Made by a program: the position numbers and the translations under genes. Of a stretch of DNA of 47,602 nucleotides, positions 1-47,602 are shown one piece after another. Below the pieces are notes generated by a model. The model saw only the letters and a list, made by a program, of their open reading frames with translations. It was not told the DNA's origin and ran no database searches. The number at the start of each line of letters is the position of its first letter. Position 1 is the stretch's first letter. The stretch is from a virus. The stretch is taken from the IMG/VR virus record IMGVR_UViG_3300036857_000248, positions 1 through 47,602 of that record; one strand, 5' to 3'.

Positions 1-1708
1 AAGCCGCCCACGCCGGATCGTTCGGCGAGATATCCCAGTTGGTGCCGGCGAAGTCCTGGTAGCCCTGGTTGATATCTTGCCAGATCGCGTTCGGCCGCCA
101 CGTGCCGTTCGGATTGGAATCCGACGCTAGATTAAGCGGTGCCGTGAACTCGTCAGCCCAGATCAACGTCGCCGTAGCGTAAACCCCACTCGCCGCGCCG
201 GTGGCCGAAGCCGCGCCAGTGCCCGTGATGGTCGCGGGCGGACCAACACCGTGCGCCGTGCCGCTGCCGCTTGCCGCGCCGACCGCGATCGACGCGGTCG
301 GACCAGCCGGCGCGGTCTGCACCTTGGACAGCGCGACCACCTGCGAACTGGTGCCGCCAGCCGTGACACCCGGTGCGGCGATATTCCAAGTCTCCAGCGG
401 CGAGTTATTCCACCACCAGAACGATGACGCGCCTTCGCCCCAGGCTTCGCCGCCGAGATGCGCCGTCGCATCGCTGGTCGGCGTATCGAAGATGACGACG
501 ATCGAATCGCCCGTCGCCAAGGTGAAACCGGGATGCGCCACCGTGTCGGACAACAGTGTTTGAAACTGCGCACCGGAGCGCGGCCCGGTGAAGCCGGACA
601 CACCGCCAAATTTCAATTCGACCGGTGTCGTCGTGGTGTCCGCATTAGTGCCCGCCCATTTGCCGAACGACACATGCGTCGTATCGGAGAAATGACCCGC
701 TGCCGCATCGCAGAACTGCTCGACCAGAATCCGAATCTTGCCCTGACTGTCGCCGATCAGTTGCACGACCTGCCGATACGACCCACGATAGCCTGCAAAG
801 TCCTGCCAACCGGCGACATTCTGCACGTTGTAGATATCGGTGTAGCTGGTCGCGACCGCGCTGTAGCCGTTAAGAACGCCGATGCCGCTCGCCGCACCCA
901 CCCCACCGAACACGGTCGGCACCGCCGCCGCGCTGCCATGTCCAGCCGCCGCGCCGGGCACGGCGATCTTCCAGTTGCCGACCGCCGCCACGCCAATAAT
1001 TCCGGCCGGCGCCATCCCGATCGACGTCAGCTTCTTGGTGCCGACACCGCTCGCCGTGCTGCCCGCCGACGCCGCAGCACCCTTGGCAACACCTGCATCG
1101 ATGATCATGTCGCCATCGGCGACCGCGCTGCCGGTGCCGCGCGCCGATCCACGACCGCGATTCGTCATCGGCGCCAGCGGCGCCCAGGGCGCGGGCGGCG
1201 TCGCCTGCGGCGTGGTTTCATCCCACAGAATGGCGTAGCGCAGTTCGATTTCGACAATCGGCCCGCGATAGATGCGGATCAGCGCGTCGATCTGCTCCTT
1301 GCCGACCCGGGTGGCCTCGACCGTGAAGCTCGACCCGATGCGCCGGTCGATGAACGGCTGGATACATTCGCGGATGTACTGCGTGACCAGCACCGTGGTG
1401 GCGCCCTCGCGGGCTTCCGGTCCGGTGATCTTGGACCGCTGCAGCAGCCACAGCCGCGAGCCGATCGGCCAGCCGTCCCAGATGTCCTGCGCCTGATAAT
1501 CGCCCCACCAGCCGCGCCGGTTGGTGTCATCGGGGTCCGGCAGCGTGTCGCTTGAGTCGGCCAACCGATCAGTGCCGAGCGCGACAATGATCGCGGTGGC
1601 CAACGCCTGCGTGTCGTCAAGCGTGCCGTTGCTGCGCAACAGCCAATCGGTCTGCACCACGCCCTGACCGGGAAACAGCCTGTTCTGCACCAGACGGATG
1701 TCGGGCAT
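1..1708 (-). CDS. GP46-type baseplate protein fused to Ala/Gly repeats and a GH16-like domain (C-terminus off window)
   Basis: The frame is open from the ATG at 1708 to the left edge, about 569 codons, so the C-terminus is missing. Residues 1 to about 150 resemble the Mu GP46 baseplate family: MPDIRLVQN at the start, then GWWGDY and IGSRLWLL. Family members are usually only about 130-150 residues. Here the chain continues into AAGTGAAS-like repeats, a central globular stretch, and near the edge WADEFTAPLNL followed by GTWRPNAIWQ and GYQDFAGTNWD. That last part looks like the start of a GH16-type glycanase/lectin fold. AAAGG lies about 7 nt before the ATG, and the upstream reading ends in TGA directly against it. 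Role by family: baseplate wedge. The fused part may bind or cut envelope or capsular glycans (inference). Confidence 0.8.
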   Translation of the reverse strand, partial: MPDIRLVQNRLFPGQGVVQTDWLLRSNGTLDDTQALATAIIVALGTDRLADSSDTLPDPDDTNRRGWWGDYQAQDIWDGWPIGSRLWLLQRSKITGPEAREGATTVLVTQYIRECIQPFIDRRIGSSFTVEATRVGKEQIDALIRIYRGPIVEIELRYAILWDETTPQATPPAPWAPLAPMTNRGRGSARGTGSAVADGDMIIDAGVAKGAAASAGSTASGVGTKKLTSIGMAPAGIIGVAAVGNWKIAVPGAAAGHGSAAAVPTVFGGVGAASGIGVLNGYSAVATSYTDIYNVQNVAGWQDFAGYRGSYRQVVQLIGDSQGKIRILVEQFCDAAAGHFSDTTHVSFGKWAGTNADTTTTPVELKFGGVSGFTGPRSGAQFQTLLSDTVAHPGFTLATGDSIVVIFDTPTSDATAHLGGEAWGEGASSFWWWNNSPLETWNIAAPGVTAGGTSSQVVALSKVQTAPAGPTASIAVGAASGSGTAHGVGPPATITGTGAASATGAASGVYATATLIWADEFTAPLNLASDSNPNGTWRPNAIWQDINQGYQDFAGTNWDISPNDPAWAA

Positions 1709-1882
1709 TCAGCAGCCTTTGCAAATGCTCGGTGGCGGCGGCGGTTCAGGCGGCAGCGGCGCCACCTGACTGGGATGGTCAGGCGTCGCCGGGTTCGGTG
1801 GCGTGACTTCGACTTGGCCGCTATGGTCGAAGGGTATGAAAGGGCGGGCCGCTCCCGAGCAGACACGCCAGCAGGCTGAAGA
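1709..1882 (-). other. Open frame with coding character but no start: possible frameshifted tail of the upstream membrane protein
   Basis: Downstream of, and overlapping, the 82-residue membrane protein, the neighbouring frame is open from 1882 to a TGA at 1709-1711 that abuts the GP46 ATG. It encodes RPFIPFDHSGQVEVTPPNP and ends PPEPPPPPSICKGC. That is a proline-rich, Cys-ending tail that does not look random. There is no usable ATG, GTG or TTG at its beginning. A +1 (or -2) shift from the membrane-protein frame in the overlap 1821-1882 would join them. The alternatives are a one-base assembly error, a recent indel, or unexpressed sequence. Confidence 0.4.
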
Positions 1883-2069
1883 TCAGATACACGATCAAGA
1901 TCGCGATGATCGCGTAGAGAATGATCATCACGATCTGCCCGAGTGGAATGCCGAACGGCGTGAAAGAGTTGAGCGGCGGCAACAGCAGCTTGATGACCGC
2001 GACGATCGCCGCGACGATGATCACCCAGACGATCAAATTTTCGAGGAAAGCCAGATTCAGACACGACAT
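1821..2069 (-). CDS. Small protein with two membrane segments
   Basis: 82 residues. Two hydrophobic stretches are visible: about residues 12-30 (LIVWVIIVAAIVAVIKLLL) and 43-72 (LGQIVMIILYAIIAILIVYL and following), separated by a short polar loop. AAGG stands about 9 nt before the ATG. The start lies inside the last codons of the endonuclease VII gene (13-nt overlap), so the gene probably belonged to the spike-GP46 operon before that insertion. A holin or other lysis-related role is possible from size and topology, but no family is recognised. The C-terminal residues GSGPPFHTLRP may not be the natural end; see the alternative frame at 1709-1882. Confidence 0.65.
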   Translation of the reverse strand: MSCLNLAFLENLIVWVIIVAAIVAVIKLLLPPLNSFTPFGIPLGQIVMIILYAIIAILIVYLIFSLLACLLGSGPPFHTLRP

Positions 2070-2677
2070 GTCGAGAACCCTTCTATGTAGTCCGCTAGCG
2101 CCCTCAAATTAGCGGCATTCTCTTTCATGAAACCAAGAGCTGTATTGCATCCGTGGCACAAAATTCCTCGAACACGGTTTGTGCTATGGCAATGATCAAG
2201 ATGAACGTTTTTCCCGCGCAGTGTTCGCAAATCGATCCGACAAACCAAACATCTATGCTGTTGAGATTCTAGCATTGCACCAAACTGTTCTGGCGTGATG
2301 CCTAGTTTGTATTTACGATGCAAACCTAGATTGGCTTTCGCCCAAGCTAAGGACTGCGCACGACGTTTCAAAAGTTGGTCTGGATTGGCTGCTAACCATC
2401 GTTTAGTTCGTTGGTTTATTTTTTCTCGGTTGTTATCTTTATTGCGATATCGACGCTGTGCTGCTCGACATTTTTCAGGGTTTGCGGCACGCCATTTTCG
2501 TGCGTTTATCGTCGCCTTAGCGCGACGTTTCGCTAACCACTCAGGATCAGATTTTAATCGGTAGTAACTGACAAGGTTCAGCGCAGCGTGTTTCTGCTTA
2601 TGCTTGGCTCTATATCGACGAGATGCAGCCGCACACTGCTTCTTGCGTTGGTTTGTGCTAGACAGAACTTTGGGCAT
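2057..2677 (-). CDS. Recombination endonuclease VII-like (HNH/zinc) homing nuclease
   Basis: 206 residues. The N-terminal half is very basic and helical (repeated KRRAKA, RAAQRRYR and similar), a likely DNA-binding tail. The C-terminal half carries the endonuclease VII signature: YKLGITPEQF, CLVCRIDL, VHLDHCHSTNRVRGILC and CHGCNTALGF, which supply the zinc cysteines and the DHCH catalytic core. GGAAGG precedes the ATG. The gene is visibly AT-richer than its neighbours and sits between the spike gene and a small membrane gene as a free-standing insertion. Family members are phage Holliday-junction resolvases or mobile homing nucleases. Its position inside a tail operon favours the mobile role (inference). 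Upstream it has the same hairpin module as the HNH gene at 36225-36761. Confidence 0.9.
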   Translation of the reverse strand: MPKVLSSTNQRKKQCAAASRRYRAKHKQKHAALNLVSYYRLKSDPEWLAKRRAKATINARKWRAANPEKCRAAQRRYRNKDNNREKINQRTKRWLAANPDQLLKRRAQSLAWAKANLGLHRKYKLGITPEQFGAMLESQQHRCLVCRIDLRTLRGKNVHLDHCHSTNRVRGILCHGCNTALGFMKENAANLRALADYIEGFSTCRV

Positions 2678-2711
2678 GGCAGCCTTCCCTACAAGGTTGC
2701 TAGGTCAAGTG

Positions 2712-2742
2712 ACGGCTGGAGCACTTCCAATGCTTCAGCCGT
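2712..2742 (-). promoter_or_regulatory. Hairpin upstream of the endonuclease VII gene (copy 1 of a shared module)
   Basis: ACGGCTGGAGCA and TGCTTCAGCCGT form a 12-bp stem with one G-T pair around a 7-nt loop. The hairpin lies between the spike-gene stop and the endonuclease ATG. The sequence from the hairpin to the ATG is nearly identical to 36761-36824. It may be a terminator or attenuator, or a control that keeps the endonuclease silent; there is no clear U-tract on the minus strand. Confidence 0.6.
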
Positions 2743-2759
2743 TGCGTTTCTATTGTATA

Positions 2760-3740
2760 TCAGCCTCCCAGTGCGGCAAGTCTTGCTTCCAGCTCGGCGA
2801 TGCGCGCCTCGAACCGCTGCTCCATCGCCAGCACGTAGGGTTGATTGTCCAATGAGGTTGGCGGTCCCGGCTGCGTCGCATTGACCAGCACCGCGCCGCT
2901 ACCGGATGATGCCGTGGTCATGCCGACATCGCCGTTGACGCCGTACACCCGATGTGAAGCACTCTCGACGCCGAGATGCACCTCGCCGATGAACGCCCAT
3001 TTCGACGCGCTCTTGTCGTAGTAGCCGACCACGGTGTCGCCGCTGCGAAACTCGATGCGGCTGTTGGTGCAACGCATCTCGGTGTTGATGCTGTCGCCCT
3101 TCTCGTGATTGTACTGTTGCTGCTGATCGCCCTGTTGCGACTGGCCGCCGCCGCCGCCGCCTTGCTGCGTGCCCATCGCGCCTTGCGGTCGCGGCTGCTT
3201 CTTGTTGTTAATGTGCCGCATTGAGGCATATTCCTGCGGATGCGGCACCACCATGAACGCGCCGTACTCGCCGCTGCTACTGCTGCCGCCACCGCTGGAA
3301 TCGCGTGTGCTGCCGCCGCCGCCGGACGAGCCGCCCGAACTGCCTTGGTCCTGCGGCGTCGGCTTGATCAAGGTCAGCGCGCGGCCGTAGTCGGTGTTCG
3401 GTCCGTACTGCGCGCTGGCGCCCGGCGGCAACTGCATCGGCCGATGCCGTCGATCATCCATCACCGTGCAGACCGGAAACGACCGGTTGCCGCCCAGAAA
3501 GGAAATAAACCCCTCGGCGCATTCCTGAATCTGACCATCGCTGCCCTTGGTCGCTGGCATCACCACCGACGAAAAGCCGTAGTTCTGCGCCGCCTCCAGC
3601 GCCTTGCGGGACTCCCCTTTCATGAAATTTCCCGCCATCTCCTGCATCATGCGGCTGTCATCGACCTTGTCGATGCAGGTACGACAGCCGCCGCTGTCAT
3701 AGGCGCGACGCAAGGTGTCCGCGGGTGTCGAGCGATGCAT
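2760..3740 (-). CDS. Baseplate spike / Mu gp45-like protein with Gly/Ser and Gln-rich linkers
   Basis: 326 residues from the ATG at 3740 (MHRSTPADTLRRAYDSGG), 2 nt after the stop of the small exported protein. The start of the longer frame 10 codons upstream is inside that gene and less likely. Position directly after the hub gene and the C-terminal pattern fit the Mu gp45 / gpV spike family: INTEMRCTNSRIEFRSGD, then GEVHLGVESA, then a short coiled coil FEARIAELEARLAAL. In such spikes the C-terminal beta-helix forms the membrane-piercing tip. The middle (about residues 135-225) is unusual low-complexity sequence rich in G, S and Q. Function is from order and weak motifs. Confidence 0.7.
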   Translation of the reverse strand: MHRSTPADTLRRAYDSGGCRTCIDKVDDSRMMQEMAGNFMKGESRKALEAAQNYGFSSVVMPATKGSDGQIQECAEGFISFLGGNRSFPVCTVMDDRRHRPMQLPPGASAQYGPNTDYGRALTLIKPTPQDQGSSGGSSGGGGSTRDSSGGGSSSSGEYGAFMVVPHPQEYASMRHINNKKQPRPQGAMGTQQGGGGGGQSQQGDQQQQYNHEKGDSINTEMRCTNSRIEFRSGDTVVGYYDKSASKWAFIGEVHLGVESASHRVYGVNGDVGMTTASSGSGAVLVNATQPGPPTSLDNQPYVLAMEQRFEARIAELEARLAALGG

Positions 3741-3742
3741 GA

Positions 3743-3991
3743 TCAGACCTTTGGTGGCAGATAGATACAAACCGGCGCGGCGGCGACGCAGACATGACAG
3801 GCGCCGTCCGGCGCGATGCGCAGCATGTGCTTCTCGAAATTACGACCGTGCCATATCCAACCGTTGTCGGTCGAAATCACTTCCTCGCACGGCACCGGAT
3901 GGCAGTGCTGACCGGCGCAGCAGGCGTCGCTGTAGAACTCGTGCACCGGCGATGCGTGCGCCAGTGCTAACAGAATCAAAGCCGTCTTCAT
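3743..3991 (-). CDS. Small exported Cys-rich protein
   Basis: 82 residues. MKTALILLALAHASP looks like a short signal peptide. The mature part has a dense cysteine pattern: YSDACCAGQHCHPVPCEEV, later CHVCVAA and VCIYLPP, suggesting disulfides in the periplasm. Small exported proteins with a CC..DCHPVP pattern are common in Rhizobiales genomes, which is one hint to the host (from memory, not searched). The gene sits between hub and spike, so it may be a virion or lysis accessory protein, or host-derived cargo. No biochemical function can be assigned. Confidence 0.65.
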   Translation of the reverse strand: MKTALILLALAHASPVHEFYSDACCAGQHCHPVPCEEVISTDNGWIWHGRNFEKHMLRIAPDGACHVCVAAAPVCIYLPPKV

Positions 3992-4015
3992 CGGTTGATC
4001 GTTCCTCTTGCGTGA

Positions 4016-5485
4016 TCAACCCCCCGGTGCATTGTTCGGCCAGTTGCCGAACCGCTCATCGAACGTCGGACCGATCTGCAGGCGCCTCAGCCAGTCCGGC
4101 ATCCAATCGCCGGGCGGCGACACGGTGGCCGGCGCTTGTGTCGGCGGATCGACCGGCGGATTTTCCGGTTGATCGGCCGGTGTTTCCGCCGGCTTGTTGG
4201 GATCAGACCGCGCCTTGGGCACCGGATGCCCATTGAGACCTTCCGGCAAGGTACATTGCAGCAATGTCTGCGTGCCGCCGTTGTTGTCCTGCGTCCATGT
4301 CACCGTGCGAATCTTCAGCGGCTGCTGATACAGCATCGCCATCGGCGAATGCACGATCACGTCGTCGCCCGGCATCCACAGCGTATGCCCGGTGGTCGGT
4401 CCGCCGAGCGTCATGTCCGGCGGCGTGTTGGTCTGCATCACCTGCGGCAACGGGCGAAACCAGCCATAGACCAGCACATTGGCGTCGATCCGGCCGAGAT
4501 CGTCATTCCACATCTTTTCGGTCTGCGCCCGCTTGGCGACTTCCGCCGCCGTCCACACCGGATGCTCGATCGCGGTGAGCAGGATGCTGTACGGACCGAG
4601 CGAGCCCTTGACCCGCGCTTCCTGCTCGCTGGCCTTGGCGCCCCACTCGGAATCGCTTGCCGCCTTCTGCGCCTTGACGACAAAATCCGAATACGCCGTG
4701 TCGCTGGAGATCACGCATTGCATCTTTTTGATATTGATACCCTCGATCAGATCGCCAGTCGGCGGCCACTCGTGGTCACCGATGAACAAGAATTTTCCAT
4801 CCGGCGTGTTGCTGACGATGATCTTGCGATCGCGCGCCAGCCGCTCCAGAAACGCGATGATGGTCTCGCCGGCCGACGGCGTCGCGCCCGACTTGAACGG
4901 CGTTTCGTCGATCTCACCGACCGTCGTGAACCCGACGCCGGTCGGCCCCAGTATCTCGGACGCGATCTGCGTGAAGCTCTTGCCATCGAAATCCGATGTC
5001 TTGTGATCGATGCCGGAACGCGCCGCGAACCATGACGAACTGACGCCTTGCAACTGCACGACATGGCTTTCCGCGTCGTAGGCCACCTGCCGGGTGATGA
5101 TCACGCCGGTGATCACCTGCACGCCGCCGAGATAGATTTCGACCGTGGTGCCCGGCGCGAATTGCAGCACCTGTCCCGGCAGCGGATACGGCTCGCGCTC
5201 GGCGCAGGAGAACCTGAATTGCGAGAACGCGTCGGCCCAGCTCCACTGAATCCACACCGATTCCCAGTCTTCGAACTTCAGACCGCCGACGATCAGCGTC
5301 GCGATCTCGCTGATGCTGCCGTCCGCATCGACCCGCACCAAGTCCGGCCGCGTCACGATGTGGTCCAGCGCGATCGCGGCGTCGAGCACGCCGTTCTGAT
5401 TGGCCTGCGGACCAAACTGCGGAGTATCCGGCGCCTCGTAACCGCTTTTCGGTTGCGGCAGCGGACTGATGTAAAGCCGGTCCAT
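4016..5485 (-). CDS. Baseplate hub, Mu gp44 (P)-like
   Basis: 489 residues from the ATG at 5485 (MDRLYISPLPQPK). The longer frame to 5551 reads back into the preceding gene. The segment LPGQVLQFAPGTTVEIYLGG, then VITGVIITRQ, then QLQGVSSSW is the N-terminal barrel typical of gpP/gp44 hub proteins. A later IAFLERLARDRKIIVSNTP segment is followed by a proline-rich C-terminal tail (PADQPENPPVDPPTQAP). The hub forms the centre of the baseplate at the tube end and holds the spike. Its neighbours (DNA-circulation protein upstream, spike downstream) agree with Mu order. Confidence 0.85.
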   Translation of the reverse strand: MDRLYISPLPQPKSGYEAPDTPQFGPQANQNGVLDAAIALDHIVTRPDLVRVDADGSISEIATLIVGGLKFEDWESVWIQWSWADAFSQFRFSCAEREPYPLPGQVLQFAPGTTVEIYLGGVQVITGVIITRQVAYDAESHVVQLQGVSSSWFAARSGIDHKTSDFDGKSFTQIASEILGPTGVGFTTVGEIDETPFKSGATPSAGETIIAFLERLARDRKIIVSNTPDGKFLFIGDHEWPPTGDLIEGINIKKMQCVISSDTAYSDFVVKAQKAASDSEWGAKASEQEARVKGSLGPYSILLTAIEHPVWTAAEVAKRAQTEKMWNDDLGRIDANVLVYGWFRPLPQVMQTNTPPDMTLGGPTTGHTLWMPGDDVIVHSPMAMLYQQPLKIRTVTWTQDNNGGTQTLLQCTLPEGLNGHPVPKARSDPNKPAETPADQPENPPVDPPTQAPATVSPPGDWMPDWLRRLQIGPTFDERFGNWPNNAPGG

Positions 5486-5492
5486 GGTCAAC

Positions 5493-5678
5493 TCAACTCT
5501 TGGGCGGACCCGGCGGCACCTCGCGATCCCGCAGCGCTCGCTCTTGCGCATCGCGAATCATGCTGACGATCCGATCCTCCATCTCGATGTTTCTGACGCT
5601 CTTGAGAAACGTGCCCATCGTCACCACGCCGACCAGAAAGCCGATGATCGTCGCGATGGCGATTTCCACCCAGAACAT
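5493..5678 (-). CDS. Small single-pass membrane protein in the baseplate operon
   Basis: 61 residues from the ATG at 5678, whose A is shared with the TGA of the preceding gene (TGATG). MFWVEIAIATIIGFLVGVVT is one N-terminal membrane segment, followed by a charged helix (MEDRIVSMIRDAQERALRDR) and PPGPPKS. The longer frame to 5903 is a shadow of the DNA-circulation C-domain gene. Function unknown; the layout resembles small spanin-like or membrane-anchored accessory proteins. Confidence 0.65.
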   Translation of the reverse strand: MFWVEIAIATIIGFLVGVVTMGTFLKSVRNIEMEDRIVSMIRDAQERALRDREVPPGPPKS

Positions 5679-6346
5679 CACGACGACAACGCCTGCCCTT
5701 GGCGCAGACAGAAACCCGGATGCACGATCTTGTTTTCCTTGACCAGCTCGTCGGCGCGCGACGCGTCGGCGTACAATCGATGCGCCAGCACCACGCTCGG
5801 CAATGAATCCGCGAAGCGGTAGTTCAGCATGCGCGGCAACGGCCGCGCGGTCTCGACCAGATGATGGATGATCGCCGCGTGCAGCTTGATCACCGCGCGC
5901 CACGACATCGCGTCCATCTGATCGGCGAGGATTTCCTCGATCTCCGCAAACGCGACGTTGACGGCGTTTCTGATCTGATCGACATCCTGCCGGCTGGTGA
6001 ACGTCATATTGGCGATCACCACGCCCGCCGTCGCCAGCGCGATCTGGATCAGCGTATCCTTGGTCATGATCGCGCCGACCGACACCGCCGGCTGTGCGGC
6101 TGCGGTACGTCGCACCGTCTCGACCTGATAGATGTTGATGCCGGTGGCGACCGCCAGATTGAAGCAGGTCATCAGCGGCAACTCGATCATGTCATTCTGC
6201 AACAGCGGCATTGCGTAGGCCCGCACGTCGCCGACCATGGTGCGCAACGCCGACCCGGCGCGCCCCGTGGTCGCCGCCCAGCTCAACAGCGACACCAGAA
6301 CAGGGTCTAGAATTTTCTGCGCTTCAACGGCGTCGGTTTTGATCAT
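5678..6346 (-). CDS. DNA-circulation protein, C-terminal half as a separate gene
   Basis: 222 residues. The end DELVKENKIVHPGF matches the C-terminal signature of Mu gp43-type DNA-circulation proteins. The rest is mostly helical, with a hydrophobic segment at about residues 105-120. In Mu the N- and C-terminal regions form one chain of nearly 500 residues. Here they are two genes, this one starting at the end of the N-domain gene with a 4-nt overlap. The two products probably assemble into the same baseplate-proximal part. Confidence 0.7.
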   Translation of the reverse strand: MIKTDAVEAQKILDPVLVSLLSWAATTGRAGSALRTMVGDVRAYAMPLLQNDMIELPLMTCFNLAVATGINIYQVETVRRTAAAQPAVSVGAIMTKDTLIQIALATAGVVIANMTFTSRQDVDQIRNAVNVAFAEIEEILADQMDAMSWRAVIKLHAAIIHHLVETARPLPRMLNYRFADSLPSVVLAHRLYADASRADELVKENKIVHPGFCLRQGQALSS

Positions 6347-6945
6347 CGTCGTTGCGTGCCTGTGCTCGGCGGCGGCGGTCCGGTCAAGAATTTGAGTCTG
6401 GTATCCTCAAGACCGGTCTTGGCGCGTTGCGCGGCCCAGACACTGGCGACCTGCTGCTTGAGCTGATCCGCCTGCATGCGAAGGTTCGTTGCCGTATCGA
6501 CGTTCGGCATGAACGGCTGCACGCCGGCCTCGATGAACTGCATGTCGAACACGCAATAGCCACCGGTTTTTTCTTCCTCCGTGATCCGGTAGCGCTGACA
6601 CTTTACCTTGAGCGGCGCCAGCGTCGGCAGTTGCAGCACGCCCGTGCCGCCGGTTTCCAACCGCTCAATCAACGCATCGCGCGCGATCTGATAATCCTGG
6701 CGATAGAGCGATGTCGCGGACGGGTCATCGTGCGGATAGACAATGCAATAACCACGCACCGTGAACGCAATCGCGCGCTTGCCCATGTCCTCGGAATAAG
6801 GGTCCTCTTTTTTCGGAAATTCATGCACGACGACCCGACGACCGGATTCACGTGAACCGCTCTCGACATGAAACATCCGGCCGTCGAAATGCGCCGGCAA
6901 CAACCGTTCGCGCCACGCGCTTGGCAATTCGCGGATCGTCGGCAT
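6343..6945 (-). CDS. DNA-circulation protein, N-terminal domain (Mu gp43 N-like)
   Basis: 200 residues. The order WRERLLPAHFDGRMFHVESG, RRVVVHEFPKKEDPYSEDMG, YCIVYPHDD is the DNA-circulation N-domain pattern. This domain is a tail adaptor joining tape measure or tube end to hub. Starts 3 nt after the tape-measure stop. The C-terminal part TGPPPPSTGTQRR is a short tail instead of the usual C-domain, which is encoded next door. Confidence 0.8.
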   Translation of the reverse strand: MPTIRELPSAWRERLLPAHFDGRMFHVESGSRESGRRVVVHEFPKKEDPYSEDMGKRAIAFTVRGYCIVYPHDDPSATSLYRQDYQIARDALIERLETGGTGVLQLPTLAPLKVKCQRYRITEEEKTGGYCVFDMQFIEAGVQPFMPNVDTATNLRMQADQLKQQVASVWAAQRAKTGLEDTRLKFLTGPPPPSTGTQRR

Positions 6946-6948
6946 GGT

Positions 6949-9444
6949 TTAAGTCCCGCCGAACACGTACGGCGTGTCGCCGGCCGGATTGGTCGGCCCG
7001 GAGCTGGCCGGCGCCATCTGCGTCGCACGCGAAATCGAGGTGTCTTTCAGCAGCCCTTCGCCCGTCGCGCTCGCTCGCGTGCCGGGTGGGCCATTGATAT
7101 CGACTTTCAAATGGCCTTTGCCGGTCACCGTCGTTTCGCGCTCCTTATCCAGCTCCGCGCCACGGGCAATCGCTGCGTCCATGCTTTTGGACGCCGGCTG
7201 CACCATGAAGCGTTCATCGGTCGGAAAATTCTTCGCGGTATAACCCATCCTCGCCGCCGCTGCCGCCGTGATATCAACGCCGCGCCCGGTGCGCGCTGCC
7301 GGTCCGACATCGGTTTGCGGCAACATAAATTTGCGACCGTCCGGCGTCGTCACCTCGAACATCTGACCAAGCGTCGCTTTGGACGGCAACGCAATGCCGG
7401 GCCGATTGCTCTTCGGACTATCCACCGGCTCGGATGGGTCATGCCAACCCGGTGCGTTGCCGAACCATGAGCCCCTAACCTTGGCGGCATCACCGGCACT
7501 GCCGCCGACCGCCCCGCCGCTGGCGGCACCGCCGACGATCTTGTTGGCTTCACCCTCCGGCACGCCATTGGCGATCAACGCGTCGCGCGCTGCCTTGGCG
7601 CTGCGAATGCCGAAATGTCCGGCATCGGGATTGCGCCACTGGCTGCCCGAGACAAGACCCCATTTTTTCGCCAGCGCTTCCTCTTGCTCCTGCGGCAGCG
7701 ATACGCCACCCTTGCGAACGTTGCGCGCGACTTGATTGAGATCGAACGCCGTACCGATCGGATGTCCAGATGCATTGCTCGGCCGACTGCCAAGCGTGCC
7801 GGAATTGGGACCGATGACACCGCCAGCCGCTTCGTAATCGTTGATGAAGCCCTGGAAATTTTTCGCGTAGGCGGCAGCAACCTGAAACTTGTGCCCGCTC
7901 GCCGTCGTCACCGTTGTAGTGCCGCCGCGCATGATCGGCGTCCCGGCCGGCGCCGTAATGCCACCAGGACCGCCGGGACCCGGTGGGGCACCCATGGCCG
8001 CAGGGGATTCACCGGCACCCTTGCCGGTGCCGGGTCCAGCATCATTGCCGTAAGGCGCATCACTCGGACTGCGTAGCGCCCACGGTCGCGCACGACCGCC
8101 GCCGCCGCCGCCACCGCCGCCGCCACCGCCACCGCCGAGATCGCCGAGACCGAGCGCTGCGCCCATCGCAGCCAAGCCGCCGCCACGTCCCGTCGCCATC
8201 GGATTGGTCAATGCATCATTGAGCTGGCGCATCTGCTCAGTGAGCTGTTTGGTCTGATCGGTGTTATCTTCGAGATTGCGCCGGTCTTCGATATCGACGT
8301 CGCCGCGACCCTGCAGATTGCGCCAAAAATCGTTGCCGCTGGCCGTGAAATTGCGGCTGTCCCACTCACCGCCCTGCACACTGCCGCCGATGAATTTCAT
8401 CGGCGCCGCGGTCGCACCGGGCCATGTCCCGAAACGCTCGTTGAAACTCGGCGCCGGCACACCTAGACCAAACTTGCCGAACGTGTCTTGGATCGCGCTT
8501 TTTGCCTCTGTTGGTGTGACATTCAACTTGGTCAGCGCCAGCGCAATGCGTTCGGCGTATTCCGCACCAGCTTTGAACGTGTCGGCCAATGTCTGCATCC
8601 ACGGCAAATTCATCGCTGCAACCACCGTGCCGATCGCTTGCCCGATGCGCTCAAGACCTTCCGCCATACCGCGACTAGCCGCGTAGAATTGCTTCAGAAT
8701 GGTTTCCTGTCTTTTGGAAAACTCATCTTGTTGTTTGTTTATTTTGCCGAGTTTGCCTTCGAGCTGATCCAGCTCCGGCGCCTTGAGCAACGCCAGAAAC
8801 CGCCGCTGCATCTCTGCGCCTTTTTCAGGACCGGCGAGATCGGTCCAACGCTCCCGCACCTTCTCGGCGGCCTTGCGCATGGTCTCGCCGAACTCTTCGA
8901 CCGTCTTCGCCTCGTCAGCGTCTTGCAGAACCTTCAGCATCTCCTGTAGTTCGAGAAATCCGCCACTGCGCAATTGACCGCGCAGCCGACCGTTAATCGT
9001 TTGCAGATCGCCCATCGAATCGGCCAAACCCTGCAATGTCGCAGTGGCCTTGCCGGCATCGACTCCCATTTCATCGAACACGCGCAGATTGGAGCGCAGT
9101 TGACCTAAACTTGTTCCCATGCGCGAAGCGGTCGTCGAAAGATCGACGATCGATTTCGATAACCCTTGGATGTCCGTCGCGCTCTCGACAACTTTTTCGC
9201 CGAACTTGAGAACTTCCTTGCCTGCCTCGGCAAACATGTTGCCCCAGAACGTGCCCTTGGCGATCTCGAAGCTTAAATCCTTGACGCCTTTGGTTGCACG
9301 CTCGACACTCTCACCGACCTTGCCAAACCCCGAAGACCCTGACCCCATGTTGGCCAGTTGATTTTTCAGATTGGCAAGCTTCGCCAGCGCTTCTTGATCA
9401 TCAAGCGTGACGACAAGTTCCAGTTGCTCTTGTTCAGTCGCCAT
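6949..9444 (-). CDS. Tail tape measure protein with a putative M15 peptidase domain
   Basis: 831 residues from the ATG at 9444 (MATEQEQLELVV). Residues 1-330 are long heptad-rich helices, typical for a tape measure. At about 480-495 there is a run of 11 or more glycines. A later domain has ASGHPIGTAFDLNQ followed by NPDAGHFGI, the H/D...H spacing of M15 D-Ala-D-Ala carboxypeptidase/endopeptidases. After it comes a domain with SWFGNAPGWHDP, FEVTTPDGRKFMLPQTDVG and GRGVDITAAAAARMGY, a double-psi-barrel or RlpA-like pattern. The tape measure sets tail length and is ejected; the peptidase would open peptidoglycan locally during entry (inference from family). Confidence 0.85.
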   Translation of the reverse strand: MATEQEQLELVVTLDDQEALAKLANLKNQLANMGSGSSGFGKVGESVERATKGVKDLSFEIAKGTFWGNMFAEAGKEVLKFGEKVVESATDIQGLSKSIVDLSTTASRMGTSLGQLRSNLRVFDEMGVDAGKATATLQGLADSMGDLQTINGRLRGQLRSGGFLELQEMLKVLQDADEAKTVEEFGETMRKAAEKVRERWTDLAGPEKGAEMQRRFLALLKAPELDQLEGKLGKINKQQDEFSKRQETILKQFYAASRGMAEGLERIGQAIGTVVAAMNLPWMQTLADTFKAGAEYAERIALALTKLNVTPTEAKSAIQDTFGKFGLGVPAPSFNERFGTWPGATAAPMKFIGGSVQGGEWDSRNFTASGNDFWRNLQGRGDVDIEDRRNLEDNTDQTKQLTEQMRQLNDALTNPMATGRGGGLAAMGAALGLGDLGGGGGGGGGGGGGGRARPWALRSPSDAPYGNDAGPGTGKGAGESPAAMGAPPGPGGPGGITAPAGTPIMRGGTTTVTTASGHKFQVAAAYAKNFQGFINDYEAAGGVIGPNSGTLGSRPSNASGHPIGTAFDLNQVARNVRKGGVSLPQEQEEALAKKWGLVSGSQWRNPDAGHFGIRSAKAARDALIANGVPEGEANKIVGGAASGGAVGGSAGDAAKVRGSWFGNAPGWHDPSEPVDSPKSNRPGIALPSKATLGQMFEVTTPDGRKFMLPQTDVGPAARTGRGVDITAAAAARMGYTAKNFPTDERFMVQPASKSMDAAIARGAELDKERETTVTGKGHLKVDINGPPGTRASATGEGLLKDTSISRATQMAPASSGPTNPAGDTPYVFGGT

Positions 9445-9502
9445 TACAACGATTCCCGAACTTGACAGTCGCAAACAAATAAACTACCTACACCAATTCT
9501 TA

Positions 9503-9650
9503 GGCATGGCAGGCGAGGACAGGCGCGGTTCGGCGCGACAAGGTCTGGCGCGGTAAGATTTGGCCAAGCAAAGCCAGACTTGGCAGGCGTGGTTTGTCGG
9601 GGTTTGGCCTTGGCGCCGTCTGGCCGGGCCGGTCTCGTCATGGTCGGCAC
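9503..9650. repeat. Intergenic spacer with 5-nt periodic GGNNN sequence (copy 1)
   Basis: Starting at TTAGGCATGG, the plus strand can be read as pentamers that mostly begin with GG (GGCAT, GGCAG, GCGAG, then GGCGC, GGTTC, GGCGC, GGTCT, GGCGC, GGTAA). The phase holds with slips to about 9650. An ORF crosses it (9444-9695, minus) but has no gene-like character. A similar spacer at 16640-16710 also starts TTAGGCATGG. Both lie just upstream of a minus-strand gene. Confidence 0.6.
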
Positions 9651-9653
9651 AAG

Positions 9654-9685
9654 TGAAGGGTGATCTGGGAACGGGTCACCCTTCA
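9654..9685 (-). terminator. Strong stem-loop after the assembly-chaperone gene
   Basis: TGAAGGGTGA and TCACCCTTCA form a perfect 10-bp stem with a 12-nt loop, 6 nt after the stop of the chaperone extension frame. There is no U-run on the minus-strand side, so it may be an RNA-processing or stabilising hairpin and not a true terminator. It separates the chaperone genes from the tape measure. Confidence 0.5.
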
Positions 9686-9691
9686 TGCTTT

Positions 9692-9931
9692 TCACTCGTC
9701 TTCATTCTCACGCGCCCGTGCCGCGTTCTGCAACTCGATCAGTTTGAGCGTGTAGTAAACGTGCATGTTTATTTGCGACAACGGTTGCTGCAAAAACGTC
9801 ATCGGGTCTTGTTTGTAACGATCCGCCAACCGATAAGCGTTGATAATCATTTCCTCCGGATTCGGAGCAAGGCCGCCTTCTAGAAGAGACCTTGCTCCGG
9901 GAGAAAAAAGCTGCGCAACCGATAAGCGCAA
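9692..9931 (-). CDS. Tail assembly chaperone extension, reached by -1 frameshift
   Basis: The frame is open from above 9931 and encodes SPGARSLLEGGLAPNPEEM, then a helical domain to the stop at 9692. It overlaps the end of the chaperone frame (9880-9931). In Mu, lambda and many other tailed phages the second chaperone frame is made only as a fusion through a programmed slip. Here the slip site and hairpin at 9864-9909 fit that. The annotated ATG at 9931 has no good ribosome site. The fusion would read ...YRLRSFF then SPGARSLLEG... The extension normally contacts the tape measure while the short form binds the tube protein. Confidence 0.8.
   Translation of the reverse strand: MRLSVAQLFSPGARSLLEGGLAPNPEEMIINAYRLADRYKQDPMTFLQQPLSQINMHVYYTLKLIELQNAARARENEDE
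9864..9909 (-). promoter_or_regulatory. Programmed -1 frameshift site: T6 run plus 9-bp hairpin
   Basis: On the minus strand the codons AGC TTT TTT CTC contain six T (9904-9909). Five nucleotides further, GGAGCAAGG (9890-9898) pairs perfectly with CCTTGCTCC (9864-9872) around a 17-nt loop that contains the zero-frame TAG (9880-9882). Slipping back one base on the second TTT continues with TCT CCC GGA in the extension frame. Slippery run, short spacer, stem and stop in the loop are the classic arrangement. Confidence 0.8.
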
Positions 9932-10305
9932 CTGTTATAGTCTCGCGGGTCCATCTTCTGAATCTGCGGCTCCAGCAGCCCGGACAGATTGGCCATCAGC
10001 GTCATCATCTTGCGGTCGTCGATCACGGCGTTGAACACCGCGCGACTGCCGCCGACATCGGCGATTTCGATCCGACACGGGTTGCCGCCGCAGCGGACGA
10101 TGTCGAGCGTATTCGGCTCGCGAAACGTGATCTCGTGCAGCATCTCGGTGCGCGATTTCTGGATCGGCTTGTGCAGCAGCTTGATCGTCAGCGGCCATTC
10201 CGGCGCGTCCTGCGGCAAATCCAGTTCAGTGTCATGTTGCGGCGTGACGTCCTTCATCTCGACCGGTTCGTCTTTCACAAAGCCTTCGCGTTCGGGCTTA
10301 TTCAT
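9880..10305 (-). CDS. Tail assembly chaperone (Mu gp41 / TAC type)
   Basis: 141 residues. EWPLTIKLLHKPIQ, EITFREPNTLDIVR, MMTLMANLSGL and QKMDPRDYNSCAYRLRSFF follow the layout of the gp41-type tail assembly chaperones: a beta-rich N-part, then a helical part around two short conserved segments. The protein acts transiently in tail assembly and is not in the virion. It lies between tail structural genes and the tape measure, where this gene is expected, and its 3' end carries the frameshift signal. Confidence 0.8.
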   Translation of the reverse strand: MNKPEREGFVKDEPVEMKDVTPQHDTELDLPQDAPEWPLTIKLLHKPIQKSRTEMLHEITFREPNTLDIVRCGGNPCRIEIADVGGSRAVFNAVIDDRKMMTLMANLSGLLEPQIQKMDPRDYNSCAYRLRSFFLPEQGLF

Positions 10306-10314
10306 GTGCTCTCC

Positions 10315-10689
10315 CTATGGTGCATGCGTAATCGAGAAACTCGACAGCGTGACGTTCTGGCCGGCCACGATGTTGGTGTCGTTCAAGTTGATGTCGGCGC
10401 CAGCGGTGTCGATCGTCAAACCCGACACGATGACGCTGCCGGTGCTGCTCCTGATCCGCGCATTGGCGGCCGTGCCGGTGGCGCTGGCGGCAGCGAATTT
10501 CGGCGCGCCGATCATCGTGATGGTGTCGCCCGACAGCGAGAACGACGGCTTGTTCAGGCTGAACGTCACCAGCACCGTGCCCATACCGGCGGTGCCCATC
10601 TCCAGCGTGCCCGCCGTGCCGGCATCGATCGCGTTGATCACCGCCTGCATCCGCGTGGTCTTCAGCGCCGCGATATAGCTGACGGTCAT
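10315..10689 (-). CDS. Phage structural protein of unknown role
   Basis: 124 residues: a helical start (MTVSYIAALKTTRMQAVINAIDAGTAGTL), then a beta-rich sandwich-like body (FSLNKPSFSLSGDTI and following) full of T, S, A, N and G. This is the pattern of small tail-associated or decoration proteins that occur in many siphoviruses and myoviruses. Stop/start overlap with the upstream gene (10686-10689). The 142-residue protein at 16838-17266 has a similar layout and may be a distant relative. No specific function recognised. Confidence 0.6.
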   Translation of the reverse strand: MTVSYIAALKTTRMQAVINAIDAGTAGTLEMGTAGMGTVLVTFSLNKPSFSLSGDTITMIGAPKFAAASATGTAANARIRSSTGSVIVSGLTIDTAGADINLNDTNIVAGQNVTLSSFSITHAP

Positions 10690-11108
10690 CCGACCCGCCC
10701 TTCGCCGGCCGCGCGATCCTGATCACGACGCAGCTTCGCCGTCATGTTGACGACGTTGCTCTGCGACGGTGCCGGCGCCGCCGCCCACGGATCGACATGC
10801 ACGTTGATCTGTCCAGCGAATGGCGTCGCGGCGACACCGCCGGAGATCACCCGCAACACGTGCTCGCAGATCGCCGCCGCCAGCCGTGTCGTGATCATCG
10901 CCGGCACCAATACCGAGAACTGACCTGCAGTCGCGTTGGTGATCGAGTAAGTGACTTCGTTGGATTCGATCAGCCGATGGTTCAGCCGATTAAGCAAAGT
11001 CCACAGCAGTTGCGGACCGCCGGTCAGATCGAACGGCGTGCCGTCCGCGTTGAGCAGCGTGAAGTTCAGTTGCCAGTCATCTCCTGCAAACAGATCGACA
11101 AGGTTCAT
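10686..11108 (-). CDS. Unknown tail-region protein, beta-sandwich-like
   Basis: 140 residues from the ATG at 11108, which overlaps the TGA of the giant repeat protein (ATGA). MNLVDLFAGDDWQLNFTLLN followed by DGTPFDLTGG resembles the short BppU-like N-terminal domains that describe 'material properties' in many phages: xxGDtxxfxltxxdxdGxpxDLTGa. That family is found near tail fibres and adhesins. The end AKLRRDQDRAAGEGRVG is basic. The longer frame to 11348 is a shadow. Function by resemblance only. Confidence 0.6.
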   Translation of the reverse strand: MNLVDLFAGDDWQLNFTLLNADGTPFDLTGGPQLLWTLLNRLNHRLIESNEVTYSITNATAGQFSVLVPAMITTRLAAAICEHVLRVISGGVAATPFAGQINVHVDPWAAAPAPSQSNVVNMTAKLRRDQDRAAGEGRVG

Positions 11109-14100
11109 GGCATGCGTCCGATAAAATCTTGGCTGTTGCGCGTGCGCCCAGTGAACGCGGACGCGGCGGACAGTTGCGCCACCAGATCGGCCGAGCGCTT
11201 GCGCCCGGTGAACGCCGGTGTCGGTTCGATCTCGCCCGCCAGCTCCGGCGGCGGCGCGATCTCGGCAATGAAATCCTCGCTGAAGCGCTTGCCGCTGGTG
11301 CCGTGCGCGGTGTCGGGCGCTTCCTGCGCGGTGCCTTCCGGCACCCAATAAGCGACGCCATTGGCGACATCGGACGCTTCCTGCGCGACGCCTGCACCGA
11401 TAACCCGCGCCACCGCCTGCAGCGTGCCGAGCCCGGCCGCCGCGCCGACGCCGGCATTGACCGATTTGGCGACACCGGTCGCGACGCCGTGACCGGCGGC
11501 GCTGCCGTCGCCGATCTCGAACCCGCTGCCCGGCGCCGTCGCCGTGCTGGTGCCGACGGCATGGCCTTGCGCCGACGCCAGCGCCGTCGCCTCGCCGGTG
11601 TCGCCGCCGAGACCGGAGCTAAACCCGACCGCGACAAAGATGCCGGTGCCGACCGCGTTGGCTGCGCCGATCCCGGCCGCGCTGCCCGGCTGCCGAACCA
11701 ACGCCGCCCCGGCGCCAGTGGCCGTCCCGGTGCCGGCGGCAACGCCGACCGTGCCCTGCAGCGATTGCGCCGCCGCGCTGCCGACTCCGGCAGATGCGCC
11801 GACCGAATTGCTCGCCCCGACGCCAACCGCCGAAGCCACGCCGGTGCCGGTGGCCGCGCCAATCGACAGGCTGCTGGCGACCGCCGCCGCCGACCCGAGA
11901 CCAGCCGCACTGCCGACGGCTGCCGCCGTCGATCGCCCGATGCCGCTCGCCACACCGGTGCCGGCGGCGCTGCCGAGCCCACCCTGCAACGATTGCGCCG
12001 CCGCTGTGCCAGTGCCGGCCGCTGCGCCGACCGCACTGGCGAGGCTGGCGCCGATGCCAGAAGCCGTTCCAACGCCGGACGTCGCCCCTTGCCCGGCGGC
12101 TCGCGCCTGTGCCGCGCCGGTACCGGCGGCATTGCCCGGGCTGCGCGCCGTCGCTTGGCCGGTCGCGCTGGCCGCGCCGAGACCGGCAGCGGCACCTTGC
12201 CCAGCGGCTTGCGCCTGTGCCGACCCGGTGCCGGCGGCAACCGCGATCGAGGTGCCTTGCTGAATTCCAGACGCGGTGCCTGTGCCGGCCGCGTTGCCGG
12301 TCGCCAGCGCCGTCGATCGCCCGATCCCGGACGCCGCGCCGAGGCCGGCGGCAGCGCCCTGCGCACTGGCGAGCCCGACCCCTGACGCGACCCCGACGCC
12401 CGCCGCCGATCCGGTCGCAACCGCTGTAGACTGTCCGACCCCGGACGCCGCGCCGGTGCCGGCGGCAGCGCCTTGTGTGACGCCGACGCCCGATCCGGTG
12501 GCGTTGGCCGCGCCGGTGCCGGCCGCCGCCCCAGGCGAAAAGATGATGCCGGTACCGGTCGCCGTGGCGGTGCCGGTCGCCGTCGCGCTGCCGACCGCCG
12601 CCGCTGTCGATTGTCCGACCGCGCTGGCCGCACCGATGCCGGTGGCGCTGCCAAGGCTCGGCGCCACCCCCAGCGCAATACCGGTTCCCGCCGCGCTGCC
12701 GGTGGCGCTGAACAGCGCCGCCCCGGTGGCCGCTGCAGCGCCTGTTCCCGCAGCGGCGCCGGGCGCTGAGACGATCCCGGTGCCGGCGGCTGTCGCGGTG
12801 CCGGTCGCAGCGGACGCCGCTGTAGCGGCGGCTGTGGCCCGCCCAATGCCCGTTGCCGTGCCGGTTCCGGACGTCGCGCCCTGCCCGGCGGCTTGCGCCT
12901 GCGCGCTGCTGGTGCCGGCGGTGCTGCCGGTCGCCACCACCGTGGCGGCCCCGGTGGCGGACGCTGCACCCGCGCCCGACGCATTGCCTGTGCCGGCCGC
13001 TGCCGCAGTCCCGGTCGCCGAGGCCGCGCCCGTGCCGGTCGCGACTGCCGTGGCGAGGAATGTGCTGCGCCCGACGCCGCTCGCTGCGCCGGTGCCTGCG
13101 CTCGACCCCGTGCTGTTGCTCGCTCCGCTGCCGGTCGCGCTCGCGGTCGAAGTGCCGGCGGCCGACCCGGCAGCCACCGCCGTCGATTGTCCGACGCCGT
13201 TGGCGGCGCCGGTGCCCGCAGCCGCACCGCTGCCGGCACCAGCCGGCAAAGCCGGCTTCAGCGCGATCACCGCAACCGCAACAACCGACGAAGTGGTCAG
13301 CGTCCACGTGCCGGCGACACTGCCCGGCGTGGCCAGGGTCTTGTCTTCGGTCGCGCCGTAACCAGAAAGCCAGAACGTGCCGCGCTTGGTGTAGCCGGTG
13401 CCCGCCGCGTAGCCGTTCTGACTGGAGCCTTGGCAATCAACGATCGACGACCAGATCAGATCGTTGGCGACGGTGGTCGTAATGCTGCCCGACGTCGCCG
13501 CATCGGTGGTGTTGCTGGCGGGACTTTGCAGATTGATCGCGTGACCATCGCGCGGATCGGTAGTCAGAACTCCCGAATATTCATCCCAGACGATGTCGTT
13601 GATGCCTTCAGACTGGCTGAAGTTCGCCGTGATCGTCGAAGGGCCGTTGGTGATATTCCAGAGAATGAAAGTGACGTGAGTCTGTGCGTTACCTGGATCG
13701 CCTCCACGATCCACGATCGTGTAAGTGTTGCCCTTGTCGTCGGTGACCGACGTGAGATCGAGCGTGTCGGCGCGCTGCCACGACACCGCGCCGACGACGC
13801 AATTGCCGACGCCCACCGCCGCGCCGGTCGCACTTGCAGAACTGCCGCCTTGAAACGCGTTCGGCGTAACGTGCTGCACGAAAGCCGGAGCAACAGCGCC
13901 GCCGCTGCCGGTCGCGCTCGCGGTAGATGTGCCCGCTGCAGCACCCTGCGCAATCTTGAGCCCGATGCCGACCGCGCTCGCTGCACCGGTGCCGCTCGCG
14001 ACGCCTTGGCCGCTGCCCGCACCACTGCCGGTCGCGCTCGCGGTAGATGTGCCCGCTGCGGCACCCTGCGCGATCTTGAGCCCGGTGCCGACCGCGCTCG

Positions 14101-15829
14101 CAGTACCAGTGCCCGCCGCCGCGCCGTTATTGCCAGCGGGCGGCGCAAGCTTGAAGGCGCCAATGACGAGCACATGCGCCGCAGCCGTCCCGGCTGTGAC
14201 CGATATATTGCCAGTCGCGCCGGCCGTGCCGCGTACCGCATCGAAGATTCCCAACGACGTGTCGGCGCCGGTCGTAGTAGTGTTTTCAGCGCGCTCCAGC
14301 CAAGACCCCGTCACCGGGTTTCCGGTCTGGCCACCAGTGCCGCTAGCCCCGGACGGATCGGTTGCCGCAGACAACGCTGTCCACGTCGCCTCCTGACCGC
14401 CACAGGTGCCAACCACGATCAGGTCTGAAGCAAAACCCGTAGTGACGCCTGCGCCGGAAACAGCTGTCGTGTTCGTCGCTGTGGTCCAAGCCGTATGGAC
14501 GTCCAAAGGGCTCGGATCGTTGTTGCGATAAGCAACGACATAGCCTAGCGCAACACTGGGTGCAGTCGGGTGCGTAAAAGTAAAGCTTGGCGCCGAGGCG
14601 CCCCGCACGCAGTACGCCATCATGCCGGATGCTGCGGCACTCGACGTCGTGAGCGTGTTATTGTTCTTTGCCTCAGCGACCAGCGACCAGCCAGATGGCA
14701 AGGTGATCGATGTCGTGGAAGCAATACGCGATGAAATCACAGCAACGAGCAAGTCGCCCTGCTGCACACCTGCGGGTTCGCTCAGCGTGTGCGTTGCTGC
14801 TGTAACTGATACGACACTTGTGACGCCGACAAAGGCCCACGTCGGCGCCCCGCCGCTCGGCGTGTAGGTGATCGCGAGCAGACCCTGCGCGCCTGCGCCG
14901 GAAGTGCCGAGACCCGAACTGCCGGAGCCCGATGCGCCGCCACCACCGCCGTACAGACCACCGGTGCCGCCTTGACCGTTGGTGCCGCCTGCGGTGTTGC
15001 CGCCACCCGATCCGCCGCCACCGCCGGAGCCGTGCGACGAATCGTATTCCTTGCCGGCGCCGCCGTCGCCACCGCGCCCGGCTGCCGTGCCCGACGAAGT
15101 ACTACCAGAGCCACCGCCGCCGCCTGATCCATTGCTGCCCGCGTTCGCGGCTGTCGGCGCCGTATTGGTGGTGCCGCCCGATGCGCCGGTCTGATTGCCG
15201 GTCGAGATCGACGCACCGCCTTGGGTGCCAACTTGCCCGCCCGTGGTGGCGCCGCCTGCACCGCCGCCGCCATTGGCGCCGCCGCCAGCTGAGCCGCCGT
15301 ACGGACCGTTCTGCGAATCAGCGCCACCCGTGCCGCCCGCGCCGCCCGGACCGGCTGCGCCGCCAGCGCCGGGACCGGCGTACGATGTATCATTTTCAGC
15401 GCCGGCATTGCCGCCCGCGCGCGTCGTGGTGCCAACTGCGCCGGTGACCGAACCGCCGGCCGTGCCAGTCCCGCTGCCGACGAGGCCGCCACTGCCGGGA
15501 TTGGCTAAGACGCCTTGCGCGGTCGTCGCAGGCGCGGTGCCGCCACCGTCGATGCGTGCCCATGTCGCGGTGCCCGCCGCGCCGGCCGTGTTGGTGGTCG
15601 ATTTCGCCGCGCCGCCTTGACCGATTTGCACGGTCTGCGCCGACGACCACGCGACGTTGACGATCTGCGACCAACCACCACCGCCACCAGCATTCGGCTG
15701 CACGCCACCACTGGCAACTGCGCCCGAACCACCACCGCCGATAACGTCCCAGGTCGAGCCCGTGGCCTGATAATCACCGGGCGGTGCGCCGGTCGTCGTG
15801 CCACTGACAACAAAAACATAAGTAGCCAT
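11105..15829 (-). CDS. Giant Gly/Ala-rich repeat protein (putative fibre or adhesin)
   Basis: 1574 residues. Residues 1 to about 330 are an extreme Gly-rich domain (GGGGSG, GGAAGPGGAGGTGG and similar) ending AGAQGLLAITYTP, a layout seen in phage fibre proteins. Two beta-rich globular modules follow, about 335-560 and 660-880; both end in a pattern like VxVIxAxKxA. They are linked and followed by dozens of degenerate 12-16-residue units of the type AAGTGAASAVG. A basic C-terminus (SGKRFSEDFIAEI...) closes the chain. The antisense strand stays open for hundreds of codons because of the GC bias, but those frames are shadows. The same unit type occurs in the GP46 fusion at 1-1708, suggesting module exchange. 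Likely a fibrous virion surface protein (inference). Confidence 0.75.
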   Translation of the reverse strand: MATYVFVVSGTTTGAPPGDYQATGSTWDVIGGGGSGAVASGGVQPNAGGGGGWSQIVNVAWSSAQTVQIGQGGAAKSTTNTAGAAGTATWARIDGGGTAPATTAQGVLANPGSGGLVGSGTGTAGGSVTGAVGTTTRAGGNAGAENDTSYAGPGAGGAAGPGGAGGTGGADSQNGPYGGSAGGGANGGGGAGGATTGGQVGTQGGASISTGNQTGASGGTTNTAPTAANAGSNGSGGGGGSGSTSSGTAAGRGGDGGAGKEYDSSHGSGGGGGSGGGNTAGGTNGQGGTGGLYGGGGGASGSGSSGLGTSGAGAQGLLAITYTPSGGAPTWAFVGVTSVVSVTAATHTLSEPAGVQQGDLLVAVISSRIASTTSITLPSGWSLVAEAKNNNTLTTSSAAASGMMAYCVRGASAPSFTFTHPTAPSVALGYVVAYRNNDPSPLDVHTAWTTATNTTAVSGAGVTTGFASDLIVVGTCGGQEATWTALSAATDPSGASGTGGQTGNPVTGSWLERAENTTTTGADTSLGIFDAVRGTAGATGNISVTAGTAAAHVLVIGAFKLAPPAGNNGAAAGTGTASAVGTGLKIAQGAAAGTSTASATGSGAGSGQGVASGTGAASAVGIGLKIAQGAAAGTSTASATGSGGAVAPAFVQHVTPNAFQGGSSASATGAAVGVGNCVVGAVSWQRADTLDLTSVTDDKGNTYTIVDRGGDPGNAQTHVTFILWNITNGPSTITANFSQSEGINDIVWDEYSGVLTTDPRDGHAINLQSPASNTTDAATSGSITTTVANDLIWSSIVDCQGSSQNGYAAGTGYTKRGTFWLSGYGATEDKTLATPGSVAGTWTLTTSSVVAVAVIALKPALPAGAGSGAAAGTGAANGVGQSTAVAAGSAAGTSTASATGSGASNSTGSSAGTGAASGVGRSTFLATAVATGTGAASATGTAAAAGTGNASGAGAASATGAATVVATGSTAGTSSAQAQAAGQGATSGTGTATGIGRATAAATAASAATGTATAAGTGIVSAPGAAAGTGAAAATGAALFSATGSAAGTGIALGVAPSLGSATGIGAASAVGQSTAAAVGSATATGTATATGTGIIFSPGAAAGTGAANATGSGVGVTQGAAAGTGAASGVGQSTAVATGSAAGVGVASGVGLASAQGAAAGLGAASGIGRSTALATGNAAGTGTASGIQQGTSIAVAAGTGSAQAQAAGQGAAAGLGAASATGQATARSPGNAAGTGAAQARAAGQGATSGVGTASGIGASLASAVGAAAGTGTAAAQSLQGGLGSAAGTGVASGIGRSTAAAVGSAAGLGSAAAVASSLSIGAATGTGVASAVGVGASNSVGASAGVGSAAAQSLQGTVGVAAGTGTATGAGAALVRQPGSAAGIGAANAVGTGIFVAVGFSSGLGGDTGEATALASAQGHAVGTSTATAPGSGFEIGDGSAAGHGVATGVAKSVNAGVGAAAGLGTLQAVARVIGAGVAQEASDVANGVAYWVPEGTAQEAPDTAHGTSGKRFSEDFIAEIAPPPELAGEIEPTPAFTGRKRSADLVAQLSAASAFTGRTRNSQDFIGRMP
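13903..14110 (-). repeat. Tandem repeat of 120 bp inside the giant protein gene
   Basis: Two adjacent copies begin at the same phrase (TGCCGGTCGCGCTCGCGGTA at about 13906 and 14026), period 120 bp. The few differences are mostly single-base. They encode two AAGTSTASATGSG-type units with the segment VGTGLKIAQG. The period is a multiple of 3, so copy number can change without breaking the frame. The high similarity shows a recent duplication. Confidence 0.75.
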
Positions 15830-15834
15830 CGTGG

Positions 15835-16107
15835 CTACTCGTTATGTGGCATCATTCGCGGCCGACGTCCGGTGACGCGCTCAACTTCGTCGATGCATTC
15901 CTGCAAACCGTACAGCGGCCGGGCGTTTCCTGCTTCATCGATCACGATCGGAAAGCGCTTGTGATCCGCTTCGACGCGGCCCCATCGCTCATGATTGCCG
16001 GACTCACACGGATGCTGGACGATCTGCGTATCGTCCTCCGGATGAATAATCCTCCTGATTTCGTGGGTCTCTAGATCGTAATCGATCAGCACCAGCGTTT
16101 GAGCCAT
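15835..16107 (-). CDS. Unknown 90-residue protein
   Basis: MAQTLVLIDYDLETHEIRRI, then EDDTQIVQHPCESGNHERWG, then IDEAGNARPLYGLQECIDEV. An acidic, mixed alpha/beta sequence without signal or membrane part. It lies directly upstream of the giant repeat protein and downstream of another unknown gene in the same direction. Codon use matches the neighbours. No family recognised; position suggests a tail-fibre accessory or a regulatory protein. Confidence 0.6.
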   Translation of the reverse strand: MAQTLVLIDYDLETHEIRRIIHPEDDTQIVQHPCESGNHERWGRVEADHKRFPIVIDEAGNARPLYGLQECIDEVERVTGRRPRMMPHNE

Positions 16108-16120
16108 TGGGACACTCCAT

Positions 16121-16579
16121 TCATTTCCCCAACAGCTTGCGCATCGTCGTGGCGCGCGCCTCTTTCATCCGCAGCTTGATATGCGGAATGTCGTCCTTGC
16201 GGCCGTCGGCGTAGGCTTCGAGCACCGCGTGCTCCATCGCGCTGCGCACATGCGGCACCACCGGCGCCGTCAGATCGGATATCCCCTTCACCGAGATGCC
16301 GACCGAACTTGCGACTTGCGGATACATCCGCTCGGCTGCCGGCTTCTCGTGATCCGGCAGCAATGACATCACGCCGTGATCGAGGCACCAACGATGGCTG
16401 TAATAACGCTGACGTGGTGTCATCCACGTTGCGGTTGTCCTTGCCATGTGCAATGTGCAAGCGGCCTCGTAATTACTTCTCGGCTGCGGCATGTTGGGCG
16501 CAATAAGATGCCAGAGTGAACGGGCGCCATCGACATCCATCTCTTCGAGGCATTCTCGCATAGCCTTGCAACTATCCAT
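16121..16579 (-). CDS. Unknown helical phage protein, 152 residues
   Basis: MDSCKAMRECLEEMDVDGARSLWHLIAP and later TAPVVPHVRSAMEHAVLEAY, DIPHIKLRMKEARATTMRKL. Mostly alpha-helical, with several Trp, His and Cys residues. Phage genes of this helical type occur between tail and head genes in proteobacterial phages, but no function is known to me. It follows the periodic spacer at 16640-16710. Confidence 0.6.
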   Translation of the reverse strand: MDSCKAMRECLEEMDVDGARSLWHLIAPNMPQPRSNYEAACTLHMARTTATWMTPRQRYYSHRWCLDHGVMSLLPDHEKPAAERMYPQVASSVGISVKGISDLTAPVVPHVRSAMEHAVLEAYADGRKDDIPHIKLRMKEARATTMRKLLGK

Positions 16580-16639
16580 GATTCATTTACTTTCACAGGT
16601 TGACAGGGCTGCTGAGCACACCTAGCTGCAAAGCTCTTA

Positions 16640-16710
16640 GGCATGGTTTGGCGGGACGTGTCACGGCGTGCCCCCGGCGAGGCCAAGCAGGGTATTGGCA
16701 GGCTTGGCTC
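16640..16710. repeat. Intergenic spacer with 5-nt periodic GGNNN sequence (copy 2)
   Basis: GGCAT GGTTT GGCGG GACGT GTCAC GGCGT continues with slips to about 16710. Like the spacer at 9503-9650 it begins TTAGGCATGG and precedes a minus-strand gene. The 16580-16743 region holds no convincing gene. Confidence 0.5.
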
Positions 16711-16743
16711 AAGGTGATCGCCGTCGCAAATGACGGCATCACG

Positions 16744-16836
16744 TCAACCCAGCCACATCGCCAGAACATAAACGATCAGCCCGACGACAATCATGAAGAC
16801 GATCGCCTTCATGATCTCCCGGTTTTCACGCTGCAT
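16744..16836 (-). CDS. 30-residue membrane peptide
   Basis: MQRENREIMKAIVFMIVVGL followed by IVYVLAMWLG. A charged start then one membrane segment. The ATG is 1 nt after the TAG of the preceding gene, so translation is probably coupled. Tiny phage membrane peptides of this layout are often lysis-related, but nothing proves it here. Confidence 0.55.
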   Translation of the reverse strand: MQRENREIMKAIVFMIVVGLIVYVLAMWLG

Positions 16837-16837
16837 C

Positions 16838-17266
16838 CTAGTCAAGCGTGATCGTCGTCGCCGTCGAGAGGCTCGGCGTGACACCGCTGCCGCACACGAT
16901 ATTAGGTGTTACTGTACCGCTCCACAAAATCGGCGAAGCGCCGCCGCCGGACTTGCCGGTCGAGAAGAACGATGCAGTGCCGGAGCCGCCGGTGCCGGCC
17001 GGGAAGTTGATCGCGGCGACCGGACTGACGCTGTTGGCGGTCACCGTCCAGCCGCCCGAGGTGCGCGCGACGTTGACCCGCGCATAGGACGAATAGCCGA
17101 TCTCGGACGTATTCTGCGCGCCGGCGTCACCGGGGTCTGCGGTGTGCAACGCGCAAATGATGTTGGTCTCCGGCGACGTCGAAGCATTGTTGGCGTAGTT
17201 CGCCCAGGTGGTAGCGTTGAAAATCAGCAAGAGAATAGCGTTTTCGGTAGCGTCAGCTATCGACAT
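16838..17266 (-). CDS. Small phage structural protein (tail-associated, unknown role)
   Basis: 142 residues: ENAILLLIFNATTWANYANN, then LHTADPGDAGAQNTSEIGYS, SYARVNVARTSGGW, INFPAGTGGSGTASFF. The order 'ILxxxfxxx...lhTaDPGdaG...Ei.ysgYaRv.v' is widespread in phage genomes in small tail-region proteins. The fold is expected to be a beta-sandwich. It ends in TAG, followed at once by the 30-residue membrane peptide. Confidence 0.65.
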   Translation of the reverse strand: MSIADATENAILLLIFNATTWANYANNASTSPETNIICALHTADPGDAGAQNTSEIGYSSYARVNVARTSGGWTVTANSVSPVAAINFPAGTGGSGTASFFSTGKSGGGASPILWSGTVTPNIVCGSGVTPSLSTATTITLD

Positions 17267-17302
17267 GGTAACAACTCCTGTGTTGGCTTCCGGTGAGTTT
17301 GT

Positions 17303-17506
17303 TCAGCCTTCGATGCGGGCGCGCACGAAGCAGTCCTTGGCTTCGAGCAGCTTGCGCAAGCCGGCCGTCAGTTCGGGATTGTCCGGCAACAGCTTCGCCA
17401 TGTGCTCGGCCAGCTCGCAGCACGGCTTGCTGATTTCTTGATAGGCCGGCGGCAGATGCGTGTAGGCGAAATGCTTCAGCCGTCGATCGTCAGTGCGCTG
17501 AGTCAT
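17303..17506 (-). CDS. 67-residue helical-hairpin protein
   Basis: HFAYTHLPPAYQEISKPCCE, then HMAKLLPDNPELTAGLRKLLEAKD. Two helices with a Pro turn. Small proteins with the pattern F.Y.HLP..LQ.vS.Pf..LA....LP...E...alRKLLEAKDa.VRA are common in phages. The layout recalls the Acb2/Tad1 helical hairpins that bind cyclic nucleotide signals in anti-CBASS or anti-Thoeris defence, but the match is only structural in character and the ligand residues cannot be confirmed. The gene stands alone between a structured element and a tail gene. Confidence 0.65.
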   Translation of the reverse strand: MTQRTDDRRLKHFAYTHLPPAYQEISKPCCELAEHMAKLLPDNPELTAGLRKLLEAKDCFVRARIEG

Positions 17507-17556
17507 CGGCCCAGCTCCGTTTCTTGTTTCAGGGGTTTGTGCTAATGTCTGCTTGT

Positions 17557-17644
17557 CGCCTAATCGCGACGACGCTCTGGCTGTCGCAAGACGGCTGTTA
17601 AGCTCTTGTCCGACTTCACGTGCGGACTAAGTCGCGATTAGACG
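17557..17644 (-). ncRNA. Structured RNA-like element after the tube gene (three-way junction)
   Basis: CGTCTAATCGCGAC and GTCGCGATTAGGCG (minus strand) form a 14-bp outer stem with one G-T pair, enclosing 60 nt. Inside are two hairpins: GTCCG/CGGAC (17608-17627) and GCTGTC-GCAA-GACGGC (17580-17595, plus-strand reading with a GNRA-type loop). It starts 3 nt after the tube-gene stop and ends about 50 nt before the next ATG. The 140-nt gap holds no gene. It may be an mRNA-end stabiliser, attenuator or small RNA. Confidence 0.5.
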
Positions 17645-17646
17645 CG

Positions 17647-18012
17647 CTACAGTTGGATTTCTTCGCAATTTAGACCTTCCCAGCGAATCCGCACCTGCCC
17701 ATCGCGGGTGTTGGCCTCGAAGCCGCCCTTGATCACCGCGTTGTGCAGCACGTACTCGTAAGTGTTGGCGCATTGCGCGATCACCGTGGAATCGGTCTGC
17801 GTCAACAGCGTCTCAAGACTGAAGCCGGGGATCGTGGAGAAATCACCTTCCACGTAAGGCACGCGCGGCAATTCCTGGTAACCGTGAACGCCGTCCTGGC
17901 CGGCGATCATGGTGCGCTCGACCGGTGACGGAGACACGGTCAAATTGCCGCGCAATGCGTATTGCTGACCATCGACCGACACAAAGGCGGTCCCTGCGAA
18001 GCGTGTCGCCAC
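17647..18012 (-). CDS. Tail tube protein (Mu gpM-like)
   Basis: 121 residues. MATRFAGTAFVSVDGQQYAL, then LTVSPSPVERTMIAGQDGVH, then VRIRWEGLNCEEIQ follow the Mu-type tube family: a short N-terminal strand, a 'G.DG..GY...P....v.g..' centre and a C-terminal strand. It follows the sheath gene directly, the expected order for a contractile tail. It forms the inner tube through which DNA passes. Ends in TAG. Confidence 0.85.
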   Translation of the reverse strand: MATRFAGTAFVSVDGQQYALRGNLTVSPSPVERTMIAGQDGVHGYQELPRVPYVEGDFSTIPGFSLETLLTQTDSTVIAQCANTYEYVLHNAVIKGGFEANTRDGQVRIRWEGLNCEEIQL

Positions 18013-18039
18013 TTTATCCTCCTGCTATTTGAGAAATGC

Positions 18040-19608
18040 TTATGGGTTGCCCGACGCGGCGTTGAACGGCGGCGATGCCGGTCCGATGATAGCGGTGTCT
18101 ACGCCACGATCGTACTGCAGACGGAATTGCGCCAGCACGGCGAAGATGCGCAGTTGATTGACCAAATCGGGCGGGTACAGCACGTTGACGCGGTTCGGAT
18201 TGTCGGGATCGCGCTCGACAATCAGATGCGCCTTGAAATTGGTCAGGTCTTCGACCAGCCCGGAGAACATGTCCTGACTGTACTGCGCGACCAGCTCGCC
18301 CTTGATGATACCCGGCGTCACGATCGCCTGACCCGGTCCGAACTTGGTGCCGTCATTGGCCAGCTTGTGCCGCGGATACTTGCTGGTGATCGCCTGCCGC
18401 TGATTGCGCAGCAGCTTGGCCAGCGTCGCCAGCGTGGTGACCAGCTCATAAGCATCGTCCGGCTGGCCGTAGAGATTGAGCTGATAAGTCGTGTTCTCTC
18501 GCGCAATCATCGGCTGACCATCACCGCCGATCTTCTGGATCGCGAACCCGGTTGACGCCAGCGAGTTCAATTCGGAGAACTTGAACCGGTTGTTGATCGT
18601 CGCGGCCTTGATCTCGTTCAAAGTCAGCGCCTGCAACGGTCGCGCCGGATCATTGATCAAAGCGCGCTGCGCCTTGGCCACATAAGCCGCCGTCCATTCG
18701 AACACCGGCGACGGCGCCTTGACTTCGACCGCCATGATCGACTCGACACCGGAGTTCACCGTGCCGCCGAACGTGATCAGATTGGAATAGGTGTCGCGCT
18801 TGGCCGAGAACACATGGCCGAACAATTGCCGCTGCCAACCCCAGCGTCCAGTATCTGTGAAACCGTATTCCTGGTTCCACGCCGCCAACGACGTCGAATC
18901 GGTGTACGGCATCGCGACATACTCGAACGGTTCTTCACCCATGTTGAGGATTGCATTGGTAAAGATCGGCGTGCCGGTGCCGCCGGCCAACTGACCGGTC
19001 GCCGGCAGCGTCACGGCGAGCCCGGGCGGTGTGATTTCACCGCCGCGCGTGCCGTAGTAGTTCATTTGCACCGTGATGTCGTTGCCGAGAATGCCCTTCC
19101 ACAGACAAGTCAACGTCACCACGCCAACCGCCGCCGACGCAGTCACCGGCAACTCATCCATCGCGTTGATCGCCGCTGCGGTTGCCGCCGCCATCGTGGT
19201 CACGGTGTCCGTCGTCGCCACGTTAACCGGCACATGCACGCCGCCGATATAGAAATCGACAGTGCCGGCTGCGGTCGGTGGCGTCGTGAACGTGATCGTG
19301 CCGCTCGCCGCGACACCGCCGATCGGTTCGGCCACCGGCAAGCCCCATACCTCGTTGGCGAAATTGTTGGCGTAGAACGCAGTGAACATCCGGGACAGTT
19401 CGCTGCCCTGACCGAACGCAGCGTCGGCTTGCGCCTGACTGCCGATCGGCAGCGGAATATCTGCCGGCGCCGCGCCTGCGGTGGTCTTGATACCAACCAA
19501 CAGTGCGCGTAGATTGATACTTGGCAGACCCGCCATCGAAGGGTCCACTTCGACCCAATACAATGGGACCTTTATGTTGGCAGGAATGTTGGCAAATGAG
19601 ACAGGCAT
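18040..19608 (-). CDS. Tail sheath protein (Mu gpL-like)
   Basis: 522 residues, the family's usual length. MPVSFANIPANIKVPLYWVE is the typical start, followed by LRALLVGIKTTAGAAPADIP, an insertion domain with EYVAMPYTDSTSLAAWNQEY, and the C-terminal assembly domain with DPARPLQALTLNEIKAA and LPSG-like positions. The sheath contracts to drive the tube into the envelope, so the phage is a myovirus by morphology. AGG-rich site shortly upstream; next gene is the tube protein. Confidence 0.92.
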   Translation of the reverse strand: MPVSFANIPANIKVPLYWVEVDPSMAGLPSINLRALLVGIKTTAGAAPADIPLPIGSQAQADAAFGQGSELSRMFTAFYANNFANEVWGLPVAEPIGGVAASGTITFTTPPTAAGTVDFYIGGVHVPVNVATTDTVTTMAAATAAAINAMDELPVTASAAVGVVTLTCLWKGILGNDITVQMNYYGTRGGEITPPGLAVTLPATGQLAGGTGTPIFTNAILNMGEEPFEYVAMPYTDSTSLAAWNQEYGFTDTGRWGWQRQLFGHVFSAKRDTYSNLITFGGTVNSGVESIMAVEVKAPSPVFEWTAAYVAKAQRALINDPARPLQALTLNEIKAATINNRFKFSELNSLASTGFAIQKIGGDGQPMIARENTTYQLNLYGQPDDAYELVTTLATLAKLLRNQRQAITSKYPRHKLANDGTKFGPGQAIVTPGIIKGELVAQYSQDMFSGLVEDLTNFKAHLIVERDPDNPNRVNVLYPPDLVNQLRIFAVLAQFRLQYDRGVDTAIIGPASPPFNAASGNP

Positions 19609-19635
19609 GTTAGCCCTCCAAAGAAGTTAGAGTTG

Positions 19636-19998
19636 TCAGGTGGTGGGCTCACCGCCCTGTGCTGATCCTTGACTGCTGTGCGTCTCGGCGTGCCCTTGCG
19701 ATGCTTCAGGCTGCGGTTGCGGCTGCGTGCCAGCTTCCTGTCCGGCCGGCTTTTCCTCCAACGTGATATCGCCGTCGCGCAAACGCATCTGCGTGAAGCT
19801 GTCATTGGGCCACTCGGCACTGCCCTCGGCGCGAAAACCGATTTTGTTGGACGGATGCCGCAGATGCTTGCGCATCAGATCATTGGCCGGCAGCACGCGC
19901 ACCGGCGGCAAGCCGGCCGTTTCACGCACCCGCTTCACACGCTCAGCCTTGCGCTGCTCGCGCTCTGCCAATCCAGCATTCATCTGTTCGTCCACCAT
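19636..19998 (-). CDS. Unknown charged protein upstream of the sheath
   Basis: 120 residues from the ATG at 19998, chosen because AGGAGGT stands 4 nt before it. MVDEQMNAGLAEREQRKAER is a charged helix; the middle has LPANDLMRKHLRHP and GSAEWPNDSFTQMRLRDGDI; the end is rich in Q, P, G and S. Proteins of this kind (short, basic helix, disordered C-terminus) occur beside sheath genes in Mu-like phages. Function unknown. Confidence 0.6.
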   Translation of the reverse strand: MVDEQMNAGLAEREQRKAERVKRVRETAGLPPVRVLPANDLMRKHLRHPSNKIGFRAEGSAEWPNDSFTQMRLRDGDITLEEKPAGQEAGTQPQPQPEASQGHAETHSSQGSAQGGEPTT

Positions 19999-20016
19999 GA
20001 CCACCTCCTGATGTTG

Positions 20017-20730
20017 TTAGACGCCTTGCGCCCGGCCGATGCTGGTCGCGCGCCCAAAAGCCTTGCGTGTGACTGTCTGTTCGGTGAAATCGTAAACCAG
20101 CGTGACCTGCTCGACCGCCGCCTGCTCCTGCGCAGTGCCGCCGATCGGAAACGCCGTCGTCACTACAATCTGATCGAGATCGTCGAAACCGTACGGCGCC
20201 CAGATCGTCACGAACCGGAAGGTCAGACTGACCACGCGTTCCGCGACCGGCGTTTCGTTCTTGCTGCCGGAAAGACCATAACGCGGCTTCGACACCCGGC
20301 CACTCGTAAAGCCCTCGAACGCCGCCCCGGACGCGTTGTCGAACATGTTGGTCAAGTCGCTGTCGCGCAACAGCGTGCGCAGAATGAACCACGACACCGC
20401 ATCAAGGTCTTTCAGAAGCTTGTCGCTGTCGTTGTTGCGCAGGATGATCTGAAAACCAATCTGCACACTGTGCGCGAACCGAACCGTTGTCTGGTTGATC
20501 GCGCTGTCCGGCGTCAGTGGTTCGTCGGTGAGAAACACCCCGAGAAACGGCACCTGATTCCACACCTCGACCGGCAGCGCCGACGAAATCCGCGCCACCG
20601 TGAAGTTGACAAAAAACGGATCATTCGACAGCCGATTGAACACCCAATCGAGCAGCACCCAGGCATAGCTTTGGGTGTCCAGGATCGTGCCGGTGTTGCC
20701 GGTGTCGATGTTTTCCGGAGGAAGCCGCAT
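20017..20730 (-). CDS. Tail completion / terminator-like protein
   Basis: 237 residues. YAWVLLDWVFNRLSNDPFFV, then a beta-rich body with FGFQ-type strands (VQIGFQIILRNNDSDKLLKD) and FRFVTIWAPYGFDDLDQIVV. The position between head-tail connector genes and the sheath, and an alpha-then-beta layout, match the tail terminator/completion genes of contractile phages. These cap the tail end that docks to the head. The first codon overlaps the stop of the upstream gene. Assignment rests on order more than on sequence. Confidence 0.6.
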   Translation of the reverse strand: MRLPPENIDTGNTGTILDTQSYAWVLLDWVFNRLSNDPFFVNFTVARISSALPVEVWNQVPFLGVFLTDEPLTPDSAINQTTVRFAHSVQIGFQIILRNNDSDKLLKDLDAVSWFILRTLLRDSDLTNMFDNASGAAFEGFTSGRVSKPRYGLSGSKNETPVAERVVSLTFRFVTIWAPYGFDDLDQIVVTTAFPIGGTAQEQAAVEQVTLVYDFTEQTVTRKAFGRATSIGRAQGV

Positions 20731-21116
20731 CAGCTCGCTGTGGGAATCACGAAGGTGTTCGATGGCGGCTCGTAGCGCCGGATCGTCAACGTCACTTCAC
20801 CGCCACCATTCCACGCCGCATCGGTGATCTCGAAGGTGCCCGCCGCCGGAATGCTGTTCTCGGCCGGAATCTCGATCAAGTCGCCTTGCACCGGCATCAC
20901 GCCGAACTCGGCTTCACGGATATCCAGAATGGTTTCCTGATCCGACATCACCACCATGCCGGCATCGGTCTGGATCGCGGTGCCGCGCGTTTCCAGAATG
21001 CCGCGAGCGACATAAGCCGGCTCGCCCGGCTGTGACTTGATCGGGTAGACCGTGATGCTGCGCCCGAAGATGTTCTGCGCCGGCAGATAGTTCGTCACCG
21101 AGAAATTTATCGCCAT
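20730..21116 (-). CDS. Head-tail joining protein, unknown subtype
   Basis: 128 residues from the ATG at 21116 (MAINFSVTNYLPAQNIFGRS). A beta-rich protein: ARGILETRGTAIQTDAGMVV, DIREAEFGVMPVQGDLIEIP, FEITDAAWNGGGEVTLTIRR. The pattern of an initial modified-strand plus 'qGD.ieip......g.f.v.da..dg.ge..l.lr' is that of small neck/stopper-like proteins. It lies between two other connector-type genes with overlapping ends (21107-21116). Confidence 0.6.
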   Translation of the reverse strand: MAINFSVTNYLPAQNIFGRSITVYPIKSQPGEPAYVARGILETRGTAIQTDAGMVVMSDQETILDIREAEFGVMPVQGDLIEIPAENSIPAAGTFEITDAAWNGGGEVTLTIRRYEPPSNTFVIPTAS

Positions 21117-21475
21117 GTGATCTTTCCGTTGAGCAGCGTGGCCATGCGCGTATGCAGCATGTCGAGCAGCGCCTGACGCAGCACCGGATGCTGCAATTTC
21201 GTTTGACGACGCAGCACCGGCATCGCGGCGATCTGTCGCCGTGGCTTCGCCACCCGATGCGGATGCGTCTGCGCATAAGTGCGCGAACGCGGGAAAATCT
21301 CCGTGCTCGCCTGATCCTCTTCTACCTTGGTTTCCGGATATCTCCGGTGCATGTCCTCGACCTGCCAAGCGGTCAGCTCGTTCGGCATGTCGGTAGCCCC
21401 GAACGTGTCGAGCTTCTCGGTCATCGCATCGAACCGTTCGATGATCTTCTCGGTGCGCGCTTCGATGTTGAACAT
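21107..21475 (-). CDS. Connector-region protein, basic, unknown subtype
   Basis: 122 residues; the ATG at 21475 shares its A with the previous stop (TGATG). MFNIEARTEKIIERFDAMTE starts a helix, followed by NELTAWQVEDMHRRYPETKV, a basic middle (THPHRVAKPRRQIAAMPVLR) and a helical end LRQALLDMLHTRMATLLNGK. The layout is seen in phage genomes between the gp6-like connector and neck proteins. Probably part of the head-tail interface. Confidence 0.6.
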   Translation of the reverse strand: MFNIEARTEKIIERFDAMTEKLDTFGATDMPNELTAWQVEDMHRRYPETKVEEDQASTEIFPRSRTYAQTHPHRVAKPRRQIAAMPVLRRQTKLQHPVLRQALLDMLHTRMATLLNGKITWR

Positions 21476-22134
21476 CAGACCGGGAACCGCATGTAGTGAT
21501 ACAGAATGCTGTCGAGCGCCTGCAGCGTCGGCGACTTGGCGCTGGCCGAGTGAATCAACAGCGCGTTCGGATCGAAGAACGCCACCCGGCTTTCCTTGTG
21601 CGAAATCTGACGAATGCCGGCGGTCTGCATCTGCACCATGCGAATCCGTTCCTCACGGATCAACAGCACCACCGCGCGTTTCAGTGGAAATGGGCAGTCG
21701 TCCGGCAACGCGTAGCCGCCCTTGTAGTGCACCACGACCGGATGCGTCCAACTCACCGGCTCGGCGCCGCCGACACTGATATTGGACAGCTTGCCGGAGT
21801 TCTCGGCAAGCTCGTACTGATCTGGCGTCAGCATCACACCGGCGTCCGACACGCTGATGAGATCGGCTTGCTTGACCGGATAATGCGACAGATGAATCCG
21901 GCCGTTCTGCGTATCGCGCCATGTCTCTTGCACTTCCTCATAGCCGATCGTCACCGTCGGATGCCGGTTGAGTCGCTCGGCGATCTCTTCGGAAAACACG
22001 TCGATCAAGCTTGCGATCAGCGCATCTTGCGAGGTGTCGCCCGCAGTGATGCCCAGCCACATCTTGGCTTCGTCAAGCGTCAACAGATCAGTGCCGGTGG
22101 CCGGCACCAGAACCTTGACCGTGTATTCAGCCAT
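21475..22134 (-). CDS. gp6-like head-tail connector (adaptor)
   Basis: 219 residues from the ATG at 22134 (MAEYTVKVLVPATGTDLLTL). LTLDEAKMWLGITAGDTSQD, then LIASLIDVFSEEIAERLNRH is the gp6/adaptor signature ('lsLdEaK..L.i...d.D..i..li..A...ie..t'). The C-terminal part DDCPFPLKRAVVLLIREERI fits too. This dodecameric ring sits under the portal. Located after portal and collagen-like genes. Confidence 0.85.
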   Translation of the reverse strand: MAEYTVKVLVPATGTDLLTLDEAKMWLGITAGDTSQDALIASLIDVFSEEIAERLNRHPTVTIGYEEVQETWRDTQNGRIHLSHYPVKQADLISVSDAGVMLTPDQYELAENSGKLSNISVGGAEPVSWTHPVVVHYKGGYALPDDCPFPLKRAVVLLIREERIRMVQMQTAGIRQISHKESRVAFFDPNALLIHSASAKSPTLQALDSILYHYMRFPV

Positions 22135-23953
22135 CGGTGTCTTTCTGGAATTGCTCGAAGTAACCGCGCAGCTCCAAGGTCGGACCACGCTTGCCATCGG
22201 CCATCAGCGGCACGGCAACGAAGTTTTTCCAGTCATGGGTCCAGCCCTTGAACACCACCTCGCCGGGCTCGCCTTTCGCTCCCGGTGCGCCGGGCTCGCC
22301 GCGTTCGCCCTTCTCGCCGGCAACGCCGCGCTGGCCTTGCCGCGCCATCAATTGCCAGCCGTCGCCCGGCAGCTCGCCCGGATCGTCTTTCCTGGCGATG
22401 AAACTGCCGCCGTTGCTGACAACGATGTCGAGCGCCTGATAGCTGGCCGTTGGATCATAGGTGCCGCGCACATGCGGCGACCGTGCATCGACGCCGCCGC
22501 TGGCGATGCAAATCCAATCGTGATTACGGCCCGGCTGCCGGCTGGTGTCTTTCAGCGCCTGATACGATCCGCGCTCGTGGCTCACCACGTCGCCGGCATA
22601 ATACACGACGTCGGCTTGCCACTGCTTGACCGGCGGCAAACGCCCCGGCGCGCCGTCGGCGCCACGTGCGCCATCGGCGCCGCGCGCTCCGTCAGCTCCG
22701 TCACGCCCAGGTAGACCCGGCTCGCCGCGCGGACCAGCCGGACCTGTCGGACCATGCGCGCCCGGTGCGCCGCGTACTCCGTCAACTCCGTCACGCCCCG
22801 GCTTGCCCTGTTCACCGCGTGGACCGACCGGACCTGTCGGACCATGCGCGCCCGGTGCGCCGCGCTCACCACGTTCGCCTGCAGGCCCTTGCGGACCGAT
22901 CACGATATCGCCGGGATCGCCCTTGGCGCCGCGCTCACCGCGCTCACCGCGCTCGCCCATAGGTCCGCGCAGACCCATCGGGCCGATATCGCCCGGTGCG
23001 CCGGACTCGCCCGGTGGTCCGCTTGGACCGACCGAGCCTGCCGGACCTGCCGGGCCATCCGCACCCGGTGCACCGGGCTCGCCCGGTTCGCCGCGCGGGC
23101 CTTGCCCGCCGACCGGACCCATTGCGCCCGGCTGACCGCGCAGACCTTCCCGCCCGGTCTCGCCGCGCTCACCACGCGGACCGGAAGGCCCGCACGGGCC
23201 TTCGGGTCCGATGATGGTCAGTCCGTCGCTGCCGTCCTCGCCCGCTTCGCCTTTTTCGCCTTTTTCGCCTTGCCGCCCGGGCGTACCCGCTTCACCGCGC
23301 GGTCCTTGTTCGCCGCGCTCGCCCTTTTCGCCTTGCTCGCCTTTTTCGCCTTGCTCGCCTTTTTCGCCATGTTCGCCTCTTTCTCCTGGTTCGCCCCGCT
23401 CGCCCCGATCACCTTTTTCGCCCGTCTCCCCGACAGTACCAACGTCACCGCGCTCGCCCTTCTCGCCGCGCTCGCCCTGCGATCCTTGCGGCCCGGGCGC
23501 ACCTACAGCACCGCGTTCACCCTTTTCGCCGCGTTCACCGGCATAGCCTTGCGGCCCTGTTAACCCGATGCCACCCGGATCACCTTTCTCGCCGCGCTCG
23601 CCGCGCTCACCCTTCTCGCCGGGCGCACCATCGCGCAAGTTGGACAAGCGATCTTTTATCATGACTTCGGCATCGGACAACTTCTGATGCACCAATGCTT
23701 CAAGCTTGCGCTCCAACTCGAACGTGCGCGTCGCCAGCTCGGTGACGAGCTGCATCGATTGCGTCTTCAGCTCGGCGATGATCTGCGCGGATCGCGCTTC
23801 CGACAATTCGCGACTGCGCTGCCAATTGGCGCGCTCTTCCGCCAGCGTTTCGCCGAGAATCTTGCGCCACGCATCAAGTAGGATGTCGGTAGACTCTGGC
23901 GGCGGCAGCAAAAATTCGTCGGCTTTCCCGTTCGATTGAGGCTGCATCGTCAT
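22127..23953 (-). CDS. Collagen-like protein
   Basis: 608 residues. Residues about 1-105 form a long helix, probably a coiled-coil trimeriser. Residues about 108-430 are an almost unbroken run of Gly-X-Y triplets (GEKGERGERGEKGDPGG and so on, rich in GEK/GER/GDR, with Pro at Y in places). Then two short WQ-type modules (VKQWQADVVYYAGDVVSHER; TYDPTASYQALDIVVSNGGS) like carbohydrate-binding C-terminal modules, another 24-residue triplet stretch and a C-terminal cap. Collagen-like phage proteins form trimeric fibres or spacers on the virion. The start overlaps the portal gene by 80 nt, unusually long. Confidence 0.85.
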   Translation of the reverse strand: MTMQPQSNGKADEFLLPPPESTDILLDAWRKILGETLAEERANWQRSRELSEARSAQIIAELKTQSMQLVTELATRTFELERKLEALVHQKLSDAEVMIKDRLSNLRDGAPGEKGERGERGEKGDPGGIGLTGPQGYAGERGEKGERGAVGAPGPQGSQGERGEKGERGDVGTVGETGEKGDRGERGEPGERGEHGEKGEQGEKGEQGEKGERGEQGPRGEAGTPGRQGEKGEKGEAGEDGSDGLTIIGPEGPCGPSGPRGERGETGREGLRGQPGAMGPVGGQGPRGEPGEPGAPGADGPAGPAGSVGPSGPPGESGAPGDIGPMGLRGPMGERGERGERGAKGDPGDIVIGPQGPAGERGERGAPGAHGPTGPVGPRGEQGKPGRDGVDGVRGAPGAHGPTGPAGPRGEPGLPGRDGADGARGADGARGADGAPGRLPPVKQWQADVVYYAGDVVSHERGSYQALKDTSRQPGRNHDWICIASGGVDARSPHVRGTYDPTASYQALDIVVSNGGSFIARKDDPGELPGDGWQLMARQGQRGVAGEKGERGEPGAPGAKGEPGEVVFKGWTHDWKNFVAVPLMADGKRGPTLELRGYFEQFQKDTDG

Positions 23954-25337
23954 AACTGTCGGCTTTCGAAGATGGTTGAGACGAAACGATCGGCACGCCT
24001 CCCGCAGGCGGCTGGCCGCCGGCCGGCGGCGCGGGCGGCGGATGCGGCCCCGTCGCGCCGCCTGCGCCCGGTTGAATGGCTGAAGCCGCGCTCAACGGCA
24101 CCACTTGTTGCTGCACGCGCGGCTCGTCGCCGAACGGCACACTATCCAAATCCTCTTCGTTGCGCGCTTCGTTGGGCGAGTAGATGCCGCCCATGACGCC
24201 TTCCTTCAACGCCTCGATGCGATCCTTGGCCGCCGAGCGCAGCAACGCCTTGGTTGATAGCTCGGTGTACTCATCCGGCTGGCCCTTGAGCTGAAACAGC
24301 CGATCGAACGCCTGCTCGACATGGTTGAGCGCAAATCCCAGACCGGTCGAAATCCAGAACTGCATCAGCGCTTCGGTCGATCCGAAGGTCGCGCCGCCGA
24401 GCCCGAGCACCGCCAAAGGTACGCGAAACACCAGCGCGATATTCTCTTTCGAGAATTTCAACAGTTCGGCGAGCTGCGCATCGCGACCGACCGACGCCCA
24501 TGGCATCACCTTCAGGCCGTGAGTCAACACCGGCGTCTTGCCCTGCGCCATCGCACGCGACCGCTCATCCCAGCGATCCTGCAACGCCACTACCTGATCG
24601 GCGTCGAGATCGAGATCAGTGGTCAGCACCGCCGATGGCCGCGCCTGATTCAGATAAAACTGAATCTGTTGCGACATCACCGCATCCGTTGTCGCCATGT
24701 CCGCTGCGGCCGACAGCAACGGCGTCTGGCCCCACAGCGGAAACGGGTATCGCCGGTCGGCGTGCAAGCGGATGTGCAGAACGTCCCGCTGCGGCACCAA
24801 GAGCGGGTATTCGTCGAGCATCATTTTCTCGATCACGGCGTTACCGGCTAACCGGTAGAACACATCACCGGTAGTCGCGACGACCGGCTTGCACAGCCGT
24901 GTGTCCATCAAATGCAATTCTGAAACTTCGAAACGGTCATTGCGCAGCGCCAGCGCGTACGCATTGCCGTCGAGATAGACCTGCCGCACCGCATTGAGCA
25001 TGAAATCGGACGGCGTCTGGTAAGCGTTAGGCTTCTTCAGGATGCGCGACAGCGCCGAATTGGCGACACGCTCGCGTCCGCCCTTGGGTTTCTTGCGCCA
25101 GTGATCGCCGGGGCACATCGCGATGGTCTGCGAGTAGGCCGATATGCACGCTTCCACCATCGCCGATCGCGTGCCATACGGATTCGGGTCCTGCCCGAGC
25201 TGCCACCAGTTGGTCGGACTGCCGTCCGGCAGCCAGCCGCCCGTAACGGGTAGACTGTACGGCCCTGGTCGCGGCGCGCCTTCGACCGCCTTGGTAAGCG
25301 TGCGCAATCCACGCGCGAGCAACTCGCGAGCGCCCAT
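23874..25337 (-). CDS. Portal protein (HK97 family)
   Basis: 487 residues from the ATG at 25337 (MGARELLARGLRTLTKAVEG); the longer frame upstream is a shadow. RSAMVEACISAYSQTIAMCP, DGNAYALALRND, FYLNQARPSAVLTTDLDLDA and VPLAVLGLGGATFGSTEALM are the expected HK97-type portal segments in order. The C-terminus is Pro/Gly-rich and ends in a charged helix. Forms the dodecameric DNA gate at the head vertex. Its position here, after the capsid and not directly after the terminase, is unusual. Confidence 0.92.
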   Translation of the reverse strand: MGARELLARGLRTLTKAVEGAPRPGPYSLPVTGGWLPDGSPTNWWQLGQDPNPYGTRSAMVEACISAYSQTIAMCPGDHWRKKPKGGRERVANSALSRILKKPNAYQTPSDFMLNAVRQVYLDGNAYALALRNDRFEVSELHLMDTRLCKPVVATTGDVFYRLAGNAVIEKMMLDEYPLLVPQRDVLHIRLHADRRYPFPLWGQTPLLSAAADMATTDAVMSQQIQFYLNQARPSAVLTTDLDLDADQVVALQDRWDERSRAMAQGKTPVLTHGLKVMPWASVGRDAQLAELLKFSKENIALVFRVPLAVLGLGGATFGSTEALMQFWISTGLGFALNHVEQAFDRLFQLKGQPDEYTELSTKALLRSAAKDRIEALKEGVMGGIYSPNEARNEEDLDSVPFGDEPRVQQQVVPLSAASAIQPGAGGATGPHPPPAPPAGGQPPAGGVPIVSSQPSSKADSYDDAASIERESRRIFAAAARVYRHPT

Positions 25338-25365
25338 GACATGCCGGACCTTTGCGCTGGAGACA

Positions 25366-25391
25366 ACGGTCCCGGCAAAGACCGGGGCCGT
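25366..25391 (+). terminator. Hairpin upstream of the portal gene
   Basis: ACGGTCCCGG and CCGGGGCCGT pair over 10 bp (one G-T pair, plus-strand reading) around CAAAGA. The plus-strand side continues TTGGTTGTTGTT, terminator-like. On the minus strand it lies in the portal leader, 29 nt before the ATG, where it could act as a processing or attenuation element. Confidence 0.4.
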
Positions 25392-25401
25392 TTGGTTGTT
25401 G

Positions 25402-25710
25402 TTAGCTCGATGATGCCGGCTTTGACGGCTGATGCGCCGGACGCGCCTGCGTTTGCCGCGTCTGATAGCTGCCGCCGCGTTGCGCTTCGAACTGCCGACG
25501 CTGTTCCTCGTTCGGATCAGGATCGGAGCCGTCATGCTCGTGCTCGACACCGATAAAAGATTCGCCGAGCATGGCGCGATCGTTCTCGTCCTGCGTCGGC
25601 GTCGGTTTGCCCTTGGTGCGTTCGGCGAACTGCCGATAGGATTCGGCACGCGCCTCGCGGTTCGCCTCCAGCTCGCGCCGTGCGTTTTCACTCAAATGCT
25701 GTTCAGCCAT
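25402..25710 (-). CDS. Unknown acidic protein between capsid and portal genes
   Basis: 102 residues from the ATG at 25710. MAEQHLSENARRELEANREA is a charged helix, then KPTPTQDENDRAMLGESFIG, an acidic stretch EHEHDGSDPDPNEEQ, and a Gln/Ser/Pro-rich end. Low hydrophobicity suggests partial disorder. Such small acidic proteins beside portal genes can be decoration or scaffold helpers. No family recognised. Confidence 0.6.
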   Translation of the reverse strand: MAEQHLSENARRELEANREARAESYRQFAERTKGKPTPTQDENDRAMLGESFIGVEHEHDGSDPDPNEEQRRQFEAQRGGSYQTRQTQARPAHQPSKPASSS

Positions 25711-25820
25711 GATGATCTCCGTTGTTCGGGAAAAAGGGGCGGAAGCCCATTTGCTGTCACTTCCGCCCAGACGCCCCGTGTCGGTCAAGGACTCCGTCAC
25801 CACGAGGAACGCGACATCTC

Positions 25821-25852
25821 AACGCCGGCACCTATGCATAAGTGCCGACGTT
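25821..25852 (-). terminator. Hairpin just downstream of the AP2/HNH endonuclease gene
   Basis: AACGTCGGCAC and GTGCCGGCGTT (minus strand) form an 11-bp stem with one G-T pair and a 10-nt loop, 8 nt after the stop. There is no U-tract. It marks one border of the endonuclease insertion. Confidence 0.4.
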
Positions 25853-25860
25853 CATAATTT

Positions 25861-26541
25861 TCATTTCGGGAAGTTGAGAATGTATCCCTTATGCAAACGC
25901 GCGACTTCATCGTAGGCACGCGCTGCTTTCTTTTCCCGGTCGAACAGACCGATGTGATGTAGCTTGCCGTCAATCGTGATACGAGCACGCCAGCCTTCGG
26001 TGACACTGTTATTGGACACCCAATAATCAACACCACGAAATCGACTGCTCGTATCTTTTTGTTTTCGACGGTTGCGAATCTGCGCCGTCCCGTCATCGGT
26101 CCATTCGCAATTATCAAGTTGATAATTGCCATCGTTGTTTATGCGACTGATCTCAGACTGATCGTTCGGTCGCTCCCCCATATCTTCGAGGAAATTCTCG
26201 AACTTTTGCCACCGCTTGCAAACACGAATGCCGCGTCCACCATAGTTCACATAGGCTTTGTGGCTCAGATTTTCGCAACGATTCTTCATCGCTAGCCATG
26301 TCGTATAAGTCAGTGTCTTTGACATCCCATGTGTGCGACGATTACCCAAGGATGCGATATGCAAACATCCACACGAAAGTGTTGGACGTTTTTTCTTGCG
26401 CAACGCGTTGAGCTTAACCGTCGTGGTGTTTCCGCATTCACATTTGAGCTTGAAAGCCCGGTAATGACCAATCTTAGCAACCTCTCGGATCACCGTAAGT
26501 TTTCCGAATTTGTCGCCTTTCTCGATTGTCAATTGGCGCAT
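25861..26541 (-). CDS. AP2-domain HNH homing endonuclease
   Basis: 226 residues in three parts. A zinc-ribbon-like start with KCECGNTTTVKLNALRKKKR and SCGC. An HNH-type core with YVNYGGRGIRVCKRW, ENFLEDMGERP and RINNDGNYQLDNCEW. A C-terminal AP2/ERF DNA-binding domain with SRFRGVDYW, WRARITIDGKLHHIGLFD and AARAYDEVARLHKG. AP2-HNH genes are typical mobile homing nucleases. The gene is AT-richer than its surroundings and lies between the capsid gene and a small unknown gene. Its ribosome site lies in a hairpin (26548-26573), which would limit translation. Confidence 0.93.
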   Translation of the reverse strand: MRQLTIEKGDKFGKLTVIREVAKIGHYRAFKLKCECGNTTTVKLNALRKKKRPTLSCGCLHIASLGNRRTHGMSKTLTYTTWLAMKNRCENLSHKAYVNYGGRGIRVCKRWQKFENFLEDMGERPNDQSEISRINNDGNYQLDNCEWTDDGTAQIRNRRKQKDTSSRFRGVDYWVSNNSVTEGWRARITIDGKLHHIGLFDREKKAARAYDEVARLHKGYILNFPK

Positions 26542-26547
26542 TGGATA

Positions 26548-26573
26548 CCCTCTGTTTTTAAGTTGACAGAGGG
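26548..26573 (-). promoter_or_regulatory. Hairpin covering the ribosome site of the AP2/HNH gene
   Basis: On the minus strand CCCTCTGT pairs with ACAGAGGG over 8 bp around a 10-nt loop. The 3' strand of the stem (AGAGGG, ending 6 nt before the ATG) is the only ribosome-binding sequence, so it would be hidden in long transcripts. T4 homing endonuclease genes are known for the same kind of control. Confidence 0.6.
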
Positions 26574-26606
26574 CACCCTATCAGTATGATACCAGTAAAG
26601 TAAAGT

Positions 26607-28895
26607 CTACCATGTCACATTCTGGGTCCAACTGACCATGCCGCTGCGGCGGAACGCCCAGTTCACCGGGAAGACCATGCGCAGCGCGAGGCTGTCGGTC
26701 TGGAACAGCGAGCGCTGCGGCGACGCCACGACACCGGGCGATCCGGACACCAGATCGAGCGGATTGGTGTCTTCCATGTGCAACGTCGCCTGATCCGAGA
26801 TGTCGAAGCGCACGTTGTCGCCTTGCATGACGACAAAATCCGCCGCGTCGGTCAGGATCACCGTCTTGGCCGTCACCGTGGCCGAGTCGATGATCGGGAT
26901 ATTGTTCAGCGTGCCGCGACCGATCTCGTCGCGGAACGGGAACGTGCCAGTGTTGGCGGCAAACACCAACGAGGCCGACAGCATGTCCACCGGGTTCATC
27001 AGCCATACCGGGGAACGAACATTGCCCTTAGTCGCCGTGACCAGCGAACCAAGCAGAGCCTTGATATCGCCGACCACCGCCGCAACACCGCCGCCGGCCG
27101 TCGCCGTCGTCGCACCGACACCGTTCAGGAGACCAGCCGGACGGATCGTGGTCGCCGCATTGGCGTCGAGTAGAACCGAATCCAGCGAGATCGCAGTGTC
27201 CTGCTGGATGGCTTCACGCAGCACGCCCTCGATCGCGGGAATGCTGTGGTCGCCCATCTCGCGAGTCCAAGTCGTGATCACGCCCATCTTTTTCGGCGTG
27301 AAGGTCTGGCTGGTGAACGCACCTTGCCGCACCGGGATCGCCATGCCTTCACCGACGAACGAGCCGGCGATCGACGGCGTTGCCGAGCGCGTCGGCAGCA
27401 GAATCTTGCCGGCGTTGCCGAAGCTCAGCGTCATGCCCTTGGCAGAGAACCGCGGAAACACCGACTGCGGCAACAGCAGCGCCATCATGTCAGCGTAGAT
27501 TTGATGCACCAGCTCCTGCGCCCAGCCGGCCACCGTCGTCATGGCCGGTGCTGCGGCTGCGCGCATGGTCCAGTCGAGCACCGTCTTGTGCGCGTCGTCG
27601 TTGCCGTAGATGCGCGTCATCTCGAAGTGCGGCGACGTTCCGCAGATTTTCGCCAGCGCGTGGCAAACACCTGCGTGCACGAGGTAGTCGATCGGTTCCC
27701 AGTCCTTTTTCGACTGCCTGAGAATTGCCGGACTGACGATCTCCGGGTCTCTGCTCATCGATGTCGTCGCCAGCGCGCGTTGCCGCCGCTGATCGACAAC
27801 AGAATCCACCGACGCGGCGAGATTCTTTTCGGACTCGATCAACCCCGCAAGGTTGTTACGCATCTGCGTGATTCTTGCGTTGTAATCGTTGGTCTTCTGC
27901 ATATCAGCATCGCTGACATTGGTGTCGTCCATCTTATCGAGATGCGCCTGCAATCCTTCTTGCAGGTTCGCGATCTGCTGCTGCAGATCGATAATGCGTT
28001 GTGACAGTTGAACTTCGGGCATAATCCTGCCCCTTCGATCATGAGACGTGTTGCCGTGCTTGGCAGTGAAGTCCCGCGTCCTGACGTCCTCTCTGTTGCC
28101 GTGCTTGGCGAAGACGACGTCGATTGTTGCGGAGCTGACCCCCAGCGATTTGGCAATCGCCAAGGCATTCGGGTTCGCCGGCACGCTGACCAGCGAAGTT
28201 TCGATCAATTCCTGCTTAAGAAAACGCATGCCGCCGAACGAACCGGCTTTCTTGTCGAGCGGCTCACTTTCAAGCGGATGAAAACCGACCGAGACCGAAC
28301 ACAGAATCCCGGCCTCGACCAACCGTCGAATTTCGTCGATCCGCGGTGAAGTGCCCTCCGGTGCCAGTTGCAAATAGCCGCGCAGCGCGCCTTTCTCAGC
28401 GCGCAGATTTTTCCATCGGCCGATCGGGAAATCAGCCCTGTGATTGAACAGACAAACCGGATTCTTGTGGAAGTTCTCCAGCTCCCAGCCGCTCGCCGAG
28501 ATCACATCACCCATGCGATCAACGGTTTCGTCAGACATGACGAACTCCATTTCCTGCACGGTGCCGCTGTGGGTCTTGTGATACAGTGGCTTATGCTCGA
28601 CGCGCTGCACCGGCGGCTTTGCGCCGCGTTCCTCGTTCCAGCGCATTGCGCATTCGTCTTCGTCGCCGCCTTCATCGATACAATCGGCCATAAACTCTTC
28701 GTGCTCATCGTCGTCATAGTCGTTCGGATCGCACGACTTCTTCGGCGGCTCACCGCCATGCGCATCACGCCACGCGCTCATGCAGATCGCGACCTTCTGA
28801 TCCTGCGGACGCTCGGTGTCGCTCTGGCCAAGCTCATGCATGCAGCGACCCATGAAATCGCTTTGGCTCTCGCCCTTGTGCGGCTTGATCGGCAT
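26607..28895 (-). CDS. Prohead protease - scaffold - major capsid protein fusion
   Basis: 762 residues in one chain. Residues 1 to about 95 form a Cys- and acid-rich front (GESQSDFMGRCM, CDPNDYDDDEHEEF). About 95-260 is an HK97-type (U35) protease: FNHRADFPIGRW with the catalytic His, CSVSVGFHP with the Ser, and a following ELIETSLVSVPANP. About 290-370 is coiled-coil scaffold-like sequence (IIDLQQQIANLQEGLQAHLD). About 370-762 is the HK97-fold capsid domain (FVGEGMAIPV, TWTREMGD, RPAGLLNGVG, FQTDSLALRMVFPVNWA). GGAGAAGCTC stands before the ATG. The protease would free the capsid subunit during maturation. Most phages keep these as two or three genes. Confidence 0.92.
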   Translation of the reverse strand: MPIKPHKGESQSDFMGRCMHELGQSDTERPQDQKVAICMSAWRDAHGGEPPKKSCDPNDYDDDEHEEFMADCIDEGGDEDECAMRWNEERGAKPPVQRVEHKPLYHKTHSGTVQEMEFVMSDETVDRMGDVISASGWELENFHKNPVCLFNHRADFPIGRWKNLRAEKGALRGYLQLAPEGTSPRIDEIRRLVEAGILCSVSVGFHPLESEPLDKKAGSFGGMRFLKQELIETSLVSVPANPNALAIAKSLGVSSATIDVVFAKHGNREDVRTRDFTAKHGNTSHDRRGRIMPEVQLSQRIIDLQQQIANLQEGLQAHLDKMDDTNVSDADMQKTNDYNARITQMRNNLAGLIESEKNLAASVDSVVDQRRQRALATTSMSRDPEIVSPAILRQSKKDWEPIDYLVHAGVCHALAKICGTSPHFEMTRIYGNDDAHKTVLDWTMRAAAAPAMTTVAGWAQELVHQIYADMMALLLPQSVFPRFSAKGMTLSFGNAGKILLPTRSATPSIAGSFVGEGMAIPVRQGAFTSQTFTPKKMGVITTWTREMGDHSIPAIEGVLREAIQQDTAISLDSVLLDANAATTIRPAGLLNGVGATTATAGGGVAAVVGDIKALLGSLVTATKGNVRSPVWLMNPVDMLSASLVFAANTGTFPFRDEIGRGTLNNIPIIDSATVTAKTVILTDAADFVVMQGDNVRFDISDQATLHMEDTNPLDLVSGSPGVVASPQRSLFQTDSLALRMVFPVNWAFRRSGMVSWTQNVTW

Positions 28896-28904
28896 GAGCT
28901 TCTC

Positions 28905-29006
28905 CTATAGCTGAACCAACAAAATCGCCGTGACCACCACAACGGCGATCACAACGATCAGAATCCAGGTTTGTTTGGAAACGTTGTCTAGCGGGCCGAA
29001 CACCAT
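28905..29006 (-). CDS. 33-residue membrane peptide
   Basis: MVFGPLDNVSKQTWILIVVI followed by AVVVVTAILLVQL: a short soluble start and one membrane segment. It ends in TAG 9 nt before the capsid fusion start, and the GGAG of that gene overlaps its last codons. Function unknown; the polar-then-hydrophobic layout resembles the other tiny membrane peptides in this genome (16744-16836, 39152-39259). Confidence 0.5.
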   Translation of the reverse strand: MVFGPLDNVSKQTWILIVVIAVVVVTAILLVQL

Positions 29007-29050
29007 CGTTCACTCACATCGCGACCCCCCGGGCTCACAATGCTGGTGTC

Positions 29051-29251
29051 TTACTTGCCTGTCTTCTTCGGTGGGACTGGCGCGTGCAATGCCTCGATCT
29101 CGGCGTCGGTTAAACCGATCTCACGCGCGACCTTGTCGCTGATCTTCTGCGCGGCTGCGTGGTCGCCCTCAGCGAGAATCGGCGTGTGCAATGTCTCATC
29201 ATGCCGCTTGCCCTTGTCGCGGTAGTACAATTCTTTTTCAGGCTTCGGCAT
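29051..29251 (-). CDS. Unknown 66-residue protein
   Basis: MPKPEKELYYRDKGKRHDET, then AAAQKISDKVAREIGLTDAE and HAPVPPKKTGK. Highly charged with a central helix. It starts 3 nt after the stop of the large GNAT-containing gene, so it is part of the same transcript. No family recognised; it could be a small partner of the polyvalent proteins. Confidence 0.5.
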   Translation of the reverse strand: MPKPEKELYYRDKGKRHDETLHTPILAEGDHAAAQKISDKVAREIGLTDAEIEALHAPVPPKKTGK

Positions 29252-29254
29252 CGC

Positions 29255-30844
29255 TCAAGCGGCCTTCTTTTTGCCGACGTAGGCGTTGAAACGATCCATG
29301 GTGTCCTTGTCCTTGAGATCAAGCACACCGGACCAAGTGGTATTGAGCAGCAAATCCTTGCCCGCCGGTGAATCGGCGATCGCCCACAGCGCCTTCGGAT
29401 TATTGCTATCGGTCAATTTCAACAGCGCACTGCGCTGTGTGTCATCCGCTACTTCGACCGGCTCGACATCCTCGTCGTCATCGAGCGGATATTCCGGCAA
29501 CTCGCTGTTGCGTTCGGCCCAGGCGTACTTGTCGCGATCGCTCATCGAATCCCAGTACTCGCCCATGGACTCGCGAATGTAGTGATCATCCGGCGTATAA
29601 TCAGCGTTGTCGGCGTCGGTTTCAGCCTGTTCGTTGAACGCCTCAGTAAGCACACTAACGATTTTGTCGCGTGTGTCATCGCTAAGCGCAGGCGCTACCT
29701 CGATGCCGGGCAGCGTCCCCTGTCCAGGCTGCAAATCAGGAAGCTGCTTGTCGTCGATCTCGATGTCAGGATCGTCACGACCCTCGCCATAGCGCGACGA
29801 GTAATCGTCTATCGTCACCGCGTTAAGCAATTCCTCGTTGGTGTAGGGAATGCTCTTGCCTTCGTCGTCGAGCCCTTCGCGCCACGTCTTGAGCGCGGCC
29901 ACGGCCCATTTGTCGGTTGGATCGAAATTGTCGGCGAGCTGGCGCTTGGCATCTTCCATCGCCTGCCCGCTCTCGCGGTAGTTCTGCTCTTCGGATTGAA
30001 CGAACTCGTCGCGCACCGACTCCATCCATGCCCGCTCGATCCGGCTTTGATCGTCGTTACCGATCGCATCCCACTCTTCTGGCGTATAACCCGAACCTGA
30101 CGCGCGATGGCTGGCGCGATCACCGTTGTCGTTCAGCTTGTCGGCGATCGCGCCGCGCAATGAATCCCATGAACTGCGCGTCGGCACGTAGCCGTATTTC
30201 GCCCAGGCGTAGCCGCCGACATCGAGATTGGCCGACACCGTAACCTTGTCGAGACCGAGCTTCTGATACATCTCGACGTTGGCTTTAAGCAGCGTCTTGC
30301 CGATGTTCTGGCCACCTTTTCCGTGCTGCGCTGCGCGTTTGACTTCAAAGTAAGCGGAATAGGCCCGGTTCTGGCCAGGAAAAACATAACGCGTATAATC
30401 CGCGATCGTGCTGCCGTTGTCGTCCTTGATCTGGCCGTCGATATCGATTCGGTCTTCGCGTTCGTCGTAACCAACTTTCATCGTGCCGTTGAGGCCACCG
30501 AGAAATTCCTGCTTGAACTCGGCCGGCGCCTCGCCGATCTTATCATTCCAGCGCTCTAGAAATTTTTGCGCCTTGGCGTCGTCGGCCGCCGTACTGGCAT
30601 CGATACGCACGCCGTCCTTCTGGAAATCGGCGAGCTTCTCGACCTTTTTCTTGCCTTGACCGCCTTCCTTGCCGCCACCGCCGACCGGCTTGCTCGACCC
30701 GGCGTCATCACTGCCGCCGCCATCGGTCCAGCGACCCTGCTCATCACGCGGTTCGTTCGGATCAAACTTCTGCCCGACCGGCGTGAGCCATTCCGTGTCG
30801 TCGGTCTCTTCCGTGATGCGAGCGCCGAGCCTGTCTTCGCTCAT
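29255..30844 (-). CDS. Polyvalent protein with GNAT-like acetyltransferase domain
   Basis: 529 residues. Near the start FDPNEPRDEQGRWTDGG is a linker motif often found in phage head-associated and effector proteins. After a Gly/Lys linker comes a GNAT-like domain at about 105-225: FPGQNRAYSAYFEV, GKGGQNIGKTLLKANVEMYQ, KLGLDKVTVSANLDVGGYAW, AKYGYVPTR. The rest is acidic and helical, with no recognised domain. Such domains in phage-packaged polyvalent proteins are thought to modify host targets after injection (established for the class, not for this gene). The ATG overlaps the stop of the upstream ADP-ribosyltransferase gene by 4 nt. Confidence 0.75.
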   Translation of the reverse strand: MSEDRLGARITEETDDTEWLTPVGQKFDPNEPRDEQGRWTDGGGSDDAGSSKPVGGGGKEGGQGKKKVEKLADFQKDGVRIDASTAADDAKAQKFLERWNDKIGEAPAEFKQEFLGGLNGTMKVGYDEREDRIDIDGQIKDDNGSTIADYTRYVFPGQNRAYSAYFEVKRAAQHGKGGQNIGKTLLKANVEMYQKLGLDKVTVSANLDVGGYAWAKYGYVPTRSSWDSLRGAIADKLNDNGDRASHRASGSGYTPEEWDAIGNDDQSRIERAWMESVRDEFVQSEEQNYRESGQAMEDAKRQLADNFDPTDKWAVAALKTWREGLDDEGKSIPYTNEELLNAVTIDDYSSRYGEGRDDPDIEIDDKQLPDLQPGQGTLPGIEVAPALSDDTRDKIVSVLTEAFNEQAETDADNADYTPDDHYIRESMGEYWDSMSDRDKYAWAERNSELPEYPLDDDEDVEPVEVADDTQRSALLKLTDSNNPKALWAIADSPAGKDLLLNTTWSGVLDLKDKDTMDRFNAYVGKKKAA

Positions 30845-33042
30845 ACTTCCCTCATCGTGACTTCTTTGTACTTCACACCATTGGTCGCTTCCGTCATATC
30901 GGCGACATTGATCGCCTGAAAAGTAGTGTGCGGCATCAGCACGACTTCTTTCTCGACGCCGCGATCGATATCCGACGGCACCTGATGTCCACTCATCTGA
31001 TCCATCTTGAAAACCACGGCCGTATAGCCTTTTTTCAGCTCACCGGTCGTCGGGCTCAGCACGTCATTTACAGCAAATTCCGCAGCCTTTGCACCATCAG
31101 TCGATGACGATGACAGCTTGGAGATATCGAACGTCTTGCCGATGATGTCTTCGATGCTCCCGACCTTGATCGAACCGATCTTGCCTTTGTAGAACGATGT
31201 GCCGCGATAAACCGTGCCCTCGTACTTGGGCAGCTTGGCCATGATCGCGATCATCTTCGGGTCTTTGCGCATCTTGCTGTAGGCCGCCGATTTCGGCTCG
31301 CCCATTGTCCAATCATCGAGCTTGTCGTGCTCGGCTGGCGACAATCCGTATCCCGGAGGTTCAGGTTGTAGTTGAGCCGGTTCTGCTGCCGCTGCCGGCG
31401 ACGCCGCCGGCTTCTTCGGCGCCGCCGGCTTGTCACTGCCGCCGGTCGGCGCGAACTGACCACCACCCTGCCCGGCCGGCTGATGCGGATGCAGCGCGTC
31501 GTCAAACTCGCGCGCAATCGGCACCGTGATCCGAATGTTCTCGATGCCACGCGCGAGATGGCCATTGGCTGTAAGAAACTGCCCCGCAATCAGGACGAAC
31601 TTCTGGTAGGTCGTCACGTCCAGTAACCGCTGCGCCTCGCGCAGCGTGACGAACTGATAACCCTTTGGCGCTTCGCTGGCCGGCTTCTTGCCGGCGCCGC
31701 CGGTCCACTTCTCGGCTTCTTCGAGCAACTTGGTGATCGAGATATCGACCCGCGCGATCTTGACTTCGCGGCCGTCATCTTCGAGATCGCCATCCTTGGC
31801 GTCGAGCCCGAGCTGACCAGCCCAGGTATGATGACCATCGAGAATGTAATCATCACGCGACACCACGAGACGTTTGTAGAAACCTTCCTGCTTGATCCGC
31901 GCCATCGCGGCAGCGACCTTAGTACCACTGATCTCGTTCTGTGTGGCACGAAGATTGCGCGCTTCCTCCTTGGTCTCTTCGATCTTGTAGCCAAGCTTCT
32001 TGAGATGCTTGATGAAGTCCTTGGTCTTGCCGGCGCGGATCACCGGCATCTCGACGCGCGGAATGCCAATCTGGTCGGCGCAAAACAAGTTGGTGCCCTT
32101 GACGCTGACGTTGCAGAGATTGAAGGTCGGCGCAGTTTCACCGTGCTCGGCCATCTCCGCGGCGGTCTCACCGAGCCGCTTGATCAAGGTCGATATCTGC
32201 TTGACCTGCGTCAGCTCGACCTTGCGATCCTCGAACAGCGCGCGCTGCGCGTCATAAACGTTCGAGGTGTGAATCACGCCCTGATGATCGACATAGGCGT
32301 TCTGGGAATAGCCCTTGCCCGGATGCTCGCGCCCCTTCTCGATCTCCTTCAGCGCCTTGTCCTGCTCGGCAACACCTTCCTCGTAACTCGACACGCGCTT
32401 GCCGTCGCCCGGCTTGTAGGGCGCGGCGTTTGCCGGATCGTGCACCATGAACACGACATCCGGCTTGCCGCCGTTGAATTTCTTGAACGTGTTCTTGTCC
32501 CAATCGGCCGGCTTGTACTCTTCGTTCCAGGGAATCCGCGCCACTGCGCGAAAGCCGTTGTCGCTGTAGATCGCCGGCAGCACCGTGTCGAACGCGTCGA
32601 GCTTGCGGCCACCGTGCTGCACCGCCAACGCCAAAATCGAATCACCGGCGCGCTTGGCCTTCGACTGACTGAATGCGGATACGATATCACCGTCCGGCTT
32701 GAGCGCGAAGCCGGCCTTGTCGTCGGGCGTCACGTAGGTCTTCATGCCGCGATAGTCAGCGGCATCGTAGGCATGCACCGACGCGCCGAACTTCAGGTTT
32801 TCTTTCGCCTTAATGATCGCATCGTGGAAACGCTGATTACCGTCCGCCGTCAGTTGATGAAATTCCAGCGGCGTGCGACCGGCTTTCTTGGCTGCGGTAA
32901 CCGCAGCGCCAGTCGGCTTGTAGACCGCTGCGACATGCTTGTCTTTTTCACGTGAACTCGGCGGGCTGCTGGAATAGCTGTCGCTACCATCGCCGCCGCC
33001 ATCGGTCCAACGGCCCTGCTCGTCGCGCGGCTCGCCGGACAC
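30841..33042 (-). CDS. Polyvalent protein: GNAT-like, ParB-like and ADP-ribosyltransferase domains
   Basis: 733 residues from a GTG at 33042. The start is uncertain, because the frame runs open to 33252 through a different small gene. EPRDEQGRWTDGG near the start is shared with the next gene. Domain 1 (about 55-210): AGFALKPDGDIVSAFSQ, GGRKLDAFDTVLPAIYSDNG, FRAVARIPWNEEY, GKPDVVFMVHDP, a GNAT-like fold. Domain 2: SRDDYILDGHHTWAGQLGLD, a ParB-like domain. Domain 3 at the C-terminus: TVYRGTSFY, DISKLSSSSTDGAKAAEFAV and VEKEVVLMPHTTF, giving the R, STS and ExE motifs of ADP-ribosyltransferase toxins. All key residues are present. Likely packaged and injected to modify host proteins (inference from class). 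Confidence 0.85.
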   Translation of the reverse strand: MSGEPRDEQGRWTDGGGDGSDSYSSSPPSSREKDKHVAAVYKPTGAAVTAAKKAGRTPLEFHQLTADGNQRFHDAIIKAKENLKFGASVHAYDAADYRGMKTYVTPDDKAGFALKPDGDIVSAFSQSKAKRAGDSILALAVQHGGRKLDAFDTVLPAIYSDNGFRAVARIPWNEEYKPADWDKNTFKKFNGGKPDVVFMVHDPANAAPYKPGDGKRVSSYEEGVAEQDKALKEIEKGREHPGKGYSQNAYVDHQGVIHTSNVYDAQRALFEDRKVELTQVKQISTLIKRLGETAAEMAEHGETAPTFNLCNVSVKGTNLFCADQIGIPRVEMPVIRAGKTKDFIKHLKKLGYKIEETKEEARNLRATQNEISGTKVAAAMARIKQEGFYKRLVVSRDDYILDGHHTWAGQLGLDAKDGDLEDDGREVKIARVDISITKLLEEAEKWTGGAGKKPASEAPKGYQFVTLREAQRLLDVTTYQKFVLIAGQFLTANGHLARGIENIRITVPIAREFDDALHPHQPAGQGGGQFAPTGGSDKPAAPKKPAASPAAAAEPAQLQPEPPGYGLSPAEHDKLDDWTMGEPKSAAYSKMRKDPKMIAIMAKLPKYEGTVYRGTSFYKGKIGSIKVGSIEDIIGKTFDISKLSSSSTDGAKAAEFAVNDVLSPTTGELKKGYTAVVFKMDQMSGHQVPSDIDRGVEKEVVLMPHTTFQAINVADMTEATNGVKYKEVTMREV

Positions 33043-33071
33043 ATCGTGGCCAGCACCGCCGCCGCGCGAGA

Positions 33072-33236
33072 CTACAGCCCGCCCATCTCCTGGACGTGCG
33101 CGATCGCTTCCGCCGCCGTCAGCTCCGGATGCTGCGCCAGAATCCGCTCGACCAGACTGCGGCCAGTCGCGTCGAGCTGATTCAACAACTTCTCGCGCTC
33201 TTCCGCCGTCTCGGTTGTTTGTTTGTTCTCGTCCAT
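33072..33236 (-). CDS. Small helical protein, possible N-terminal part of the polyvalent protein
   Basis: 54 residues from the ATG at 33236: MDENKQTTETAEEREKLLNQ, then LDATGRSLVERILAQHPELT and AAEAIAHVQEMGGL, ending in TAG. This reads far more like a protein than the overlapping long frame. A -1 shift at GGGCGGG just before the stop would join it to ...AVVSRGGG...EPRDEQGRWTDGG of the polyvalent protein. It may be a separate small protein or the true N-terminus. Confidence 0.6.
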   Translation of the reverse strand: MDENKQTTETAEEREKLLNQLDATGRSLVERILAQHPELTAAEAIAHVQEMGGL

Positions 33237-33289
33237 GCCTGTTATCTAGCATTGACCGCCCGCTATTGCAACTCCGGGAGAAGGCTTTT

Positions 33290-33835
33290 CTAGCTTTCGA
33301 TCACGCCGCACAACTGTTCGACAGATCGCGCTTCCTTGCGAAACCTGCGGCCCGTCTTCGACAGCCACTCGTTGAAAGCCCGCTGCTCGTGCTCAACAAG
33401 AATGAAATACTCGTCTAGCACGATAACAGTACCGGAGACGATTCGGGGTGAGAGCTGCTCAAGTACACACCGAGCGCTGGAGTAGAGATCGCAATCAATA
33501 TGAAGCAGCGCAACGTTGTTCGGATGAACCAGCAAAAACGGCTTGATCGTATGTTCGAACATCCCCACCACGAGCCCGACATTTTTTGGCACCTCTGGAA
33601 TGTCGCAAGCGAAATGTCCGACCGGATACGACGCCCATGGTTCTGGCAAACCCTTGAACGAATCGAACCCGTAGATGGATCGCTCGCACAATGCTGGTGT
33701 TTCGGCTAAGCAACGAACAGTGCTTCCTGAAGCCACGCCGAACTCAAGCACCAGACCTTCAGTGGGTGTTATCGCCGCCGCGTGGCGCAGCACCTCGAAC
33801 CTGTTTTGATACCAGATCAAACCGCACGTCCTCAT
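33290..33835 (-). CDS. TylF-like SAM-dependent methyltransferase
   Basis: About 181 residues from the ATG at 33835. LVLEFGVASGSTVRCLAE is the SAM-binding motif I, then SIYGFDSFKGLPEPW, and later HIDCDLYSSARCVLEQLSPR and SGTVIVLDEYFI. These are the landmarks of the TylF/macrocin O-methyltransferase family, which methylates sugars on secondary metabolites and glycans. The ATG has no ribosome site. The small frame at 33759-33923 does have one and reads as the missing N-terminal helix. It follows a glycosyltransferase gene, so methylation of a transferred sugar is the natural guess. Confidence 0.8.
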   Translation of the reverse strand: MRTCGLIWYQNRFEVLRHAAAITPTEGLVLEFGVASGSTVRCLAETPALCERSIYGFDSFKGLPEPWASYPVGHFACDIPEVPKNVGLVVGMFEHTIKPFLLVHPNNVALLHIDCDLYSSARCVLEQLSPRIVSGTVIVLDEYFILVEHEQRAFNEWLSKTGRRFRKEARSVEQLCGVIES

Positions 33836-33923
33836 CAACTGTTTTATCGTCGATCTCGTCGAGAAAACGATCGAGAAAATCTTCGCGTTGCCGCTGTCGT
33901 CGAATCAGACGGTTGCTGTTCAT
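33759..33923 (-). other. Probable N-terminus of the methyltransferase in a shifted frame
   Basis: From the ATG at 33923, with GGGGAG 5 nt upstream, the frame reads MNSNRLIRRQRQREDFLDRF then LDEIDDKTVDE, a charged helix. It then degrades into RFDLVSKQVRGAAPRGG, overlapping the methyltransferase in another frame. Skipping one base after the GAG codon (in GATGAGGACGTG) joins it to TCGLIWYQNRFEVLRHA. This suggests one gene with a frameshift (indel, assembly error or programmed). Confidence 0.55.
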
Positions 33924-33955
33924 GATGGCTCCCCGGGATTCCCCAACCCCGTCAC

Positions 33956-35149
33956 TCAAAGCAATTTCAGCACGCCGCTCCAATCACCCGGCGGCGCCTG
34001 CCTATAAATGCAAACGTTCTCGTACAACGGCGACAACCAGCGCCAGCTTGCCCAATGACCAAGCAACAGCGAAATCCGCGAATGACCGACAGCGCCCGCG
34101 AGGTGGACGGCGGCGGTGTCTACGGTGATGATCCGATCGCAACATGCCATCAGTCCCGCACAGTCGGCGAAATCCTCGAACGTGTAGTGCTCGACACCGA
34201 ACGCCTGCGCTTCTTCAGCGCCCTGCTGCTGCACGCTGACCAGCGCGGCGTCAGGCAACGCCTTGCGCAACAATTCGAGCGGAACGGCGCGCGGGTAGTC
34301 GCCATCGTGCGTCCGGCCCGGCGTCCACGCCACGCCGATCGGCTTTTTGTGCCCAACCCGATCCTGCCACTTGCCGCGCAATTTCGTATCGACCGACAGA
34401 TACGGCTGCAGTGGAATCGTCGCCGGTGTCTGCTGCAGCGTGTGCAGCAGGAACAGCAGCGAACAGAAATAATCCGCGTGCACGATCTCGCCGGTGACCT
34501 TCGCCAGCGGCGCCGCCAGCCGTTGCAGCTCCGGCGGCAACCACAACGTGACGTTGGAGCCCATCGCCTGAAGCACGCGCACATAGCGCAGCATCATGAT
34601 CGAATCGCCGAACCCGTGATCGTGCACCAGCAGAATGCGCTTGCCGCGAAGGTCCTCGCCGCGCCAGCGCTTCAATCCCCATTCGAGGCACGTGCGATAC
34701 TCCGGACGCATGTACGGCGACGTGTCGTACTCCATCGCGTACGCGTAGTCGTCGAAGCCTTCGCGCCAGCGTCCGAGTTCGAGCAGGATCATGCCGCGGT
34801 TGTAGCGCGCGGTTAGCGTCGGCACGAACGATATCGCGGTCTCGACGTGGGTCAGTGCCATGTCGAGCCTGCCGGCTCTCACGGCGCGCAGCGCCAAATC
34901 ATAGCAGCGCGTGTAGCTGTCGATCAGCCCAGGCGTCGGTTGCTCCGGAATATCGCGATAGCCGATGATCTGACCCGCGCGTGTCACCGCGAGATTGCCG
35001 CCGAATGGAATCTCGACCGGATGCCCGTTGGCGGATTCCACGTTGAGCACCTGACCGTCCGCCGTCAGACCGCGCCAGCCTTTCGGCGTGTGCTCGACCA
35101 CGACCACCGGCGGCAGCGATGGCGGCTCGAACTGCGCGAAATGCTTCAT
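33956..35149 (-). CDS. TPR-containing glycosyltransferase (GT-B, GT9/OGT-like)
   Basis: 397 residues from the ATG at 35149 (MKHFAQFEPPSLPP). After a beta-rich front, residues about 80-170 hold TPR-like helices (YDLALRAVRAGRLDMALTHV, LTARYNRGMILLELGRWREG). The C-terminal part is a GT-B glycosyltransferase: GKRILLVHDHGFGDSIMMLR, IGVAWTPGRTHDGDYPRAVP, and RIITVDTAAVHLAGAVG. The TPR plus GT-B architecture is that of bacterial SPINDLY/OGT-like and heptosyltransferase-related enzymes that glycosylate proteins. Placed between a capsid paralog and a sugar-type methyltransferase, it probably glycosylates a virion protein (inference). Confidence 0.82.
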   Translation of the reverse strand: MKHFAQFEPPSLPPVVVVEHTPKGWRGLTADGQVLNVESANGHPVEIPFGGNLAVTRAGQIIGYRDIPEQPTPGLIDSYTRCYDLALRAVRAGRLDMALTHVETAISFVPTLTARYNRGMILLELGRWREGFDDYAYAMEYDTSPYMRPEYRTCLEWGLKRWRGEDLRGKRILLVHDHGFGDSIMMLRYVRVLQAMGSNVTLWLPPELQRLAAPLAKVTGEIVHADYFCSLLFLLHTLQQTPATIPLQPYLSVDTKLRGKWQDRVGHKKPIGVAWTPGRTHDGDYPRAVPLELLRKALPDAALVSVQQQGAEEAQAFGVEHYTFEDFADCAGLMACCDRIITVDTAAVHLAGAVGHSRISLLLGHWASWRWLSPLYENVCIYRQAPPGDWSGVLKLL

Positions 35150-35154
35150 GGTGA

Positions 35155-36228
35155 TCACTTCCAGGCCGGCGTCAGCCACGCCACGCCGCGCGCATCGCGC
35201 AAAAGCCAAGATACTGGCCAGTGCATTTTCACTGCAATCGAATCGGTTTGATACATCTCTTTTCGCGCGCCGGCCGAAGGCGACGCCGATGGCGCCGTGT
35301 CCATATGCAAAACACCGGCCTTTGCTGCCTCGATGACCGGCTCCGTGCCGAGCGCAGCCGCGATCGCCTGTGGTGCAATCGCGATCAGGTCATTGCCGAC
35401 GAAGCTGGACGCCACCGGATAAACCGATAACTGTGCGCCACCGCCGACCCGCATGGAAAAGGTTATCGCGCGGCCGGGACCCGCAACCAGAACAAACGGG
35501 CCGGCACCGCCGACTTGACCGACCGCGTTGAACAGCGTTGCCATGTCCTCGAACACCGCTGCGAACGGATCGGTGTTGACGCTTGCCGTCAAAGCACCAA
35601 TGCCGTTGCGCAAGCCAGCCGGCGCTGCTGATGTCGCGGCGGCGCTGGAAAACAGCACGGCATCGAGCGCCAAACCGGCTGCACGTCCCAGCGCGTTGCC
35701 GATCAGCGCTTCGGCGTTGCTCGATTCAACCATTTCTCTTGTCAAAACCGCGATGCTGGCGAGCTTGGTAAACGGAATCGATCCTGGCGTCGTCGCAAGA
35801 TTGTGCACCGGGATCGGATCACCTTCAGCGACAAACGAAGCGCCGGTAGCGTCAACCACCAGACCCGGCACCAAAAAGCCGTTGCGATCCAACGCCAGCA
35901 TCAAGCAGCGCCGCAGCACTTCGGCGCCGGCCGATACGCCACTCATGATCGAGATCGCGTCACTGACCAACCGCTGTGTCAGCTCGGCAGCCCAACCGGC
36001 TACGCCCGTCATGGCCGGCGCGCTCGATGCGCGTTCCAAAATCTCGGCTGTGATTCTGTCGCTCGGCCACATTCCGGTGGCGACCGAGATCGGTGCCATG
36101 TTGCGCAACTGGCCAATCACCTTGGCGGTCAGCATGCGCACAAAACAGTTGCCTTGTGAGACAGGCAGCGGATTGCGTCGAAAACCACGCTCCGGTGGCG
36201 CCGTGTGCTCGATCACGTGGCGATTCAT
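35155..36228 (-). CDS. Second HK97-fold capsid-like protein (paralog of the major capsid)
   Basis: 357 residues, matching the capsid domain of 26607-28895 in order: APAMTGVAGWAAEL against APAMTTVAGWAQEL; FVAEGDPIPV against FVGEGMAIPV; VLTREMVESS against TWTREMGDHS; APAGLRNGIGALTAS against RPAGLLNGVGATTAT; YQTDSIAVKMHWPVSWLLRD against FQTDSLALRMVFPVNWAFRR. It has no protease or scaffold part. It could be a minor capsid subunit, a vertex/decoration relative, or an alternative shell protein. The ATG overlaps the stop of the inserted HNH gene; the next gene is the glycosyltransferase. Confidence 0.88.
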   Translation of the reverse strand: MNRHVIEHTAPPERGFRRNPLPVSQGNCFVRMLTAKVIGQLRNMAPISVATGMWPSDRITAEILERASSAPAMTGVAGWAAELTQRLVSDAISIMSGVSAGAEVLRRCLMLALDRNGFLVPGLVVDATGASFVAEGDPIPVHNLATTPGSIPFTKLASIAVLTREMVESSNAEALIGNALGRAAGLALDAVLFSSAAATSAAPAGLRNGIGALTASVNTDPFAAVFEDMATLFNAVGQVGGAGPFVLVAGPGRAITFSMRVGGGAQLSVYPVASSFVGNDLIAIAPQAIAAALGTEPVIEAAKAGVLHMDTAPSASPSAGARKEMYQTDSIAVKMHWPVSWLLRDARGVAWLTPAWK

Positions 36229-36761
36229 TTGAATTTTCTCCTGTAACCTCTTTTTCGAAGACGTCGATTATTGGCCTGCTCTGCTGGCGTAGCCCAGCGA
36301 ACATTGCCCGGTTTGTAATCGCCGTTTTGATTCGGGTAGCGGTCTAGCGTCTTGCCTTTTGGCTTATCGCCAACGTACGCGTAGAAAGCTTCGAAACGAA
36401 ACCAAGGCTTGTGAACCTTGATGCCGCGCCCACCGTAGTATTTCCAAACTTGAGAATTGGGATTAGTACAACGTTGGATCATGCCGGCCCAACTGTTGTA
36501 CACACCGCTAATTTTTCCATTGCGGGTTTGACCGTGACGAAGATTACGAGACCCTTGAAGGTCCAGCCAATAACAACCACAGGACTTTGTGCCGCCCGGC
36601 TGTCTAAGATTGGCTGTAGTTACTTTGGTTCGATTGCCGCAATCGCAATCGCATAACCAAACGATATAACTTTGGCCTCCGTTCCCGCGCACATGACCCG
36701 CTATCTTGCGGGCGATGAGTCGTCCGAAACGTCGATTTGTGATATCCAAAGCTTTGGGCAT
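36225..36761 (-). CDS. HNH homing endonuclease
   Basis: 178 residues from the ATG at 36761 (MPKALDITNRRFGRLIARKI), chosen because GGAGG stands 6 nt before it. Zinc-ribbon-like CDCDCGNRTKV and SCGCYWLD, then the HNH-type core YGGRGIKVHKPWFRFEAFYA, RYPNQNGDYKPGNVRWATPA. The core is the same family as the AP2/HNH gene but lacks the AP2 domain. AT-richer than neighbours; inserted between large terminase and capsid paralog. Its leader shares the hairpin module with the endonuclease VII gene. Confidence 0.9.
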   Translation of the reverse strand: MPKALDITNRRFGRLIARKIAGHVRGNGGQSYIVWLCDCDCGNRTKVTTANLRQPGGTKSCGCYWLDLQGSRNLRHGQTRNGKISGVYNSWAGMIQRCTNPNSQVWKYYGGRGIKVHKPWFRFEAFYAYVGDKPKGKTLDRYPNQNGDYKPGNVRWATPAEQANNRRLRKRGYRRKFK

Positions 36762-36793
36762 GGCAGCCTCCAGACAGGTTGCTAGGTCAAGTG

Positions 36794-36824
36794 ACGGCTG
36801 GAGCATTGCAAGTGCTCCAGCCGT
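36794..36824 (-). promoter_or_regulatory. Hairpin upstream of the HNH gene (copy 2 of the shared module)
   Basis: ACGGCTGGAGCA and TGCTCCAGCCGT form a perfect 12-bp stem around TTGCAAG, 12 nt after the large-terminase stop. From here to the ATG the sequence (GTTGCTAGGTCAAGTGACGG and the GGGCATGGCAGCC around the start) matches the leader of the endonuclease VII gene. The stem keeps pairing where the two copies differ. Confidence 0.65.
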
Positions 36825-36836
36825 TGCGTTATTTGT

Positions 36837-38543
36837 TTACCCTATCAAAGCGGAGATGTCTACTTTTGCAGCCATCGGCGCGATACCAATGGCCATTGTC
36901 AAAGCTACCAAGCCGTCGATGCGGCCATTCGAACGCTTCTTAGACAACTTGCGCGTCGAAGAATCTTTGGTGAAAGCAGCGTCTTTGTTTCCTTCAACAA
37001 CCGCGTTGGCTACGTTCATATTAAGCACAGGATGATTTCCGTGCGCGATCTCCTGCCGCAGAATCCGGCTTTCCAACTCGCGCAGAGCCGGTGACATACT
37101 CTGGATACCTTGGCCAAACTCGACCCATTTTTGATCAATCTTTGAATTAGTCCAACCGTGATGCGTCAACCAAGGCCGAAACTGCGGGTAGTTCCAGCGA
37201 TCGAAAGCGATCTTCTGCAAGCCCGGGTGTTCGGCCAGAATTTCGCAGACCCGCGTCGCGATCACGTCGTAGGTGATCGCTTCGCCGGCCACCGTTTCGA
37301 GATAACCCTGCTTGAGCCATAGATCGTACGGCACGTGATCGGTCTTCGCGCGCTCGAAGATGTTGGCTTCCGGCATCCAGAAGTATGGCTTGACGTGCCA
37401 GACCTGATCGATCTTGCCGATCAGCACCAGTGCGGTGAGATCGTTGGCTTCCGACAGATCGAGCCCGCCGTAGACTTCGCGACACTTGGTGATGTCGCCG
37501 ACCGGCGCGCCGCACTTCGCCCACACCGTCGGTGCGATGAACTGCGCGACTGCTTCGACACGCTGATTCAGAATCAGATTACGATATTCGGCCTCGCGCG
37601 ACGGCATGCGCTTGGCGTCGTCGGCCATCGCCATGACTTCGGTCGGATTGAGAAACGACCCATAGGCCGGGTTGGCGATCTTGATCGTCTCCTCGGCAAA
37701 CGGATCGTCCGTCAGTGGCGCGGTGTACAATTTGCAGATCACGCGCGGATCGTGGCCGGCGATCGCGTCGTCGATCAGCACCGACAACAAATCGGTGTCG
37801 GCCGGCGCCTGCGTCGAAATGATGATCGACAGCGGGTTCTCCTGCGCGCCGGTCGCGGTCTCCAGCGCCTCGTACAGTTGCGAGCGCGGCCCGCGAACCT
37901 GCCCCAGCTCGTCATGCACGATGAAAACCGGGGATAGACCGAACGCCGTAGACGCTTCCGCCGACAGCGCGCGATAGCGCGTGCCGATCTCGTGGCAGTA
38001 CATCTCCTTGGTTGAATCCTTGATCGTGACGCCGTCGCGCAGACCCGGCGACATGCGGACGATCTTGGCAGCCAGATTGAAGATCAGCGCCGCCTGCTCA
38101 CGGCTTTGCGCCGCCGAGTACAGCGAAGAGTTCGGGATCGCGGAGATGCCGCACAGATTGACCAGCATCAGCACCGCAGCCAGCGAAGTCTTGCCGTTCT
38201 TGCGCGCAAACGACAGGATGGCGCGCCGCGTGCCGTGCGGGTTGTCGTAAATTCGCCTGATCTCGTCTTTCTGCCACTCGTCGAGCTGAAAGTTCTGCCC
38301 CAGCAGCTTGCCTTCAGGCACGTAGCAGTTTCGCTGTATCCAGCCGATGATCTGATCGCCGGACGGCTTCTTCTTGCCGGGCATCGCGCGCTCGCGCGCT
38401 TTGGCTGCTCGTGCTCGCGTCTGCTTCAGTCTAGACTTCGCATCGGCCTTTGGCGATTTGGCAACGCCGCCTTTCCACCACGGGTCCGGCTCACGGTTGT
38501 TTTTATAACCACGAAATTCTGTACTCGGCTTGCGAGGCGTCAT
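36837..38543 (-). CDS. terL: Large terminase subunit
   Basis: 568 residues from the ATG at 38543 (MTPRKPSTEFRGYKNN). A basic start is followed by the ATPase: LSFARKNGKTSLAAVLMLVN (Walker A variant RKNGKT) and VFIVHDELGQ (Walker B with HDE), then ISTQAPADTD. The nuclease half starts at YGGLDLSEANDLTALVLIGK with the catalytic Asp, and IAFDRWNYPQF and MNVANAVVEGNKDA follow. HK97-type terminase motor that packages DNA into the prohead. The start codon overlaps a plus-strand ATG (CATG). Confidence 0.95.
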   Translation of the reverse strand: MTPRKPSTEFRGYKNNREPDPWWKGGVAKSPKADAKSRLKQTRARAAKARERAMPGKKKPSGDQIIGWIQRNCYVPEGKLLGQNFQLDEWQKDEIRRIYDNPHGTRRAILSFARKNGKTSLAAVLMLVNLCGISAIPNSSLYSAAQSREQAALIFNLAAKIVRMSPGLRDGVTIKDSTKEMYCHEIGTRYRALSAEASTAFGLSPVFIVHDELGQVRGPRSQLYEALETATGAQENPLSIIISTQAPADTDLLSVLIDDAIAGHDPRVICKLYTAPLTDDPFAEETIKIANPAYGSFLNPTEVMAMADDAKRMPSREAEYRNLILNQRVEAVAQFIAPTVWAKCGAPVGDITKCREVYGGLDLSEANDLTALVLIGKIDQVWHVKPYFWMPEANIFERAKTDHVPYDLWLKQGYLETVAGEAITYDVIATRVCEILAEHPGLQKIAFDRWNYPQFRPWLTHHGWTNSKIDQKWVEFGQGIQSMSPALRELESRILRQEIAHGNHPVLNMNVANAVVEGNKDAAFTKDSSTRKLSKKRSNGRIDGLVALTMAIGIAPMAAKVDISALIG

Positions 38544-38775
38544 GTCCTTGACTCGTCGAATTGTATTTATGTTTGCAGCGCTGATCCTGCTGGCCGCGCT
38601 GATGAAGCTGCCGATATGGCAGCGCACGCACGTTGCAACCTTCCGCGGTGATCCGGGGTGGTATTCCAATTTCGATGCGACATGGAAACAGTGCATGGAT
38701 GCACTGGTCGAAGACGTCCGCCGCAACACGCAGCTCGATATTACTCGCGCTGCTCGGCATGCTCGACGCCCTTGA
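38542..38775 (+). CDS. Small membrane protein on the opposite strand
   Basis: 77 residues. GAGG stands 4 nt before the ATG. MSLTRRIVFMFAALILLAAL is a positive start with a membrane segment, then WQRTHVATFRGDPGWYSNFD and MDALVEDVRRNTQLDITRAA. The amino-acid make-up looks like a true protein, while the opposite frame does not. It is divergent from the large terminase (starts overlap in CATG) and its 3' end overlaps a minus-strand gene by 35 nt. Possible moron-type exported protein; function unknown. Confidence 0.5.
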   Translation: MSLTRRIVFMFAALILLAALMKLPIWQRTHVATFRGDPGWYSNFDATWKQCMDALVEDVRRNTQLDITRAARHARRP

Positions 38776-38956
38776 TCGGCAGATTGTCAAGCGTGTTTCG
38801 GCCATCCCATCGCACGTACACAGTCTGCGGACTGCAATAGGTGACCGTGCCGCGCCGCTTCAGCCAATCCAAATCTCGTTTCGCCATCAACGCACGTGCA
38901 AAAGCTTCCTGCAGTTTGACGCGCTCACCGCGCGCAAAGGCTCGTTGAATTGCCAT
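38741..38956 (-). CDS. Small basic protein with SH3/KOW-like strand pattern
   Basis: 71 residues. MAIQRAFARGERVKLQEAFA and KRDLDWLKRRGTVTYCSPQT, then VYVRWDGRNTLDNLPIKGVE. The part RGTVTYCSPQTVYVRWDGR resembles short beta-barrel proteins in which a turn is followed by 'v.VrWDGr...'. Such small phage proteins are common between small and large terminase genes. Function unknown. Confidence 0.6.
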   Translation of the reverse strand: MAIQRAFARGERVKLQEAFARALMAKRDLDWLKRRGTVTYCSPQTVYVRWDGRNTLDNLPIKGVEHAEQRE

Positions 38957-39151
38957 TGCTGTACCCTCTCTGGTGCGAGGGCGGTGCCTACCCCATCAGG
39001 GCCATTGACTGGCCGTGAACAAACAAGTTACCAGCACAGATTCCGAAGGACAATCTACCTCGTACCCCGTTGCAGAAAGTCCATCGGATAGTGGCCGGCT
39101 GCCCCTGCGTGTTCCCCACCATGCGGCAGCCGGTCATGACAAAAACTCTTC

Positions 39152-39259
39152 TCACGGAAGATGCGCCGACAGTACCCACACGGCGATCACGAGCAATACG
39201 CCGAGCCCGATACCCTCGAACAGACACACATGGCTCATGATCTCGTCGTCATGTCGCAT
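39152..39259 (-). CDS. 35-residue membrane peptide
   Basis: MRHDDEIMSHVCLFEGIGLG followed by VLLVIAVWVLSAHLP. One membrane segment at the C-terminal half. The ATG lies inside the last codons of the P-loop kinase gene (11-nt overlap), typical of coupled phage genes. An alternative start is the internal ATG (MSHVCLFE). Function unknown. The 38957-39151 gap after it holds no supported gene. Confidence 0.5.
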   Translation of the reverse strand: MRHDDEIMSHVCLFEGIGLGVLLVIAVWVLSAHLP

Positions 39260-39785
39260 TCCATGGGTGGAGTTGATCGCGCGGATAGCCATTGGCGTCG
39301 CAACCCGGCGCAAGCCAGCCCGGATCGTCGTTCTTCTCGCGCTCGAACCATTGATCGATCGCCCGCAGATATTTGTTGACCATGCCACGGCGCGTCGGAT
39401 CGCGACGAACACGCTCACGACAAATCTGCCGATCGGCACAGACCAGCACGCGATCCATCAGTTTGGCGCCGAGCGCATCGCCCCACCACTTGCGCAACTG
39501 CCGGCTCGGCGCCGTCACGATCACCCACGCGGTGCGCTGCGGCGGCTCATCGGCCAGCGCCGCCAAGCGGCGATTGCGCTCGGCGAGAATCAGATTGATC
39601 TGTTCCGAACTGCGCTCGCGGCTGACGCCCATCTGGTAGCCGATCGCATCGAAGTCGATCACGATGTCGCAAGAAGCGGCGTGCTTGCGCACGTAGCTCG
39701 ACTTGCCGGCGGCCGGCGGACCGGCGACGAACACGACACGGCATTTCGGTTTGGGAAAGTCGGGACGCGGCGAACTGTCTGTCAT
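39249..39785 (-). CDS. P-loop kinase (AAA/zeta-like)
   Basis: 178 residues from the ATG at 39785. CRVVFVAGPPAAGKSSYVRK is a Walker A motif; CDIVIDFDAIGYQMG follows, and later TAWVIVTAPSRQLRKWWGDA and DRVLVCADRQICRERVRRDP with lid-like arginines. The layout matches phage AAA-33/polynucleotide-kinase-like enzymes of about 170-200 residues. They phosphorylate nucleic-acid ends or small molecules; the substrate cannot be told. TGATG overlap with the upstream gene. Confidence 0.8.
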   Translation of the reverse strand: MTDSSPRPDFPKPKCRVVFVAGPPAAGKSSYVRKHAASCDIVIDFDAIGYQMGVSRERSSEQINLILAERNRRLAALADEPPQRTAWVIVTAPSRQLRKWWGDALGAKLMDRVLVCADRQICRERVRRDPTRRGMVNKYLRAIDQWFEREKNDDPGWLAPGCDANGYPRDQLHPWNAT

Positions 39786-40174
39786 CAATCCGGTGTCTCG
39801 TTAACGATCAGCGCGGCGCGCTTGCCCTTCATCCGCGCCAATTCTTCGTTGTACTTCCTGCCGAACAAATTGGTTTGCCTGAGCGAACGTTCGAGCTTGG
39901 CTCTGGCCTGCGCAAGCTGTTGCGACGACATATGACGTATCGCATGGTGATTGCGAATCCTGACTACCGGCACGACCTGATGCGGCGGCGGCGGAATCGA
40001 AACGTCTTGAGCGTAAGTGAGATTGGCGCCGTTCATGCTGCCGGGCACCGTGTCGCCGCCATAGCGCGACACGTCAGTGACAACGACAGGCGACGGCACG
40101 AGCTGCGACTGCACGACAGGATAGAACCCGGCACAGACGCTGCTAACAACCATCGAAGCTACAAGGTAACGCAT
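39785..40174 (-). CDS. Small exported protein
   Basis: 129 residues. MRYLVASMVVSSVCAGFYPV is a likely signal peptide; there is no clear lipobox. The mature part has PGSMNGANLTYAQDVSIPPP and a basic helical end (LAQARAKLERSLRQTNLFGR, KYNEELARMKGKRAAL). GGAGA lies 7 nt before the ATG. An exported protein with a C-terminal helix could be spanin-like, but no partner is obvious. Function unknown. Confidence 0.55.
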   Translation of the reverse strand: MRYLVASMVVSSVCAGFYPVVQSQLVPSPVVVTDVSRYGGDTVPGSMNGANLTYAQDVSIPPPPHQVVPVVRIRNHHAIRHMSSQQLAQARAKLERSLRQTNLFGRKYNEELARMKGKRAALIVNETPD

Positions 40175-40237
40175 GAGCCATCTCCGGGTAAAACCCCCCG
40201 TCGATCGTGCTGATGCTGGTGAACACGATTTATTGCT

Positions 40238-40441
40238 CTATCGCAAAACGTCTTCGTGGTCTTCCGGGACGGCGACGATGATGGTCGGCGCACGCGGCGC
40301 CAAGGACTGACGGCGATAGACATGCACGACGCGGCTGCCGATCTGCTACAACACGATGCCATCGATACCTTCACGGGTGACGTAGGAGCCGATCTCCGAG
40401 CCGACAAATCCATCGCGCGCTTCATAGATTTTCGCTTCCAT
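40238..40441 (-). pseudogene. Small gene interrupted by an in-frame amber codon
   Basis: From the ATG at 40441 the frame reads MEAKIYEARDGFVGSEIGSY then VTREGIDGIVL, a TAG at 40346-40348, and continues without a break in coding style as QIGSRVVHVYRRQSLAPRAP to a second TAG at 40238. The codon after the stop is CAG, so a single CAG to TAG change is the simplest explanation. Could be a nonsense mutation, a suppressed amber or a sequencing error. 10 nt downstream of the small terminase. Confidence 0.6.
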
Positions 40442-40451
40442 GATCGCCTCG

Positions 40452-40976
40452 TCAGTTGACCGGATCGTTGTCGCTGTTGCCCCAATCGTGCCAGGGCTTC
40501 GGACCCGCCGACGCGCTGGTCTTCGACTTCGACGCCGCCTTGTCCGGGAAATACTTGCTCTGCTGCGTGAAGCGCATCTTGGTGGCGAGCGTGATCATGC
40601 GATCGGTCTCGTAGCCGTGCGCGCGGTGCAGTTCGAGCAGGTTGGACGTCGTCACCCTGATCGCCTTCAACGTCGCCGGCTTCGGCTTCAACCGCGAGTC
40701 TTCCGGCGGCAACGCGGCATTCAACGCCGTCAAATGCGCCCGAACCATTTCGATGTCGCGCGCGAAGCTGTCGGCGTACAGCGAATGCCGGCAGTACTCC
40801 TTCAACAGCGGCTTGGTCTCGTTGGTGATCCAGTCCGGCGGCAGCCGGCCGACGATCTCGTTCCAGATTTTCGCGGCCTCCGGCTCCAGCTCTTTCGGCG
40901 GCGGCACGCGCGCGCCCGGAATGACTGCGGCGTCTGTTGCGCGGTCCGCGCTCGATCGATAACTGGTCTTGGCCAT
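40452..40976 (-). CDS. terS: Small terminase subunit (P27-like)
   Basis: 174 residues from the ATG at 40976. VPPPKELEPEAAKIWNEIVG, then LPPDWITNETKPLLKEYCRH, LHRAHGYETDRMITLATKMR and FTQQSKYFPDKAAS follow the P27-family order ('P..L..ea...W...v..lp..w.......lL..yc'). It recognises the packaging start site and hands DNA to the large subunit. Separated from terL by about 1.9 kb of small genes. Confidence 0.85.
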   Translation of the reverse strand: MAKTSYRSSADRATDAAVIPGARVPPPKELEPEAAKIWNEIVGRLPPDWITNETKPLLKEYCRHSLYADSFARDIEMVRAHLTALNAALPPEDSRLKPKPATLKAIRVTTSNLLELHRAHGYETDRMITLATKMRFTQQSKYFPDKAASKSKTSASAGPKPWHDWGNSDNDPVN

Positions 40977-40989
40977 GGGAGAACCCTCG

Positions 40990-41256
40990 ATGACGATCAC
41001 AGCGAAACAACTGTTCGACGCCACGCGGCGCGGCGAAGGCCCGCTCGCCTATCACGCCGGCAAGAACCCGGACATGCCGGTGTTTCTCTTGATCGGGCAG
41101 GACAACCTTGCTGACGGATTGGTGGACAAGTGGGCTATACAGGCCAGCCTGCTGGTGCCGGACTGTGAGCCCGGCGGGCTCGATCGAAAGGTCGCCGAGG
41201 CGCGCACGATCGCGGACGCGATGCGCAACTGGCCGTTCCGCAAGAACCCGGACTAG
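40990..41256 (+). CDS. Unknown 88-residue protein on the plus strand
   Basis: MTITAKQLFDATRRGEGPLA, then YHAGKNPDMPVFLLIGQDNL, LVDKWAIQASLLVPDCEPGG, EARTIADAMRNWPFRKNPD. GGGAGA stands about 7 nt before the ATG. The sequence looks like a real folded protein; the opposite strand does not. It is divergent from the small terminase, with 13 nt between the start codons, so each gene's ribosome site lies in the other's leader. Function unknown. Confidence 0.6.
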   Translation: MTITAKQLFDATRRGEGPLAYHAGKNPDMPVFLLIGQDNLADGLVDKWAIQASLLVPDCEPGGLDRKVAEARTIADAMRNWPFRKNPD

Positions 41257-41685
41257 GCTGTGCCGGCGCGCATCGCCCCGACGATGACGCGCTGCGCGCG
41301 GGGCGCGCACCGAGGTACGGCACAGGGAAGGTCCCGGCTACCTTGAATGGAACCGGCTGGAACCGGCCGGTTTTCAGTTGATCCAGGGGTGAATCCTGGT
41401 TCGTTCACCCTCCCAGCGATACCGCCAGCCGAGCTATATGCCACGCACTGGGCATCGCTTTCGAGCTGGTCGTAGACCAAAATTCTCCAAATAAAATCAA
41501 TGGTTTGCAAGCGTCGTTCGGGCCGCACCGGGCCAATTCGGAATAACAGAAGCAAACAAATAACCAAAACGGCCCGATTTGCCTGAGTTACACAAACAGC
41601 CGAAATTCTTCAATAAAATCAAGGAAGTCATAGGTATCAGGATAAGGCAACATTCGAGCGCCGCCGCGCCGGAGGATATGGAACT

Positions 41686-41700
41686 TTCGGATTTTCCGAA
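41686..41700. promoter_or_regulatory. Operator-like palindrome 1
   Basis: TTCGGATTTTCCGAA: two perfect 6-bp arms around 3 bp. Nearly identical to 41933-41947, within the non-coding stretch between the HNH and small-terminase genes. Typical size and symmetry for a dimeric repressor site. Confidence 0.5.
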
Positions 41701-41932
41701 ATGCCCCCCTGGCCCCTCTTTTAAGTGATTTGCGTACCTTGATACCCGCTTCGATTAGAAGGCCGCTGAGAGGCGTTTGCCTCTAGGGCCTTTGTCGGGT
41801 GAAGACCTGCGCATTCTAACGCATGGGCGGCCATCTGGCGAGCCCTGGAACTGGGTCTAACTACGATCGAACGATGGAAAATGGACGCTTCCGGCCCGAT
41901 CCCGTGGAACCCAGAAGTTATTTGTTTGTTTG

Positions 41933-41947
41933 TTCGGATATTCCGAA
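41933..41947. promoter_or_regulatory. Operator-like palindrome 2
   Basis: TTCGGATATTCCGAA: same arms as the site at 41686-41700, centre TAT and not TTT, 247 bp apart. A single half-site TTCGGA also occurs at 41537-41542. No repressor gene is recognised in the window. Confidence 0.5.
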
Positions 41948-42150
41948 CTGCTGAATAGCCGAAGTCTGAGCACCACCATTGCCAGCATGCAGCACGAATC
42001 AGAAACGAACAAGCAACCTCAAAGCAACCCACGAAAAGAAGGGCCGATCCAAGGATTTCAGGATGCTTTTACCCCACTGGATTTAACGCTTGCAAAAACT
42101 ATAACGTGCTAATCGGTCGCAGTCGCACCACACCATCAGCTCGGTGTAAG

Positions 42151-42474
42151 CTACTGTCGAACCTTGTAGCAGGGATGCCGGTGATCGACAGGCCAACCGT
42201 TGACGCCGATATCCAAAGAGTAACCACGCTGCTCAATCGTCCTCTTGACGCTGTCGTGGCATTTGACGCAGAGTGATTGCAGTTCCCCGTTCTCGAACAG
42301 TTCGCGATCTCCGCGGTGCGGCACCACGTGATCAACGACCGAGGCGGGTACGATTAACCCATGTAGTTGTTCGCACAGCTTGCACAGTGGATGCTGCCGC
42401 AGTTGCACACGCCTGCGCTTCTTCCACCGCGCAAGTCCGTACCATTCGTTTCCGGGATCGAAGCGTCTGGTCAT
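42151..42474 (-). CDS. HNH nuclease next to the terminase genes
   Basis: 107 residues from the ATG at 42474 (MTRRFDPGNEWYGLARWKKR). PLCKLCEQLHG gives the first Cys pair, VVDHVVPHRGDRELF the DH core, then NGELQSLCVKCHDSVKRT the second pair and the final His. Terminase-associated HNH proteins of this size are known to assist DNA cleavage in packaging in HK97-like phages. It differs from the three mobile nucleases: GC matches the surroundings and it lies at the expected place upstream of the small terminase. Confidence 0.88.
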   Translation of the reverse strand: MTRRFDPGNEWYGLARWKKRRRVQLRQHPLCKLCEQLHGLIVPASVVDHVVPHRGDRELFENGELQSLCVKCHDSVKRTIEQRGYSLDIGVNGWPVDHRHPCYKVRQ

Positions 42475-42597
42475 GACGAACAAACGTGCTGAGGCGATCA
42501 GACGCACCAAGGCATGCAGCTTGAGGGCACAAGGACATGTCTTAGCTGATGTCTGATCGCCCCTTCATCTCCACGGACGAAACGAATTTCCCAACCG

Positions 42598-42744
42598 TTA
42601 CCCGTGGAAAACGTTTTTCCCAATCAACTCGACAGCGCGCTGCGCGCGACGGACGCTGCGCTTTGAACGCAGTTTGTGCCCTTCGTATGAAAACTGACGG
42701 CAATTTCTGACGGTTGGGAGGCGCGGAGCATAATGCCAAAACAT
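42598..42744 (-). CDS. 48-residue basic peptide coupled to the NusG-like gene
   Basis: MFWHYAPRLPTVRNCRQFSY, then EGHKLRSKRSVRRAQRAVEL and IGKNVFHG. The ATG shares its A with the TGA of the NusG-like gene (TGATG), the same coupling used elsewhere in this genome. Strongly basic with a C-terminal helix, so it may bind nucleic acid. The other frame through this place (to 42542) looks less like a protein. The 42475-42597 gap holds nothing recognised. Confidence 0.45.
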   Translation of the reverse strand: MFWHYAPRLPTVRNCRQFSYEGHKLRSKRSVRRAQRAVELIGKNVFHG

Positions 42745-43244
42745 CAAGCACCGCAAGAGGCTGCCAAGGCTTTGACGTCTTGCGTCGGCAGCAACACCGG
42801 CACCTGACGTCCGAGCAGACTGAGCAGGATTTTCGAGCGCTGCGAACTGCTTAAACCCTGATAGACACCGATCCGACCCTCGAACGATCCGCGCAACACA
42901 CGTATCGGATCACCGCGCACCAGCCCGCGAGGCTTCGGCAGCTTGACCAAACCATCCTTACCCTCTTGCCGTCGAATCGACGTCATCACGCTATCGGGCA
43001 CACGCGCCGGCAGCTCGCCGACCAACAGCAGTTGCAGCACGCCGACCGTCCAGCGGATGTCGTACCAGCGATCCACGATCTCGACAAACACATAGCCAGG
43101 AAACAACGGCAGCACGCGCTCGCGCTTGCCGTGACCTGTTCGAATTTTCGGAAGATAGATTTGGAAATTAGCTTGCTTCAAAAACGCGGCTGCAACGTTC
43201 TCGCGTTGCGATTCGGTCTGTGCGACCGACCAGAAGGCTGCCAT
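42744..43244 (-). CDS. NusG/RfaH-like transcription antitermination factor
   Basis: 166 residues. MAAFWSVAQTESQRENVAAA, then FQIYLPKIR, ERVLPLFPGYVFVEIVDRWY and TVGVLQLLLVGELPARVPDS form the NGN domain. GDPIRVLRGSFEGRIGVYQG and SKILLSLLGRQVPVLLPTQD form a KOW domain. NGN binds RNA polymerase and suppresses pausing or termination. Placed ahead of the long late operon, it could let polymerase read through its many hairpins (inference). Confidence 0.88.
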   Translation of the reverse strand: MAAFWSVAQTESQRENVAAAFLKQANFQIYLPKIRTGHGKRERVLPLFPGYVFVEIVDRWYDIRWTVGVLQLLLVGELPARVPDSVMTSIRRQEGKDGLVKLPKPRGLVRGDPIRVLRGSFEGRIGVYQGLSSSQRSKILLSLLGRQVPVLLPTQDVKALAASCGA

Positions 43245-43300
43245 GCGTGTGCCCCAGCATACACGTAGCCCTCAAGTGGGTCATGCCCTTACACGCATAA

Positions 43301-43879
43301 TCACCGTGATGCAACCCTCTCACGCGATCGATTGTCCAGCAATCGAAACTTGGACGATCGCGCGCCCCAACGCTCCCATACGAACCAACTGCACACCATC
43401 GGCGGTGAGCCCTCGCCGGTGAAATCCGGACGCTTGACCAAGCCGTAGATGTGCGTCGGATAACCGACGCTCTGCACGAGCTTGTAGCGCAGTTCGGTGT
43501 TGAGAAAATGCGCGCTCAACAGCAACGCCAGAAATTCCACATTCAGATAGCGCGCATGTTCGATGAACCGTGTCGCGTGCTTATAGGGCGGATTGGTGAT
43601 GATGGTGGACGCCTTCGCCCTGGTAGCATCCAGAAAATTGGCCTTGGTGATCTTTCGAAATGCCACCAGATCGTTTTCGATCACCTTGAAACCGTTGGCA
43701 CGCAGCACCCTGGAGATCGCGCCCTTGCCGGCACACGGCTCCCACACCGGGCCGTCAATTGTAATCGCATCGAGCAACGCCTGCGTGTGCTGACTCTCGG
43801 TTTCGTAGAAATCATTTTTGCGACGCATGTTGGTTGGCGATCCACAACCAAGTATCTCTGCAACTGTCACGTTAATCAT
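43301..43879 (-). CDS. N6-adenine DNA methyltransferase
   Basis: 192 residues. FYETESQHTQALLDAI, then VWEPCAGKGAISRVLRANGF (SAM-binding motif I) and STIITNPPYKHATRFIEHA (catalytic NPPY, motif IV), then FLALLLSAHFLNTELRY. This is the arrangement of small orphan phage adenine methyltransferases. No restriction partner is nearby, so it probably protects phage DNA or affects regulation. The ATG overlaps the previous stop (ATGA). Confidence 0.88.
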   Translation of the reverse strand: MINVTVAEILGCGSPTNMRRKNDFYETESQHTQALLDAITIDGPVWEPCAGKGAISRVLRANGFKVIENDLVAFRKITKANFLDATRAKASTIITNPPYKHATRFIEHARYLNVEFLALLLSAHFLNTELRYKLVQSVGYPTHIYGLVKRPDFTGEGSPPMVCSWFVWERWGARSSKFRLLDNRSRERVASR

Positions 43880-44082
43880 TCTCCGTCTGCTAACAACTTT
43901 TGAATATACAACAAGCGCGCGTGACTGCCTTTGTCGAGCATCGTATCGAACGGCAACGCATTCAACGACGCAACCGTCAAGTCCACCACCGTTCGCAGCA
44001 CCATCACTTCGTCCGATCTCAATTCAACGCCGTTGATCACCACGATGCTGTAGAGCGGATCGTTCGGATCGATGACTGTCAT
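43876..44082 (-). CDS. Unknown 68-residue protein
   Basis: Start chosen at the ATG at 44082: MTVIDPNDPLYSIVVINGVE, then LRSDEVMVLRTVVDLTVASL and a C-terminal helix MLDKGSHARLLYIQKLLADG. Overlaps the methyltransferase start by 4 nt. No family recognised. Part of the early-type gene series. Confidence 0.55.
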   Translation of the reverse strand: MTVIDPNDPLYSIVVINGVELRSDEVMVLRTVVDLTVASLNALPFDTMLDKGSHARLLYIQKLLADGE

Positions 44083-44146
44083 AAGCACCCCTGCGCCACG
44101 TAGCGCCCGCACCGATAGCACGCGCCGCCGTGTTTGTTTCGCATGT

Positions 44147-44737
44147 TCACACCCGTGTCGCCAACGCACCGCGCTCGACTTCCGTCAAGTCCCATGCCGC
44201 ACACACCACCCACAGATCGGCCTTGCCGATCCGGCGCAACAGCAACGGATCAAGCGGCGGTGCCTTCGTCCACACCGCTTCGAACAGGATGTGATAATTC
44301 GGCAGAGCGCGCTGCGGTTTCAAATGCAGCGGGATCATCGGCACCTGCGCCTGCGCGTTCCAGACATCTTTCGGCACATTGGAAAACGTATCGCGCGGCC
44401 ACGCGACATAAGCACGCTCACTGATAAACCGTTCACCATGTCGTTTCCAAGTTTGCGCGGTTCGTGAATCCATCACGCACGAACCATTTCTCTCGATCCG
44501 GCATACCACCCGCTCGGCATCGGCCGGCGCGATCGCCAGCTTGGGATGCCCATCGGCATCGAGGCCGGCATCGACGATCGATTGCAGCGCCTTGATCACC
44601 AGCCGGCCCTGACTGATCAACTGATAAGCACGCTGCACCTCGCGATCGATCGGCGTCGAGTAATGCTTGTGCTCCTTGTACTTGCGAAACAGCGTCAATG
44701 CTTCCTTGCGTTCCATCACCACGTTATGCGTCTGCAT
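44147..44737 (-). CDS. Unknown 196-residue protein
   Basis: Start at the ATG at 44737 (MQTHNVVMERKEALTLFRKY), because GGAGG stands 6 nt before it. Helical front with EVQRAYQLISQGRLVIKALQ, then ADAERVVCRIERNGSCVMDS and AYVAWPRDTFSNVPKDVW, then IPLHLKPQRALPNYHILFEA and ADLWVVCAAWDLTEVERGAL. The C-terminal half looks like an independent domain with conserved Trp. Function unknown; the location with replication genes suggests a DNA-metabolism accessory. Confidence 0.6.
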   Translation of the reverse strand: MQTHNVVMERKEALTLFRKYKEHKHYSTPIDREVQRAYQLISQGRLVIKALQSIVDAGLDADGHPKLAIAPADAERVVCRIERNGSCVMDSRTAQTWKRHGERFISERAYVAWPRDTFSNVPKDVWNAQAQVPMIPLHLKPQRALPNYHILFEAVWTKAPPLDPLLLRRIGKADLWVVCAAWDLTEVERGALATRV

Positions 44738-45083
44738 TTGCATCCTCCAAATCTTCCAACTCCGGCATGTCACGCTCGAACGCCTTCGGAAACATATTCG
44801 AGATCGTTTCGGCGATCTGCTTCAAGTTGTCGATCGACGGCGCGCGCTCGAACCGCTCTTCCCAAAATCCAGCCTCACGCCAGATGCCGTCATTGTACGG
44901 GATTCTCGGATTGACGATGCCGCGCAGCACGATCGCCGGGTAGTCACCCTTGATCGCATAGCCGCGCACCACATAGCAGCAGCCTTGCGTCGGCCACGTG
45001 ATTTTGAACATCGCGTACTTTTTGCGCGCCCACGTGAAGCTGTCGTCGATGCAGACCACCGATTCACCGGTCTTGAATTTCAT
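44724..45083 (-). CDS. Unknown 119-residue protein with SH3-like front
   Basis: MKFKTGESVVCIDDSFTWAR, then GCCYVVRGYAIKGDYPAIVL and RGIVNPRIPYNDGIWREAGF, then EERFERAPSIDNLKQIAETI. The order 'f..Gd.VvciDdsf.....g..Y.vrg.......i.L.gi.......e..F...RF' is that of small phage proteins with an SH3-like barrel. Acidic C-terminal helix. Function unknown. Overlaps the next gene by 14 nt. Confidence 0.6.
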   Translation of the reverse strand: MKFKTGESVVCIDDSFTWARKKYAMFKITWPTQGCCYVVRGYAIKGDYPAIVLRGIVNPRIPYNDGIWREAGFWEERFERAPSIDNLKQIAETISNMFPKAFERDMPELEDLEDANADA

Positions 45084-45155
45084 GGCGTGCCCTCAGTTCT
45101 TGCCGGCGAAAATATAAAACAAATAACGCCACTGGTAGCCGGCGGCAAGAGTCAT

Positions 45156-45252
45156 CACGAGCCGATACGAGCTGGTCGTCCGTATCGTCTCACGTATGTG
45201 CGCGCGCGCACGTGCGTGCGGGAAATAGTAGATCGGCTCGTATCGGCTCGTG
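45156..45252. repeat. Perfect 16-bp inverted repeat with inner palindromic core
   Basis: CACGAGCCGATACGAG (45156-45171) and CTCGTATCGGCTCGTG (45237-45252) are exact reverse complements. Between them lies a GC/GT-alternating core (GTGCGCGCGCGCAC) that folds on itself. It sits in the 200-nt gap between the primase-helicase and the next gene. It could be a strong terminator-like RNA fold or a cruciform at a replication origin. Confidence 0.65.
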
Positions 45253-45256
45253 GTTG

Positions 45257-45289
45257 GTAACATTTAACCGTTTTAAGTATCATTCAACC
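45257..45289. repeat. Two short iteron-like direct repeats beside the inverted repeat
   Basis: GTAACATTTAACC (45257-45269) and GTATCATTCAACC (45277-45289) match at 11 of 13 positions with a 20-bp period. They are AT-rich and overlap the end of the primase-helicase gene. Two copies only, so the origin interpretation is tentative. Confidence 0.4.
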
Positions 45290-47602
45290 TTTTTTCGTGT
45301 CGTCATCCACATCAGTGCCCGCCACGATCCGCAGCGCGCCTTTCAGCCTGATTCCATAACGGACTTTGACGTTGGCATCGCCCTGCTCGCCCTTCTCGAA
45401 ACCGCGTCGGGCCAGCTCGGTGGCGAACGCTTTGCTGCTGCCGGCGGATTCGCCAGCCCGTCGCGCGAACTCCGACCACGAAGCGAACAGTTGACTGGAT
45501 GATGTCCATATTCGTCGGTTGCCGATCGCGATCTCGCAGCATTCCTCCAGCCACTGCCCGATCAAATCCTGATCCTTGAAGTAGGTCGTCGTCGCCTCTG
45601 TGACCGCCTTGGGCCGGATCAATCGATGCTTCTGCCAATCCAGGCAACCGTCGATCATCCAACGCAGGATGCCGGGCCATTCTCCTCGCAAGGTCTGACC
45701 GAGCAGCAGATCAGGCTTCGCCGGCTTGAACAGAAACGGCAGCAGATTGAAACGGCGCTTGATCGCGTCATCGATCGAGTGCAGCACCGGCTTGTGATTG
45801 CCGATAATGGTGAGCTTGAACGACGGCATGTAGGTGAAGAAATCCTTGTGCATGAACCGCGCCGAGATTCTGTCGCCGCCGGTGATTTGCTTGATGCGGG
45901 CTTCAGCCCACGATCGACCCTCTTCGGTTTCCGAGGCCGTGACCATTCGCGCGCCGCGCAGCATCGCCAGCTCGGTCGGGTGCGCGCTCCACTTGGTTGC
46001 GACAAAAGTTTCCATCGGTGCAGTCACGGCATAGTCCTGCATGATGCCGGTGACGGTATCGAGCAGCGTGCCCTTGCCATTGCCGCCGTTGCCGCAGCCG
46101 AACACGAGCGCGTGCTCGAGGACATCTCCGGTCAAACAGTAGCCGCACCATTGCTGCACGAATCGAATGGTGTCCTGTGCGCCGCTGAAGGTCTCGTTGA
46201 GGAATTTTATCCATCGCGGGCAGTCGGCGGTCTCAGCCGGTGTTACTGCGGTGATCTTGGTGATGCCATCGGCCGGATCGGCATCGCGCAGTTTACCAGT
46301 GCGCAAATCGACCGTGCCGCCGGGCGTGCCGAGCAGATAAGGGTCTTGATCCCAGTCCGCCGACGTCACGGCGATCTCTACGTCAGTGCGGGCGAATTTC
46401 TCGACGCCGCCAGCAAAAGCGATCTTGCGCACTTCCTTGGTTTCCGACTTGGTCGAGAGCTGCGTCACTTCACGACCGAGCAACCGGCAGAAATGAAACG
46501 CCAGCTTGGTTTCGTCTCGTCTCCAGTAAGTGCCGGTCCACACGAACCACGCATCGGTGTGATGGCAGAACCGCAGCGTGCTGGCGTAGCGCTGCACGAA
46601 CACCCGAGCGACACCGTCCTGCGTGATCACGCCGGCTTCGAGCGTCTCGACTTCATCGACGACCCGTTTGCTCCACCCGGGTGTCATCTTGACCCCGAGC
46701 TTGTCGGCCAAAGCTTGCAGCTTGGCGCCGAAATCCTGTTGCGAGACCGGTGCCCTGTCGATCGGGTAGTGCCGCGCGTAGCTTTTCCAGTCCTTGATTA
46801 CTGCGCAGTCGAATCGGTTCGACCAGAACACGCTGCAGCGGTCCGGTCGTTCGGTCTGTTCGCCCGGCATGAACTCAGGCGACACCCGCAAATCAGTTTC
46901 GGTGAGAACCAGCGCTTCCAATTCTTCGTAAGTGACCTGCTGCAAGCCGTTGAACACATCGAACCGCATGGTCTCAGGATCGATGTCGAAAATGTCGTTG
47001 CCTTCGCCGTGGCCTTCTTCCGTGGTTTCCTCTACGCGAGTCCAGCCTAAAGCTTCGGCTTGTACATTGAACGCAGTGAACAATTCCCAAATCTGGTCTT
47101 CGGTGATTGTCGGCAGATCAGCGAGTGCCACTTCGTACAACGGCGGGCCGTATTCCATCCATTGGTACCAGCTTTCGACGTCACCGTTGTCGGTGTAGCT
47201 GCGCGGGCCATCGATCGCGAACTGCCGCGAGCACTTGCCGGATTTCAGCGGCTTGCCGCCGAACGCTTCGATGTGGTGGTATTTTTTCGGTGGATCACCA
47301 GGGCGCTGGTACTTGCGGGTGCCGATCCGGACGAACGGCTTGCCCTCCAGCCGGGCAAAGATCGCGAGCTTCCAACTGCCGCTGGCGCAGCGGATCGGCG
47401 CGGACTGTGCGACGCCGGGCGCTACCCGCTGCAGTGCATCCAACAGCGCCTGCACCATGGCCTCGTCGTCGCAGTCGATATCGATGACAACCAGCCCGTT
47501 TTCGATCCGGATGCCGGTGGTGCGGGCGTCGGGAAATCTTTTTAGCCAGCTTTTAAGCCGTGCGATCGGGTTGCCCCGAAACAGAATTTCCCTTGCAACA
47601 TA
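45284..47602 (-). CDS. PrimPol/D5-P4-type primase-helicase (5' end off window)
   Basis: The frame is open to the right edge; 772 residues are visible. The ATG at 47458 is internal, because upstream codons read KSWLKRFPDARTTGIRIENG and then VVIDIDCDDEA, the DxD-containing core of a bifunctional primase/polymerase domain. C-terminal helicase part: GCGNGGNGKGTLLD (Walker A), VTASETEEG (Walker B), FKLTIIGNHKP (sensor) and IKRRFNLLPF (Arg finger region), an SF3 D5/P4-like ATPase. It primes and unwinds DNA at the phage origin. The 3' end runs into the repeat region at 45156-45289. Confidence 0.93.
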   Translation of the reverse strand, partial: YVAREILFRGNPIARLKSWLKRFPDARTTGIRIENGLVVIDIDCDDEAMVQALLDALQRVAPGVAQSAPIRCASGSWKLAIFARLEGKPFVRIGTRKYQRPGDPPKKYHHIEAFGGKPLKSGKCSRQFAIDGPRSYTDNGDVESWYQWMEYGPPLYEVALADLPTITEDQIWELFTAFNVQAEALGWTRVEETTEEGHGEGNDIFDIDPETMRFDVFNGLQQVTYEELEALVLTETDLRVSPEFMPGEQTERPDRCSVFWSNRFDCAVIKDWKSYARHYPIDRAPVSQQDFGAKLQALADKLGVKMTPGWSKRVVDEVETLEAGVITQDGVARVFVQRYASTLRFCHHTDAWFVWTGTYWRRDETKLAFHFCRLLGREVTQLSTKSETKEVRKIAFAGGVEKFARTDVEIAVTSADWDQDPYLLGTPGGTVDLRTGKLRDADPADGITKITAVTPAETADCPRWIKFLNETFSGAQDTIRFVQQWCGYCLTGDVLEHALVFGCGNGGNGKGTLLDTVTGIMQDYAVTAPMETFVATKWSAHPTELAMLRGARMVTASETEEGRSWAEARIKQITGGDRISARFMHKDFFTYMPSFKLTIIGNHKPVLHSIDDAIKRRFNLLPFLFKPAKPDLLLGQTLRGEWPGILRWMIDGCLDWQKHRLIRPKAVTEATTTYFKDQDLIGQWLEECCEIAIGNRRIWTSSSQLFASWSEFARRAGESAGSSKAFATELARRGFEKGEQGDANVKVRYGIRLKGALRIVAGTDVDDDTKKG

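Follow-up and report, generated by a model that had tools for sequence, protein, structure and literature searches.

A second, satellite-type capsid protein in the head gene set of a Bradyrhizobium-type phage clade

By alignment and fold prediction, the soil phage represented by IMG/VR virus record IMGVR_UViG_3300036857_000248 (positions 1 to 47,602, the whole 47,602-nt stretch analysed here and called the window) encodes two HK97-fold proteins. One is the capsid domain of a large protease-scaffold-capsid fusion and the other is a bare protein, referred to here as Cap2, which by its sequence relationships is a satellite-type capsid homolog, Ccm-like in the broad sense, and is fixed in one phage clade. 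It is proposed, with the chances judged about even, that this clade domesticated a satellite-type capsid protein into its own head gene set as a minor capsomer. The features of the window needed for the argument are as follows.

35155..36228, minus strand: Cap2, bare 357-aa HK97-fold capsid protein of predicted satellite type (from alignment, model and trees)
26607..28895, minus strand: 762-aa protease-scaffold-capsid fusion (from Pfam and phrog_617)
26895..26954, minus strand: residues 648-667 of the fusion (NTGTFPFRDEIGRGTLNNIP), in the A-domain; this segment is shorter in Cap2 and most island capsids
33956..35149, minus strand: TPR and GT9-like glycosyltransferase, co-inherited with Cap2
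33290..33838, minus strand: TylF/Methyltransf_24-like methyltransferase, found in only some members of the clade
36225..36806, minus strand: HNH endonuclease-like ORF, not conserved with Cap2
36837..38729, minus strand: terminase large subunit (TerL), the upstream landmark of the Cap2 position
23874..25691, minus strand: portal protein

Both capsid ORFs are intact. The fusion consists of a Peptidase_S78 prohead protease domain (residues 120-247 in Pfam), a coiled scaffold stretch (residues about 295-360), and a capsid domain that starts near residue 386 and matches Phage_capsid (PF05065) over residues 498-702. Cap2 has neither protease nor scaffold domain, and its A-domain segment is short. 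The preliminary description held that the 357-aa protein resembles the capsid domain of the fusion, and this is borne out by BLASTP (28% identity and 45% positives over 350 aa, E 4e-23), with an alignment spanning fusion residues 415-756. When the two families are compared profile to profile, the match is stronger still (probability 100, E 1e-47, 28%). Chance similarity is rejected. Both proteins match phrog_617, annotated as 'major head protein', while Pfam alone gives zero matches in Cap2. An AlphaFold2 model of Cap2 built from a 30-sequence alignment is of fair confidence (pLDDT 75.5, pTM 0.73) and looks HK97-like. For this model, Foldseek ranks HK97-fold capsids of phages, together with encapsulins, highest among PDB structures (best E 4e-9); the matches in BFVD are mostly phage major capsid proteins. 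By sequence, the Cap2 profile drew a single PDB match, at chance level. The capsid domain of the fusion was modelled at a pLDDT of 41, too low for a superposition with Cap2. Predicted fold, Foldseek matches and homology to a PF05065 domain thus agree with the earlier view that one phage carries two HK97-fold capsid proteins, Cap2 being a homolog of the major capsid domain on this combined sequence and model evidence.

Within the window, the start codon of the glycosyltransferase lies 5 nt downstream of the Cap2 stop, and the HNH endonuclease-like ORF overlaps the Cap2 start by 4 nt. Since the window holds portal, TerL and fused capsid genes, it represents a phage, and its Cap2 is not carried by a satellite. 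Two HNH/AP2-type endonuclease ORFs (36225-36806 and 25861-26541, both minus strand) adjoin the two capsid genes, and their presence varies between relatives; homing endonucleases likewise come and go between relatives. In addition, an N-terminal tag, F(D/N)P.EPRDE.GRWTDGGG, heads several otherwise different head-region proteins, two of them in the window (29255-30844 and 30841-33252, both minus strand) and others in L042, L038, L195, L198, and L044, with up to four copies in L042. This tag is possibly a head-loading signal.

Relatives of Cap2, about 50 of them at 40-60% identity, come from Bradyrhizobium prophages and from virus contigs of soil type. Scanning virus contigs produced 41 matches beyond the window's own phage, 40 of which are Cap2 relatives (46-60% identity) and the remaining one, in L044, a fused capsid; tblastn of Cap2 against isolate phages found no relative. 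The contigs share the gene order TerL, Cap2, TPR-glycosyltransferase, variable genes, fused protease-capsid, and portal, and the same order was recovered by a scan seeded with the fused capsid and blind to Cap2. Among the 37 TerL-to-capsid spans of the first set, in which a few loci are overlapping pieces of one contig, 34 have Cap2 and the glycosyltransferase, one has Cap2 only (L121, a prophage of Bradyrhizobium stylosanthis), and two have neither. Prophages from Bradyrhizobium genomes add three spans with both genes, one with Cap2 only, and six without Cap2. One further prophage from the Bradyrhizobium search, L171, has a divergent Cap2 and no glycosyltransferase. In a tree of the fused capsid domain, a branch with 99% support separates 49 phages, all 49 of which carry Cap2, from L171 and eight sister-side phages that lack the gene. 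Cap2 is therefore fixed in one phage clade. It is also under purifying selection, with dN/dS of 0.05-0.33 compared to 0.08-0.21 for the major capsid domain; this selection speaks against decay, and a decaying pseudogene is rejected. The phages JLK-2012, PAJU2, and RHph_X2_26 show the same layout of TerL, fused protease/capsid and portal with the same type of fusion, but unlike the window phage they carry neither a second capsid gene nor a glycosyltransferase in the interval from TerL to the fusion. Few positions, and mostly conservative ones, separate the capsid proteins of phages with and without Cap2. Borders of Bradyrhizobium prophages with and without Cap2 were sought, to relate Cap2 to larger genomes, and for most of them no clear att pair was seen. 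One Cap2-free prophage lies in a 68.7 kb stretch between two copies of a direct repeat about 1 kb long, at G106:C2:5511317 and 5580028 (in L244 and L248).

The genus-wide search of Bradyrhizobium also yielded bare capsid genes in chromosomal islands, a family comprising L167-L190, L217, and L218 in Bradyrhizobium and other Hyphomicrobiales. Their genes include those for an integrase, a primase and a single bare HK97 capsid, often with TerS as well. L168 reads integrase, 180-aa ORF, primase, capsid, 165-aa ORF, and TerS, and in L179 it is integrase, AlpA-like protein, AAA helicase, capsid, and TerS. Repeats of tRNA ends bound four islands.

L180, 4866-15412: 56 bp repeats, 10.5 kb apart, tRNA-Trp
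L218, 7351-17071: 47 bp repeats, 9.7 kb apart, tRNA-Pro
L217, 2682-14228: 51 bp repeats, 11.5 kb apart, tRNA-Phe
L168: 15 bp repeats, 10.9 kb apart, tRNA-Ser

Neither a portal (PF04860) nor a TerL ATPase (PF03354) lies beside the island capsid in any of the 21 genomes with such capsids; in 12 genomes a portal match was absent both above and below the cut-off, except for one genome with fragments. Because the islands combine an integrase/primase/TerS layout with the absence of TerL and portal, they are read as satellite-like, and from gene content, absent genes and att-like repeats they are probably phage satellites. In the literature library searched, no paper on capsid-bearing phage satellites in Bradyrhizobium was found. 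In other hosts, Gram-negative PICIs often carry a capsid homolog (PMC6092414; PMC10111431). In two of these, PmCI172 and EcCICFT073 c1499, a single capsid gene accompanies integrase, AlpA, primase and, in some cases, TerS in an island of 10-20 kb (PMC6092414; PMC10111431). The islands whose capsids join Cap2 in the trees resemble them in gene layout. Of the same features, these islands have the integrase and the primase, measure 9.7-11.5 kb in the four bordered cases, and show AlpA weakly (the match in L179, E 0.003, is below the cut-off). The capsids of the two PICIs are island genes, whereas Cap2 stands in a complete phage head module. A second small protein is also found in the islands, often overlapping the end of the capsid gene and coiled-coil-like by eye, and could serve as a scaffold in trans for the scaffold-less island capsid.

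L168, 8813-9310, minus strand: small second island protein
L170, 7129-7812, minus strand: small second island protein
L179, 10352-10927, plus strand: small second island protein
L188, 6082-6597, plus strand: small second island protein

Where Cap2 belongs was examined with two unrooted capsid trees of 88 and 52 sequences. In both, Cap2 groups with the island capsids, apart from the fused capsids. The first tree places this split at SH-aLRT 100, and the more careful tree joins Cap2 and the nearest island capsids with support of 99/97. The island capsids of L175, L182, and L189 fall on the fusion side of one tree, where their placement is unsure. Profile against profile, Cap2 is closer to the island capsids (E 2e-71, 34%) than to the fusion family. 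The A-domain gives a further character, the length of its segment between a helix and the next strand. Fused or portal-adjacent capsids, those of isolates among them, have 59-64 residues there; the main Cap2 clade has 45-50, and almost every island capsid has 40-48. In L220-L223, four islands that lie outside the main group, the segment measures 53-60 residues, and in two bare capsids of Rhizobium altiplani (L122 and L123) it measures 45. A part of about 15 residues is thus missing from Cap2 and nearly all island capsids and kept in every portal-linked capsid. In the Cap2 model, the shortened site lies between helix 251-261 and strand 269-273; in HK97 folds generally, such an A-domain region points towards the middle of the capsomer. 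Taken together, the trees, the AU test described below, the profile match and the absence of portal and TerL from the islands are the basis for calling Cap2 satellite-type.

Further satellite-type capsid genes are seen in phage contigs, so that the contigs with extra copies hold two satellite-type copies, and three HK97-fold genes where the fusion is also visible. Of these further genes, the ones in L004 and L042 cluster with the capsid from island L169.

L004, 2139-3179, plus strand: further satellite-type capsid gene
L042, 4631-5644, plus strand: further satellite-type capsid gene
L078, 329-1300, plus strand: further satellite-type capsid gene
L171, 9905-10780, plus strand: independent satellite-type capsid gene between TerL and fusion, in a prophage outside the Cap2 clade

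An ordinary duplication of the phage's major capsid gene, followed by loss of protease and scaffold and by fast divergence, would account for a protein of the same fold and 28% identity in the same genome, and faster evolution could mimic an outside origin. Duplication against acquisition was the question left by the preliminary description, and the corresponding AU test was set beforehand on that account. It rejects a clade of Cap2 with the fusion (p 3e-7, lnL deficit 80), which eliminates duplication inside this phage clade; the short A-domain segment common to Cap2 and the island capsids and the higher profile similarity to the latter speak against it as well, and ordinary duplication as a whole is judged improbable. 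A duplication older than the split between satellites and phages is a possible origin. A second AU test, framed after the first tree, rejects a single clade of all phage-borne satellite-type copies (p 3e-5), and the L171 copy and the additional ones of L004 and L042 cluster with different island capsids. Transfer of the Cap2 gene from satellite to phage would be the simplest reading of these trees, depending on the position of the root.

The TPR-glycosyltransferase gene directly follows Cap2 in 34 of the 35 first-set spans with Cap2 and in 47 of 49 phages of the tree set, and never occurs without Cap2 among the TerL-to-MCP spans. The enzyme has TPR repeats and a weak match to GT9: nine of 13 members match the Pfam family (best E 4e-4), and the window member falls below the curated cut-off. 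Distances between Cap2 and the glycosyltransferase correlate beyond the portal background (partial r 0.36), which may be explained by their neighbouring position, and those between Cap2 and the capsid do so weakly (0.11). These patterns would suit a sugar-bearing accessory shell protein, in which Cap2 is modified by the glycosyltransferase and shows glycans on the head. However, adjacent genes are co-inherited anyway, and with only about two changes of presence and absence on the tree the co-occurrence does not represent independent events. Furthermore, the island capsids have no such glycosyltransferase partner, the divergent Cap2 of L171 stands without the enzyme, and the prophages L121 and L166, by their gene content, have lost the glycosyltransferase and kept an intact Cap2. 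The glycosyltransferase is thus not needed for Cap2 to persist, and since these two prophages keep Cap2 without it, glycosylation is not Cap2's sole role. The suggestion that Cap2 is a target of its neighbour therefore stands as far as the pairing in almost every phage goes and falls as the only role; the enzyme is a candidate for modifying Cap2 or some other protein of the head, and a sugar-bearing shell protein as the main explanation is quite unlikely. Cap2 could instead be an anti-satellite factor, the phage's own satellite-type copy competing with or failing the satellite version so that full-size heads form. The satellite-like island capsids are its closest relatives, L004 and L042 carry a second satellite-type copy from another branch, as an arms race expects, and the distant phage L171 has its independent copy at the same position. 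Yet anti-parasite genes are usually patchy in distribution, whereas presence in 49 of 49 phages and a dN/dS near the major capsid protein's own look like those of a core part, which leaves this explanation unlikely. A Cap2 outside the virion, as a nucleation aid or an encapsulin-like compartment, or as a decaying leftover, is highly improbable: encapsulins are among the Foldseek matches, but Foldseek cannot separate encapsulin from phage capsid at such a level, purifying selection speaks against decay, and the position among head genes speaks against an unrelated role.

The preferred reading, domestication as a minor capsomer, draws on two known systems. In T4, gp24 is a paralog of gp23. According to PMC3012670, gp24 forms pentamers at 11 of the 12 vertices, so that T4, like the window phage, has two HK97-fold proteins, the T4 pair being hexamer and vertex proteins. 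Unlike gp24, Cap2 is by the AU test not a paralog that arose within its own phage clade. The Ccm protein of SaPIbov5 is a homolog of the phi12 capsid protein (24% identity) and forms pentamers while the phage protein forms hexamers; Ccm alone forms no capsids (PMC8569155). Like Cap2, it is a bare HK97-type homolog that shares roughly a quarter of its residues with the main capsid protein of the phage (PMC8569155). Ccm, however, is carried by a satellite in Staphylococcus, has an N-terminal region that is removed, and has a known pentamer role, whereas Cap2 is phage-encoded and fixed in a phage clade with Bradyrhizobium-type hosts, has no long N-terminal domain, and is a putative penton. By these analogies, the role of minor subunit or vertex protein offered in the preliminary description is plausible. 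Cap2 would be incorporated into the virion by co-assembling with the fused major capsid protein, which with its scaffold domain would make the hexamers and set the size, and Cap2 would most likely form the pentamers at the vertices. The gene would have come from a satellite, possibly one sitting among its helper's late genes, a situation described for helper-embedded PICIs (PMC10111431); here, no trace of an integrase or primase was seen. As an optional refinement, the neighbouring glycosyltransferase would modify either Cap2 or a different head protein. The fuller account, in which a phage lineage took the satellites' capsid-hijacking subunit as a fixed head part, related subunits compete for vertices, and the glycosyltransferase is a later optional modifier, is given somewhat less than an even chance.

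Satellites are known to have acquired capsid genes from phages; traffic in the opposite direction would be represented by a phage clade with a fixed satellite-type second shell gene. Because the closest relatives of Cap2 are found in small satellite-like chromosomal islands, the findings suggest that a parasite-type shell protein became part of a phage lineage's own head machinery. Alongside T4 gp24, Cap2 would add a natural example of a separate protein to which a phage seemingly gives part of its shell. As Bradyrhizobium holds all three of phages with Cap2, phages without it, and islands, a head-size arms race would become testable there by sequence and cryo-EM.
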